IMG/VR virus record: IMGVR_UViG_3300045738_000405
Coordinates: 1-44,486 of that record
Source: a virus
DNA: 44,486 bases
Reading direction: 5' to 3' (one strand)
The notes beneath the pieces were generated by a model, which saw only the letters and a program-made list of their open reading frames with translations, was not told the origin of the DNA and ran no database searches. The translations under genes were made by a program, and so were the position numbers. Shown here piece by piece: positions 1-44,486 of the stretch (its first letter is position 1; each line of letters opens with the position of its first letter).

Positions 1-110
1 CGTTCGGCTTTAGAAATGTACTTAGGTTTCGCCTTTTTAGGGTTAACTTTTAAGTTAGCTTGTTTCATTCGCTTGTCGTATACGTCTTTGATTTTTTTAC
101 GGCGGTTCAT
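1..110 (-). CDS. DUF2986-type small host protein, 3' end cut by window
   Basis: The minus strand opens with ATG at 110 and reads MNRRKKIKDVYDKRMKQANL, followed by a Lys/Pro-rich stretch and YISKAE, where the window ends. The basic MNRRKKI start and the KPKYISKA motif are what I remember of the short DUF2986 family of Vibrio, Shewanella and relatives; its function is unknown. Only 36 codons are visible. It lies outside the left attachment repeat, so it is host DNA and not phage. A small basic protein of another family is possible. Confidence 0.7.
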   Translation of the reverse strand, partial: MNRRKKIKDVYDKRMKQANLKVNPKKAKPKYISKAE

Positions 111-178
111 TTGATGCGTTCCTAAATGATTCTGTTGTTTAATAGCATTGCTCAAGAATGACATTCAAGGAACCAAAA

Positions 179-209
179 AAAAAGCCCTGATCAACGATCA
201 GGGCTTTTT
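179..209. terminator. Bidirectional intrinsic terminator, original tRNA-Leu terminator
   Basis: A perfect 14-bp inverted repeat (179-192 with 196-209, loop AAC) has a GCCCTGATC core and A/T runs on both sides, so it can stop transcription in either direction. It lies two bases from the left tRNA fragment. It is most simply the terminator that followed tRNA-Leu before the phage integrated, and it now also shields the host from leftward transcription coming out of the integrase gene. Confidence 0.85.
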
Positions 210-210
210 A

Positions 211-276
211 TGTTGGTACCAGTAGGCGGACTCGAACCGCCACACCCGAAGGCAACGGATTTTGAATCCGTCGTGT
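211..276 (-). repeat. attL: attL: 66-bp direct repeat, 3' fragment of tRNA-Leu
   Basis: This is identical over 66 bp to 43768-43833. The repeat holds the tRNA 3' end including CCA, the T arm, the variable arm and the anticodon stem-loop. The sequence diverges from tRNA immediately after 276, so this copy is a broken tRNA, left behind when integration rebuilt the functional gene on the right. The repeat pair marks the prophage limits. Confidence 0.95.
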
Positions 277-350
277 TGGGACTGGTAAAACGCTAAAGCT
301 CTGATTTTATAGGGTTTTTCTCTTCCCTTGACTACAAGTTACTGCCATAT

Positions 351-388
351 TGACAGTTTTATGGCAATCGCGTGACAGTCTGTGCCAA
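351..388. other. Probable integrase arm-type binding sites, left
   Basis: TGACAGT occurs at 351 and again at 373, each followed by a related TxTRTGxCA segment, about 22 bp apart. A 16-bp word, CAATCGCGTGACAGTC, at 365-380 recurs exactly at 43640-43655 near the right repeat. Short direct repeats on both arms flanking the attachment core are what tyrosine recombinases of the lambda type use as arm sites. The binding itself is inferred. Confidence 0.5.
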
Positions 389-390
389 TG

Positions 391-1449
391 TCATGCCACG
401 GTATTCCGTGTTTCTAAATGTGCTTCTCTTGCCTTGTCCAAGGCGCTCACTGCGCTGCCATACATACCACTTGAAAACTGTAGGTATCGCATGGTTGTTT
501 CAATACGTTTGTGTCCAAGAATCTGTTGCACAGTTCTAATGTCGACACCAGCTTGAACCATCCGAGTAGCGCAAGTGTGGCGCGTACAATACCAGATAAA
601 GTCCTTATGGTCTTCCCCTTCCTTGTCTAAAGCACGTCTTACATTGTCCCAAACTGAGCGAAGCTTAGACTTAGTAGCAGTAGGGAACACACGCTCGCCT
701 GTTGTACAGTCCATGCGTCTTTTCAGAAGCCCTAGAGCACGCTGTGTTAATGGAACTACACGTGCGCTTCCTGTCTTCGTTGTGTTTTCCCATACGGTTA
801 TAGTCCCTGACGAAAGGTGAACGTCTTGTTTCTCTAAGCAAGCACCTTCCATTGTTCTCATACCTGTATCGATTAACACAGTGAACAAGTCAGCCATTTC
901 ATGCTCGCCCATTTGACGCATAACGCCTTCAATCTGTGCCTCAATAGGATAGGAGTAAAACGATATACGTGTTGCCTTCACTTTGTGATACATGATGCGT
1001 GGTAGTTTCCAGTTAATCAGTCCTTTTTCCTCGCCTACTTTAAGCATGGTACGCAACGCTGACTGGTAACGATTGACTGTACTTGTGCTTTTCTTATCGA
1101 TGAACAAACGGTCTGTCAGTGCGTCGGCTGCGCGTTGGTCAAACTCAGATACTCGACGGTGTCCGCCTAGGTAGTCACGTATAAGACGCTCAGCGTTAAG
1201 CCTCTGTGCCTCGCCACGTACGCGCCAGCGGTCATTGCAAGTACTCTTGAACAGTATTGACCATGTAAGCTCGTAGTTCATACGGCCTTCTTTAGTCGAA
1301 CTGTCGTCGCCTTTGTAGTAACCAGTAAGCGCCTTGACTGCTTCGTCGTAGGTGTCAAACGTACGTCTGAGCCGTGGCATTCCTTTGAGCTTCTTTTCAA
1401 CTCGAAAGCCTTTAGGCGTCTCATTAATCGCGCTGTAATCTATATCCAT
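391..1449 (-). CDS. int: Tyrosine recombinase integrase
   Basis: This site-specific recombinase integrates the phage at tRNA-Leu. The 352-residue protein has an N-terminal arm/SAM-like domain (about residues 55-150) and a C-terminal catalytic domain. Visible catalytic residues are Arg198 in DTGMR, Lys225, Arg290-His291 in YCTRHTCATR, His313 in LGH and the nucleophile Tyr322 in MRYLQF. The first His of the usual HxxR box is Tyr287 here, a variant tolerated in the family. The ATG at 1449 follows GGAG at 8 nt. The gene ends 115 bp from attL, with likely arm sites between. It is the last gene of the early operon on the virion map. Confidence 0.95.
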   Translation of the reverse strand: MDIDYSAINETPKGFRVEKKLKGMPRLRRTFDTYDEAVKALTGYYKGDDSSTKEGRMNYELTWSILFKSTCNDRWRVRGEAQRLNAERLIRDYLGGHRRVSEFDQRAADALTDRLFIDKKSTSTVNRYQSALRTMLKVGEEKGLINWKLPRIMYHKVKATRISFYSYPIEAQIEGVMRQMGEHEMADLFTVLIDTGMRTMEGACLEKQDVHLSSGTITVWENTTKTGSARVVPLTQRALGLLKRRMDCTTGERVFPTATKSKLRSVWDNVRRALDKEGEDHKDFIWYCTRHTCATRMVQAGVDIRTVQQILGHKRIETTMRYLQFSSGMYGSAVSALDKAREAHLETRNTVA

Positions 1450-1527
1450 GTTTTGTTCTCCTGTGGGGTTTATACATGGGGTTTACATGTGACGTCTGCA
1501 ATAGGGCTTGACGCCCGATAAAGCACA

Positions 1528-1863
1528 CTAGAGGTGCTTAGTTGCTTCCTCCAGACGTTTAAGAAAGGCCACGCCATTGTCATTCAAGTAACGCATTTTC
1601 ACTTTATAATCACGAGGGTCATACTCGACACGGAACATATCTAGCCCGTCTCTGTCGTTCGACTGGTATCGGTCATAGTAACGCATCAATCGGGCTGCTG
1701 TGGCGTGTCTTAAATTAAGCTTTTCCTCGACTTCGATGCCTGATATGCCTTTGTTCTTAGCCACTTCAAGGAACGTAAGCATCATGTTCACGTTCATTTC
1801 AGGGTTTAACTCTTTGAAGATACTAAGGACTTCCTGTAACGCTTTGATTTTCGCTTCTTTCAT
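1528..1863 (-). CDS. Winged-helix (MarR-like) DNA-binding protein, candidate lysogeny regulator or excisionase
   Basis: The 111-residue protein reads as a helical N-terminus, then a helix-turn-helix (about residues 26-62: FLEVAKNKGISGIEVEEKLN, then HATAARLMRYYDRY), then a beta wing and a last helix with FLKRLEEATKHL. This layout resembles MarR-type winged-helix regulators. It sits directly upstream of int in the same operon, a usual place for a repressor or a recombination directionality factor. No other repressor is evident in the prophage, so it is the best candidate. The role is inferred from fold and position only. Confidence 0.65.
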   Translation of the reverse strand: MKEAKIKALQEVLSIFKELNPEMNVNMMLTFLEVAKNKGISGIEVEEKLNLRHATAARLMRYYDRYQSNDRDGLDMFRVEYDPRDYKVKMRYLNDNGVAFLKRLEEATKHL

Positions 1864-2077
1864 GGTTATTTCCTCTTGATACCATTCTGTTGTTGGCTTG
1901 CCCCAGCCATGTGTAACCTTGCCACTCTAGGATAGCTTCGGTGTCTTCATCGACTGTGAGTCCGTCCAATTGTGGCACAAAGTACCACTGTAAAGCCAGT
2001 GCGTCGGCCTCAGGTGTGATACTGATATCACTGCGTAAATGTAAAACTTCGTGTACAAGTCTTGTCTGGTCTAGCAT
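1823..2077 (-). CDS. Hypothetical early protein, 84 aa
   Basis: I do not recognise this protein. It is acidic in its first 60 residues (LTVDEDTEAILEWQGYTWLG) and has a loose Ser/Asn-rich tail. ATG at 2077 has AGGA 9 nt upstream. Its 3' end overlaps the next gene by 41 bp, so the pair is probably translationally linked. It belongs to the early operon between ardA and int. Confidence 0.55.
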   Translation of the reverse strand: MLDQTRLVHEVLHLRSDISITPEADALALQWYFVPQLDGLTVDEDTEAILEWQGYTWLGQANNRMVSRGNNHERSENQSVTGSP

Positions 2078-2130
2078 TTATTTCATTCCTAAGGGCAGGG
2101 GATTCCGTTCGGTGGCCTATCCTCGTATAT

Positions 2131-2355
2131 TCATGGCCTGCTGTTATGTTTAAGATTTATATAATAGGACAGTGTTTTAAAAGTAAGCAACACGCCCCAA
2201 CCTGTTGTCCCTGCTGTGTTTTTCCACAATAGATGCTTATACACATTCCTTACATGCACAATCTGTTTACGTGTAGGCATTCCCCTACAAAAAGCTTGAC
2301 TGTTCGTACAGATTATAAACAGTGCGACGACGCACCATGACAGTGCTACGTGCAT
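2131..2355 (-). CDS. Doubtful small exported or membrane protein, 74 aa
   Basis: The frame begins with a signal-like stretch (residues 3-20, VALSWCVVALFIICTNSQAF) followed by a basic region. There is no ribosome-binding site before ATG 2355, and the frame crosses a small hairpin (TGTAGG/CCTACA near 2275). It could be a real early-phage membrane protein or merely an open frame in a leader. I list it because the space between its neighbours is otherwise empty. Confidence 0.25.
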   Translation of the reverse strand: MHVALSWCVVALFIICTNSQAFCRGMPTRKQIVHVRNVYKHLLWKNTAGTTGWGVLLTFKTLSYYINLKHNSRP

Positions 2356-2423
2356 TTGTTTACAAAAAGATACAAAAAGTTAGCTATACGCACACACTTT
2401 GTGCATGTTTTGTCCTTTGTTAA

Positions 2424-2464
2424 GTTTATTCATAGACACTCTTAGTGAATGCCCATTGATAAAC
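2424..2464 (-). promoter_or_regulatory. Long hairpin, probable early mRNA processing (RNase III-type) site
   Basis: The minus strand folds into an 18-position stem with 16 pairs and a 5-nt loop (ACTAA). It is a near copy of 2742-2782; the two differ at stem positions in ways that keep pairing. In T7 such hairpins between early genes are cut by RNase III. The position, on both sides of the 81-aa gene, fits that role. Confidence 0.6.
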
Positions 2465-2468
2465 CTTG

Positions 2469-2714
2469 TTATGGTGCCAGCGCCTCGAACTCGTCTAGCA
2501 TCTGTTCAAGTGTCAGCTCGTTATCCACCTTGGTCACAGCCACTGTGTACCCAGCGGCACGTAGTTGCTTTTTGACCTCTGCGAGGTGCGTAGTAAATAT
2601 TCTCCCTGTACCTTCCGTCTGGGTGGCTAACTCATTAAAAGCAACCTCACCCGCCTTTGTGTCTGGATAGAACGAAGTAAACAACCCGTTTACTCTGTAT
2701 GACAAATCAGCCAT
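2469..2714 (-). CDS. Hypothetical early protein, 81 aa
   Basis: I cannot name this family. The protein has a beta-rich N-terminus (MADLSYRVNGLFTSFYPDTK), a helical middle (EVAFNELATQTEG, HLAEVKKQLRAAGY) and an acidic C-terminal helix. The pattern suggests a compact alpha/beta fold. ATG 2714 is preceded by AGAGG. It lies alone between two matching hairpins, so it is probably released as its own mRNA from the early transcript. Confidence 0.65.
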   Translation of the reverse strand: MADLSYRVNGLFTSFYPDTKAGEVAFNELATQTEGTGRIFTTHLAEVKKQLRAAGYTVAVTKVDNELTLEQMLDEFEALAP

Positions 2715-2741
2715 GTTGTACCTCTCTCTGTGTGCTTATTA

Positions 2742-2782
2742 GTTTACTCATGGACACTCGCAAGGAATGCCCATTGATAAAC
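2742..2782 (-). promoter_or_regulatory. Long hairpin, second copy of the early processing-site type
   Basis: An 18-position stem with 16 pairs and a 5-nt loop (CTTGC), between ardA and the 81-aa gene. Compared with the copy at 2424-2464, base changes in the stem preserve pairing while the loop sequence is unrelated. This indicates that structure is being kept. Confidence 0.6.
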
Positions 2783-2815
2783 CTCATGTGACTGCTGTTA
2801 GTCCATAATTGGACT

Positions 2816-3319
2816 CTAGCAATTATAAAAATAGTACCCGTCATGCTCTGCGTAGTCATACGCTAGGTCACGGCCAAAAGCGACATAATTAAAGTAATTC
2901 TTGATACTGTCAGGCACTTCGCTAAGCATTCCAGTTGACTCTATGTGGTCATAGGCTAAATCCTCGTCACTCTCAAAATGACCAGCGTAGCGTTCACTTA
3001 TCTTGTCTAGTTCAATGCCTAACTCAACACCAGCTTTTAGAACGTCTATGTCGTTCACCTCGTCTAGTGCTTCCAAGAAGTCCCATAGCTCAGCGTCAAG
3101 TGTCCATTCGCCTACGTATTTGTCTGGTATATCCTCGTAGTCTGCTACTATGTATTCTTCACGTAACTCACCATCGTTCATACGCTCGGTTAAGTCGTCT
3201 AGCCACTCTGTGCGAGCCTCGTCGAACTCGTTGTACGTAGCATAATCACTAATCTCGAAAGTCTTAGCAATCAATTTGCCGTCGTTGTAATCGCTTAGTG
3301 AGTAGAAAGTAATGTTCAT
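2816..3319 (-). CDS. ardA: ArdA-family antirestriction protein
   Basis: The protein (167 aa from ATG 3319) is strongly acidic, with few Lys/Arg, and follows the ArdA pattern: an N-terminal domain ending EYIVADYEDIPDKY, a central acidic helical part, and the C-terminal signature SEVPDSIKNYFNYVAFGRDL. ArdA mimics B-form DNA and blocks type I restriction-modification enzymes. It is the first gene after the early host promoter, the position of T7 gene 0.3 (ocr), an unrelated DNA mimic with the same job. A GTG three codons upstream (3328) is possible, but GAGGT sits at the right distance for 3319. Confidence 0.88.
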   Translation of the reverse strand: MNITFYSLSDYNDGKLIAKTFEISDYATYNEFDEARTEWLDDLTERMNDGELREEYIVADYEDIPDKYVGEWTLDAELWDFLEALDEVNDIDVLKAGVELGIELDKISERYAGHFESDEDLAYDHIESTGMLSEVPDSIKNYFNYVAFGRDLAYDYAEHDGYYFYNC

Positions 3320-3399
3320 GTGTAACACCTCGTTTAGTTAGTTAGTAGTTAGTTAAAATCACACCGTAAAGCCCTTGTTTAAAGACTCTAGGGTGTGAC

Positions 3400-3419
3400 C
3401 TATGTGCCGTAACACATAG
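3400..3419 (-). promoter_or_regulatory. Leader hairpin upstream of ardA
   Basis: CTATGTG and CACATAG pair perfectly around a 6-nt loop in the untranslated leader, downstream of the boxA-like site. Next to it (3384-3403, minus strand) is CACACCCTAGA, which resembles the downstream half of the phage promoter; I regard that as unproven. Confidence 0.4.
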
Positions 3420-3448
3420 ACCACGTTAAGCGACCGTTAATAATCAAA

Positions 3449-3482
3449 TTGTTAAAGAGCGTTGAGAGGCGTTGTGTCTCTC
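3449..3482 (-). promoter_or_regulatory. boxB-like hairpin and boxA: rRNA-type Nus antitermination signal
   Basis: Just inside the predicted early transcript, a small hairpin GAGAG/CTCTC with a 9-nt loop (3464-3482) is followed 3 nt later by GCTCTTTAACAATTTG (minus strand, from 3460). This matches the boxA of enterobacterial rRNA leaders (GCTCTTTAACAA), and the order hairpin then boxA is also that of rRNA leaders. BoxA binds NusB-NusE and makes host RNA polymerase resistant to termination. The role here is inferred from sequence and position. Confidence 0.7.
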
Positions 3483-3492
3483 GATGGATGCC

Positions 3493-3521
3493 ATTAAAAC
3501 CGATTGTGGGCTTGAGGTCAA
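3493..3521 (-). promoter_or_regulatory. Early sigma70 promoter for the ardA-int operon
   Basis: Minus strand: -35 TTGACC (3521-3516), a 17-nt spacer and -10 TTTAAT (3498-3493); the start would be near 3486. The upstream 40 bp is A/T-rich, as in an UP element. It is the only strong minus-strand host promoter I find ahead of ardA and plays the part of the T7 A promoters. Confidence 0.75.
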
Positions 3522-3713
3522 GTATGGACTTGATAAAAATACAAAATAATTTGCATTTAGTTTGCTTGCTAGGGCGCTAAGCCTTGCTATTACTGACTTT
3601 AAGTAGTGTGTAATAAATTAAAATAAATTAAACATTGATAAGCTTTAGGTATTACGCAACGGATAAGGAGCACAATAAGAGCACTTAGTAAGGCGTTTAG
3701 ATGACTCTGTGTA
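3522..3713. other. Non-coding, A/T-rich, no gene seen
   Basis: I see no coding frame with a start and ribosome-binding site on either strand. The stretch is A/T-rich nearest the early promoter, including runs such as AATAAATTAAAATAAATT. The virion genome end may lie in or near this region, but no boundary can be read from a single prophage copy. Confidence 0.5.
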
Positions 3714-3824
3714 GGCGTCATGTAATGGCTCTGTGTCAACCCTATGTAGTGGCGCTTATGTATGACTCTGTGTAGGCGTCATGTAATGGCGTGATGTCAG
3801 GCGTCATGTAATGGCGTGATGTCA
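3714..3824. repeat. Short tandem repeat array near the presumed virion genome ends
   Basis: A 25-bp unit starting GGCGTCATGTAATGGC occurs as two exact tandem copies (3775-3799 and 3800-3824) and a third copy with three changes (3714-3738). Degenerate versions (GCGTTCATGTTGGCGTCATG) continue to about 3890. T7 carries arrays of short repeats beside its terminal redundancy. The location between terL and the early genes is equivalent. Confidence 0.7.
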
Positions 3825-4059
3825 GACTCTATGTGTGTGCGTTCATGTTGGCGTCATGTTGGCAGTATGTCAGGCGCTATGTCTTACACTTTGAAAACAG
3901 CAGGTAAGGCACATAGATATAGACACAGCGTCATAACAAATCGTCACATTATGCCTCTATTGCATACCTGTTTTGGTTACCTTGTGCCAGTCTCCGTGCC
4001 AGTCGCGGCCTGTATGCTGCATGTTTACTGGGCGTACAACGGATTGTTAATCCAGCGTT
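3825..4059. other. No confident gene; decayed repeats then unassigned sequence
   Basis: A plus-strand frame runs through 3816-4145, but it starts inside the repeat array, has no ribosome-binding site and runs over the promoter at 4060-4088. I do not call it a gene. Nothing else is recognisable here. Confidence 0.5.
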
Positions 4060-4088
4060 TTGAAAAAGGCACCCTATGGGGGGATAAT
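4060..4088 (+). promoter_or_regulatory. Plus-strand sigma70 promoter for the 90-aa membrane protein gene
   Basis: -35 TTGAAA (4060-4065), a 17-nt spacer and -10 GATAAT (4083-4088), with a start near 4095. It points away from the rest of the phage genes, toward 4187-4459. Confidence 0.6.
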
Positions 4089-4114
4089 CGCGGACGGTTT
4101 GAATTGAAAAGCTT

Positions 4115-4157
4115 CACAGATTTTCTCTGTGTTTTCGAAAGGTAGACTTCACGTCTA
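4115..4157 (+). promoter_or_regulatory. Two leader hairpins, possible attenuator
   Basis: CACAGA/TCTGTG (4115-4131) is followed by TTTTC, a weak intrinsic terminator shape. TAGAC/GTCTA follows at 4143-4157. Both lie in the untranslated leader between the plus-strand promoter and the gene at 4187, so they may control read-through or translation. Confidence 0.45.
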
Positions 4158-4186
4158 TCACTGACACTCTTACAAAGGTTTACACA

Positions 4187-4459
4187 ATGCAAGACACAGC
4201 GAACAACACAGCGTCAGACTCAGCGTCAGACAATACAAGCTCTTACTTCAAGAAGCCTCTGTCGACACCAATGTTTCTGTACTATCGCAAGGCTTACTAT
4301 GAGCACTGCACGTACCCTCAACGTATGAGGTCATGGTTTCGTTCTAACATTACATATTTCATTCACAAGCGAGACGCTAAGGGCTTTGTTCATCGTGCTG
4401 GTTTCTACTGCACGTGTTACCTAGTGTTCCTCTTAGTGTGTGAATACATTAATAGTTAA
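4187..4459 (+). CDS. Plus-strand membrane-anchored protein, 90 aa, candidate lysogenic conversion gene
   Basis: No family is recognised. The N-terminus (residues 2-19) is a Ser/Asp/Asn/Thr-rich tail encoded by short CAGCGTCAGA repeats. The middle is basic and aromatic (RKAYYEHCTYPQRMRSWFRS), and the C-terminus carries one membrane span (about residues 73-88, FYCTCYLVFLLVCEYI). ATG 4187 follows AAAGG at 9 nt. It is the only likely gene on the plus strand of the prophage, with its own promoter and leader hairpins, which would allow expression in the lysogen. Superinfection exclusion is one possibility; nothing in the sequence proves it. Confidence 0.5.
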   Translation: MQDTANNTASDSASDNTSSYFKKPLSTPMFLYYRKAYYEHCTYPQRMRSWFRSNITYFIHKRDAKGFVHRAGFYCTCYLVFLLVCEYINS

Positions 4460-4520
4460 TCATTATTTGTCATCTACTCTGTGTCACATAAGGCATGACT
4501 GAATGCGTAGCATGAAGGAG

Positions 4521-4541
4521 GGCCTTTAGACCACTAAAGCC
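4521..4541. other. Stem-loop GGCCTTTAG/CTAAAGCC
   Basis: An 8-bp stem with one bulge and loop ACCA lies between the plus-strand gene and terL. It may belong to the genome-end region, where T7-type terminases recognise structured or repeated DNA. Function unknown. Confidence 0.35.
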
Positions 4542-4597
4542 TGTGTCATGTTTCTAAGTGACTAGTTAATGAGTACAGGGGACTATAAGTAAGACAG

Positions 4598-4659
4598 TAA
4601 GCCTTCTCTCTGTATTGTCTATTAATGATATTAATCATATAAGACTAAGAGAAGGCTTA
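4598..4659 (-). promoter_or_regulatory. Long inverted repeat downstream of a phage promoter, probable mRNA processing hairpin
   Basis: A perfect 12-bp inverted repeat (TAAGCCTTCTCT at 4598-4609 with its complement at 4648-4659) encloses an A/T-rich spacer that itself contains ATGAT/ATCAT. In the minus-strand transcript from the promoter at 4716-4738 it would form a long stem. The word TCTCTTAGTCTTA in it recurs in the leader after the promoter at 24996-25018. Confidence 0.55.
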
Positions 4660-4715
4660 GTGTTAACTCTGTGTAGACCTAGTGTATGTCTTAGTGTTAT
4701 CTCAGCGGGGACTTT

Positions 4716-4738
4716 GTTTTCCTAGGGTGTGGGTTATC
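4716..4738 (-). promoter_or_regulatory. Phage RNA polymerase promoter after terL
   Basis: Minus strand reads GATAACCCACACCCTAGGA, with +1 at about 4722. It is nearly identical over 30 bp to the site upstream of the polymerase gene (43553-43574). T7 and T3 have a promoter and replication origin, phi-OR, at this end of the genome. A small hairpin GGTTAT/ATAACC (4732-4746) overlaps its upstream edge. Confidence 0.7.
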
Positions 4739-4751
4739 AAATAACCAGCTG

Positions 4752-6551
4752 TCAACTAACGTCCATCCATAGTTCGTTACCGTCACCTTCAAAGCCTACA
4801 ACGTATTCCATCAAGAATTTCTCTAACTCTTCTTCTTGTCGTAGAGCTTCAAGAACCTTAGCGTCTGAATCCATTTGTGTCAGCCAATAGGCCACAGCCA
4901 TTGCAACAGCGTCGAGTCTATCGTCGTGTCGTAGTGAGCCACGGTCTAACGTCAAGCGGGACATTTGGTAGAACAGAGAGTACGTTAAGTCCTGCTCACA
5001 TTTCGCAAGGTCGTCTGTAATGACTCTAGGGTCAATCACAAGGCGGTTCTGCATTAGGACAGGCTCAAGGGTATCGATTATGCGACGCTCTTTCTGTACG
5101 TTCTGTCTCACTTCCTCAACGGTGCAAGGATAGATACGCGAGAGGTAAGGCTTCAAGAGCTGTGCGAACATGCCGTCACCAAAGTTACTCTCTATTAAGA
5201 TAGCGTTTACTTTGTGTGACTTGGCGGTCTTCGCTAGGGTTGTTAGCGTTTCAGCTGTGTAACCGTCACGGCTACCACTGACTTCTGGGATAAAGATATT
5301 ACCAGCGTACATATAAGCCACGCACCAAGTCGTCTCGTCGTTACCACGGCCTGACGGGTCAATGACCAGTACTTTGCCTGTGTACTCTTGACGCTCAGTC
5401 GACACCCAGTAAGGACGGTAATAACGGTCACCCGCTAAACCTACTGACTCAATGTCTAGCAGCGTTTCTTTGTTACGCATTACTGTGAACTCAACAGGTG
5501 CTTTCGTTGGCGATACGTCCATGACAACAAGGTCATGCAGTTTCAATGGGTACTTAGCACCGTCAGATAACGCAGTGTCTAGCATGAACTGTAACGCGAA
5601 GCCTGCCTTACCGTATGATAAGCGACGTGTCTCAATGTCGGCTCTGTCAAAACGCGAAGGCTCTGTCGATGTACCTATCAGTTTACGGTCGTATTCAAGA
5701 GGCTCAGTTACGAATGATGCCAAAGCGCCTTTGTAGTGGGTTATCTCTTTATCAGTCGGGAATAGAAGAGGCCATACACGGCACTCATAGCCACGCTCAC
5801 GCAATGTATTGTAAAGGGACATTTCCGTCTGAGGCGTTCCAAGATAGATGATACGTGGCTTCTCAGCCATTGTACGAGGGTCATAAGGCTTGAGGATTGC
5901 GTCGAACTCTTTCACCAGCTCTGCCAGCTTATCGCGTGCGTCCTGAGTGTACGAGTTGTTAGGCACCTCAATGTCATCCGCTATGATTACGTTTGCACGG
6001 CTACCTGTTATCTGTCCTGTGATGGAAGCAGACTTTAATGAGGGCGAGTGGTCGGTAATAGCTGGCCCAACGTCAAACGCAATGAGCGAGTCACGCTGTC
6101 CTGTCTGAGGCGTTAAGTGCTTCAAGAAGTCCACCTCAGCGATTAGACGCTTGGTAAACGAAGAGAAGGCATCGGCCCGTTCTTTAGTTGCGGATATAAC
6201 CATTACTTTGATTTGAGGGTCACGGAACAGTAACCATACAACGAAGGCTGACGTCACGAATGACTTACCGCATCCACGGAATGCCTCAATGATTGAACGA
6301 ACAGGGCCGTTCGCTAGGTAGTGTCCAATGTTGTATTGAAGGGGTGTAGGGTCGGGTAGTTGAAGGTGTTTCCATATCATGTACAGGAAGAAGCTAAAGT
6401 CGTCCTTTAGTCGGCTCATAAGGGCCGCATAGCGTGAGTCTTCATCTTCTCTATCAATTATGTCAGTCTGAATGATTGTCTCAGGGGGAAGCCCTAGAGG
6501 CGTCTCAAAGGACTCTTCAACGACGACACCTTCAAGGTAATCGTCTTGTAT
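4752..6551 (-). CDS. Large terminase subunit (T7 gp19 family)
   Basis: This is the ATPase-nuclease that packages DNA into the prohead. It aligns with T7 gp19 along its length: Walker A-like EAFRGCGKSFVTSAFVVWLL, Walker B IIADDIEVPN, KVLVIDPSGRG and ESNFGDGMF of the nuclease domain, and LRHDDRLDAVAMA near the C-terminus. The first ATG (6419) lacks a ribosome-binding site and would cut a conserved N-terminus. The frame stays open and protein-like for 44 codons upstream to the endolysin stop, where AAGGAGG precedes an ATA codon at 6551. I give that as the likely start (599 aa against 586 in T7); start at 6419 (555 aa) is the conventional alternative. Confidence 0.93.
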   Translation of the reverse strand: MQDDYLEGVVVEESFETPLGLPPETIIQTDIIDREDEDSRYAALMSRLKDDFSFFLYMIWKHLQLPDPTPLQYNIGHYLANGPVRSIIEAFRGCGKSFVTSAFVVWLLFRDPQIKVMVISATKERADAFSSFTKRLIAEVDFLKHLTPQTGQRDSLIAFDVGPAITDHSPSLKSASITGQITGSRANVIIADDIEVPNNSYTQDARDKLAELVKEFDAILKPYDPRTMAEKPRIIYLGTPQTEMSLYNTLRERGYECRVWPLLFPTDKEITHYKGALASFVTEPLEYDRKLIGTSTEPSRFDRADIETRRLSYGKAGFALQFMLDTALSDGAKYPLKLHDLVVMDVSPTKAPVEFTVMRNKETLLDIESVGLAGDRYYRPYWVSTERQEYTGKVLVIDPSGRGNDETTWCVAYMYAGNIFIPEVSGSRDGYTAETLTTLAKTAKSHKVNAILIESNFGDGMFAQLLKPYLSRIYPCTVEEVRQNVQKERRIIDTLEPVLMQNRLVIDPRVITDDLAKCEQDLTYSLFYQMSRLTLDRGSLRHDDRLDAVAMAVAYWLTQMDSDAKVLEALRQEEELEKFLMEYVVGFEGDGNELWMDVS

Positions 6552-6560
6552 ATTTCCTCC

Positions 6561-7256
6561 TTAGCCCTGCGTTAACAGGGCGTCAGTTTTACGGGTTAAC
6601 TCGAAGTGTGGGGCATCCACAAAGTCCGTCCATAAGCCGCCCCAATTGATGCTCACATTTAACTCAATGGCAGCTTGAAGCATTGACGCAGCGACTATCG
6701 CTAGGTAGCCGCGCTCCCATGTAGGCTTACCGTCAACATAAGCAACGAGGTCTACTGCACGGCCTGACTGATGGTTGGACAAATGGTCATAACCATTAAG
6801 CTCTGTCGAGCCTTCTGCATAGAGGTAGGATTGCTGCTCAGCTGTTCGGTAGCCGCCCATATAAGCGACTTGAAATTCAATAGGGGATAATTGCTTAGCG
6901 CGTCGGACGACGGCTATAAGGGACTCATGGACGCCTGTGAGACGTTCTTCACTTAGCCTTGTTAGCGGCCTTGTTTGCTTGTTTGGCAGCTTTGCGTTTT
7001 GCGCGTGCTGCGTTGCGTTCAAGTCGTTTGACTTCTTTGACGTCAGACTCTTCGGCTTCTCCAAGGATGAACTTGAGGCCAACATAGGCTTTGTCATCAA
7101 ACTTGTTTGTGGTGTGGTCTTTAACGACTTCTGCTGTTTTAAGTAAGAGTTTCTTTGCTCCTCGTTCGCCAATAGATTTAATGGCAAGAGTAGCGAGAGC
7201 ACGAAGAATAGAAGTAAGCATAATATTGTTTTCCTTTTAGGTTTGGTGGGTTTCAT
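6561..7256 (-). CDS. M15-family peptidoglycan peptidase endolysin with N-terminal signal or anchor
   Basis: The C-terminal half carries the M15 (L-Ala-D-Glu / D-Ala-D-Ala peptidase) zinc site: GYRTAEQQSYLY, SNHQSGRAVDL (His and Asp ligands) and WTDFVDAPHFEL (catalytic Asp/His region). The first 30 residues are a basic start followed by a long hydrophobic segment (ILCLLLFFVLSLLLPLNLLA), typical of a secreted or signal-anchor-release endolysin. A low-complexity Lys/Ser/Thr linker (about 35-95) joins the parts, and within it another gene is nested in a different frame. ATG 7256 has no clear ribosome-binding site and may be coupled to the small terminase stop 12 nt upstream. Confidence 0.8.
   Translation of the reverse strand: MKPTKPKRKTILCLLLFFVLSLLLPLNLLANEEQRNSYLKQQKSLKTTPQTSLMTKPMLASSSSLEKPKSLTSKKSNDLNATQHAQNAKLPNKQTRPLTRLSEERLTGVHESLIAVVRRAKQLSPIEFQVAYMGGYRTAEQQSYLYAEGSTELNGYDHLSNHQSGRAVDLVAYVDGKPTWERGYLAIVAASMLQAAIELNVSINWGGLWTDFVDAPHFELTRKTDALLTQG
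6949..7221 (-). CDS. Small helical protein nested inside the endolysin gene, 90 aa
   Basis: Read in another frame wholly within the endolysin gene. It has an amphipathic N-terminus (MLTSILRALATLAIKSIGER), a middle with KTAEVVKDHTTNKFDDKAYV, and a Lys/Ala-rich C-terminal helix. AAAAGGA stands 10 nt before its ATG, better than the signal of the host frame. The nested arrangement and its place between small and large terminase recall T7 genes 18.5/18.7 (spanins), but I see no lipobox or transmembrane span, so it is not an obvious spanin. Function unknown. Confidence 0.55.
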   Translation of the reverse strand: MLTSILRALATLAIKSIGERGAKKLLLKTAEVVKDHTTNKFDDKAYVGLKFILGEAEESDVKEVKRLERNAARAKRKAAKQANKAANKAK

Positions 7257-7268
7257 TTGGGGGTTGGC

Positions 7269-7520
7269 TTAGTTGGCAACAGTGCGGAAGCTTGTGACGT
7301 TTCCGCTCTTGTTGTAGTCGTCAAGACCTTTGGTAAGGCTTTGTAGGGACTTGTTGGATTTCTTGATGCCAGTGATATTGTTATCTGCTAGGAACTTGTT
7401 GATAGCATTCATTTCTTGAGCGGACACACTGCCACTCTGTAGCAAGGCCAAGATGTTCTCAGCCTGCATACGATGAATCAGGTCAAACAGCTCCTCTAGT
7501 GAACGCTGGGACTGCTTCAT
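7269..7520 (-). CDS. Small terminase subunit (T7 gp18 family)
   Basis: This 83-aa helical protein should recognise phage DNA and present it to the large terminase. The segment MNAINKFLADNNITGIKK resembles the NAINKLLDRHKFQIGKL region of T7 gp18 (89 aa), and the C-terminal LTKGLDDYNKSGNV resembles its GALEEYK part. Order holin, small terminase, lysis gene, large terminase matches T7. The ATG overlaps the stop of the preceding HNH gene (ATGA). Confidence 0.78.
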   Translation of the reverse strand: MKQSQRSLEELFDLIHRMQAENILALLQSGSVSAQEMNAINKFLADNNITGIKKSNKSLQSLTKGLDDYNKSGNVTSFRTVAN

Positions 7521-7750
7521 TGTTTCTTTAGGTTCTCCTTTGCTGGGATGATGTTTAGGTTTGACGGTTTGTTATTCAAAGCATTACCGTCTTTGTGGTC
7601 GATGTGCTTACCGTCGCCTTTCGACACCTTGCCTTCTTTCATAGCTTTACGTCGGTTGCGGTTGCGGTTGCGTTGCTTCTTGAGTTCTGAGGCTGATGAC
7701 TTCCAGCGTCGGTAGGCTTCTTTATTACTTACGCCTTTTGGATTTGGCAT
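7517..7750 (-). CDS. Small HNH-type nuclease-like protein, 77 aa
   Basis: A basic N-terminus (KKQRNRNRNRRKAMKEGK) is followed by KGDGKHIDHKDGNALNNKPS and NLNIIPAKENLKKQ, the HxDHxDGxxxNN..NL pattern of compact HNH proteins common beside phage terminase genes. Such nucleases can assist packaging or nick DNA. The protein is short and lacks an obvious third histidine, so activity is uncertain. GGAGG stands 10 nt before ATG 7750. It overlaps the holin by 26 bp and touches the small terminase gene. Confidence 0.7.
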   Translation of the reverse strand: MPNPKGVSNKEAYRRWKSSASELKKQRNRNRNRRKAMKEGKVSKGDGKHIDHKDGNALNNKPSNLNIIPAKENLKKQ

Positions 7751-7946
7751 ACGAAATGAGCCTCCGCATTACTTGGTAGACTTTGGGAAGGGTGATTAAG
7801 AGGTTACAAGTTAGTAAGGTTGCGGTGCCTACAAACACCCAGTCATCTAGGGTCATTCCAAAGAATGTAAGTCCTGACACTGTGATGCCTGTAGGTAGTG
7901 CTGTGGCCTCTATAGCCTGCTTTATAGCGGCAGTCGCTTCGTTCAT
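7725..7946 (-). CDS. Holin, T7 gp17.5 type
   Basis: This 73-aa protein has one clear membrane span (about residues 34-55, DWVFVGTATLLTCNLLITLP) and a highly basic tail (RRLISYAKSKRRK). LTFFGMTLDDWVFV matches the ARLFFGLSLNEWFYV segment of the T7 holin. It would permeabilise the inner membrane to start lysis. Its ATG overlaps the stop of the fibre-assembly gene (ATGA), so translation is probably coupled. Confidence 0.8.
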   Translation of the reverse strand: MNEATAAIKQAIEATALPTGITVSGLTFFGMTLDDWVFVGTATLLTCNLLITLPKVYQVMRRLISYAKSKRRK

Positions 7947-8524
7947 CCTTTAGGCTTCACAGGCCAGTTGATGTCGTAAGGGAAGCTAGCTTGTTCAGGT
8001 ATTCGTCGAAGGACTTCACGGTATTCTGCCCAAAGTAGAACAAGAGCTTCGCTGAAAGGGGCGTCTGGTAACATTGCGAAGTCACACGAACGCAGTAAGT
8101 AGTCACGTTGTTCGCGTACTGCGTTCTTTTCCATTTCGTCTTTTTCTTCCTGCGTTGGCTCTGGTTCAGGCTCTGGTTCAGGCTCTGGTTCAGGCTCTGG
8201 TTCAGGCTCTGGTTCAGGCTCTGGTTCAGGCTTAATTAGAAACCCGTCCTCAGGTACCTCCACACCTATGTCATCTATGACAATCTCTGTGCCGTCTTCT
8301 AGCCAGAACACAGTGCCTCTCAGGTCTGGTAGGACTACCCATTCATTAGCGCGTCTACAAGCCACTTCGTTAGGGCCTAAAGTTGGTAACGGTTCATACG
8401 TAGCGTACGCTGGTAAAATCACACTGCCTGTTACTGGGTCGTTTGATGTTTGGTTTTCTGGAAGAGGCCCTGTGTACGGGCGTAGCGGGTGGGTTATGTC
8501 GAACGTGTATACGTCTTCTATCAT
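7943..8524 (-). CDS. Tail fibre assembly-like protein with Glu-Pro repeat linker
   Basis: The 193-aa protein has an N-terminal beta-rich part (1-95), a linker of alternating Glu-Pro (about 97-122), and a C-terminal domain ending RDYLLRSCDFAMLPDAPFSE, then WAEYREVLRRIP and FPYDINWPVKPKG. That last domain is the hallmark of phage tail-fibre assembly chaperones. It follows the fibre genes immediately, as expected for a protein that helps fold or attach the fibre. ATG 8524 has AGGAG upstream. The linker DNA is a perfect 12-bp tandem repeat and may vary in length. Confidence 0.8.
   Translation of the reverse strand: MIEDVYTFDITHPLRPYTGPLPENQTSNDPVTGSVILPAYATYEPLPTLGPNEVACRRANEWVVLPDLRGTVFWLEDGTEIVIDDIGVEVPEDGFLIKPEPEPEPEPEPEPEPEPEPEPEPEPTQEEKDEMEKNAVREQRDYLLRSCDFAMLPDAPFSEALVLLWAEYREVLRRIPEQASFPYDINWPVKPKG
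8157..8228. repeat. Perfect 12-bp tandem repeat (6 copies) inside the fibre-assembly gene
   Basis: GGCTCTGGTTCA is repeated six times without change and encodes Glu-Pro-Glu-Pro on the minus strand. Since 12 is a multiple of three, gain or loss of units keeps the frame and would change only linker length. Confidence 0.95.
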
Positions 8525-8532
8525 ATTTCTCC

Positions 8533-10074
8533 TTATAGTCTTGTTTTAGCATTCAGGGCGTAGTTATTTGGACGTGATTCGCTGCCACCTGACGTGTTGA
8601 TAGTGTGGGTATGGGAACCTGCTGTCGAGATTGGGTGGGTGTGGTTTCCTTGGTAATCGGTGTATACAAGGGTTTGCCAGCCTTTGCTGGATGCACCAGC
8701 TCGGCCCGTGTCACCGTTAGTCTCCCTGCCTAAACCACTCGCGTGTCGGTGGTTGCCTGAAGCCCCAGTAGAGTGACTGTGGTTGCCATCTGTACTAATA
8801 GAGTGGCTATGGCTCAAGTTGTCTGTAGCCTCGAAAGAAGCATGACCGCGAGCACCTCCAGCCGCCTTGATAAACTTATCGCTAATCAAAGGCAACGTGA
8901 AAGTTGTTGTGTCATTACCACTGCCCCAATAAGCACCGTACGTAACTAAGTCAGCGTCTTTCGTCGCCTGTGCGATATAGTTGCTTGAGCTTGAGGCAAT
9001 AGCGAATGCGATAGGATGGTCAGCGCGGTTCAATGTGCCGCCATTTAGATACACCTCGCCCGACTTCAAGACGCTTGTAGTGCTTAGGAAGACTTCGCCA
9101 ATGTCTGATACGTTGTTGCCTGTCTTCGGGTTGTACTGGCTGACTAGGTAGAACTTACCGCCTATGTACAGGAACTCAGCGACAGCCGATGCGTACAAAC
9201 GAACAGAGGCACTTACGTTAGCCACTGCTACAGGCGCTAAAGAGTCCACCTTGATAGTCAGAGTGCTTGTTGATGTGGCCTTCACTGTTATAAGTACTTT
9301 GTCGTAATCACTTAACGAAGTGACGGCAGCACGCCCATTTGGTGAAGTGAGGGTTATAGCGTTGTTAGAACCACCCACTGTCGCTGAGTTCAAGAAGCTA
9401 TACTCAGTTACGTTAGGGAAGCCTTCTATCTCGGAAGCTGTAGGCCAGCGTGTAGCTGCTGCTGGTTTACCTGTCACTTCTTCAAACGTAGGCCACCGAA
9501 CTGCTGTCTGCGGTTTATCAGTCAATCCAGCCCATGTAGTCGTGCCTGCGATACCTTGTGGGCCTTGTGGGCCTTGTGGGCCTACTGGGCCTGTAGCGCC
9601 TGTCGTGCCTTTGTCACCTTGTTGGCCTTGGACGCCTTGTGGGCCTGTAGCACCTTGTTGGCCTCTTACGTCGCTCCATTCTCCCCATGTTCCATCTGTT
9701 TGCTGAAAGCGTAGGGAATAGATAGACGCTGTCGTACCGTCACCCCATTCATGGTCTGGCGCGTTGCCTGTCTCACCTTGAATGCCTTGTGGGCCTGTAG
9801 GGCCTGTAGCACCTGTCTCACCTTGAATACCTTGGTCACCTTTGACACCGTTGGTACCATTGATGCCGTCGATACCGTCTTCGCCTCGTTTAGCGCCAAG
9901 CACCCAATAATCAATATTGTTCAAGTTAGGCACTGTACCTACAGGGACTTCTTGTTTTGCTATCCATGTACTGCCTAAGTGGCTTACGGTGTCTAATGGG
10001 CCGTAATCTGCTACTAACGCGCTCCATTCACCACGAAGTGCTAAACGTACTCGTCCTATTTTTATTTCTGCCAA
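8533..10074 (-). CDS. Collagen-like tail fibre with His-rich collar-type tip, 513 aa
   Basis: Residues 1-65 form an N-terminal unit; about 70-175 are Gly-X-Y collagen-like triplets (GPTGPQGIQGETG and similar); the rest resembles phage tail collar/receptor tips. The C-terminal part has a series of HxH motifs (HSHS, HSHS, HRH, HTH, HTH) and ends RPNNYALNAKTRL, like the metal-binding tips of T4-type fibres. It probably binds the host receptor. It starts with TTG at 10074 (GGAG 6 nt upstream). It lies directly after the T7-type fibre gene and may attach to it through the shared collagen style. Confidence 0.82.
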   Translation of the reverse strand: MAEIKIGRVRLALRGEWSALVADYGPLDTVSHLGSTWIAKQEVPVGTVPNLNNIDYWVLGAKRGEDGIDGINGTNGVKGDQGIQGETGATGPTGPQGIQGETGNAPDHEWGDGTTASIYSLRFQQTDGTWGEWSDVRGQQGATGPQGVQGQQGDKGTTGATGPVGPQGPQGPQGIAGTTTWAGLTDKPQTAVRWPTFEEVTGKPAAATRWPTASEIEGFPNVTEYSFLNSATVGGSNNAITLTSPNGRAAVTSLSDYDKVLITVKATSTSTLTIKVDSLAPVAVANVSASVRLYASAVAEFLYIGGKFYLVSQYNPKTGNNVSDIGEVFLSTTSVLKSGEVYLNGGTLNRADHPIAFAIASSSSNYIAQATKDADLVTYGAYWGSGNDTTTFTLPLISDKFIKAAGGARGHASFEATDNLSHSHSISTDGNHSHSTGASGNHRHASGLGRETNGDTGRAGASSKGWQTLVYTDYQGNHTHPISTAGSHTHTINTSGGSESRPNNYALNAKTRL

Positions 10075-10083
10075 TTTATCTCC

Positions 10084-11106
10084 TTAGTTATTTACTGTTG
10101 ATACATATAGGTCACCGTTTGAATCTATGCGAAAAGCGTTATCTATCGAACTGCCGAGGTATTCCATTGTTAAAATACCGTCTTCATCTACGTAGATACG
10201 TCCAAACGCTAGGCCAAGTGGTGTTGAACCCATGTTGCCTTTATCACCTTTTGAGCCAATTGGCCCGACAGGCCCTTGGTCGCCTTGCTCACCTTTATCA
10301 CCTTTATCACCTTTAAGACCTTGATAGCCTTGAAGACCACGTGGGCCAGTAGCACCAGTAGCACCAGTAGCACCCGTAGGGCCTTGTTTACCTGTCGCGC
10401 CTCTGTCACCTTGTGCGCCTTGGACGCCTTGAGGGCCTTGAGGGCCTTGGATGCCTTGGATGCCTTGAGTACCTTGTGGGCCTGCTGGGCCTGTAGCACC
10501 TGTAGGGCCTGTAGCACCTGTTGGGCCTTCTGAAAGGTAAATTGTCAGACGACCAGTGACAGGGTCATACACAGCGTCGCCATCTTCACCATATGGAATA
10601 CGAATAAGAGTGGTAGTGATGTTATGTACTTGCTCCATCAAAGCACGCGCTTGAGCCAGCGTTGAGACAGACGCAGTGTTTACCCAGCCTTTAGTAACGA
10701 CGTCAGAGTCGTCTATAGGGTCTGCTGCGTTTTGGACGCGTGCGCCACCTAAGTTGACTGTGCCGTCTGCTTGTTGTGTAAAGCCTCGATTGGCTCTATC
10801 AACAGCTTCTTGCATTGCGTTGAATAACTGGATGTTAGCTAGGTCAAGGTCTGCTTCGTTTAGAAGGGCAGCTGACTTGAAGTCTACAGCTCGGTTATCA
10901 AGCTGGGTGACACGTGAGATAAGAACTTGGCTGCTTAAATAAGGTGGTTCTGCAAAAGTAACGCTTCCTGCGTTCACTTCGGCATCTTTCTGTTCTACAC
11001 CGTCGACGTAGGCGTACACCTCTTTGGTGTCTGTGTAGGTGAAAGGGATAGAGTACGTCCGTGTTACTCCATCGCCTGTCCTGCTGATAATTGAATATTC
11101 AGCCAA
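10084..11106 (-). CDS. Tail fibre, T7 gp17-type N-terminus with collagen-like shaft
   Basis: Residues 1-140 match the T7 gp17 N-terminal domain that fixes the fibre to the tail: RTYSIPFTYTDTKEVYAYVD, VLISRVTQLDNRAVDF and DLDLANIQLFNAMQEAVDRA. About 190-300 are Gly-X-Y triplets, and a short C-terminal domain of about 40 residues follows. At 340 aa it is far shorter than T7 gp17 (553), so it probably serves as an adaptor for the second fibre. It starts with TTG at 11106, GGAG 8 nt upstream. Confidence 0.88.
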   Translation of the reverse strand: MAEYSIISRTGDGVTRTYSIPFTYTDTKEVYAYVDGVEQKDAEVNAGSVTFAEPPYLSSQVLISRVTQLDNRAVDFKSAALLNEADLDLANIQLFNAMQEAVDRANRGFTQQADGTVNLGGARVQNAADPIDDSDVVTKGWVNTASVSTLAQARALMEQVHNITTTLIRIPYGEDGDAVYDPVTGRLTIYLSEGPTGATGPTGATGPAGPQGTQGIQGIQGPQGPQGVQGAQGDRGATGKQGPTGATGATGATGPRGLQGYQGLKGDKGDKGEQGDQGPVGPIGSKGDKGNMGSTPLGLAFGRIYVDEDGILTMEYLGSSIDNAFRIDSNGDLYVSTVNN

Positions 11107-11109
11107 TAA

Positions 11110-14100
11110 TTAGTCTCCTTCTGCAAGTCTTGCAGCGTTGTTTATGATTAGGTCGCCCATTAAGGTGTTCTGGAATGGGATAGCGAAACGGCCTGACTTG
11201 TAAGCGTCTGATAACTCAGTGTCTGACACGTCGTGTAAGCCTTTGTAGACTCGGTCGATTGCTGCTGACGTTGGGTTTGACGCTATACCTGTGGTCGCTA
11301 GGCCAGTGGAACGTGAGACGGGAAGTGCTATCTCTGGAATCATAGTGCCGACAATGCCGTTGTACAGCGTCGCAGCTGCGCCTAGGTTCGGTGCGTAAGA
11401 CACCATGTTTGCTGCTAGGCGCTCAGGGCTTAGGCGTTCTTCTAAGTACTCTTGTGTTTTATCATCGGACATACCAACGGTAGACACTGAGGTACGCGCT
11501 GTGTACGCGCCAGCTGCTAGAAGCAGACCGTAAGTAGTGCTTAATGCCACACGTGCGCCTTGGCCGTTCTTGATAGACCGAATGTCGGCACGAGCATGTT
11601 TTACCCATGAGTCAACAGCGAACGTACGGAACTGGAAGAACACTCGGCCCCATGTTGACGATAAGAGCGCCACACGTTCACCAGCTATGGACTTCTGCAC
11701 TTGACGGAAGTTATTGACTGTCATTGCGTCCATGAACTCGTCGGCTGTCTTTCTGTCCCATTTGTCGATGTTAAGTTGCGTTACGTTGCCCCAACGGTCT
11801 GTCTTCACGCCATTGTCTTGCATAGCAATCTTGATACGAGCACGAAGCTCAGGGTGTAAGCCTATCTCTTCGAAAGCGATACGAGCTGACTGCCCATTTA
11901 TTAGATGACTATGTAAAGCGTTAACTGATGACTGGAAGGAAACAAAACGAAGCATCTTGTCGACAGGTGCTAAGAAAGAGACTTTAGCCATGGCGCGTGA
12001 GCCTCTGTGTGCCAGAACCTCGGCTTTATTTAGTAGACCTGAGCTTTCACCTAGACCTACTTCATCGTGTAACAGGAAGCGTCTTACTAAAGCTTCGTCA
12101 CCGATACCAGCGCCAAACTGATTGACCTCCTTGATAAGCGAGGTGTCTTTAGTCACGTTGCGTACTGCGTCAGTGATTATCTTTGGAAGCATTGGGAATA
12201 TCTTTAAGACGTTCCGTGCTCGGTTTTCTGCTAGGGTGCGGCCTAATTCTGAGAACGCTGAAAAAGCGGCTTTACCCATTGCCGTCATAAAGTTGTATTG
12301 ACCTAGAATCCCTAGTACACGGTCTTTCGTGTCCTTCACGTCATAGCGGTTGTAACCTGAGATTTCACGTCGTAATTCTTCTAGCTTCTTAACGGCTGCT
12401 TCGGATTTCTCCCAGTTGTCCGTATTCTCCAATTCCACACGCTTAGCGTCGGCTTTCAGGGCCTCCCAGTCGGAAGGTGACTTGATGCCTGCACGCTCGG
12501 CCATTGCTACGTGTCCTGTCATATCTGAAATATAACGACCTTGGATAGCGAAGGCGTCACGTTCCATTAAGTCAGCTACACGCACTGTGCGACTTCCTTT
12601 GGTGATGGATATTGCAGGGTTAAGGCGAATACGAGTCTTAGCTTGAGATAGGACGTCTTTAGTGTCAGGTGTCTTGTATTGAACGACTGTGCGTAACAAG
12701 CGACGCTGTGCGTTTTCATCTAAGCCTTGATACTCAGGCATATCTTTGAAGAACTTCAAGATAGAGTCTTCTGATTCCATGAGTTCATCGATAGAGCGGA
12801 AGTCAGCACTCTTAGCGTCAAGCATACGTCGCGTGAAGCCAGCTGCTAGGAACTCACGTGCTCGCTTCAAGGACTGTAGTTCTGCCAGTTGCTCGGTCAA
12901 GTCGGCATGGTCACCGTCAGGCTTTAATAAGCGTTTATCAGTAAGTTCACGTTCTAGGTTAGACACTCGTGTGCGTATTGGTAACTCACCGTCAAAGGCG
13001 TCCAAGCTGCGATACACTAAGTCTGTGATTTCGTCTTCTTCGAATGCGTCAGCGCCACGACGTAGGCTAAACCAATCTTTCTGTGACCATTGCTGGCGCA
13101 TGTAGTTAGGGTTTTCTTCGAGTGAGGCAAAGCCGTGTAATTGTGAGCGTTGCGCGTCACCAAGAATTGAGCTGTTTATGTCCCGAATAGTGCCAGCCAC
13201 TTTAGCCACTTCTGGCCCATGGTCGACGTTCATTACGACAGACTCCCAGACCTTTTCGCTCAGCTCACGCATGACTGCCTGCTCAGTGAAAGGCGTCTTA
13301 GTGCCTGCGTATTCCTTCACCTTCACGCTACGTAGTTCTTCCATGGCACCTGATAGCTTACTCTGGTAACCGTCACGATAACGGGCAGCACGTACAGCGG
13401 CACTATGTGAACCACCGCCTATGCCGTCATGTAAGGCGTCTTGTGCAAAGCGCATCATTACTTGGTTCTCAGAGTTCATAAAGCGCCCGTAATCGTCGAC
13501 ACGTAGAGGGCCTGCGTCACTCTTCAATTTCGCAGCGCCTAAGCTTTGTGAGGCTACATGAACCTTACGCTTGGCTTCGGCTTCACCAAGTAAGCGAGCG
13601 GCTTTGTTAGCCTTCTGTGAGGCAAGAGCGCCTAGCCCACCAGTGACGGCAAGAGCCGCCATAGTGTCGACCATAGCGTCTGTCGTTGAGTAGTCATTCT
13701 GCGTTTGCATCTTAATAGAAGCGCCTACAGAACCAGCTAGACCAGCCTCAGCGACAGCCTTTGCGATAGTCCCTAAACGGCTTATCTTCTGACCAGCCAA
13801 CACAACGCCTGTCACTTTGTCACCGACAGCTACACTTCCAGCGGTCAGCGCGATAAATGCAGGGTCTAAGATAGCAGCGCCTAGAGCGACGCCAGCGCCT
13901 TTAAGACCTTGTTCGTCAAGAACCTTGCGTGACTCATTGATGTTCTTGAACTCGGTGATATGGTCTTCCCATTCCTCGATAGTTGCTTGCTCAGACACTA
14001 GGCCGCTGAATGCGTGTAGCTGGTCTTCATCAAATGAGTCGTCCAGTGAATCAAAGTCTTCAAGCGTCACACGTGGTAACTCTTGGTTGTACTCTTTGAA

Positions 14101-14367
14101 TACACGGTCAACGTCATCCATGCCGCCCACTACCCACTCACTGTCGATAGCTGCTGACACAGAGTCCCCGAAAGAGAACGGTTTGTCTTCTTTCGGTGCT
14201 ACAGGTTCTACAGGGGCGAATGATTCGGGGTTACGGAAGGGCTGTACTTGAGGTTGATTATAGGGTGTTGAGGCTGGCAGAGAAGCCGAAGCCTGCTTGC
14301 TGTTCTCGTTGTTTTTCTCGTCGCTGTTCTTTAGCAGCGGATTGTTGTTGCTCAATGTTGTATTCAT
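11110..14367 (-). CDS. Internal virion protein D (T7 gp16 equivalent), without transglycosylase domain
   Basis: The 1085-aa protein, by size and position, is the large internal core protein ejected into the cell envelope to form the DNA channel. After a disordered Asn/Ser/Pro-rich start (1-75) come long helical parts, a hydrophobic Ala/Gly-rich region (about 155-260, GAALGAAILDPAFIALTAGS) and a C-terminal part with FRTFAVDSWVKHARADI. I find no lytic transglycosylase motif at the N-terminus, where T7 gp16 has one. ATG 14367 has AGGAG upstream and lies 110 bp inside the preceding gene; an upstream start at 14424 lacks a good signal. Confidence 0.85.
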   Translation of the reverse strand: MNTTLSNNNPLLKNSDEKNNENSKQASASLPASTPYNQPQVQPFRNPESFAPVEPVAPKEDKPFSFGDSVSAAIDSEWVVGGMDDVDRVFKEYNQELPRVTLEDFDSLDDSFDEDQLHAFSGLVSEQATIEEWEDHITEFKNINESRKVLDEQGLKGAGVALGAAILDPAFIALTAGSVAVGDKVTGVVLAGQKISRLGTIAKAVAEAGLAGSVGASIKMQTQNDYSTTDAMVDTMAALAVTGGLGALASQKANKAARLLGEAEAKRKVHVASQSLGAAKLKSDAGPLRVDDYGRFMNSENQVMMRFAQDALHDGIGGGSHSAAVRAARYRDGYQSKLSGAMEELRSVKVKEYAGTKTPFTEQAVMRELSEKVWESVVMNVDHGPEVAKVAGTIRDINSSILGDAQRSQLHGFASLEENPNYMRQQWSQKDWFSLRRGADAFEEDEITDLVYRSLDAFDGELPIRTRVSNLERELTDKRLLKPDGDHADLTEQLAELQSLKRAREFLAAGFTRRMLDAKSADFRSIDELMESEDSILKFFKDMPEYQGLDENAQRRLLRTVVQYKTPDTKDVLSQAKTRIRLNPAISITKGSRTVRVADLMERDAFAIQGRYISDMTGHVAMAERAGIKSPSDWEALKADAKRVELENTDNWEKSEAAVKKLEELRREISGYNRYDVKDTKDRVLGILGQYNFMTAMGKAAFSAFSELGRTLAENRARNVLKIFPMLPKIITDAVRNVTKDTSLIKEVNQFGAGIGDEALVRRFLLHDEVGLGESSGLLNKAEVLAHRGSRAMAKVSFLAPVDKMLRFVSFQSSVNALHSHLINGQSARIAFEEIGLHPELRARIKIAMQDNGVKTDRWGNVTQLNIDKWDRKTADEFMDAMTVNNFRQVQKSIAGERVALLSSTWGRVFFQFRTFAVDSWVKHARADIRSIKNGQGARVALSTTYGLLLAAGAYTARTSVSTVGMSDDKTQEYLEERLSPERLAANMVSYAPNLGAAATLYNGIVGTMIPEIALPVSRSTGLATTGIASNPTSAAIDRVYKGLHDVSDTELSDAYKSGRFAIPFQNTLMGDLIINNAARLAEGD

Positions 14368-16255
14368 CCTTCTCCTTCTGTTTGATGGTAGGAATGTTTG
14401 TGCGAATGTAAGTGACGATGTCATCCACCGTGCGTATTCCGTTAGGGACTAGCATTCCTGACTTGTCGTATAAGAAGATGGTGTTAGGGTTGTTGCCTAT
14501 GACCAAGTCGATGCCTTTAAGGTCAGGGTAGGTGGCTTTCATTTCCTCAGTGATAGCCGAGCGGTAATCAGATAGAAGCTCAGTAGCGTCTTTGCCACCA
14601 TAAGGGTTACCACCGTCGCCAGCTGTAAGCGTACTGACTGCTTGACCTAGTGTCCGTCCATTCAGATAGCCGCCCCACTGTGAGTCTTCCACAAGCTGCT
14701 CTACGCGCTTTTTCATGGCTGCTTTGCTTAGGTTCGACTTCTTCCATATACGGAACATTGGGGCCAGTTGTGATTCGAGAGACGAGCGGTTCATAGCTCC
14801 GTAGTTACTGTCGCCAGCCTTCCAGAACTTACTACCTAACTCTTCCAAGGCGTAAGAAGTCACCGACTCTTTGTCCTTGTTCCAGTCCTCAGGTGTAGGT
14901 AATGAACCGTTAGCACTTAACTGACGGTCTAACTTGAATTGCTCTAACGCCTTCTCTGTCCCGTAGTAGGCAGTAAGCGTCCGTAGGTCTTGGTAGTTCG
15001 CATAAGCTTGGTCACCTAAGATTGAACGCATACGGCCAGAACCTAAGTTGTCAGTAATAAAGTTAGCGGTAGCAAGAGACTTCTCAACGTCGTCCGCAAG
15101 CTCTGGCTTATTAGGGTCGTAACTATCTGCAATGCTGAATACATTATTGAATGACTCTGATAAGACGTCTGGTGTGTCGCTTGGCATAGACGCTAGGTTA
15201 ATTAGACGTGCTGCGTTTCCAGTCTCAAGAGCTTTGGTTGTCTCTTCATTCTGAATACGCTTGATGTCTCCCATAGGAAGGCGGTAACTATCTTTCACAT
15301 TGACACCTTCTGCCAGACGTTTAGTAGACACTGTGCCGACAAGCCCTCTGACTTCTTCCTCTACAGCCACTTCTTTATCTAGCTTGTTGATGGTTGCTGT
15401 CAGGTCTGCTTGCTGTGCCGTTGAGTAGACGTCTTGGTACTTACTGAACACGTTACGTAGGGCATCCCCTTGTTCCTTACGTCCTTGAATGTTCTTAGCC
15501 TCGTTAAGCTCAGTAAGGGCATTCAGTTTCAATTGGTCTGCTTCTGCTTTGTCTTTAGCTGCTTCTGCTTTGTCTTTAGCTGCTTCCTCCTTGGCTAACT
15601 TAGTGTACTGGCGTGTTAGACGCTCACGCTCAACAGGTGTCCAGCGTTTGTCCTCAATCAGTCCTTTGGTGTATTCAGCACCTTGGATAGAGGCAACAGC
15701 AATAGTCGTCGTGAACGCTTCGTCACGGCTTACGCCTGCGGTAATTGAAGAGTCGAATGACATCATGTGAGCTGCGTGTCCGCCTAACTCAGCACTTGTT
15801 AACTGGGCCTTGTTAGAGTCTTCCGTCAGCTTCATGTGCTCATGGCGTGTCTTACCTTCTTGGAACATGCTTAGCATTGACTCACGGTATGCTGCTGTTA
15901 TCTGTTTGTGTGAATTGGGATATTCAGACAGCTCGTTAAGTCGGTCTTCTCCAAGTTGGAACACTTCTGATTTCAGGAATGAATCTGCGTCCTGCTCGTA
16001 CGTGTCTGGACGGCTTAACGCCTCCTTGATTTTAGGCATGTAGTCAGCCGCTAGAGCTGTTGCTTTGATGCTAACTTTTGCTTTGACGTCGTCCCGCGCT
16101 TCTTCGAAATTAGCGTCGCTGCGTTGCTTAAACAAGACACCTAAGCTTTGAAACACACGGCCTACTTGTTGGGAACGCTGGTTGATAATTGCAGACTTAT
16201 TATCAACAGGACGCACATAGGTATTAACGGGTTGTGCGATTACTCTTTTTGTCAT
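14258..16255 (-). CDS. Internal virion protein C (T7 gp15 equivalent)
   Basis: This 665-aa, almost wholly helical, charged protein lies between the gp14- and gp16-like genes, the place of T7 gp15, a core protein ejected with gp16. It has repeated Lys/Ala/Glu segments (AAKDKAEAAKDKAEAD, about 230) and a Gln/Arg-rich tail (EQQQSAAKEQRREKQREQQ). Its last 37 codons overlap the start of the next gene in another frame. ATG 16255 is preferred because GGAG is about 10 nt upstream; a TTG at 16264 is too close to it. Confidence 0.85.
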   Translation of the reverse strand: MTKRVIAQPVNTYVRPVDNKSAIINQRSQQVGRVFQSLGVLFKQRSDANFEEARDDVKAKVSIKATALAADYMPKIKEALSRPDTYEQDADSFLKSEVFQLGEDRLNELSEYPNSHKQITAAYRESMLSMFQEGKTRHEHMKLTEDSNKAQLTSAELGGHAAHMMSFDSSITAGVSRDEAFTTTIAVASIQGAEYTKGLIEDKRWTPVERERLTRQYTKLAKEEAAKDKAEAAKDKAEADQLKLNALTELNEAKNIQGRKEQGDALRNVFSKYQDVYSTAQQADLTATINKLDKEVAVEEEVRGLVGTVSTKRLAEGVNVKDSYRLPMGDIKRIQNEETTKALETGNAARLINLASMPSDTPDVLSESFNNVFSIADSYDPNKPELADDVEKSLATANFITDNLGSGRMRSILGDQAYANYQDLRTLTAYYGTEKALEQFKLDRQLSANGSLPTPEDWNKDKESVTSYALEELGSKFWKAGDSNYGAMNRSSLESQLAPMFRIWKKSNLSKAAMKKRVEQLVEDSQWGGYLNGRTLGQAVSTLTAGDGGNPYGGKDATELLSDYRSAITEEMKATYPDLKGIDLVIGNNPNTIFLYDKSGMLVPNGIRTVDDIVTYIRTNIPTIKQKEKDEYNIEQQQSAAKEQRREKQREQQAGFGFSASLNTL

Positions 16256-16800
16256 TTTTTCCAATCTCCTGTCGCATAGTCTTTGAAAGAAGGCGCTTTC
16301 GTATCGTTCTTAGCTGCTGTAGCTTTTGCATCTGAGAAGCCACCGTAGATAGTCAGTCCTGTACTTATGATGTCTACTGTGGGGTTGTACTTCGTCTTAG
16401 GCGTGCTATTTATACGACTCTGTGTTTGCGTGGTTATACCTTTCTTATTCATTTCCAGCTGACGACGTGTTGCCTCCATGTTAGACATTGAGTCTTGAAG
16501 GAAGCTTCCTAGTGAGTTATTAACTGCCTGTTGCTGACGGTCTACCGACGTGCCACTGACATTACGACCTTGTGCTTGTAGCGTTGACTGTGCACGTAAC
16601 GCTTGAATACGTGCTTCAAGGTTCTTGTCTGCGTCAATCTCTTCTTGCTGGCGTGTCTGTTCGTTCAGCTGCGTGTTGTCGTCGGCCTGAGCCTCAATAG
16701 CTGATTTATAGTTTTTATCGGCAGTCTTATTGTTACTCTCGGCCTGTGAGTAACCTTGATATGCAGTCAAAGTAAGCCCAGCGGTTGCTATCCATGACAC
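16252..16800 (-). CDS. Internal virion protein B (T7 gp14 equivalent)
   Basis: The 182-aa protein has a short apolar N-terminus (WIATAGLTLTAYQGYSQ), then a long Gln/Asn-rich helical region (QLNEQTRQQEEIDADKNLEA). T7 gp14 (196 aa) has the same build and place and forms the outer-membrane part of the ejection channel. The gene overlaps the cupin gene upstream by 13 bp and ends 4 bp inside the next gene. Confidence 0.83.
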   Translation of the reverse strand: MSWIATAGLTLTAYQGYSQAESNNKTADKNYKSAIEAQADDNTQLNEQTRQQEEIDADKNLEARIQALRAQSTLQAQGRNVSGTSVDRQQQAVNNSLGSFLQDSMSNMEATRRQLEMNKKGITTQTQSRINSTPKTKYNPTVDIISTGLTIYGGFSDAKATAAKNDTKAPSFKDYATGDWKK

Positions 16801-17204
16801 GTTGGCTCCTCCTTAGACGTGTACCACGCCTTATCTGCTTCTATATCTTCTACCGTCAATTCATTTTCAAGAATCTCAAGGTCTGTAGAATCCGTTCTAT
16901 GCACGTTCAAAATGATACAATCTGTATGGCAATGAACTAGCTTCTTAGCGCCTGCTTTTGACTCGAACGCACAAGGTGCTTCAAGTGTCACAGAGTGGTT
17001 AATGTCATCGTCAAGAGCGACTGTCATTGTTCCTTTTGTAAGGATGTTTAATGTGCTGTGTCGGTGGCGTTTACCAATAGCGGAAGTGCCTTGTGGAAGG
17101 AAGGTTTCTCTAGTGTAGAGACCTTGAGTGAAGATATGGTTTGACGGGGTGTAGGCGGTTGGTAATTGTTTAAGAGTTTCTTCTATTTTTGTTAGTTCGG
17201 ACAA
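16788..17204 (-). CDS. Cupin-fold protein in the virion gene cluster
   Basis: The 138-aa protein shows a small beta-barrel pattern: YTRETFLPQGTSAIGKRHRH, then TLNILTKGTMTVALDD, then APCAFESKAGAKKLVHCHTD. The GKRHRHSTLNIL and HCHTD segments carry histidines placed like cupin metal ligands. Cupins bind metals or sugars. No enzyme activity can be assigned; a structural or adsorption role is possible. It starts with TTG 17204 (GGAGG 5 nt upstream) and overlaps its neighbours by 13 bp on each side. Confidence 0.7.
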   Translation of the reverse strand: MSELTKIEETLKQLPTAYTPSNHIFTQGLYTRETFLPQGTSAIGKRHRHSTLNILTKGTMTVALDDDINHSVTLEAPCAFESKAGAKKLVHCHTDCIILNVHRTDSTDLEILENELTVEDIEADKAWYTSKEEPTCHG

Positions 17205-17641
17205 TTCTTCCTCCGTGTTAATTCAATGTGTGGGATTTTACTGCCCATGAAGACGTCGCTCGCTGCTGTCATCTTGGTAAAACCTAAAGCTCTACAAAGT
17301 AGTAAGACACGCTTGTCAGCCGCTGGGACGACGCAAAAAAGCTGCTCGTCTCCAAAACGCTCTACAATCTGTTTACCCGCTCGTATGACGTCACGTGCGC
17401 GACCATCTGTTAACTTAGTTGTTTGAAGCCACACATTGCCTTGCTTAATAGCGAACACTGCTACGGGTGTTTGTTCTTCGTCAACTACTGTTAACACTTT
17501 GTCAGCTCTTAGAAAGCTTGAAGACAGTGCGACGTATGGCGACATACCTGATACGGTGTTGATGTACTCACGGTCTGAGTCTCGAAGGTTTACAGCGATT
17601 GACACTAGGTCTGCTGGTTTGTATTTACGGGTTTTAAACAT
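17192..17641 (-). CDS. gp13-like protein with acetyltransferase-like fold
   Basis: The 149-aa protein lies where T7 encodes gp13, needed for correct virion assembly. The pattern VFAIKQGNVWLQTTKL, VIRAGKQIVERFGDEQLFCV and LCRALGFTKM follows a GNAT-type fold, as T7 gp13 also does (WFVTSDQVWRL, FLKTIGAVF). The acetyl-CoA loop is not convincing, so I expect a structural descendant and not an active enzyme. ATG 17641 lies 4 bp after the gp12-like stop. Confidence 0.65.
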   Translation of the reverse strand: MFKTRKYKPADLVSIAVNLRDSDREYINTVSGMSPYVALSSSFLRADKVLTVVDEEQTPVAVFAIKQGNVWLQTTKLTDGRARDVIRAGKQIVERFGDEQLFCVVPAADKRVLLLCRALGFTKMTAASDVFMGSKIPHIELTRRKNCPN

Positions 17642-17644
17642 AAG

Positions 17645-20344
17645 TTACATTCTCTGGGTTTTCTGGGTGAAAGCACCTGACCAAGTCGCAGCATGGAATA
17701 GTGCGTCCTGAGGTGAATCATTGAGTATTGTGATAGTCGCTCTGGTTGAACGAGTGTGTATTGGGAATTTCTCTGTACCTGATACTGTTGGTATATTACC
17801 TAGCATGAACTGTAAGGAACCGACGCGTACGCCTTCAAATTTCTTACTACGTACCTCCGTGCCTCGTGCCACTTGCACTTCAAACATTGTTGTATTCGTG
17901 TAAGAGAGAGTGAGGTACCTAAGCTGTAAAATTCCTGTGTTGATAGAGCGTCCTTCACCGTCGCGCGGGAAGAACTCAGAGAACACGTACTTTTGAACAT
18001 ACGGATAACCTGCCCAGCGTCGGCCTTTATATTTAAAGACAGTGCGGTCGCTAATTGAATCTAATGTGTCCTCACTTGTCAGCTCTACGCGAGAGTCTAA
18101 AAAGACTGGAATACCTATTTCTTCTTTAAGCGGGTCATGGGTTAACACTATGTCTTCTAAGTACAAGACGCCTTCATAGTTCATTAAGATGGACAACCTG
18201 TTAGACACTAAAGCTATGTCGATGACTGTGCCTTTAAATGCCCACTTCTGCCAAGCATTCTGGACGCGCTCATTGCCTTCAAACAGTATGTTTGTGACGT
18301 ACAAGAAGTTGACAGCTTTACCATCTTCGTCTCGCGTCATGTGTACCATTAGGTTTGCTGGTTGCACTGATACACTCTTAATCACATTGCCTGTGACATA
18401 TCGTGGAACGTGTGCCATTAAGGGCAACGCTTTGTAGTTGCTAGAGCCTCCTTGCGGTGTGTACTCATAAAGCTGGGAATACTTCTCGCCTTTGTCCCAG
18501 AAATGGATAGAACCTTCATGTATGAAAGGCTCAGCTTCCGTCTCTGTTTTGTAAGTCGATAGAGTCTTCACGTCGATAGAGTCAGCACTAAACGTCTCTT
18601 GACCTGACGTCACAACCATCTGACGACGGGGTGCAAACAGGAATAGATTACCTTCATGTTGCAACATGTGCTCTACAGGTGAGACAGCGTTAATGTTCAA
18701 CGCAATGTCGATAGGGTCAGCATCCAAAGCCGTCACTACTGTTGTAGGGAAGAAGTTCTGATACTTACCTGTTTCCGAGAAGACCAAGTTTTCATCCGAC
18801 ACCATGACCATACGGTTCTTGTGGTAACCCATAGTTTTGATGTGTCGACGAAGTGTAATCATCCCGTTACCACCACCTTGTGCTGACACGAAAGAAGGGA
18901 AGGGTGCTGTCTCGTCGTCGCCTACTGTACGTGACGCATAAGAAGACATACCAAGATCGAAATAAATACCACGTGGATTACTTAGCGTCACGTGTACGTC
19001 AGATTGTTTACGCACTAATATGTGAGGCATTGAGCGTTTGTCTATATCTACGTCCACGCCATTTGCTACAGTTTCTGTCCATATACCAGTGGTTTTACTT
19101 CCTGTATCACTAAGCTCTGTCCACACAATGTGATAAGGCTCAACAGCTATATCAGAGGCGTCTCCTTTAATTTGTATCTTGAAGCCTTCCACACCATTAG
19201 GCGGTACTGTGTCCATTGAAGCTGCATACTCTTTAACTGCGTAAGACGCGCGGTCACCTAAGTCATCATGTGCGGCTATGGTAAAGTCACCACCGTTTGT
19301 TCTGGTTATGTGAAGGGTATTGCCATGTGTTGTCGCTCTGAATGCACCGTTTGAGTTTATCTGTCCTGCCATGGCGTTAGTAAGAGCGGTTGTGCTAAGT
19401 CCTGCACGTGCTTGAGCACTAGTCGCTTCGGGTGTGACTATAGCGAAAGTGACACCGTCTATTGTGACGCTGTATCTAGTCGCATAATCTGCCTGTTTCA
19501 TGTACCACAGTGCTGCTGGGATTTTAGAAGTGCCTGCACCTATGTTCTTAGCATACGACAATATCGTAAGCATTGAGCCAGTACCAAGTGAAGAGCCTGC
19601 CGTGTCAAAAGCAGTCCATTCGCCAGACACTGTTATTTCCGCATTAGCTTCCACGTCGATATAAATGTCAAAACCTGAAAGACGACTGCCTGTTATCACA
19701 CTTCCGTACTCTTCAAGTAACCAAGAGTAAAGGCTAGTAGCTATTGAAGTAGATGAAGCAAGCGGGTCAGTAACAGTACGGGCCTTGTTGTTTATATTGA
19801 AGACCGCATCATACGTATACCCGTTAGCTTTGTTAGACGCCAGTGGATGACGCATGACGGCAATATGCAGCGTACGTGCTTGATGCGTCCCTGCCTCGGT
19901 AAGGCTTTCACCTAACTTCAAGCGTCGAACAGGATGTGTCTTGTTCAATACAAACGTAGTATCGATAGTGTTCAGCAGTTGGTAAGCCTGAGTTGCTAAG
20001 GTGTCTCCTTTAAGGCGCATGTACTTTCGGGCCTGCTCAGTCGCTGTCACTGGGTACTCAACACCAGACAAGGTGTCAAACACACGTATAAGGCCATTTT
20101 CGATAACCATCTTATACTGCTCGTTTTCGTCACGTTCGTACGTCTTGAGAACAGCAAGCTCAGGGTCTTTTACAGCTGACACTATTGCCCGACGTATTGT
20201 GTTAGGGCGCTTACCCATGCCTTCCACAGGGTCATTACGGCAATTCTCTTGGTCTTCGCATTGTGAGCGATACCGTAGGGCTGGCGTCTGCTGTGAGACA
20301 CCGTTTTGTAAGTTGTTTATTTCCTGTGAGACTAGCGACGGCAT
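17645..20344 (-). CDS. Tail tubular protein B, nozzle (T7 gp12)
   Basis: The 899-aa protein begins with the conserved MPSLVSQEINNLQNGVSQQT, then QCEDQENCRNDPVEGMGKRP, the T7 gp12 opening. Later NLFLFAPRRQMVVTSGQETF and HEGSIHFWDKGEKYSQLYEY match gp12 beta-propeller sequence. It forms the tail tip channel and is about 100 residues longer than in T7 (794). Its ATG follows the gp11 stop directly, with AGGAGG 10 nt upstream. Confidence 0.93.
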   Translation of the reverse strand: MPSLVSQEINNLQNGVSQQTPALRYRSQCEDQENCRNDPVEGMGKRPNTIRRAIVSAVKDPELAVLKTYERDENEQYKMVIENGLIRVFDTLSGVEYPVTATEQARKYMRLKGDTLATQAYQLLNTIDTTFVLNKTHPVRRLKLGESLTEAGTHQARTLHIAVMRHPLASNKANGYTYDAVFNINNKARTVTDPLASSTSIATSLYSWLLEEYGSVITGSRLSGFDIYIDVEANAEITVSGEWTAFDTAGSSLGTGSMLTILSYAKNIGAGTSKIPAALWYMKQADYATRYSVTIDGVTFAIVTPEATSAQARAGLSTTALTNAMAGQINSNGAFRATTHGNTLHITRTNGGDFTIAAHDDLGDRASYAVKEYAASMDTVPPNGVEGFKIQIKGDASDIAVEPYHIVWTELSDTGSKTTGIWTETVANGVDVDIDKRSMPHILVRKQSDVHVTLSNPRGIYFDLGMSSYASRTVGDDETAPFPSFVSAQGGGNGMITLRRHIKTMGYHKNRMVMVSDENLVFSETGKYQNFFPTTVVTALDADPIDIALNINAVSPVEHMLQHEGNLFLFAPRRQMVVTSGQETFSADSIDVKTLSTYKTETEAEPFIHEGSIHFWDKGEKYSQLYEYTPQGGSSNYKALPLMAHVPRYVTGNVIKSVSVQPANLMVHMTRDEDGKAVNFLYVTNILFEGNERVQNAWQKWAFKGTVIDIALVSNRLSILMNYEGVLYLEDIVLTHDPLKEEIGIPVFLDSRVELTSEDTLDSISDRTVFKYKGRRWAGYPYVQKYVFSEFFPRDGEGRSINTGILQLRYLTLSYTNTTMFEVQVARGTEVRSKKFEGVRVGSLQFMLGNIPTVSGTEKFPIHTRSTRATITILNDSPQDALFHAATWSGAFTQKTQRM

Positions 20345-20962
20345 TTAGTAAGAACCTCCTATGGCACCTGCGGGATAGTCAAAAACAGACGTTGAGCTGT
20401 CACGGTTAAGCATCATCTGTAACTCGATGTTGTCGAACATTGACAAATTGTCCATTTCCAGTGAAGTTGTGGTCAGCTCAAGTAGTGCCGCCTGTTCATC
20501 CTCTTTGGTGAATTGGAATAGAACTTGTGAACCTAATTGACGCGCTTGGAACACACGGCCAGCTCGATACATGATGTAAGAGCGTAAGACTTCTGGTAGC
20601 TCGTCCCAGTCCAAGCCGACTATGATTTCGGCCTTGATGTCTGATTTGTGCTTATACGAGAATGTCGAACGGTCATACACGCGATTACCACGAGTTATGA
20701 AACGGTTATCTTTGAACTTGATTTTCAAGGTGTTGGATGGAACAAGAATCTCTGAGTTAGCGTTACGTTGTAACGGGTAGTTCTCTTCCGTGTTCCACAG
20801 CCAGCCGTGCATTTGTACAGCTCTGCTTGTCTCGTTAATGACAGACGATGCGATAGCCGCTTCATCCAATCCGTTTTCGTCAAGACTGTTTACAGGCGCT
20901 TCAACAATAGAGGCCAGCAAGATATTCACAGCTTCAAGCCGTGTAGTTGGCGCTAAGTTCAT
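20345..20962 (-). CDS. Tail tubular protein A, adaptor (T7 gp11)
   Basis: The 205-aa protein has the gp11 layout: LEAVNILLASIVEAPVNSLD at the N-terminus, LWNTEENYPLQRN, and YIMYRAGRVFQARQLGSQVL. It links portal and nozzle. AAGGAGG stands before ATG 20962. It is the first gene after the capsid terminator, as in T7. Confidence 0.92.
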   Translation of the reverse strand: MNLAPTTRLEAVNILLASIVEAPVNSLDENGLDEAAIASSVINETSRAVQMHGWLWNTEENYPLQRNANSEILVPSNTLKIKFKDNRFITRGNRVYDRSTFSYKHKSDIKAEIIVGLDWDELPEVLRSYIMYRAGRVFQARQLGSQVLFQFTKEDEQAALLELTTTSLEMDNLSMFDNIELQMMLNRDSSTSVFDYPAGAIGGSY

Positions 20963-20979
20963 TAAGCCTCCTTATGATT

Positions 20980-21022
20980 AAAAAAAAGCCCAACACAGGC
21001 TAATTACTCCGTGTTGGGCTTT
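20980..21022 (-). terminator. Intrinsic terminator after the capsid gene (T7 T-phi position)
   Basis: AAGCCCAACAC pairs perfectly with GTGTTGGGCTT across a 14-nt loop and is followed on the minus strand by eight T residues. It lies between the capsid gene and the gp11 gene, where T7 has its single phage-polymerase terminator, which lowers expression of tail genes relative to capsid. Confidence 0.92.
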
Positions 21023-21039
21023 GGGTTAAGGGTTTGGGA

Positions 21040-22083
21040 TTAAACAGTTGCTTTCAAGATAGATACAGCGCACTCGAAGCGTAGGATGTCGTGACCTACA
21101 GCTTGAGTAGTTAACACTGTGCTACCAAGACGCAAATCTTCATTTACCCACTTAGTAGATACGTCCATCAACTTAGTAGTCGCAACGCAGTCTTTTTGGA
21201 ACACAAGACCAACGACACGGCTGTAATCGCCACGGTATTTCGCTTGGTTGCCAGAACCTACAGACGCATCGGCCAATGGCTCTGGGTCGTTGATTAGGGC
21301 AAGGCTTTCGTCTTCTTGTGGGATGTTCACAGACTCGATGATACGAATACCACCTACGTATGGAACAGTACCCATAGCAGCGGAACCTACGCCACCTACG
21401 TCTTTGTTCATCCAAGTTACTTTGTTAGTGTCTTGGACGTTAACCAACGCTTCGTATTGCTCAGGGGAAAGAACACATACTAGCTCGCCAGTGATAGACG
21501 CTTTGCGGAACTCGGTACGTGCTTTGAATAAAGCGTTAACCAATTTAGTACCGTCGTGCTCGTCGCCAGCTGTAGCCAACGCAATGTTCTTAGTGTACTT
21601 CTGACCACGGCTAGGAACTTGCAAGCCAGCCGCTGTAGCAGCCGCTTTGTCTGTGATGAAAGACGCTTGAGCAATCATACGGAAGATATTGCGGTCAATC
21701 ATATCAGCTAGTGTTTGACCAGCTTCGGCAGAGTACTGAGAGCGAACGTCGAAGTGACTGATAGCGTCGTCAATGTCAGCCACGAAGATAGCAGACAACG
21801 CAACGTCATCGATTGTTACTGTACGTTCTACAGTTGGTAACTGGTCTGCTTTGATTAGCTGACCTGGGGTGTGATATTTGGCAACAGTTGTGCCTAGCAC
21901 TGGGAACTGTGCGGACTTACCAGAACGGATAGAGCGGACACGAGTTAGACCTAACGCATGGTTTGTTTGGTGGAACGCTGTTAATACTTCACCTGAGAAG
22001 ATTTTCAGGAATAAAGCACGGCTGTCGCCTGCGTTGTTTTCTTGGCCGTTGTTAGTAACTGTTTGGTCTACTGGGAATGTCAT
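21040..22083 (-). CDS. Major capsid protein (T7 gp10)
   Basis: The 347-aa protein matches T7 gp10A in length and pattern: ALFLKIFSGEVLTAFHQTN, RVRSIRSGKSAQFPVLGTT, TIDDVALSAIFVADIDDAIS, and MIDRNIFRMIAQAS. It forms the HK97-fold shell. AGGAG stands upstream of ATG 22083. It ends 18 bp before the terminator stem, so no slippage-extended minor capsid form is apparent from context. Confidence 0.95.
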   Translation of the reverse strand: MTFPVDQTVTNNGQENNAGDSRALFLKIFSGEVLTAFHQTNHALGLTRVRSIRSGKSAQFPVLGTTVAKYHTPGQLIKADQLPTVERTVTIDDVALSAIFVADIDDAISHFDVRSQYSAEAGQTLADMIDRNIFRMIAQASFITDKAAATAAGLQVPSRGQKYTKNIALATAGDEHDGTKLVNALFKARTEFRKASITGELVCVLSPEQYEALVNVQDTNKVTWMNKDVGGVGSAAMGTVPYVGGIRIIESVNIPQEDESLALINDPEPLADASVGSGNQAKYRGDYSRVVGLVFQKDCVATTKLMDVSTKWVNEDLRLGSTVLTTQAVGHDILRFECAVSILKATV

Positions 22084-22279
22084 AAAGAATGGTTCTCCTG
22101 ATTACTTTGCGTAACCAGCACCGCCTAAGAGGGTGATAGGCTCTGTGTACAAGGCGAGGTGCGGTGTTGCGGGGGTGTGCGGGGATGCACGTTAAGAAAG
22201 AAAGGCACAGCCGCGAGCTGCTTATAGGAAAGCGTCTGGGTCTGTGTGCGGCTTATGCCTTGAAGGGATTGTTTATTAC
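22084..22279 (-). other. Scaffold-capsid intergenic gap with a small hairpin
   Basis: I see no gene in this 196-bp space. GCCTA/TAGGC (22123-22141) can form a short stem in the capsid leader. T7 has its strongest promoter here. I find no site matching the promoter family of this phage, so capsid may be transcribed from 22982-23005 or from a promoter too diverged for me to see. Confidence 0.5.
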
Positions 22280-22978
22280 TTAGAAGTTTGAGAGTGCGAC
22301 ACGTTGGCCGACTTGTGCGTTGTACGCAGCGTCATATCGATAACGAGGGTCAGCCATTGCCGCCATCATTTCCGACTGGTTAGCAAACGGACGTGAGCTT
22401 GCAGGCACGCTAGTGTTTCCATCTGGAAGCGTCATTTGACCTTGCGTTCCATGTGTCTCTGCCATGTACTGAGAGTGCATAGCTTTAAGAGCACGTGTGG
22501 CGAACATTGCAATGCTTGGGTCTTTACCATTAACGGCAGCGTTGTAGACGTCTAATTCGGCTTCTGACAAATTGTCTGCTGCATACTTAGCCATCGCTGA
22601 GTATTTCTCTTTGCCGCCAACAGCTTCATAAACTTTGATTTCACGAAGTTCACGCTCTGCGTCTGACATTGCGTCTTCTGCTTCTGCTTCTTCGGTCGTC
22701 TCTGTCTCTTCTGTTGCCTCTGGCGTTTCTGTTACTTCTTCGGTCTTCTCTGCGTCAGCTGCTTTGGCTTTGGTGGCCGCTTCTACTAATGCTTCGTATG
22801 ACTCGAAACCTTCTGGCAATTCAAACGATGTAGACGGCTTGTCTTCGCTTTGTGCCTCTGCTGTTTGCTCAGCTTGAGCTTGTGACAGGTTCTCGGAAGG
22901 GTCTAACGGGTGTCCATTCTCAGCGACAGCCAACATGTGCTTGTCATGGTCTGAGAGTTGATATTGGCTTTGTGGCAA
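22280..22978 (-). CDS. Capsid assembly scaffold (T7 gp9)
   Basis: The 232-aa, very acidic protein is rich in Glu/Ala/Thr (EKTEEVTETPEATEETETTE, about residues 73-92), with a C-terminal part containing EMMAAMADPRYRYDAAYNAQ, which resembles the T7 gp9 end that contacts the shell. It starts with TTG at 22978 (AGGAG 6 nt upstream). The phage promoter just upstream places the transcript start only about 10 nt before this codon. Confidence 0.9.
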   Translation of the reverse strand: MPQSQYQLSDHDKHMLAVAENGHPLDPSENLSQAQAEQTAEAQSEDKPSTSFELPEGFESYEALVEAATKAKAADAEKTEEVTETPEATEETETTEEAEAEDAMSDAERELREIKVYEAVGGKEKYSAMAKYAADNLSEAELDVYNAAVNGKDPSIAMFATRALKAMHSQYMAETHGTQGQMTLPDGNTSVPASSRPFANQSEMMAAMADPRYRYDAAYNAQVGQRVALSNF

Positions 22979-22981
22979 ATG

Positions 22982-23005
22982 TTTCTCCTATGGTGTGGGT
23001 TAACC
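22982..23005 (-). promoter_or_regulatory. Phage RNA polymerase promoter for scaffold/capsid
   Basis: Minus strand reads GTTAACCCACACCATAGGAG with +1 near 22988. This is the best match in the window to the T3 promoter (TTAACCCTCACTAAAGG), base for base from -15 to +2 apart from four positions. It overlaps the portal stop codon. Confidence 0.8.
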
Positions 23006-24507
23006 TATTGAGGCTGTCCTTGTAGCTGTTGGAAGGCTTGAGGGCCTAGCGTTTGGACTAATTCACGGGCTTGTGCTTGTTGCTGACGAGCTTGCTTCTG
23101 TTCTGGCGTGGGAATAAGACCTTTCGTCTCAATGGACAAGGCTGCTGCCACACGCTTAGCGTATTCGTCGGTTTCAATACTTTCTGATATAGCCTCTGGG
23201 CCTAATGGGGCAAGGGCTTCTAATAACAGACGTAAGTTGTCTAGTTCCTGCGAACGGCCTAACGCAGCTACACCAGTTAAGACTTGCGGTTTAAGCATAT
23301 CCTGAGGCATATCAGGCAAGACGCCTGTGCGTTGAAGTTGGGCCATAGTAATGAGGACTAGAGGCAATTGAAGTTCGATAGACAAGAGGGCATAGATACC
23401 ACCTAAGATAGTTTCTAGCTCTTGAATCATTGCGCGTATCTCCGTTGCAGTGACACGCTCCGCATTTCTGGTAAGGGCGGAACCACGTAAGAAAGCTGCG
23501 GCTAAGTCTTCTTTGATTTCAAGCATCCGTTGACGGGCTTGTGCGAAGTCTGCCTGTTTCTCAAGTTGTAACGCTTTGATGTCGTCAGGACTGCCAGTTA
23601 CATACCCACCGTTAGGCGCTTTGTTAAGTGCTTTAGGCTTAGTGGTAGAATTGGCTCTGACTAGGAAAATCACTCGTGCGGCTGCGGCTGTGCCTTCGTT
23701 GAGTGCTTTGGATAGGACTTCAAGTGACTTCAAGTCGCCTATGTATTCTTCGACGTATGAACGACCATAATCTTCACCGTCTACACGAATCATGCGTAGA
23801 GGGACGTAAGGACACTTGTGTAATGGGAAGGTTGTTCGAGACTTGGTGTCTGTTACACCGTTAATCTCTTGGATAGCCACCCAGTGATTGCCACTGCGTA
23901 CTATCTGCGTATACATGGTGTACTCTTGGTCGCTCTTATCGGCAGACTCAGTAAGCACAGCAAGTACATGTTTAGGGACTTCGTCGCGGGTTATCTTTTC
24001 TTCGATGATGATTTCTTTAGGTCGGCCCAGTCCGTCACGCTTACAGACGTATTTGTCCAAGCGGTACGTTTTGAGGGCTTCTTGTCCAACGAATAGTAGG
24101 GCATTACCAGCGACTAAAAGCTGTTTGATTACTTCGTGAAGTACGGGACGGGCATTCTTGCTTTCTAACTCAGACAGTACGCTTCGTTCGATGCCTGTTA
24201 AGGCTTCTTCCACTTCACCTTTCGTGCTTTCTTCGACGTCGCCTAGGTCTGCTTCATCGACAGTCAATCGGAAGAACGCTTGGTTAGGTGGAAGTAAGGC
24301 AAGAAGTATCTTTGACGCTAGGCTGTTTACGCACATAGCGCCTTGTGATTGAGAGGGTGAACGTAGGTTGCTAGAACCATTGCTGCCTCTTGGTGGGAAT
24401 AAGGAAGGGATTGTGACGGAAGCAGCGGCTACGGCTCGGCTAATGTAGCTTTCGCGGTCTGATTGTAATTTAGCGTAGCGAGAAGACAGTAAGTCTCTCT
24501 CTGACAA
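23005..24507 (-). CDS. Portal, head-tail connector (T7 gp8)
   Basis: The 500-aa protein matches T7 gp8: RYAKLQSDRESYISRAVAAA at the start, LASKILLALLPPNQAFFRLT, PLRMIRVDGEDYGRSYVEEY, SALTRNAERVTATEIRAMIQ and a Gln-rich C-terminus. It forms the dodecameric ring through which DNA enters and leaves. It starts with TTG at 24507, with AAGGAGG 5 nt upstream. Confidence 0.94.
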   Translation of the reverse strand: MSERDLLSSRYAKLQSDRESYISRAVAAASVTIPSLFPPRGSNGSSNLRSPSQSQGAMCVNSLASKILLALLPPNQAFFRLTVDEADLGDVEESTKGEVEEALTGIERSVLSELESKNARPVLHEVIKQLLVAGNALLFVGQEALKTYRLDKYVCKRDGLGRPKEIIIEEKITRDEVPKHVLAVLTESADKSDQEYTMYTQIVRSGNHWVAIQEINGVTDTKSRTTFPLHKCPYVPLRMIRVDGEDYGRSYVEEYIGDLKSLEVLSKALNEGTAAAARVIFLVRANSTTKPKALNKAPNGGYVTGSPDDIKALQLEKQADFAQARQRMLEIKEDLAAAFLRGSALTRNAERVTATEIRAMIQELETILGGIYALLSIELQLPLVLITMAQLQRTGVLPDMPQDMLKPQVLTGVAALGRSQELDNLRLLLEALAPLGPEAISESIETDEYAKRVAAALSIETKGLIPTPEQKQARQQQAQARELVQTLGPQAFQQLQGQPQ

Positions 24508-24524
24508 ATAGTCCTCCTTTTGGA

Positions 24525-24728
24525 TTACTTATGGATAGATAGGCCAGAACCTGCGCTACCTGAGTTAAGTGACAAATCTTGTCGGTAAGGTGCCGAACCT
24601 GACGTCTGTGCGGATTTACGCTTTGACTTCTTCTTGGTGTCGGCAGTGATAGATAAGTCAGCTACTTCGGCTGGCGCTGGCGCTGGTGTCGGGGCTTGTG
24701 GTGCCTTTGGGGTTTTAGGGAAGCACAT
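24525..24728 (-). CDS. Small tail/virion assembly protein, gp7.3-like
   Basis: The 67-aa protein starts MCFPKTPKAPQAPTPAPAPA, has a basic centre (KKKSKRKSA), and ends in Gly/Ser with a last hydrophobic turn (GSAGSGLSIHK). T7 gp7.3, a minor virion protein needed for adsorption, has the same place before the portal gene and a similar basic, Gly/Ser-ended build. The match is compositional. The start codon overlaps the stop of the gene before it. Confidence 0.55.
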   Translation of the reverse strand: MCFPKTPKAPQAPTPAPAPAEVADLSITADTKKKSKRKSAQTSGSAPYRQDLSLNSGSAGSGLSIHK

Positions 24729-24913
24729 TAATCTTCATCCTCTTCAATTTGTTGCTCGATAAAGTGAATGACTGATAGAGCGCCTTGGTTAAACAAGATT
24801 TCATCATGTGGTGTGCCTTTAGGAGGCATCTTGTCAGGGTAGGCGTCTCGTAGTCTCTTTAATAACGAATCACTTATAAAAGGCTGGGTGCCATAAGACA
24901 CACTTCTGCTCAT
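24728..24913 (-). CDS. Hypothetical protein before the portal cluster, 61 aa
   Basis: I can describe but not name it: SDSLLKRLRDAYPDKMPPKG and a second helix with LSVIHFIEQQIEEDED. It looks like a helical hairpin with an acidic tail. ATG 24913 follows AAAGGA. It is the first gene behind the phage promoter at 24996-25018 and so opens the virion-gene transcript. Confidence 0.7.
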   Translation of the reverse strand: MSRSVSYGTQPFISDSLLKRLRDAYPDKMPPKGTPHDEILFNQGALSVIHFIEQQIEEDED

Positions 24914-24947
24914 TGTTGATTATCCTTTTATGATTAAGTGTAAGACT

Positions 24948-24998
24948 AAGAGAGGACGCTAAGTGGACTTATAGTAATACTTAAAGTCTTTCTCTCTT
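24948..24998 (-). promoter_or_regulatory. Leader hairpin after the phage promoter, possible RNase III site
   Basis: AAGAGAG (transcript 5' side, 24998-24992) pairs with CTCTCTT (24954-24948). The stem begins right at the transcript start. CTCTCTTAGTCTTA in the 3' arm is shared with the hairpin after terL. Confidence 0.5.
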
Positions 24999-25018
24999 GT
25001 CCTATGGTGTGGGTTATC
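24996..25018 (-). promoter_or_regulatory. Phage RNA polymerase promoter for the virion genes
   Basis: Minus strand reads GATAACCCACACCATAGGACA, +1 near 25002. It overlaps the stop codon of the preceding 67-aa gene and fires into 24728-24913, gp7.3-like and portal. Confidence 0.78.
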
Positions 25019-25217
25019 GAACCACTACAACGTGGTCTTTACCTGTTTGAGGCTTAGGGGTTGTGCGGTTAAACTTAGTCGTACGCTCAATGCTTGCAGG
25101 CGCTGTGTCTTTCTCAGCGTCTTTCTTTGCGTCTTTCTTAGGTGATGCACGACGTGGCTTAGGCGCTGGCGTGTTTTCTACTACTGGTGTTTCTTCTTTG
25201 TTTTCTACTGGTTCCAT
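25014..25217 (-). CDS. Low-complexity basic protein, 67 aa
   Basis: The protein begins acidic (MEPVENKEETPVVENTPAPK), then turns Lys/Arg/Asp-rich (RRASPKKDAKKDAEKD), and ends KDHVVVVR. It is probably disordered and may bind nucleic acid. No family is recognised. The ATG touches the stop of the 79-aa gene upstream. Confidence 0.6.
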   Translation of the reverse strand: MEPVENKEETPVVENTPAPKPRRASPKKDAKKDAEKDTAPASIERTTKFNRTTPKPQTGKDHVVVVR

Positions 25218-25456
25218 TATTTCTTACCTTTTAATGTCTTTAGTTTATGAGAAGTCGGGAACGCAATTGTGCCTAAGTGAACACGGCAGTGGGGGTCTTC
25301 TTGGAATGAAGGTAGTAAGTCTTGCTTAATAACACGCTCGATGCCTGCCTTCATGGTGCGGAAGTCACCACCAAGTTTCTCTAATTCTTCTTTCGAGTAG
25401 TCGACTTCAACAGTCGCAGTAACTTGGATAGTGATTGTGTTTAGCTTGGTAGCCAT
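25217..25456 (-). CDS. Hypothetical protein, 79 aa
   Basis: A beta hairpin-like start (TITIQVTATVEVDYSKEELE), a helix (GIERVIKQDLLPSF) and a final strand with CRVHLGTIAF suggest a small alpha/beta fold. No name can be given. It overlaps the exonuclease gene by 16 bp. Confidence 0.65.
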   Translation of the reverse strand: MATKLNTITIQVTATVEVDYSKEELEKLGGDFRTMKAGIERVIKQDLLPSFQEDPHCRVHLGTIAFPTSHKLKTLKGKK

Positions 25457-26292
25457 AGCTTTACCTCTTTGTTCTTAATGTCGTATTCACCGTGACGTAA
25501 AATGCGTGCGACACGTGCGTTGTTTAATGCCTCTTCTGGTGTCTGACCAGCTTTAGCGTAAAGGGACATAATGTTGTCCCACATGTTTTCACTGGCCTCT
25601 ATCTTGCGCCAGCGTAGTTCTGCTGTACCTTTACGAGCACCTGACTTGAATACATGCTCATACTGTTCGAACATATATGGGGCGTCTAAGAATGTCTCAG
25701 CACCATCCGTCGAGATGCCTTTCACACCTGAGTAACCGTCGGTAAAATCACCACCAATAGCCTGCGCTAAGAACCATTTGTCAGCCTCTTCACGAGTGTT
25801 GAACCATGGCTGATAGTCTTTATCAGGGTTGTAAATGTACGTCTCAGGAATCGTCCGCATATCTTTATCGATAGACACAACGACCTTCGTGTAGTCAGGT
25901 AAGAAGTCAGGGTCTGTAGCCAGAATACCTAACACGTCGTCGGCCTCTAGGTTTTCCCAGATAACAGACTCATAAACGGACTGTGACCAGACTTTAAGGT
26001 CTGCTAACGAAAGAGGGCCGCTTGTTGTTTTACGACCACCTTTGTACGTTTCCATGACATCGTGACGCCAGTAGTGACGTGACGGGCAAGACAAGCAGTT
26101 AATCACTTTAGAGGCGCGTAGCTGCTTAGTGAGGCCAGTAATGTTCGACAGCATGTGACGCTTTGCGTCGTCCATGTGTGCTACTCGGTGGTAGGTGTCT
26201 TCGATGTTTACTGTGAACTCGGCACTTGACGCACCTTGGAAGGCGAACACGTCACCATCTAATAGAAGGGCAATAGGTTTATCTTCTAGCAA
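25441..26292 (-). CDS. 5'-3' exonuclease (T7 gp6, FEN family)
   Basis: The 283-aa protein carries FEN-type acidic motifs: LLLDGDVFAFQ at the start, WRHDVMETYKGGRK, ENLEADDVLGILA, VVVSIDKDMRTIPETYIYNP and GGDFTDGYSGVKGIS. In T7 this enzyme removes RNA primers, degrades host DNA and aids recombination. It starts with TTG at 26292, AAGGAG upstream. Confidence 0.92.
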   Translation of the reverse strand: MLEDKPIALLLDGDVFAFQGASSAEFTVNIEDTYHRVAHMDDAKRHMLSNITGLTKQLRASKVINCLSCPSRHYWRHDVMETYKGGRKTTSGPLSLADLKVWSQSVYESVIWENLEADDVLGILATDPDFLPDYTKVVVSIDKDMRTIPETYIYNPDKDYQPWFNTREEADKWFLAQAIGGDFTDGYSGVKGISTDGAETFLDAPYMFEQYEHVFKSGARKGTAELRWRKIEASENMWDNIMSLYAKAGQTPEEALNNARVARILRHGEYDIKNKEVKLWLPS

Positions 26293-26294
26293 AT

Positions 26295-26483
26295 TTACTC
26301 CTTACCTGTGATTAATGAATAGGAAGCACCAAGAATGTCATGGATTGTTGGGCCTTTTTTGAACACGTAGATAATCCCAGACAGCAAAGCGCCTAGCACC
26401 ATGAATGGGAAGGCGACAATACATGCACATAAGAAAGCTAAAGCGATAAGGCGTAACTTCATACGCTCAATTTGAGTAGGCAT
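26295..26483 (-). CDS. Small membrane protein, 62 aa
   Basis: A basic start (MPTQIERMKLRL) is followed by a strongly hydrophobic stretch (IALAFLCACIVAFPFMVLGA and LLSGIIYVF) that could span the membrane once or twice, then a short soluble tail. The role is unknown. It sits between the RNR and exonuclease genes and its ATG touches the previous stop. Confidence 0.65.
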   Translation of the reverse strand: MPTQIERMKLRLIALAFLCACIVAFPFMVLGALLSGIIYVFKKGPTIHDILGASYSLITGKE

Positions 26484-26692
26484 TAAAACGCACCTCCTAT
26501 CTTTTTGATTACACCGCTTGCTACCTTACGTGTGTTGCGGACGTACACACAGTTACCACTTTTTGAGAACTCGGTAACAACGCCTTCTAAAAGGCTCTTT
26601 GAATTGCCGTAAGCAGGAACATAAGCGACAGTGTCACCTATCAGAATCTCGTTACCGAAAAAGTCGAAACGACGGCCTTGTGCTTCTTTCAT
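26483..26692 (-). CDS. Hypothetical SH3-barrel-like protein, 69 aa
   Basis: ILIGDTVAYVPAYGNSKSLL, then EGVVTEFSKSGNCVYVRN and KVASGVIKKIG give a small all-beta pattern typical of SH3/KOW-like modules. I do not recognise the family. It directly follows nrdB. Confidence 0.65.
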   Translation of the reverse strand: MKEAQGRRFDFFGNEILIGDTVAYVPAYGNSKSLLEGVVTEFSKSGNCVYVRNTRKVASGVIKKIGGAF

Positions 26693-26719
26693 TTGTAATT
26701 ACCTTTTGTTTGTTTGTGT

Positions 26720-27685
26720 TTAGTAAGCGTCTGACCATGAGCCAATCATTCCAGACACTTGATAGTCTGTGACGCGACTTTCGAAGAAGTTAGCGTGTAC
26801 CTCAGAACCCATGATTTCCACGAACCACTCAAGAGGGTTTGTCTCTGTTTCAAAAATGGTTTCAAGGCCAAGCTGTTGTAGACGACGGTTCAATAAGAAC
26901 GCTACGTACAACTTCATCTGTGACTTATCTAAGCCATTTACCGCGCCTAGTTCGAACGCTAGGTCTAGGTATTTAGACTCAAGGACGTAAACTTCGTTAG
27001 CCATGGCTAGCATTGCTGCTTTAAGCTCACGTGTTACGACCTCTGGGTTTTCTTCGCAGTATGTGTGGAATAGGCGAGCCATGAAGTCCACGTGCATAGA
27101 CTCGTCGACAATTGACCAACGGACGGCCTCACACATGCCCTTCATCTTCCCGTAACGCTGGAAGTTTAGAAGCATGGCGAAAGCACCGAATAACGAGACA
27201 CCTTCACTGAATACTGTCTTAGCCAAAGCTAGGGCAATGCCGTGTTTATCTGTCGTATCGTTGGCACCCATGAAGACTGCTTTGTCTGCCATTTCCTCAT
27301 ACTCAAGGAAGGCGTGGAACTCAGAGTCAGGCAAGTTAAGCGTTTCGTTAATCGCTGCGTATGCCCTTTGGTGTGTTCCTTCACGCGCTGCAATCGATAG
27401 GAGTGCATTACGTACTTCGTTGTTCTTGAAGATAGGGATAAAGTAGTCAGCGTAGTTCTGACCGACTTGCACGTCGCTCTGTGTGAACAGGCGTAAGATA
27501 TGAGACACAAGGTTCTTCTCGTTAGGCGTCAGGTTCTGTTTCCAGTCCTTGACGTCTTCCGCAAGTTCTAACTCGTTCTCTGTCCAGTGGGCGTCTTCAT
27601 GCTCTACAGCAAATTCCATGGCCCACGGATAGTTGAATGGTTTGTATGTCTGAGAGAATGTTGTTAAGCGTGGCAAGCTAGGCAT
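26720..27685 (-). CDS. nrdB: Ribonucleotide reductase class Ia, small (radical) subunit
   Basis: The 321-aa protein holds a di-iron site and tyrosyl radical. Motifs are HEDAHWTENE near residue 30, REGTHQRAY (Glu102, His105, radical Tyr109), FSEGVSLFG and DESMHVDF (Glu and His ligands). It works with NrdA to make dNTPs. It overlaps nrdA by 22 bp. It is somewhat shorter than the E. coli subunit (376) but has every ligand I can check. Confidence 0.95.
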   Translation of the reverse strand: MPSLPRLTTFSQTYKPFNYPWAMEFAVEHEDAHWTENELELAEDVKDWKQNLTPNEKNLVSHILRLFTQSDVQVGQNYADYFIPIFKNNEVRNALLSIAAREGTHQRAYAAINETLNLPDSEFHAFLEYEEMADKAVFMGANDTTDKHGIALALAKTVFSEGVSLFGAFAMLLNFQRYGKMKGMCEAVRWSIVDESMHVDFMARLFHTYCEENPEVVTRELKAAMLAMANEVYVLESKYLDLAFELGAVNGLDKSQMKLYVAFLLNRRLQQLGLETIFETETNPLEWFVEIMGSEVHANFFESRVTDYQVSGMIGSWSDAY

Positions 27686-29499
27686 TCATAGTCCTCCGTT
27701 GCTTGATGTTCTTTAAGGGCTTTGCGTTCCACTTTGCTGTCGATTTGCTCAGTGTTCTTCGCTTTGTTTGCTCGTAAGTAGTACAAGCCTTTGAGAGATA
27801 CACCGACACCGTCAGGGTCGAATGCACGTAGATGGACACGGTTTACTTCACGTCGAGACACACCAGCCGTAAAGAACAAGTTGACGCTTTGTCCTTGGCA
27901 AATGAACTCTTGACGCACACGTGCATGGTCGATAATCCAACGCTGGTCAATCTCACGAGCTGTCTTGAAGACGGCCTTTAGTTCGTCGCTCAGGTACTCT
28001 AAGAATTGCACTGAGCCACGGTTCGTATTGATTAGCTTGAACTGAGCGTCTACCCATGCTTCCACGTCTGTCACTTCTTCAAGTGACTCAGCGATTGCGT
28101 AAAGGATTTGCTCTAGGTATGGATTACGGACAATGTGTGAGCCTGCGCGGGTACGCTGTACAAAATAGTTCGCTGTGTACGGCTCAATTGAAGGCGAGGT
28201 GCCAGCAATAAGTGAGCTGTTAGCGTTAGGCGCAATTGCCAATAAGTGAGCGTTACGACGGCCTGTGCCTTTCATTAAAGGAGGCTCGCCCCGTTCAACA
28301 GCTAGTTGCTTGGTTTCTTTCTCGGCTTCTTCTTTGATGTGCTTAAACATACGATAGTTAATCATCATCGCACCTGTCACACCGCCAGACTCGAAGGGAA
28401 TCAAGTTACGTTGCAGATAGGAGTGGAAGCCCATTGCACCTAGGCCGAGGTCACGAGTGTCGATAGCGCCACGTACAGCCTTCTCTAAGCCGCGAGGTGC
28501 GTGCTCAATGAAGAAGTCCAAGACGTTATCAAGCCAACGAATAATGTCGCGTACCATCGTTGTGTCCTTCCAGTCGTCATAGAACTCAAGGTTTACAGAC
28601 GATAGGCAGCACACGGCAGAACGTAACTCGTCAGTCGGCAAGTGGATTTCGTTACATAGGTTTGAACCATGAATACGTAAGCCTTGCTCAACAAGGTTAA
28701 TCGGTAGGCGACGGTTAGCTTCATCTAGGTAGTTGATGAACGGTTCACCAGTACGGAAACGGGTGTCTAACATTGCTTCCCAGACTTCACGTGCTCGGTG
28801 TGTTTCCACGACCTTGCCAGTGTTAGGCTCACGAAGTTCTAAGACACCATCGTCACGTACGGCCTGCATGAAGGCGTCTGTCACGTTTACAGCGTTGTGG
28901 ACGTTCTGACTCTTGCGGTTGATGTCACCACCAGTCGGAATACGTACACCGATAAATTCCATGATTTCAGGGTGTGCAACGTCAAGATACAAAGCGACAG
29001 AACCTTTACGGGTCTTGCCTTGCTTGTAGTACAAGATGTTACTGTCAGCTGTCTTGGTGTATGAGATAACGCCAGACGATTTGTCTGTAACGCCTCGCAT
29101 CTTCAAGTGCTGACCAACGCCACCACCGACGATAGACATAGCGGCTAACTCAGCGGCTGCGTCGATTTGACCGAAGATTTCGTCAGGAACGTGCGTTAGG
29201 AAGCAGCTGATAGGCATAGCCCGTACAGTCTCTTTAAGTTTAAACGCTTTGTTATTCCAGACGCCTTCTGGTGCATTTGACAAGATTGGCGAACTTGCTA
29301 CGAACCACTGCTTTGACATATAGCCATAGATACGTTGCGCTAACTTGAAGTCGCCTTTACAGAAAGCGTATGCAGCACGGCTAAATGCTTCTTGCGGTGA
29401 CTGTTCGGTAGGGCGTAGGTAGTAATCGTTTAGAAGGGTTTTGCCTAAGGTTGTCAGATTTTCATCTAGGCGAATATCAATGAGGGGTCGTTTTGTCAT
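27664..29499 (-). CDS. nrdA: Ribonucleotide reductase class Ia, large subunit, without ATP cone
   Basis: The 611-aa catalytic subunit shows Cys99 (PISCFLTH), NLCNEIHLPTDELRSAVCCL with active-site cysteines, SSVNLEFYDDW, GLYYLRANKAKN with the radical-transfer Tyr pair, and a C-terminal CLACHA that passes electrons from a small redoxin. The N-terminus starts straight in the core, so the usual ATP-cone domain of about 90-100 residues is absent. Such enzymes are expected to escape dATP feedback inhibition. Confidence 0.95.
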   Translation of the reverse strand: MTKRPLIDIRLDENLTTLGKTLLNDYYLRPTEQSPQEAFSRAAYAFCKGDFKLAQRIYGYMSKQWFVASSPILSNAPEGVWNNKAFKLKETVRAMPISCFLTHVPDEIFGQIDAAAELAAMSIVGGGVGQHLKMRGVTDKSSGVISYTKTADSNILYYKQGKTRKGSVALYLDVAHPEIMEFIGVRIPTGGDINRKSQNVHNAVNVTDAFMQAVRDDGVLELREPNTGKVVETHRAREVWEAMLDTRFRTGEPFINYLDEANRRLPINLVEQGLRIHGSNLCNEIHLPTDELRSAVCCLSSVNLEFYDDWKDTTMVRDIIRWLDNVLDFFIEHAPRGLEKAVRGAIDTRDLGLGAMGFHSYLQRNLIPFESGGVTGAMMINYRMFKHIKEEAEKETKQLAVERGEPPLMKGTGRRNAHLLAIAPNANSSLIAGTSPSIEPYTANYFVQRTRAGSHIVRNPYLEQILYAIAESLEEVTDVEAWVDAQFKLINTNRGSVQFLEYLSDELKAVFKTAREIDQRWIIDHARVRQEFICQGQSVNLFFTAGVSRREVNRVHLRAFDPDGVGVSLKGLYYLRANKAKNTEQIDSKVERKALKEHQATEDYECLACHA

Positions 29500-29506
29500 T
29501 AAGTTC

Positions 29507-30172
29507 CTATTCTGTCAGGTACTTCCACGAGTAGGGGAAGAGAGGTTGGATAAGAGCACCGACTTCTTCTGCTAAGTGTTGGATTTCAACTTGTGCATGA
29601 GAGTCAGTACGTTGTTTGTAGAAGCGAGCGAATGCGGCAAGACTGCCAGTCCAGATCCAATTAACTTCGCAACCTTGAGGCAGGAAGAAACGGGCTTGCT
29701 CAGGACAGATACCAGCTTTAAGGGCGTCCATATAACGGCCAATAGCTAAGGCACCAATGTAGCGATAACGAGACATCCAAAGGTCAGAGTCTTGGTGTTT
29801 GCCTGCGGAACCTTGCTTGATGCTGCCTTCTGGCTTCTCACGGAAGAACTCAGGAATAAACAGCTCAGGTTCGCTTGAGATATAGCGTCGGCTTTCTTCA
29901 TTTTCGACGAAGCCTTGCTTGTGTTTGAAACACTGTGTGCGGATTGGGACAGGTGCTGTCATACGCAGCTTAATCGCTGTGTGGGCAAACGGTGTCCAGT
30001 GCTTGTGACGTGCTAGGTAGCGAATTAAAGCTTCGTGAGAGCGAATGTTCAAAGGCTCTGCTTCAATGTCAGAGATAAACTTTTGGACAAGTTCGTCGTC
30101 TGCGAAGGACACTTTAGCTGCCTGTACGACAGCCATATCGCTTCCCATGTGGTCTATGTATTTAGCTTGCAT
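29507..30172 (-). CDS. thyX: Flavin-dependent thymidylate synthase
   Basis: The 221-aa protein contains the phage variant of the ThyX motif, RTQCFKHKQGFVENEESRRY (residues 78-97), with upstream KHWTPFAHTAIKLRM and C-terminal FYKQRTDSHAQVEIQ, all typical of ThyX. It methylates dUMP to dTMP with FAD. It is set between nrdA and glutaredoxin as part of the dNTP-supply block. Confidence 0.93.
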   Translation of the reverse strand: MQAKYIDHMGSDMAVVQAAKVSFADDELVQKFISDIEAEPLNIRSHEALIRYLARHKHWTPFAHTAIKLRMTAPVPIRTQCFKHKQGFVENEESRRYISSEPELFIPEFFREKPEGSIKQGSAGKHQDSDLWMSRYRYIGALAIGRYMDALKAGICPEQARFFLPQGCEVNWIWTGSLAAFARFYKQRTDSHAQVEIQHLAEEVGALIQPLFPYSWKYLTE

Positions 30173-30356
30173 GAACAGTTACCTCAATTACGATTACACG
30201 TGTTTGTTTTGAGAACGCTTCGCTGGCACGGCTGTAGCGCACGAAGTGGTTGTACTTAGTCTTCGCTGTGAACGCAGAGGCCCACACATAGCCGTTATCT
30301 GCGACTAAGATTTCACCAGTTACGGTGTCTTGCAGCGCGTATAACTTAGAGGCCAC
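30162..30356 (-). CDS. Hypothetical protein, 64 aa
   Basis: KLYALQDTVTGEILVADNGY, then VWASAFTAKTKYNHFVRYSR and VIVIEVTVHAS suggest a small beta-rich fold. No family is recognised. It overlaps thyX by 11 bp and the glutaredoxin gene by 11 bp, so it is firmly in the operon. Confidence 0.65.
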   Translation of the reverse strand: MASKLYALQDTVTGEILVADNGYVWASAFTAKTKYNHFVRYSRASEAFSKQTRVIVIEVTVHAS

Positions 30357-30567
30357 GTGCGACCTCCACGGCTTTCATACCTATGCTTATGTTTTCGCCT
30401 ACTTCCAATACAGGAAGTGACATGAAGCCTAGTGATACTAGGGCGATAGCCGCTTTTTCATCGTCAGCCACGTCTAGGTATTTAAATTCAATACCTTTGT
30501 TTGCCAAGATGCGTTTAACGGACTGGCAGTTCTGGCAAAAAGGTGCGCCATATAGAGTTACTTTCAT
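30346..30567 (-). CDS. Glutaredoxin/NrdH-like redoxin
   Basis: The 73-aa thioredoxin-fold protein has the dithiol CQNC at residues 11-14 (LYGAPFCQNCQSVKRIL), a cis-Pro segment FMSLPVLEV and GMKAVEV at the end. Small redoxins of this type re-reduce ribonucleotide reductase, and the linkage to nrdA/nrdB supports that. Confidence 0.88.
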   Translation of the reverse strand: MKVTLYGAPFCQNCQSVKRILANKGIEFKYLDVADDEKAAIALVSLGFMSLPVLEVGENISIGMKAVEVARGL

Positions 30568-30576
30568 GTTTGTTAC

Positions 30577-30858
30577 CTATTGTTTGTTGGTGTTTTGTTC
30601 TTTGACGAGTTCTCGCATTGAGAAGAAGACCATCTTCTCTGCGTCATAAAGTCCCGTTGTGCCTGTCTTGCCGTTACCTAAGCGTGCCGCTGCACGACGC
30701 CATATAGCCTTGAAGATATTTGCCTCAGCGAAGCGCATATCCAAAGCCTCAATGATGTCGTTACATTCAGCGACGTAAGGTAGGTTTTCAGGTGTTGTGG
30801 GATGTGTGACTGGTACTTTGTAGTAATCAGAGGAACCGCCTGTTAATTGCTTAGGCAT
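30577..30858 (-). CDS. DUF3310-like protein (T7 gp1.7 related)
   Basis: YYKVPVTHPT, then YVAECNDIIEALDMRFAEAN and IFKAIWRRAAARLG follow the DUF3310 pattern (substrate-loop HP, CxDIIEAL, N.xKaxwR) that also occurs in T7 gp1.7, described as a nucleotide kinase. At 93 aa it is half the size of gp1.7. It lies beside MazG, consistent with a role in nucleotide metabolism. Confidence 0.75.
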   Translation of the reverse strand: MPKQLTGGSSDYYKVPVTHPTTPENLPYVAECNDIIEALDMRFAEANIFKAIWRRAAARLGNGKTGTTGLYDAEKMVFFSMRELVKEQNTNKQ

Positions 30859-30870
30859 GGCTTCTCCTTA

Positions 30871-31203
30871 CTAGCGGTCGTCACCGCTGCCAATGATGAC
30901 GTCGCGTTTAGCGCGGTCTGACAGCTTCGCAATGTTGGAATGGGCGATTTCGCTAAGAGAGAAGCCATTGTCGGCTGCAAGTTGAGAAAGGTTCCATAGG
31001 ACGTCGCCTAGCTCTTTCTTAACTTTCTCTTTGTCTACTTCGCCTTGCTTGCGGATTGCCTTAGCGAATAGGCCAAGGACTTCACCAGTTTCCTCACCTA
31101 GTCCGAAGACTGGGTAGAAGGAACCGTCAGGATAAACAGCAAACTCAGCGGCTTGCTCTTGGTATGTGTCGAGTGAGTACGCTGGGTCGATTGTCTTAGT
31201 CAT
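30871..31203 (-). CDS. mazG: MazG-like nucleotide pyrophosphohydrolase
   Basis: The 110-aa protein has the MazG metal-binding pattern FGLGEETGEVLGLFAKAIRK, then KKELGDVLWNLSQLAADNGF. It would hydrolyse (d)NTPs or ppGpp-type alarmones; phage copies are thought to affect host stress signalling or clean the nucleotide pool. The start overlaps the coiled-coil gene by 8 bp. Confidence 0.88.
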   Translation of the reverse strand: MTKTIDPAYSLDTYQEQAAEFAVYPDGSFYPVFGLGEETGEVLGLFAKAIRKQGEVDKEKVKKELGDVLWNLSQLAADNGFSLSEIAHSNIAKLSDRAKRDVIIGSGDDR

Positions 31204-31411
31204 TCAAGAACGCCTGTACACGGTCTAACACCTTGCCAGCTTTAGCTTGTTCACGTTCTGCGATTTCAAGCTCTTGGCGTTGCTCTTCGATTTTCTTAGC
31301 GTTGTTCTCTAAGAAAGCTTCTAGTTTGCCTTCTAGTTTGGTGTAAGAAGACAGGATGCCAGAAAGGCCAGTGAAGCTTGCTAGTACTCGTTGTGCTTTT
31401 GCGATAAACAT
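31196..31411 (-). CDS. Small coiled-coil protein, 71 aa
   Basis: After a short hydrophobic start the protein is one long helix (KLEGKLEAFLENNAKKIEEQ, then RQELEIAEREQAKAGKVLDR) with heptad-like spacing. Role unknown. It is the first gene after the phage promoter at 31443-31465. Confidence 0.65.
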   Translation of the reverse strand: MFIAKAQRVLASFTGLSGILSSYTKLEGKLEAFLENNAKKIEEQRQELEIAEREQAKAGKVLDRVQAFLND

Positions 31412-31442
31412 AATGGTTTCCTTTTGGGTAAATTGGGTTTGG

Positions 31443-31465
31443 TTTGTCTAAGGGTGTGGGTTATT
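31443..31465 (-). promoter_or_regulatory. Phage RNA polymerase promoter upstream of the mazG/nrd block
   Basis: Minus strand reads AATAACCCACACCCTTAGACA; the core TAACCCACACC is intact and the start is near 31448-31449. It overlaps the ligase stop and would drive the coiled-coil, mazG, DUF3310, glutaredoxin, thyX and nrd genes. Confidence 0.65.
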
Positions 31466-32105
31466 TGTCGAAGCGTTCACGCATGAAGCGTGGGTGTCGG
31501 AACTTGCCGTTCTTGGTAAGTCCCATACATTCAACTTCAATCATTTCAGGCAGTTTCAATGTGAAGGCACGACGTTGGGCGTCTGACATTCCAGACACAT
31601 TGCCTTTCGGTGTAATCAAAGCGCCTATTAAGCCTTTGTTCTTACCTTTGCCTTCTGTAGCACCTGTAACTGGTACGTCATGGTTTTCCTTCGGCTTCAC
31701 TTTGTAAGCCTTAGTGACACCTTTGTCGTCGTAGTACAGAACAAGCCCTTCGTCACCACGAGCTAAGGCTTCGCGCATGTACATTTCGATACGCTCTTTG
31801 GTAATGTCGAAGTTCTGCGATAGGAGTAAACGACGGTCAAGTGGGTCTAGTGAGTAGGCCGCTTCTACAGGAACGCTTGTGCCTTCATGTGTGCGTACTG
31901 CTGACACTGTGCTATCCCATGAGCCAGTGAAAATCTCAGCGTCTGTGATGTCTGGCGGGATGCGTTCTAAGTTGTACAGAGGCTTACCATTTCGAGACAC
32001 TGGGTTACCTTCGTCGTCACGTAACATACGGACACCGTCTAGCTTGCGTGTAACGATGCACAGGCCCTTGATTGTCTGACCTGTGTATAGAGTGGGTTTA
32101 ATCAT
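31461..32105 (-). CDS. Short ATP-dependent DNA ligase
   Basis: The 214-aa protein keeps ligase motif I, KLDGVR (adenylated Lys), at about residue 20, motif III ITDAEIFTG, motif IV DEGLVLY and motif V AYKVKP, then an OB-like end (MIEVECMGLTKNGKFRHPRF). It is much shorter than T7 ligase (359 aa) and has almost no N-terminal extension, so it is a minimal ligase that joins nicks during replication. Confidence 0.87.
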   Translation of the reverse strand: MIKPTLYTGQTIKGLCIVTRKLDGVRMLRDDEGNPVSRNGKPLYNLERIPPDITDAEIFTGSWDSTVSAVRTHEGTSVPVEAAYSLDPLDRRLLLSQNFDITKERIEMYMREALARGDEGLVLYYDDKGVTKAYKVKPKENHDVPVTGATEGKGKNKGLIGALITPKGNVSGMSDAQRRAFTLKLPEMIEVECMGLTKNGKFRHPRFMRERFDK

Positions 32106-32522
32106 TTAACGTCTACCTGATGAAAATGAGCGGGAAGGGGAAGACCTGTAGCTAGACTTGTAGCTAGACTTGTAGCTAGACGTCTTAACCTTTGGTGCTG
32201 TCTTAACCTTTGGTGTGGGCTTTGGCTTAACCTTTGGCTTAGGCTCTTGCACAACCTTGGTTACCTTTGTCACCTTCGTTACGTTGGTCACGTGCTGGAC
32301 AGGGCGTTGTCCGCCAGACTGCCCAGACATCATGTTAGTCAATGCGTGGCCTGCTAAAGCGCCTAACGCAAAGTCACCAACGTCGAAGCCGTCGCCACTA
32401 CCACCAGTCTGCACAGTGGCAGACTCAGTGTCAGAGTTAGGAAGGCTAGGGGTGTTGCTATCACAGCCTGATAAGGCCATAGAGAAGACGAACAAAAGGG
32501 CAATTAATACTGAATAAGACAT
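32106..32522 (-). CDS. Phage lipoprotein with repeat-rich tail, 138 aa
   Basis: The signal sequence MSYSVLIALLFVFSMALSGC ends in a good lipobox (Leu-Ser-Gly-Cys), so the mature protein should be lipid-anchored. Then follow a Ser/Thr/Asp-rich region, a Gly/Ala segment (FALGALAGHAL), VTNVTKVTKVTKVV, a Lys-Pro stretch and SSYKSSYKSSYRSS. ATG 32522 has AAAGGA 7 nt upstream; an earlier start at 32543 would spoil the signal peptide. Periplasmic phage lipoproteins sometimes block superinfection (T5 Llp is an example). Confidence 0.75.
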   Translation of the reverse strand: MSYSVLIALLFVFSMALSGCDSNTPSLPNSDTESATVQTGGSGDGFDVGDFALGALAGHALTNMMSGQSGGQRPVQHVTNVTKVTKVTKVVQEPKPKVKPKPTPKVKTAPKVKTSSYKSSYKSSYRSSPSRSFSSGRR

Positions 32523-32528
32523 AGTGTT

Positions 32529-32551
32529 TCCTTTGATTACCAAGTGAAGTT
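32529..32551. repeat. 23-bp direct repeat, copy 1
   Basis: Identical to 32664-32686. On the minus strand it spells the last codons of the oxygenase-like gene (NFT-W-stop) plus an AAAGGA ribosome-binding signal. The two copies bracket the microprotein gene. Confidence 0.9.
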
Positions 32552-32594
32552 GTAGTTACTTATGTTTACGTGTGAGGAAGGCTAGACGCTGCCG

Positions 32595-32657
32595 TCACAA
32601 GAGGATGGCGGGTACAACAATGAATACCAAAAGTGCGATTAATATCGGGTCAGGCAA
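32595..32657 (-). CDS. Hydrophobic microprotein, 20 aa
   Basis: TTG at 32657 has AAAGGAG five bases upstream and opens a frame coding MPDPILIALLVFIVVPAILL, then TGA. The product is a single membrane helix with almost no soluble part. TTG starts with strong signals are common in this phage, which supports it. It could act as a lysis-timing, membrane-depolarising or exclusion peptide. It is too short for a family match. Confidence 0.5.
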   Translation of the reverse strand: MPDPILIALLVFIVVPAILL

Positions 32658-32663
32658 GGCGTC

Positions 32664-32686
32664 TCCTTTGATTACCAAGTGAAGTT
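32664..32686. repeat. 23-bp direct repeat, copy 2
   Basis: Exact copy of 32529-32551. It covers the 3' end of the oxygenase-like gene and provides the ribosome-binding site for the microprotein; copy 1 does the same for the lipoprotein gene. Confidence 0.9.
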
Positions 32687-33295
32687 TTGAGCGTCTAAAT
32701 AGACTTGAGCGTGACGACGAACCTTGTTCATTACAGGGCGTTCACTATCGATTGATTTGTGCGTAAGACGAACGAACACACGCCATTGATTACAGTCGGC
32801 AGCTACACCACGATGCGGTGTTAGTTGGGTCATTGAGCACCACTGCTGCGGTGGTAGTTGGCATGTTTTTGCGCCATGGGCCATGACTGCAATATCCTTA
32901 TGTGACTTGATGTCAGAGTCATTCACACTAAGGGAATAGACAAAAAACTCGGTGGCAGGGCCGCTAGACAGCCACAGATACATAGGCTTAGCGTCTTCTT
33001 CGATTAGGTCGAAGCGCGTCTTGCCGTCAACACGAGGCACGTTATCTGTGTGCCAGTTTGGAATGCACGGATACTGACCTTCCATCAACATGTGAATCTT
33101 CACGTCAATCAGCCAGTCGTCCCATTCGCTGACGTTTATAGGACACGTCTTGTACAGAACTGTGAGCTGTGGAAGTAGAAGTAACGCTTCGTTCAGTGTC
33201 GCTCTGTGTAGCCCACAAGGTAGGCTCTGTAATAGTTTTTCTGAGAAGTGAATAGACGTGCGTGGGCCTACTAAGCATGGTGTGGTCAGTATCAT
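32672..33295 (-). CDS. Possible 2-oxoglutarate/Fe(II) oxygenase-like protein
   Basis: In the 207-aa protein, CIPNWHTDNVPRVDG offers a His-x-Asp metal pair. About 100 residues later, LTPHRGVAADCNQWRVFVRL offers the distal His and an Arg that could bind 2-oxoglutarate. The order and spacing fit the double-stranded beta-helix oxygenases. Phage members can modify bases or proteins. I rate this as a fold-level guess. It lies between the ligase/lipoprotein block and the DNA polymerase. Confidence 0.6.
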   Translation of the reverse strand: MILTTPCLVGPRTSIHFSEKLLQSLPCGLHRATLNEALLLLPQLTVLYKTCPINVSEWDDWLIDVKIHMLMEGQYPCIPNWHTDNVPRVDGKTRFDLIEEDAKPMYLWLSSGPATEFFVYSLSVNDSDIKSHKDIAVMAHGAKTCQLPPQQWCSMTQLTPHRGVAADCNQWRVFVRLTHKSIDSERPVMNKVRRHAQVYLDAQNFTW

Positions 33296-33320
33296 GGTGA
33301 TTACCTTTAGGTTTGTTTGG

Positions 33321-33632
33321 TTACTTGCGTTTACGTGGGGTAGGTAGTGAGTTCTCAGCTATCAATGAGAGAACTTCGGACACTTCAACGTCCATATAGA
33401 AAGCCATTTGGCGGACTGTTTTACCTGTTCGAATCCAATTGCGAAGACGTGCTATCTTCTCGTCTTCTTCAAGTTTCAATGGCGAGCAAGCTATGGCCTT
33501 TTCGTTGTCACGTTTCATAGCGACGAACTCAGGTTGCTTCTTGAACCATTGATATTTCAGGATTGCTTTTTCAATTACAGTGGCTAGTGTTTCTTCTGTG
33601 GTTACTTCGATGAAGAGTCCGATAGTTTTCAT
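33321..33632 (-). CDS. Hypothetical protein with helix-turn-helix-like C-terminus, 103 aa
   Basis: Residues 63-93 (IARLRNWIRTGKTVRQMAFY, MDVEVSEVLSLIAE) look like a helix-turn-helix; the tail is basic (PTPRKRK). The N-terminal half is an alpha/beta mix. It is the first gene behind the promoter at 33636-33658, just after the DNA polymerase. DNA binding is plausible but unproven. Confidence 0.65.
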   Translation of the reverse strand: MKTIGLFIEVTTEETLATVIEKAILKYQWFKKQPEFVAMKRDNEKAIACSPLKLEEDEKIARLRNWIRTGKTVRQMAFYMDVEVSEVLSLIAENSLPTPRKRK

Positions 33633-33635
33633 TTG

Positions 33636-33658
33636 GTTTACCTTTGGTGTGGTTTGAT
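33636..33658 (-). promoter_or_regulatory. Phage RNA polymerase promoter after the DNA polymerase gene
   Basis: Minus strand reads TCAAACCACACCAAAGGTAA, +1 near 33642. The CCACACCAAAGG core is the same as at 39669-39691. The AAAGG also serves as ribosome-binding site for the next gene, so part of the similarity could reflect that. Confidence 0.5.
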
Positions 33659-35688
33659 TAGTGAGTTGAACCCCAGTTAGGGCCTATCTTGAAGTCAGCG
33701 TCGAGAGCGCATGAGATACCGAAAGTGACACCCACTTCCTTAATAGCTGCTCGTGCTTCTCTACCGACAATTTCTGCTATCTCTGGCGTACGGCACGCTA
33801 TCTGGTATTCGTCGTGTACCCATGCACAGTAGGCATAGTCACCATCGAAGCCATGGCGAAGGCCAAGAGCCTCTAAGCGTCTGTCAATCAGAACGCCCCA
33901 TAACTTACAGATAAGCGCACCGTCTCCCTGTAGTCGGAAGTTGGTTGCAGAGTGAGCGGAACGGGTAGGAATAGTCCGACCGTCAAGGCCAGTTACGCCA
34001 CCATTAGCAGCGTGCAAGTCTTTGCATTCCTGTTGAAAGTCTTTGATTGCGGGTACAGCTTTAAGGAACGAAGCGCGAAGCTCAGCGCCTTTCAGCATGT
34101 GACATATCATCGGCACAGTAGGCACAATGCCTCGCTGCTGTAGACGTTTAACGATAACTTTGTGCTTGCCTTTGGCACGCCATGCGTCACGTTCAGCCTC
34201 TGTGTAGCCAACAGTCGCACCTAGTAACTCGTCGCCAGCGCCATACAAGAAGGCGTATATCCAGCGTTTACTAAGGTCACGTGCTAACTCATGGGCTGGG
34301 TTATGTTCGTCGCGTACAGTCCCTTGCGGAACCAGACTGAGAGCCAATGTGTTATGCCAGTGAATGTCACCGTTGATAACAGTCTCTGCGTACTTGCCAC
34401 CGTCATAAGGTGCCAATGCGTTACCTAAACAGCGAAGCTCTAAGCCTGCTGCGTCAGTTCCGAGTAGTACCCAGCCTTGAGGCACAGTGAATAGTTCACG
34501 ACAACGACGTCCATAAGAGCCTGCTGGGCCTTTAGGCACCTGAGCTACGTTAGGGTTACTGTGTGTCGCACGCCCTGTACCAGCGCCATTAGGATTGACA
34601 CGGCCATGTATGCCGCCATCTTCTTTAATAGCTTTAAGCCAAGCCTGTTTACCTTCTGCCAGCTGACCTATCATCTTCGCAATGTCGAAGTAATCTTTCA
34701 GGACGGCAGCTTCTGGATAGGGCATTGTCTCTAGGACTTCTGCGTCAATCTTAGGCTCACCATTAGCAGTGAATACCGTAGGCACCCAGCCGTACCATTG
34801 CTTGAAGCAGCGGACAGCATGAGCACGTGACGAAGGGTTATACTCAATGAGCTTTATCTTCGTGTACGGTGCGCCTTCTGTAATGTCGCCTCTTAGTCTG
34901 TCCTTGTAGTTAACGCTGCGTTTAGGTGTCGTGACACCATTTGCAACGTACCAGTGACCGAACGTAGAGATAACTTTATGCGTAGCGTCAGCGCGTTTAG
35001 CGCACAGCTCAGCGTACAGATTGACAGCACTTCGTCTGTCGAAGCGGAAGCCGTTACGTTCCATTTGTGCCATGAGCCAAGCTATGTCGTGCTCAAGGTC
35101 GATAGCCATGCTAGGGCCACCACGTGATAGGAGTAACTTCAAGAGCTTCAAAGTTACCGCTGTGTCTTGGTCGCAGTAGTCAGCCATTTCCTCGCTGTAA
35201 CCTACGGTCTTCCAAGTGTGCGGTGCGTTTGTCTCTGGGTTGATGTAATTAGCTGGCGAGAAGTCGCCTTTGTAATCGCCTAAGCGATAGCCCCACGCCT
35301 GTAAAGCATGAGAACCAGTGAGCTTGGGTGGTAGCTGATAGCGTTGACCTTTGTACGACATTGCGCGTGCTTTGGCTGCGTCGTTTTTAGCGAGGACAGG
35401 GAAAAGCAATCGTGACAGAACAAGAGTGTCCCGTACTTTACTCTTTGGTAAGAGAACGGCAGTAGGCGGGTACAACTTACACAGCGCGGGATAGTCAAAT
35501 GTACAACCATTGTGGAACCATACCTCGTCAAAAGTTGAAAGGTAGTGAACAATGTCCTTAACACTTCGAAAGCGACGGTTCTCACCATCGTCGTAATTAC
35601 GGACACTGCCACAGTAGAGGACAGACAGTTCATCTAGTAAGCCGTCTGTCTCTATATCAGCCACCGCACGTTTAATGTGAGTGGGCAT
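33658..35688 (-). CDS. Family A DNA polymerase with proofreading exonuclease (T7 gp5)
   Basis: The 676-aa replicase has exonuclease motifs VADIETDG (Asp11, Glu13), WFHNGCTFDYPAL and DYCDQDTAVTL. Polymerase motifs are LGTDAAGLELRCLG (motif A, about 407), KRWIYAFLYGAGDELLG (motif B) and WVHDEYQIAC (motif C, about 625). T7 gp5 is 704 aa. In T7 processivity comes from host thioredoxin; I did not verify the binding insert here. Confidence 0.96.
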   Translation of the reverse strand: MPTHIKRAVADIETDGLLDELSVLYCGSVRNYDDGENRRFRSVKDIVHYLSTFDEVWFHNGCTFDYPALCKLYPPTAVLLPKSKVRDTLVLSRLLFPVLAKNDAAKARAMSYKGQRYQLPPKLTGSHALQAWGYRLGDYKGDFSPANYINPETNAPHTWKTVGYSEEMADYCDQDTAVTLKLLKLLLSRGGPSMAIDLEHDIAWLMAQMERNGFRFDRRSAVNLYAELCAKRADATHKVISTFGHWYVANGVTTPKRSVNYKDRLRGDITEGAPYTKIKLIEYNPSSRAHAVRCFKQWYGWVPTVFTANGEPKIDAEVLETMPYPEAAVLKDYFDIAKMIGQLAEGKQAWLKAIKEDGGIHGRVNPNGAGTGRATHSNPNVAQVPKGPAGSYGRRCRELFTVPQGWVLLGTDAAGLELRCLGNALAPYDGGKYAETVINGDIHWHNTLALSLVPQGTVRDEHNPAHELARDLSKRWIYAFLYGAGDELLGATVGYTEAERDAWRAKGKHKVIVKRLQQRGIVPTVPMICHMLKGAELRASFLKAVPAIKDFQQECKDLHAANGGVTGLDGRTIPTRSAHSATNFRLQGDGALICKLWGVLIDRRLEALGLRHGFDGDYAYCAWVHDEYQIACRTPEIAEIVGREARAAIKEVGVTFGISCALDADFKIGPNWGSTH

Positions 35689-35689
35689 T

Positions 35690-35714
35690 TGTTTACCTTT
35701 GGATTGGGTTAAAT
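35690..35714 (-). promoter_or_regulatory. Probable phage promoter for the DNA polymerase gene
   Basis: Minus strand reads TTTAACCCAATCCAAAGGTA, +1 near 35697. It keeps TAACCCA and CCAAAGG in register with the other sites but differs in the middle (AT for CA). It overlaps the primase-helicase 3' end. Confidence 0.5.
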
Positions 35715-37388
35715 TGAGAAGTTCTCTGCGTAGGATTGACCACCACCGTCAGAGTCGGGAGGCAGGCACTCAGACCAGTCGTTACGCTCGCTGTCGTAGT
35801 ACGCATAGAACGTACAGGCTTCACCGAACTCACGGTCAAACAGCATTTTTACCTTCGCTGTATTCCGTTCGATTGGGTCATCTGAGTCGCGGTTTCGAGA
35901 TATACCCCAGCCGTAATGCGCCCACTTTTCCATAGCTCGTGAGCCTGTGAATTGTGAGGACAAAACGTCACCGCCTTGGTCGTGAGGTCGACCAGCTTTA
36001 GGTGGGTTAACGTGAGAGAACATGAAGAAAGTAATCTGTAATTCCATGGCGAGGCTTGCGGCCTTACTCATAAAACTATTCAGAACGTCGTTAGCAGCGG
36101 ACGAATCGTGCTCAGCTACTATGGCTGTCAGAGGGTCTATGATAAATAACCATATTCCTTGAGCCGCCCAGTAGCGCACGATGTTCAGAATCTCGTCAGC
36201 GTCTCGTACGCCTCTGGACGAATAGAACTCAATCTTATCGTCGAGTCCTTCCATGGCGGCACGTGCTTCTTCTTGAGTGTAACCAGCTATCTCAGGCGGC
36301 TTAGTAAACTGCTTGTTTGCATATTTACCAGCGATTTTCTTGAGGGTCTTAACTGGGTTTTCTTCAAGAGAGAATGTACCGACACGCTCACCATGAACGT
36401 CTGTGAGGTGCTTGATTAACTGGTGTTGAAATTCTGTCTTACCTATCTTTGGTGCCGCACCGATGATGTGTATCTCAGCGCGTCGTATGCCGTAAGTAGC
36501 TGTAGTCGCAGATTGCCAAGGTAATGAAAGTCCTAACTCTGGCGGCTTCAAGGCAAGCTCAATGATGTCAGAGACTTTCACTATGCTTGTGGGCTTGTAT
36601 GCCTCAGCGTTCCATACAGACTTCACCACGGCCTGTCCTTCGCCATTCATAAGACATTCGTTAGCATCTTTAAGGGGAAGACTGGCGCGTGTTATGCGGC
36701 CTATAGGGAGGATAGGGAAGCACTCTTTGACAGCGTTCTCACCCGCTTCGTCCATATCGAACATGAGGATGATTTCATCAAACTTCTTTAAGAACTCGAT
36801 GTTAGCTAAGAGACATTTCTTTGCAGACTGAACGCCATTAGGAAGGGACACTACAGGGTACTTACAATCGGTCAGCTCAGCGTAAGACAGCATGTCTATT
36901 TCGCCTTCGGTGATGACTAACTTGCGACCACCTTGACGCCACTTGTGCATTCCGATTAATGGCTTGGACTTGATGGAACCTAGAGTAAAGAACTCTTTAT
37001 CTTTGTTTCTAGTTTTCTGTGCGACAAGCGTTCCATCGTAGGCATATATATTACAGATATGCACTGGCTTTCCGAATGTGTCACAGCCAAGTCCATACGA
37101 GAAAAAGCCGCACGTCTTACTGGATATTCGACGAGCTTTAAGTCCGTTGGCCGTAGTGAAGTGAAGTGGGGTGAATGCAACAGGCGCTCGATTGCCTCCT
37201 GTAGAACCTCCTCCTTCTGAATCATTAGGCTCATGCTTACCACACGCATAGCAGTGGCCGTGTCCGTCTGCGTAGATAACAAGGTTATTTCCTGAGTTAT
37301 CGTTGCCTTGAGCGCGGCAATCTTCACACGGGACTCGGTCAACAACTTCGCTACTTCCTTCTTCGTCATCGTATTGTTCATTAGACAT
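35709..37388 (-). CDS. Primase-helicase (T7 gp4)
   Basis: The 559-aa protein has an N-terminal zinc ribbon (Cys21, Cys24, Cys46, Cys49) for primase recognition, a TOPRIM domain (KLVITEGEIDMLSYAEL; EIILMFDMDEAGENA), then a RecA-like helicase with Walker A GAAPKIGKTE near residue 310, Walker B WLFIIDPLTAI, and FSHVNPP. It unwinds DNA and makes primers at the fork. Confidence 0.96.
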   Translation of the reverse strand: MSNEQYDDEEGSSEVVDRVPCEDCRAQGNDNSGNNLVIYADGHGHCYACGKHEPNDSEGGGSTGGNRAPVAFTPLHFTTANGLKARRISSKTCGFFSYGLGCDTFGKPVHICNIYAYDGTLVAQKTRNKDKEFFTLGSIKSKPLIGMHKWRQGGRKLVITEGEIDMLSYAELTDCKYPVVSLPNGVQSAKKCLLANIEFLKKFDEIILMFDMDEAGENAVKECFPILPIGRITRASLPLKDANECLMNGEGQAVVKSVWNAEAYKPTSIVKVSDIIELALKPPELGLSLPWQSATTATYGIRRAEIHIIGAAPKIGKTEFQHQLIKHLTDVHGERVGTFSLEENPVKTLKKIAGKYANKQFTKPPEIAGYTQEEARAAMEGLDDKIEFYSSRGVRDADEILNIVRYWAAQGIWLFIIDPLTAIVAEHDSSAANDVLNSFMSKAASLAMELQITFFMFSHVNPPKAGRPHDQGGDVLSSQFTGSRAMEKWAHYGWGISRNRDSDDPIERNTAKVKMLFDREFGEACTFYAYYDSERNDWSECLPPDSDGGGQSYAENFSI

Positions 37389-37396
37389 AGTCCCCC

Positions 37397-37678
37397 TTAG
37401 AAGCCAATATGCTCTTGGTTGGCTACGCTCATGTACGAAGGAATCTCACTTGTGAATAGTCGGACAAGGTCTGCCTTCTGGACTTCAATGATGTGGTCTA
37501 ACTTGTCCTTGTCGAGTAGAGTTAGAGAACCTTCGGCTGGTACGACTTCGCGTGCTGTTAGAATGTCAGCATGGTTTGAAGGTGCGGTTAACAAAACTGT
37601 TGTTACTATGAGTTCACCTTTGTTCAAATAAGTACGACGGTAGCCTAGTGAAGTTACGAAGTGAGGGAATTTTTTCAT
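37397..37678 (-). CDS. Hypothetical protein, 93 aa
   Basis: VTTVLLTAPSNHADILTARE, then GSLTLLDKDKLDHIIEVQKA and DLVRLFTSEIP suggest a small alpha/beta protein. No family is recognised. It overlaps the gene upstream by 4 bp and precedes the primase-helicase by 8 bp. Confidence 0.68.
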   Translation of the reverse strand: MKKFPHFVTSLGYRRTYLNKGELIVTTVLLTAPSNHADILTAREVVPAEGSLTLLDKDKLDHIIEVQKADLVRLFTSEIPSYMSVANQEHIGF

Positions 37679-38004
37679 TTGCGTGGGCCTTCTTTAATGT
37701 TTAGTAGAGATAGCTTCGAGGTGAACTGGATGCCTGTTGTCGCTAGGCCATGGGCAGGCGCTCGGCCTAACTCATTGATGAATTGCTTACGCAATAGCTC
37801 GCGTCGTCCGTCCCAATCAGGAACATAAGTGGCAAAGCGAGGCGCTGTGTCATAACGCTTAACCGCTTTCATACGGTGTTCAGTGTTACGCAGCTTGTGA
37901 ATGACAGCCGCTAGGCGTGTGATGCCATAGAAGCGGATAGCTTCAATCGAATTGATTGAGCCGTGTCGTTCAATGTGTTTGATTACTTGGTCACGTTGGG
38001 TCAT
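37675..38004 (-). CDS. Small helix-turn-helix protein, 109 aa
   Basis: Residues 1-50 read as a winged helix (VIKHIERHGSINSIEAIRFY, GITRLAAVIHKLRNTEHRM), a common phage DNA-binding module. The C-terminal half is basic and has no assigned fold. It lies between the amidase-like gene and the primase-helicase. A regulatory or replication-accessory role is possible. Confidence 0.7.
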   Translation of the reverse strand: MTQRDQVIKHIERHGSINSIEAIRFYGITRLAAVIHKLRNTEHRMKAVKRYDTAPRFATYVPDWDGRRELLRKQFINELGRAPAHGLATTGIQFTSKLSLLNIKEGPRK

Positions 38005-38014
38005 GTGTGATTCC

Positions 38015-38353
38015 TTAGTGAAAGAGTTCTAATGGTTGTGCGTCTAGGTAACGGTCTTGAAGGACAGATAGGACGCCATTGAGAGAGGTTTCTTGGGCTG
38101 GTGTAATGTCACCTTTGGTGTGGCCCATTAGCTCGATAAAGACAGCGGTTTTGTTGTAACGCTTGTCTACTAAGCCGTGGACGTCGTCGGGACGTGCTTT
38201 CGTAACGTCTCCGTTTTGTTCGATAACATAGTGAGAACCTATGTCTGGCAGACCTTCGTTGCGATACATGCAGGACAAATCCCAAAGCGTTGAATCGCTT
38301 GGAATGCCAGACATAAACACAACGAGGTCGCGTGTGTGTTTACGCTTCATCAT
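38015..38353 (-). CDS. T7 lysozyme (gp3.5)-like protein without amidase active site
   Basis: The 112-aa protein aligns with the core of T7 gp3.5: LWDLSCMYRNEGLPDIGSHY to IRQWHKEQGWLDVGYHF, then VIEQNGDVTKARP and ITPAQETSLNGVLSVLQDRY to FTPAQMQSLRSLLVTLLAKY. By eye, zinc ligand His17 is replaced by Phe/Met (FMSGIP), catalytic Tyr46 by Ser40, and the protein ends before the segment with His122, Lys128 and Cys130. It should not cut peptidoglycan. T7 gp3.5 also binds and restrains the phage RNA polymerase, and that role may remain. Confidence 0.8.
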   Translation of the reverse strand: MMKRKHTRDLVVFMSGIPSDSTLWDLSCMYRNEGLPDIGSHYVIEQNGDVTKARPDDVHGLVDKRYNKTAVFIELMGHTKGDITPAQETSLNGVLSVLQDRYLDAQPLELFH

Positions 38354-38775
38354 TGTTTCTTTGGTTTCTCCTTTTTCTTTTTGAGTGAGGTTTCTTGCGT
38401 GTACGGAAGGATTTTGAATGCGATAGACTCGCGGCCTTTCGGCACGATGAACTTAGTTAGGACTATTCGATAAACGTAGCGGTCGTCGAAGCCGTAGCGT
38501 TTACATAGGCAGTCCAAGAATGGTTTAACAGCGTTATCAAGGTCAGCGCCTCGTGTGCTGTAGTAGACGACCATACGTAATTCAAGTAGGCCGTCTGGTA
38601 TCTCGATGTCAGGAAGTACCCGTAATAGGTGGCTTTCATACTTCTGGTACTCTTTTGACTTCACTTTGACGCCTAAGAAAGCTTTGTTGGCACTCAGAGG
38701 TTTAAGCCCTGAGTGCGTCCAATTAGAAGTCGAGATTATCGAAGCCGTCGTCTGCACCACCTTGACGAGACTCAT
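38350..38775 (-). CDS. RusA-like Holliday junction endonuclease, in the gp3 position
   Basis: LKPLSANKAFLGVKVKSKEY, GLLELRMVVYYSTRGADLDN and AVKPFLDCLCKRYGFDDRYV carry the RusA fold pattern, with acidic residues of the DxDN..K..lD motif. RusA resolves branched DNA; in T7 the unrelated gp3 does this before packaging. The C-terminus is Lys-rich. The start is unclear: ATG 38775 has GGAAGG very close, ATG 38808 has none. The gene overlaps the SSB 3' end. Confidence 0.85.
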   Translation of the reverse strand: MSLVKVVQTTASIISTSNWTHSGLKPLSANKAFLGVKVKSKEYQKYESHLLRVLPDIEIPDGLLELRMVVYYSTRGADLDNAVKPFLDCLCKRYGFDDRYVYRIVLTKFIVPKGRESIAFKILPYTQETSLKKKKEKPKKQ

Positions 38776-39427
38776 TGCCTTCCGTGCTGTTTGGCACGTC
38801 GTTGTCATCTACTGGGTACTGGTCGTAAGCAAAGCCTTCTTCTTCTTCAAAGCCCATATCATCGGCTGACACATTACCGCCACCTTGACGCGCTTCGATT
38901 ACTTGAACTGCTTTGATGCTTAGCTTCACGCCAACACGTAGGCTTTTCTTCTGAGCACGACCACGGCCTTCAACTACAGGCATGGCCCATGGGCGCATTT
39001 CTGAGCTGACACGGACAATGGAACCGTTGCCGATTTTAGGCAAAGATGACGCAGGGATAGCTTTACGGGCAGCGTCAAAGAATGCGATTTTGTTAATCCA
39101 TGTTTCGCCTGTCTTCTTGTTCTTACCATCTTTGTTCAACTTACAGCGGAAGCAGATAACGCCTTCACCGTCTTCAAAGTAAGGTGGTTCGTCTGCGTAA
39201 ACTTCCACGACGTCTGCCTCTGCGTTTTCCTTCCAGTAAGCAAGGTTAGCTTCAATAGCATCGTCAATACGCTTGATTAGTTCAGCGGCATCGCCAGCGT
39301 CTGTAATGACATCGACTTTGTATGTAGCGTCACCAAACTTGGTGTCAGCTTCGTTTAGCCATGGGTAATTCGCAGTGCCTTTCGGGGTTGTTACGATTTG
39401 GTTCTTAGAGCCTTTCTGTTTAGCCAT
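38723..39427 (-). CDS. Single-stranded DNA-binding protein (T7 gp2.5)
   Basis: The 234-aa protein has an OB-fold core (TANYPWLNEADTKFGDATYK; VRVSSEMRPWAMP; GVKLSIKAVQVIEA) and a strongly acidic tail ending DDGFDNLDF with a terminal Phe, as in gp2.5, where the tail contacts polymerase and helicase. It is the first replication gene downstream of the early terminator. Confidence 0.9.
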   Translation of the reverse strand: MAKQKGSKNQIVTTPKGTANYPWLNEADTKFGDATYKVDVITDAGDAAELIKRIDDAIEANLAYWKENAEADVVEVYADEPPYFEDGEGVICFRCKLNKDGKNKKTGETWINKIAFFDAARKAIPASSLPKIGNGSIVRVSSEMRPWAMPVVEGRGRAQKKSLRVGVKLSIKAVQVIEARQGGGNVSADDMGFEEEEGFAYDQYPVDDNDVPNSTEGNESRQGGADDGFDNLDF

Positions 39428-39462
39428 ATTGATTTGGTTTCCTTCTGGTTAGGTTTAAAACG

Positions 39463-39494
39463 AAAAAAGGACGCAGCGTTTAACTGTGTCCTTT
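39463..39494 (-). terminator. Intrinsic terminator at the end of the early polymerase transcript
   Basis: AAAGGACACAG pairs with CTGCGTCCTTT (one mismatch, 7-nt loop), followed on the minus strand by further T residues. It sits after RNA polymerase, the ParB-like gene and a 39-aa gene, and before SSB, matching the role of the T7 early terminator TE. Confidence 0.75.
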
Positions 39495-39508
39495 GGGGTG
39501 TGTTATTT
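39486..39508 (-). promoter_or_regulatory. Probable phage promoter overlapping the early terminator
   Basis: Minus strand reads ATAACACACCCCAAAGGACA, in register with the promoter family at 13 of 16 core positions; +1 near 39491. Its initial transcribed bases are the left arm of the terminator hairpin. It would drive SSB and replication genes. Confidence 0.45.
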
Positions 39509-39622
39509 ATTAAAGATTGCGTTAACGATTTGTGACGCTTCGACTGCTTCGTAACCTTGGTTGACAAGGTGCTTGTGGTATTGGCGAGGTGTGAAGCGTT
39601 TGATAATAGTTTCGTTATTCAT
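39503..39622 (-). CDS. Small protein, 39 aa
   Basis: ATG 39622 with AGGA 8 nt upstream opens a 39-codon frame: MNNETIIKRFTPRQYHKHLV, then NQGYEAVEASQIVNAIFNK. It is a helical, basic-to-neutral peptide of unknown role between the ParB-like gene and the early terminator. T7 has several such small early host-takeover proteins. Confidence 0.6.
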   Translation of the reverse strand: MNNETIIKRFTPRQYHKHLVNQGYEAVEASQIVNAIFNK

Positions 39623-39668
39623 TGTGCAATTCCTAAGTGATTGGTTATGAGAACAAGCGTCAATCGCG

Positions 39669-39691
39669 TTGTCCTTTGGTGTGGTTTAAAT
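39669..39691 (-). promoter_or_regulatory. Phage RNA polymerase promoter after the ParB-like gene
   Basis: Minus strand reads TTTAAACCACACCAAAGGAC, +1 near 39674, overlapping the stop of the ParB-like gene. There is no gene start here, so a ribosome-binding site does not explain the motif. Confidence 0.62.
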
Positions 39692-40732
39692 GCGTGTGTT
39701 GTTGATGAACTCAGCGGCTTCTAAGATTGCGTTGATGACGTCTTCTGATTGGTCTGTCTCAGCGTCTAGGAATGACGCTATGTCTTCTTTCGCGTGTTTC
39801 CATGCAAAGGCAAACTCTTGAAGTGTGCGTACTGATGAAGTCCCTGTGTGTGTGTTATGTCCAACTTTGGGTTGCTGTTCAAGTTTGGACTCGATAGGAG
39901 TAACAGACGCAGCTATGTCTTTTGTAAGTCCTTTCTCAAGGTCGCTTAATGCTTTGCTTTTGGCGTCGGCTGGGTTGACGATAGTTACTTCTTCTAACTC
40001 GTCTTCGTCAAAAGGACATCCTTCTTCATCGTATAAGTTGCCTTCTTCGATAGGAGTAGAATCAACGACTGACGCTGGGTGCGCGGATTGTTTACGTAAA
40101 CTATCCGCACACTCTTCATCCATGCTGAATAAGCGTGTCAATGCGTCTCGATGAATCCCTAGCTTTTCCGTAATAGAGCGTACTGACATTTCAGTGCGTA
40201 GCTGTTTGGCAAGTCGTAGGGCTTTTAGGTCGACTTCTCTGCGAGCTTCTTCTGTCCATTTAGCAAACGTCTTGTTTGACGTTATGATGCCTAAGTCTTT
40301 AAGTGAAGATTTGATTTTAGCCGAGTTGTAGCCTGCCATTTCGACAGCCATTGGTAGTAACTTTAGAATGGCTCGTTTCTGGTCACTGCCATTAGGCTTA
40401 GAGCCTGATTTCAAGTGCTCGAAGTTTGCAGCCATGGCGTAAACCATTGCGTCCTGCTCAGTACCTTCAATTAGCAATGCTGGTAATTCTTCACGTTCAG
40501 CACGTTCAAACGCAAAGTAGCGGTGGAAGCCGTCTACAAGTATCTTGCGTCCACGAACCTCAATAATGTTGATAGGAGGGAGGGCGTCTAAGGCGTCGAC
40601 ATAGTTATCAATGACGTCGTGGTTCATTTGCTCGCGCATTTGGTAAGTGTGGTCGATTACGACTTCACCTAGGCGTAAAGAGATAGTGTTTGCTGTAGCG
40701 AAAGCATTGTTTAATTCTGCAAAAGTTTTCAT
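39686..40732 (-). CDS. ParB-like (ParB/Srx fold) DNA-binding protein
   Basis: Residues about 15-105 show the ParB N-terminal pattern: DHTYQMREQMNHDVIDNYVD, PPINIIEVRGRKILVDGFHR and YFAFERAEREELPALLIEG. A helix-turn-helix follows (MSVRSITEKLGIHRDALTRL, about 180-200). ATG 40732 has GGAG upstream; a frame start at 40777 has none. At about residues 208-218 it contains CADSLRKQSAH, encoded by an inserted palindrome also found in the RNA polymerase. It may regulate transcription or segregate DNA; no parA partner is present. Confidence 0.8.
   Translation of the reverse strand: MKTFAELNNAFATANTISLRLGEVVIDHTYQMREQMNHDVIDNYVDALDALPPINIIEVRGRKILVDGFHRYFAFERAEREELPALLIEGTEQDAMVYAMAANFEHLKSGSKPNGSDQKRAILKLLPMAVEMAGYNSAKIKSSLKDLGIITSNKTFAKWTEEARREVDLKALRLAKQLRTEMSVRSITEKLGIHRDALTRLFSMDEECADSLRKQSAHPASVVDSTPIEEGNLYDEEGCPFDEDELEEVTIVNPADAKSKALSDLEKGLTKDIAASVTPIESKLEQQPKVGHNTHTGTSSVRTLQEFAFAWKHAKEDIASFLDAETDQSEDVINAILEAAEFINNTRI
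40079..40112. repeat. 34-bp palindrome inside the ParB-like gene, copy 1
   Basis: The arms GTGCGCGGAT and ATCCGCACAC (one mismatch) surround a core GTTTACGTAAAC that is itself a perfect palindrome. 33 of 34 bases match 41667-41700. It is read in frame as CADSLRKQSAH. Confidence 0.95.
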
Positions 40733-40804
40733 GTGTCGACTCCACGTACGATACTGATAAGGTATAAGGATGCCCACAGCCGTGTGGCCGTGAGCTAATT
40801 GTTC

Positions 40805-40824
40805 ACTATTGGTGTGTGTTAATT
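40805..40824 (-). promoter_or_regulatory. Weak phage promoter candidate after the RNA polymerase gene
   Basis: Minus strand reads TTAACACACACCAATAGTGA, like the family but with one extra base before TAG. T7 has promoters phi1.1A/B at this place. Confidence 0.35.
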
Positions 40825-40826
40825 AA

Positions 40827-43436
40827 TTAAGCGAAGCAGTAAGGTGACTCTAAGACTGACTTAGGGTCTAACGTGCCTCGGCTTGGGAGTGGCGGGAAGC
40901 TGTCACGCTTCTCTGGTGGTACTTGTTTCTTGAATTGCTCTAATAGCTCAGCGAAGTAATCGCCTTCATACAACTCAATGAATGACTCACGAATGACACT
41001 GTAGAACTCTTGTGTCTTCCCTGCGTGCGTTCCGAATGAGTCGTGGATAAGGGCGAAGTGTCTAATGCCTTTCTTATGACCATTCCATACTGTCAACATT
41101 AAGTGTGACGCATCTAATGAATGCACGATGTTAGGTGATATAGCATTGGAACTCTTACGCTTGTCTATCTCAGGTGTATCACGACGTAACGAGAGAACCT
41201 TACGTGCGCCTGCTAGTTGCGTTTCGACACGCTCGTCTTTAGTCATTCTGTAGTTTTGCACTACAGGGAAACCAAGAGGCGTTGTCCATGTAACAGGGCG
41301 TCCCTCACTAGCTACAATACGAGCACAAGCTTGCATCCAGTCCATTGCCTCAGCTGCTTTCACTACAGTGCTTTGTACACTTGTGTAGTTAAGCTTTGCT
41401 AAGTAGTTGGACAGTTCCATCATAGGGTAGAACGTGTCCAGTGAGCCGCGCTCGGTTCTCTTTAGGAGTGGGCTTTCAGCTTTATCCTTATCCTTGACGA
41501 AGGGCCTTAGGATGTCTTCTAGGATTTGGTCAGAGAAGCCGCGCTGCTTAGAGCCATAAGGAAACGTCATGCAATTACGCTTGGTAACTGAGCGATTGAT
41601 ACCGAAGTCTAGCCACCATTTAGCTAAAAGATGCTCAGGTGTCTTGGGCTTCTCGTCTGACTCTTGGTGCGCGGATTGTTTACGTAAACTATCCGCGCAC
41701 TTTGCATTCGCTATGGCCTCTTCAAGCTGTATTACTGTTTTCTCAGCTACTGAGCGGTAAATGTCGGCTGGCACTTCACTAGGTAGAAGGTTTACATAAG
41801 CACCACCCACTGCGTCACGGAAGGCTAACGACAAGTTTTGAATACCTGAGCATGAACCATCTAAAGCGATAGGAGTACGGCTGATGTGTTCTTCTGGGTT
41901 ATCACAGCGATAAGCAGCTACTAAGTCTATGGTGGCAGAGTACGCTTGAAACGGTTTGTCAGCGTCGCACCACTGGCGATAGTAGTAAGGGTTGTCAGCA
42001 ATCCCCATAAGCATTTCTTTGTTGTCTTCACACCACTTCACACGGTCGTCATAAGAAACCTTATCGACACCGAACAAGTTTGCTACGTGTACCTTTAGCC
42101 AGCGTAGACCGTCTTTGCCAAGCGGGAAGCCGTCAGCAAATTCAAGCAGTGCCTTCGTGTAGTCAGCGCCTTGTGGGTTGAGTGAAGGTAGAGGGTACAC
42201 TCGGCTTCTAAAGTCGACGTTATGTGGCATGTAGATAGCTTCATAGTCTTGGTAACGCTTGGCTGTGTCTAAGTTCTGCAAGTAAGCTAAGCGTTTACCT
42301 GTGATGCGTACGTTTTCTTCATGTACTGCACGTGCTGACAGTCGGTAAGCCTTGCGTGCCTCTTCGTTTGTGTCGATGTCCTTAGGTTTGTTAGGTACTG
42401 GCAGTAGCTCAGCGCGTGGTGTTCCTCCTAGCTCGCTGTTACGTTCCATAAGCTCGTTGAGTAGACGTAAGACGCGCTTATTCACTCGCCAGCGTGTTTG
42501 TTGTATCGCATTGACAGCCTCAAGAAGCTTAGGCATTTCGCTATATTTAAGCAGCTCCAAGTAATTGCGGTTACGCACCTTAACGAAAGGACGACGCTTG
42601 ATGTAGTCAGTCCAGTAACCACCGTTTAGCTCGCCTGCAATCCATGGCTTAGGAGGAATGACAGTAGGCTCTAGGATGGGCGCACAGTCGCGTAACGCTT
42701 CTTCAATGATGATGCTCGCGCCTTGCTTTGTGTCTTGGGTCGGACGCATAAAGATGGCTGTTTTGTTACCACCAGTAGGACGCTCATAGAACTCGACAAG
42801 AGAAACACATTCTTGAATAGCATCAATTACGACCATGCCTATGTGCATACAGACTTTTTCGTCCCATGCGTTCCACTCTTGGTCGTCTTGCTTAGCTAAG
42901 AATTTAATGACGCTTACCTTGCGTTTGTATTCCCCTTTCTCAGCTGCCATTTTAAGCATACCTTTATAGGCCACACGGTCTTTACGTCGCAGCTCGACAC
43001 AACGAACCTCGTCTTCAATCATGCGGCCTATGCGTATAGCAGTTGACGAAAGCATGGCACGTTCTGTCATTAGTCCCTCCATGATAGCCTTGAGTCCTAG
43101 CATGGCTGACACTCGGTAAGGTACTGACTCGATGTAAGGCTCAGCGATTCGTCTAGCGCCTGCTTTACCTTTGCCATTGATTACCCACTTCTCTAGGACA
43201 ATTGCGGCAGGCTCGATGTACATGCTTATGACTTTATCGCCATACGCTGTGTTGTCTTGTGAGTTGCTTTGCATTGCTTTGTTTAACTGCTTACGAAAGC
43301 GAACACGGCCAGCGTCACGCATACCCATTTCAAGGGACATTTGTTCTTTAATGAGTGAAGCAGAGACATCGTGAAGTGGTGCCAGTACGTCTAGCGTGTC
43401 GTCTTCTTGAAGTAGACTTAGTGTTGTACTTGTCAT
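40827..43436 (-). CDS. Single-subunit phage RNA polymerase (T7 gp1)
   Basis: The 869-aa protein has the T7 RNAP landmarks: ALDGSCSGIQNLS with the first catalytic Asp (about 524), NRSVTKRNCMTFPYGSKQRG with the catalytic Lys and Tyr (about 618-630), TPLGFPVVQNY before the specificity loop, LIHDSFGTHAG with the second Asp (about 797), and the required aromatic C-terminus YCFA. It is 14 residues shorter than T7 (883). A palindrome-encoded insert CADSLRKQSAH lies at about residues 579-589. ATG 43436 follows AAGGA. Confidence 0.97.
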   Translation of the reverse strand: MTSTTLSLLQEDDTLDVLAPLHDVSASLIKEQMSLEMGMRDAGRVRFRKQLNKAMQSNSQDNTAYGDKVISMYIEPAAIVLEKWVINGKGKAGARRIAEPYIESVPYRVSAMLGLKAIMEGLMTERAMLSSTAIRIGRMIEDEVRCVELRRKDRVAYKGMLKMAAEKGEYKRKVSVIKFLAKQDDQEWNAWDEKVCMHIGMVVIDAIQECVSLVEFYERPTGGNKTAIFMRPTQDTKQGASIIIEEALRDCAPILEPTVIPPKPWIAGELNGGYWTDYIKRRPFVKVRNRNYLELLKYSEMPKLLEAVNAIQQTRWRVNKRVLRLLNELMERNSELGGTPRAELLPVPNKPKDIDTNEEARKAYRLSARAVHEENVRITGKRLAYLQNLDTAKRYQDYEAIYMPHNVDFRSRVYPLPSLNPQGADYTKALLEFADGFPLGKDGLRWLKVHVANLFGVDKVSYDDRVKWCEDNKEMLMGIADNPYYYRQWCDADKPFQAYSATIDLVAAYRCDNPEEHISRTPIALDGSCSGIQNLSLAFRDAVGGAYVNLLPSEVPADIYRSVAEKTVIQLEEAIANAKCADSLRKQSAHQESDEKPKTPEHLLAKWWLDFGINRSVTKRNCMTFPYGSKQRGFSDQILEDILRPFVKDKDKAESPLLKRTERGSLDTFYPMMELSNYLAKLNYTSVQSTVVKAAEAMDWMQACARIVASEGRPVTWTTPLGFPVVQNYRMTKDERVETQLAGARKVLSLRRDTPEIDKRKSSNAISPNIVHSLDASHLMLTVWNGHKKGIRHFALIHDSFGTHAGKTQEFYSVIRESFIELYEGDYFAELLEQFKKQVPPEKRDSFPPLPSRGTLDPKSVLESPYCFA
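41667..41700. repeat. 34-bp palindrome inside the RNA polymerase gene, copy 2
   Basis: GTGCGCGGAT and ATCCGCGCAC are exact complements around GTTTACGTAAAC. The same peptide, CADSLRKQSAH, is produced as in copy 1. In the polymerase it lies in the variable stretch between DNA-contacting motifs, where T7 RNAP has a different loop. Confidence 0.95.
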
Positions 43437-43506
43437 GTTATATCCTTGATATTAATAAAGCTTAGTGAGTCTCACAGTCGGTACGATTGGACTGACGCTA
43501 TGCCAG

Positions 43507-43528
43507 ACTAAGAGTGTTATGTCTTAGT
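43507..43528 (-). promoter_or_regulatory. Leader hairpin upstream of RNA polymerase, possible RNase III site
   Basis: ACTAAGA pairs with TCTTAGT across an 8-nt loop, about 30 nt after the phage promoter start. The word CTCTTAGTCT is shared with the hairpins downstream of the two other closest promoter copies. The rest of 43437-43767 holds no gene that I can support. Confidence 0.5.
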
Positions 43529-43552
43529 GTTTGGCTGGGCGAGAAGACTTTG

Positions 43553-43574
43553 TTTTTCTAGGGTGTGGGTTATC
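43553..43574 (-). promoter_or_regulatory. Phage RNA polymerase promoter upstream of its own gene
   Basis: Minus strand reads GATAACCCACACCCTAGAAA, +1 near 43558. It would let the polymerase amplify its own transcription once a little is made. The 30-bp context is nearly the same as at 4716-4738. Confidence 0.68.
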
Positions 43575-43639
43575 AGATGAACGGTAAAAGAAGCCTGTCT
43601 CAGTGTCCTATAGGAAGGAGGCAAGCGGACGCCTTGTGC

Positions 43640-43655
43640 CAATCGCGTGACAGTC
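43640..43655. other. Probable integrase arm-type site, right
   Basis: CAATCGCGTGACAGTC is identical to 365-380. It lies about 110 bp inside the right repeat, as the left copies lie about 90-100 bp inside the left repeat. Confidence 0.5.
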
Positions 43656-43721
43656 ACAGGGTGTTTGTGTTCATTGATGGACGCAGTCTATTTCTTGGAC
43701 GTGAGAATTGCAAGCATAAAA

Positions 43722-43753
43722 AAAGCCCCGTAGCGTTTAAACTACGGGGCTTT
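43722..43753 (-). terminator. Phage-borne terminator downstream of tRNA-Leu
   Basis: AAAGCCCCGTAG pairs perfectly with CTACGGGGCTTT (8-nt loop), followed on the minus strand by a T run. It replaces the host tRNA terminator that integration moved to 179-209. It also stands between attP and the RNA polymerase gene in both the virion and the prophage arrangement. Confidence 0.9.
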
Positions 43754-43767
43754 CTGAGCTTTCGCAT

Positions 43768-43833
43768 TGTTGGTACCAGTAGGCGGACTCGAACCGCCAC
43801 ACCCGAAGGCAACGGATTTTGAATCCGTCGTGT
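43768..43833 (-). repeat. attR: attR: 66-bp direct repeat within the intact tRNA-Leu
   Basis: Exact copy of 211-276. The phage supplies this 3' portion of the tRNA gene and so keeps tRNA-Leu functional after integration; the exact crossover point within the 66 bp cannot be read. Confidence 0.95.
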
Positions 43834-43855
43834 CTACCAATTCCACCACACTGGC
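43771..43855 (-). tRNA. tRNA-Leu, anticodon CAA
   Basis: An 85-nt class II tRNA with encoded CCA. The anticodon loop is TTCAAAA (CAA, reads UUG), with D-arm GGTAGACACG, variable arm GCCTTCGGGTGT and T-arm GGTTCGAGTCC. The acceptor arms GCCAGTG/TACTGGT pair with G-U at both ends of the stem. The 5' 22 nt come from the host side and the rest from the repeat. The UUG codon it reads is used as a start codon by many genes of this phage, a coincidence I do not over-interpret. Confidence 0.95.
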
Positions 43856-43875
43856 CTTGAAAAAGGTGAGGCGTA

Positions 43876-43903
43876 TTCTATGTTATTTCTGAAATAAGTC
43901 AAT
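43876..43903 (-). promoter_or_regulatory. Promoter of tRNA-Leu
   Basis: -35 TTGACT (43903-43898), a 16-nt spacer and -10 TAGAAT (43881-43876), with a start about 14 nt before the mature tRNA 5' end. It is host sequence. Transcription continues toward the phage terminator at 43722-43753. Confidence 0.7.
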
Positions 43904-44013
43904 GGATATGGAAGTTATTTTTATCTTTTTAATATGACGTCGCTTGGAAGTACCTTTTTACGTGATTTTTCGATAAAATGCCGGGTCGTTTTTTCTAGGT
44001 AGTGTTCCCTATC

Positions 44014-44486
44014 ATGCTCGTTTCCGATTATCACTTTGATTTACCTGATTCATTGATTGCAAACTATCCAACACCGGATAGGACTGCCAGTCGGTTGTTG
44101 CACCTTGATGGCCCCAGTGGCGAGGTGGTTCATCGTCAATTTCCTGATGTATTAGATTTGGTGCAGCCGGGTGATTTGATGGTGTTCAACAATACTCGAG
44201 TGATTCCTGCTCGCGTGTTTGGGCAGAAAGAGTCTGGCGGAAAAATTGAGGTATTGGTAGAGCGGGTAATTGGTACGAACGAAGCGTTGGCACATATTCG
44301 CGCTAGTAAGTCGCCAAAGGAAAACAGCAAGCTGATTTTAGGGCAGGATAAAGGTGAGCAGATTGAAGTGACTATGTTGGGTCGCTCTGGTGCTTTGTTT
44401 CATCTTGCCTTTAATGAACCAGTGCTTGACGTGTTATCTCGTGTTGGTCACATGCCGCTGCCACCTTATATTGAGCGTCCTGATGA
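44014..44486 (+). CDS. queA: S-adenosylmethionine:tRNA ribosyltransferase-isomerase, 5' part
   Basis: The first 157 codons are present: [58 protein letters not shown] and [11 protein letters not shown] are QueA signatures. The enzyme adds the epoxycyclopentanediol precursor in queuosine synthesis in tRNA anticodons. It is a host gene, divergent from tRNA-Leu, and runs off the window. Confidence 0.95.

Follow-up and report, generated by a model that had tools for sequence, protein, structure and literature searches.

We analyzed a 44,486-nt stretch of viral DNA (hereafter the window; IMG/VR record IMGVR_UViG_3300045738_000405) and found that it is an integrated T7-like prophage whose adjacent genes for an RNA polymerase (RNAP) and a ParB-like protein contain the same 34-bp dyad, translated in frame in both. 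In the only close relative found (phage G001; IMGVR 3300045789_000886, loci L003/L006-L008), another sequence is shared by the same two genes at the same positions. Within either phage the two sites match; from one phage to the other they differ. This pattern points to what may be a fast-changing DNA docking site hidden in coding sequence, rather than to a wandering selfish repeat.

A temperate T7-like prophage in Marinomonas

A 66-bp direct repeat (211-276 and 43768-43833) spans the 3' part of a tRNA-Leu(CAA) gene (43771-43855), and the phage integrase gene adjoins this tRNA att site. The right flank of the window codes for the first part of QueA, with 91% identity to the Marinomonas pontica protein, and the host is therefore a Marinomonas. 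The prophage sits in a Marinomonas tRNA-Leu gene, and the virus is temperate. The RNA polymerase gene is followed by the ParB-like gene and then by the gene of a T7-type SSB. The relevant features of the window are:

391-1449: tyrosine integrase gene
38723-39427: T7-type SSB gene
39686-40741, minus strand: gene for a ParB-like protein of 351 aa (phrog_1033, ParB-like partition protein, 6e-9)
40036-40078, minus strand: ParB linker flank directly after the dyad, the first 30 nt being identical at 28 of 30 positions to the sequence right of the 9720 dyad at a locus of Marinomonas G034 (L122, see below)
40079-40112, minus strand: 34-bp dyad copy 2, with one synonymous change, inside the ParB-like gene just after the HTH-like segment; encodes CADSLRKQSAH
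40827-43436, minus strand: gene for a T7-type single-subunit RNA polymerase of 869 aa (phmmer against T7 RNAP, 3e-141; 37% to the RNAP of Bordetella phage BB8)
41667-41700, minus strand: 34-bp dyad copy 1, inside the RNA polymerase gene; CADSLRKQSAH forms RNAP residues 580-590

The ParB-like protein consists of a ParB_N-like domain, an HTH-like segment, the dyad-encoded linker and a PASVVDSTPIEE motif. In Pfam, ParB_N is matched only below the cut-off, so that the assignment is weak there. An AlphaFold model of the protein, built from two sequences, was set aside as too poor (pLDDT 41). Neither parA nor a resolvase was identified among the annotated window genes (annotation covered part of the genes).

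Two copies of one dyad in unrelated coding contexts

The 34-mer GTGCGCGGATTGTTTACGTAAACTATCCGCGCAC is exact at 41667-41700 and recurs with one mismatch at 40079-40112 (33/34 identical), 1.6 kb from the RNAP copy, as the first-pass annotation of this DNA had reported. Dinucleotide shuffles gave 0 such matches. The architecture is 10 + 1 + 12 + 1 + 10 bases, with a single T.T mispair flanking the 12-bp core on each side; the core is thus separated from the arms by one base, which corrects the two bases originally claimed. The RNAP copy forms 16 of 17 pairs and the ParB copy 15 of 17. Apart from these two copies, the window has a single 34-bp dyad with 14/17 pairs or more, a terminator-like hairpin. 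Both copies are read in the same frame as CADSLRKQSAH, their sole difference (TGC/TGT, both Cys) being synonymous, and the opposite strand would encode CADCLRKLSAH, in line with the similar peptide that had been noted for it. The flanks of the two copies are essentially unrelated (10/30 on the left, 14/30 on the right), which excludes gene duplication, again as first proposed.

The RNAP copy aligns with T7 RNAP residues ~591-602 (phmmer alignment), next to residue 601. T7 RNAP is functional when split at this residue, and fused domains are tolerated there (PMC4299498); extra residues at the RNAP dyad therefore need not harm the enzyme, which supports the earlier suggestion that an insertion in the polymerase would be harmless. 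The description of the dyads as inserted holds up in part: more distant T7-like RNAPs lack ~11 residues at the position of the RNAP dyad, whereas G001 is empty at neither position and equals the window in length at the ParB site. No dyads were found in the RNAP loops of Bordetella BB8, Limnohabitans YIMV22061 and Rhizobium Pasto.

A different matched pair in the close relative

Phage G001 is collinear with the whole prophage, with ~67-77% nucleotide identity in the longer blocks; the two RNAPs are ~77% identical and their genes 74% at the nucleotide level. No copy of the window palindrome is present in G001. The first-pass annotation had proposed comparing the RNAPs of close phages at residues 575-595: G001 has a different sequence there, matched to the one at its ParB site (GTCCCATGCAACGGGCGCTGTATCGGAC in RNAP, GTCCCAAACAACGGACGCTGTATCGGAC in ParB). 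The two G001 sequences agree at 25 of 28 positions (RNAP nt 1743, ParB nt 624), against 19-21/28 for the best background match between those genes. When the two window genes are compared, the palindrome is the top match (28/28; background 19/28). Only 9 of 34 positions are common to the window and G001 dyads. Neither G001 site is a perfect dyad, with 12/17 pairs at the RNAP site and 11/17 at the ParB site. No other 34-bp stretch of the G001 RNAP gene forms as good a dyad as the former (codon-shuffle p = 0.0016).

The G001 peptide is T[DG]AVSD at both sites. Within the 28-mer, the G001 copies differ by non-synonymous changes only, while the window copies differ by one synonymous change only, which argues for conservation at the nucleotide level. 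The ParB-like protein is among the most diverged proteins between the window and G001 (52%), its HTH/linker half being the worst.

Search for further copies

Exact scans for the 26-bp core found nothing in 84,980 genomes, one per species, or in 2.9 million viral contigs, and the 22-bp core was absent from the viral contigs. The 34-mer had no BLAST match among plasmid and phage records, and the window palindrome was not found with up to three mismatches in seven near Marinomonas genomes. A mismatch-tolerant class-wide scan revealed no genuine copy, and an order-level scan gave chance matches only. The outer-arm pattern, with up to three mismatches, had one non-chance match in 49 Marinomonas genomes, at the phage-derived locus L122 of G034. 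The core is absent from all other genomes searched; absence of the 34-mer elsewhere is an outcome that the first-pass annotation had named as speaking against its own interpretation. A 330-kb portion of the G034 chromosome contained 10 dyads pairing at 14/17 or more; many resembled terminators, and no coding dyad of the GTG..CAC type was among them. With the exact core scans empty, the tolerant scans returning chance matches and L122, and this chromosomal stretch devoid of such dyads, a host-genome repeat was rejected.

Other searches were similarly unproductive. A relaxed arm-only scan of the viral contigs returned 27 palindromes, all unrelated, and a half-dyad scan one match, judged to be chance. 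The conserved ParB-linker flank was not found in an exact scan of viral contigs, and an RNAP profile search in the host family gave nothing. A ParB profile search in the order recovered two distantly related proteins of the ParB type, neither of them in a phage context or accompanied by dyads. We found no literature on T7-like Marinomonas prophages or on the CADSLRKQSAH peptide.

L122 is a phage-derived stretch of 2-4 kb, in which two fragments of truncated ParB-like genes lie together with copies of a phage sequence and, at 10123 and 10209, with motifs resembling phage promoters. Its three strongest dyads, all of 34 bp and the three best in 20 kb, lie at 9356 (15/17), 9720 (14/17) and 10033 (14/17), and a serine resolvase gene adjoins them. 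The 9356 and 9720 dyads occupy the position homologous to the ParB linker site of the window. The one at 10033 agrees with the window dyad at 31/34 positions, has unrelated flanks and lies ~75 bp upstream of a phage-type promoter motif. The 9720 dyad was found through flank homology and its palindromy was noticed afterwards; by our estimate, 14/17 pairing at a preset place has a chance of ~1e-6. Compared with the window, identity is ~55% in the left flank, 14/34 (41%) in the dyad and 28/30 (93%) in the right flank.

Pairing is kept while the sequence changes

The seven dyad copies (two in the window, two in G001 and three in L122) align gap-free. Over these copies, 13 of 17 base pairs are altered on both sides and 83% of cells are paired, a percentage inflated by two L122 copies having been noticed through palindromy. 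The covariation score is 0.63, compared with 0.235 in shuffles, which ignore relatedness (0/500 reach 0.63), and ≤0.16 in slid controls. The 9720 and G001 copies are less affected by such bias, and the comparative data set comprises two phages and one decayed locus.

A candidate two-site system for a dimeric DNA-binding protein

The sites match at the nucleotide level in two genes, stay palindromic as their sequence changes and turn over as a set, which suggests recognition by a trans-acting dimeric DNA-binding protein. We give a little less than even credence to the explanation that the dyads are cis-acting sites of the phage for such a protein of its own, most likely the adjacent ParB-like protein. 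The latter is the natural candidate because its own gene contains one of the sites, immediately behind the HTH-like segment, and because it has diverged so much between the two phages; the other site is in the neighboring RNA polymerase gene. Both dyads would fall in segments or loops tolerant of extra residues, so that a site could occupy coding sequence in frame. The ParB-like protein would bind the two sites, and its specificity would change together with both of them, turning over between phages. Binding might lead to partition-like clustering, or place a roadblock on the RNAP-ParB transcript that serves autoregulation and lysogeny control, in the way that stoperators of L5-type phages work. 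As to co-change of a parS-like site and its protein, the two phages compared show matched sites that shift in pairs and divergence within the HTH half of ParB. Several observations count against the proposal: pairing is incomplete in both G001 dyads, Pfam supports the ParB assignment weakly, no parA is among the annotated genes, and 34 bp is longer than a typical parS of 16 bp. The three different dyads within 0.7 kb at L122, beside truncated ParB-like genes, also count against it, as a single cognate protein would not explain them.

The dyad core TGTTTACGTAAAC recalls the parS sequence TGTTTCACGTGAAACA. The location is also parS-like, with one palindrome inside the ParB-like gene and another 1.6 kb away in the RNAP gene; parS-359 of B. 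subtilis is likewise a palindromic ParB site located inside parB (PMC4442127). The putative sites described here differ from parS in their length, in being unconserved in sequence between relatives, in lacking a parA among the annotated genes and in belonging to an integrated prophage. Stoperators of cluster A mycobacteriophages (L5 and relatives) offer another comparison: these repressor-bound sites lie away from promoters, and their consensus differs between groups with repressor specificity (PMC6550527), much as the dyads vary between the window and G001. Stoperators are, however, short, asymmetric and numerous and are bound by an unrelated repressor, whereas the prophage has two long symmetric sites in adjacent genes. 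The position of the dyads inside the RNAP and ParB genes would be compatible with a stoperator or roadblock function.

To our knowledge, how temperate T7-like phages silence their own RNA polymerase in lysogens is poorly understood. The matched, fast-changing dyad pair in the RNAP and ParB-like genes is a candidate for a lysogeny switch or an immunity-type specificity, and it would show how a DNA site can be concealed in coding sequence, with nucleotide pairing kept through two-sided changes. A wider scenario, which we hold to be unlikely, is that temperate T7-like Marinomonas phages possess a coding-embedded two-site system whose specificity is replaced as a set, like an immunity group, and that a satellite in another Marinomonas gathered different dyads, helper-type promoters and terminase-adjacent signal copies to answer several helper types.

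Alternative explanations

The main rival to a protein-binding dyad pair is the one favored by the first-pass annotation, a phage-borne mobile palindrome, similar in idea to Rickettsia palindromic elements, that copies itself into tolerant in-frame positions, different lineages having repeatedly taken the same two permissive sites. It would account for near-perfect palindromes in frame in two genes, for the ~11 residues missing from more distant T7-like RNAPs and for the 31/34-like copy in a third, unrelated context (L122 10033). However, no copies are dispersed in the 49 Marinomonas genomes or elsewhere, the 330 kb of host chromosome contain no GTG..CAC coding dyad, and neither a mobilizing enzyme nor a target duplication was identified. 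Because G001 has matched but different dyads at both sites, a double insertion must have happened twice, independently and at the same places, if this reading is to hold. With the core absent elsewhere, a single match at L122 and the G001 sites occupied, we consider mobility possible but rather unlikely; a binding site on DNA, which had been mentioned as an alternative, fits the comparative data better. As far as PMC10969869 (citing Ogata 2000, 2002) describes them, the Rickettsia elements are ~150 bp long, with tens of copies dispersed in the bacterial chromosome. The dyads resemble the elements of that description in being palindromic DNA translated in frame within unrelated protein genes (here as CADSLRKQSAH in both proteins), harmless to the protein, and differ in being 34 bp long, confined to phage and conserved in position but not in sequence; there are two copies in the prophage and none dispersed in host-genus genomes, and the close relative has its own matched dyads where empty sites might be sought. 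REP elements, which are high-copy, extragenic palindromes of 20-40 bp with GTAG/CGTC tags (PMC3733652), are similar in size only, the window dyads being intragenic, two in number and without a GTAG or CGTC tag.

Recombination offers another explanation, in which the direct repeats, or the ParB dyad, are crossover points at a module boundary: crossing over between the copies would remove 1588 bp and join RNAP to ParB in one reading frame, or HTH modules would be swapped between phages. The shared orientation and frame in both phages, the jump in identity at the edge of the 9720 dyad (~55%, 41%, 93%) and the resolvase gene beside the L122 dyads fit this idea, in which the dyads would be loxP-like sites of 34 bp. 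Yet L122 holds no RNAP::ParB fusion junction (the left flank of its 9356 dyad agrees with RNAP at 7/30 positions, the chance level), no resolvase is among the annotated window genes, where the phage integrase instead adjoins the tRNA att site, and one recombinase would not serve all dyads because their sequences differ; we judge recombination improbable. Equally improbable, in our view, is that the dyads act as RNA hairpins in the RNAP-ParB transcript, such as a translational operator or an RNase III site. The window and L122 copies do fold strongly (-14.6 to -32.1 kcal/mol including flanks; window z -4.9 and -4.0), and the C to U change of the ParB copy retains a U.G pair, but the G001 copies fold no better than shuffles (z -0.7 and -0.4), which makes a hairpin less likely; moreover, a purely structural role needs no matched sequence in two genes, and cleavage within the ORF would destroy the message. 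It is highly improbable that selection acted on a short peptide common to RNAP and ParB, as a protein-binding or processing motif. Such a motif would agree with the identical peptide in both window proteins and with T[DG]AVSD in both G001 proteins, but it is made less likely by the G001 28-mer pair, whose differences change the amino acid, and palindromy is kept by paired nucleotide changes. The L122 9720 copy, furthermore, carries an in-frame stop, though the gene is truncated there.

A satellite-like locus in a Marinomonas genome

The direct repeats attL and attR, in tRNA-Leu(CAA) beside queA, are the boundaries of the prophage within its Marinomonas host. The phage-derived locus L122 lies on contig 8 of Marinomonas genome G034 and is a candidate phage satellite or decayed prophage. 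It encodes a resolvase, RNase H, an integrase (only 32% alike to the window integrase over the aligned part), a 444-aa ORF without family and two truncated ParB-like fragments, each accompanied by a different 34-bp dyad, and it carries phage-type promoter motifs. No phage structural genes were seen in L122 (8652-13739).

Window 211-276 and 43768-43833: attL/attR
L122 8652-13739: whole locus
Window 4553-4595; L122 10864-10908 and 11025-11065: ~42-nt sequence CTTACTTATAGTCCCC..TACTCATTAACTAGTCACTTAGA
Window 4721, 22987, 25001, 31448 and 43557, minus strand: intergenic motif GATAACCCACACC[CA]TAGGANAA
Window 2816-3328: ArdA-type antirestriction protein gene, accessory
Window 29507-30172: ThyX gene, accessory
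Window 30871-31203: MazG gene, accessory

The ~42-nt sequence, present twice in L122, adjoins in the window a 555-aa gene (4752-6419), by its position a putative terminase. This sequence is a candidate packaging or other cis signal common to the window and satellite-like L122. The intergenic motif, also found in L122 and in the collinear relative phage G001, likely represents promoters for the phage's own RNA polymerase.

Collagen-like Gly-X-Y repeats (9535-10547) run across two window ORFs that may encode tail fibres, one at 8533-10074 and the other at 10084-11106. Separately, a 12-nt unit, GGCTCTGGTTCA, is repeated in tandem at 8157-8240.
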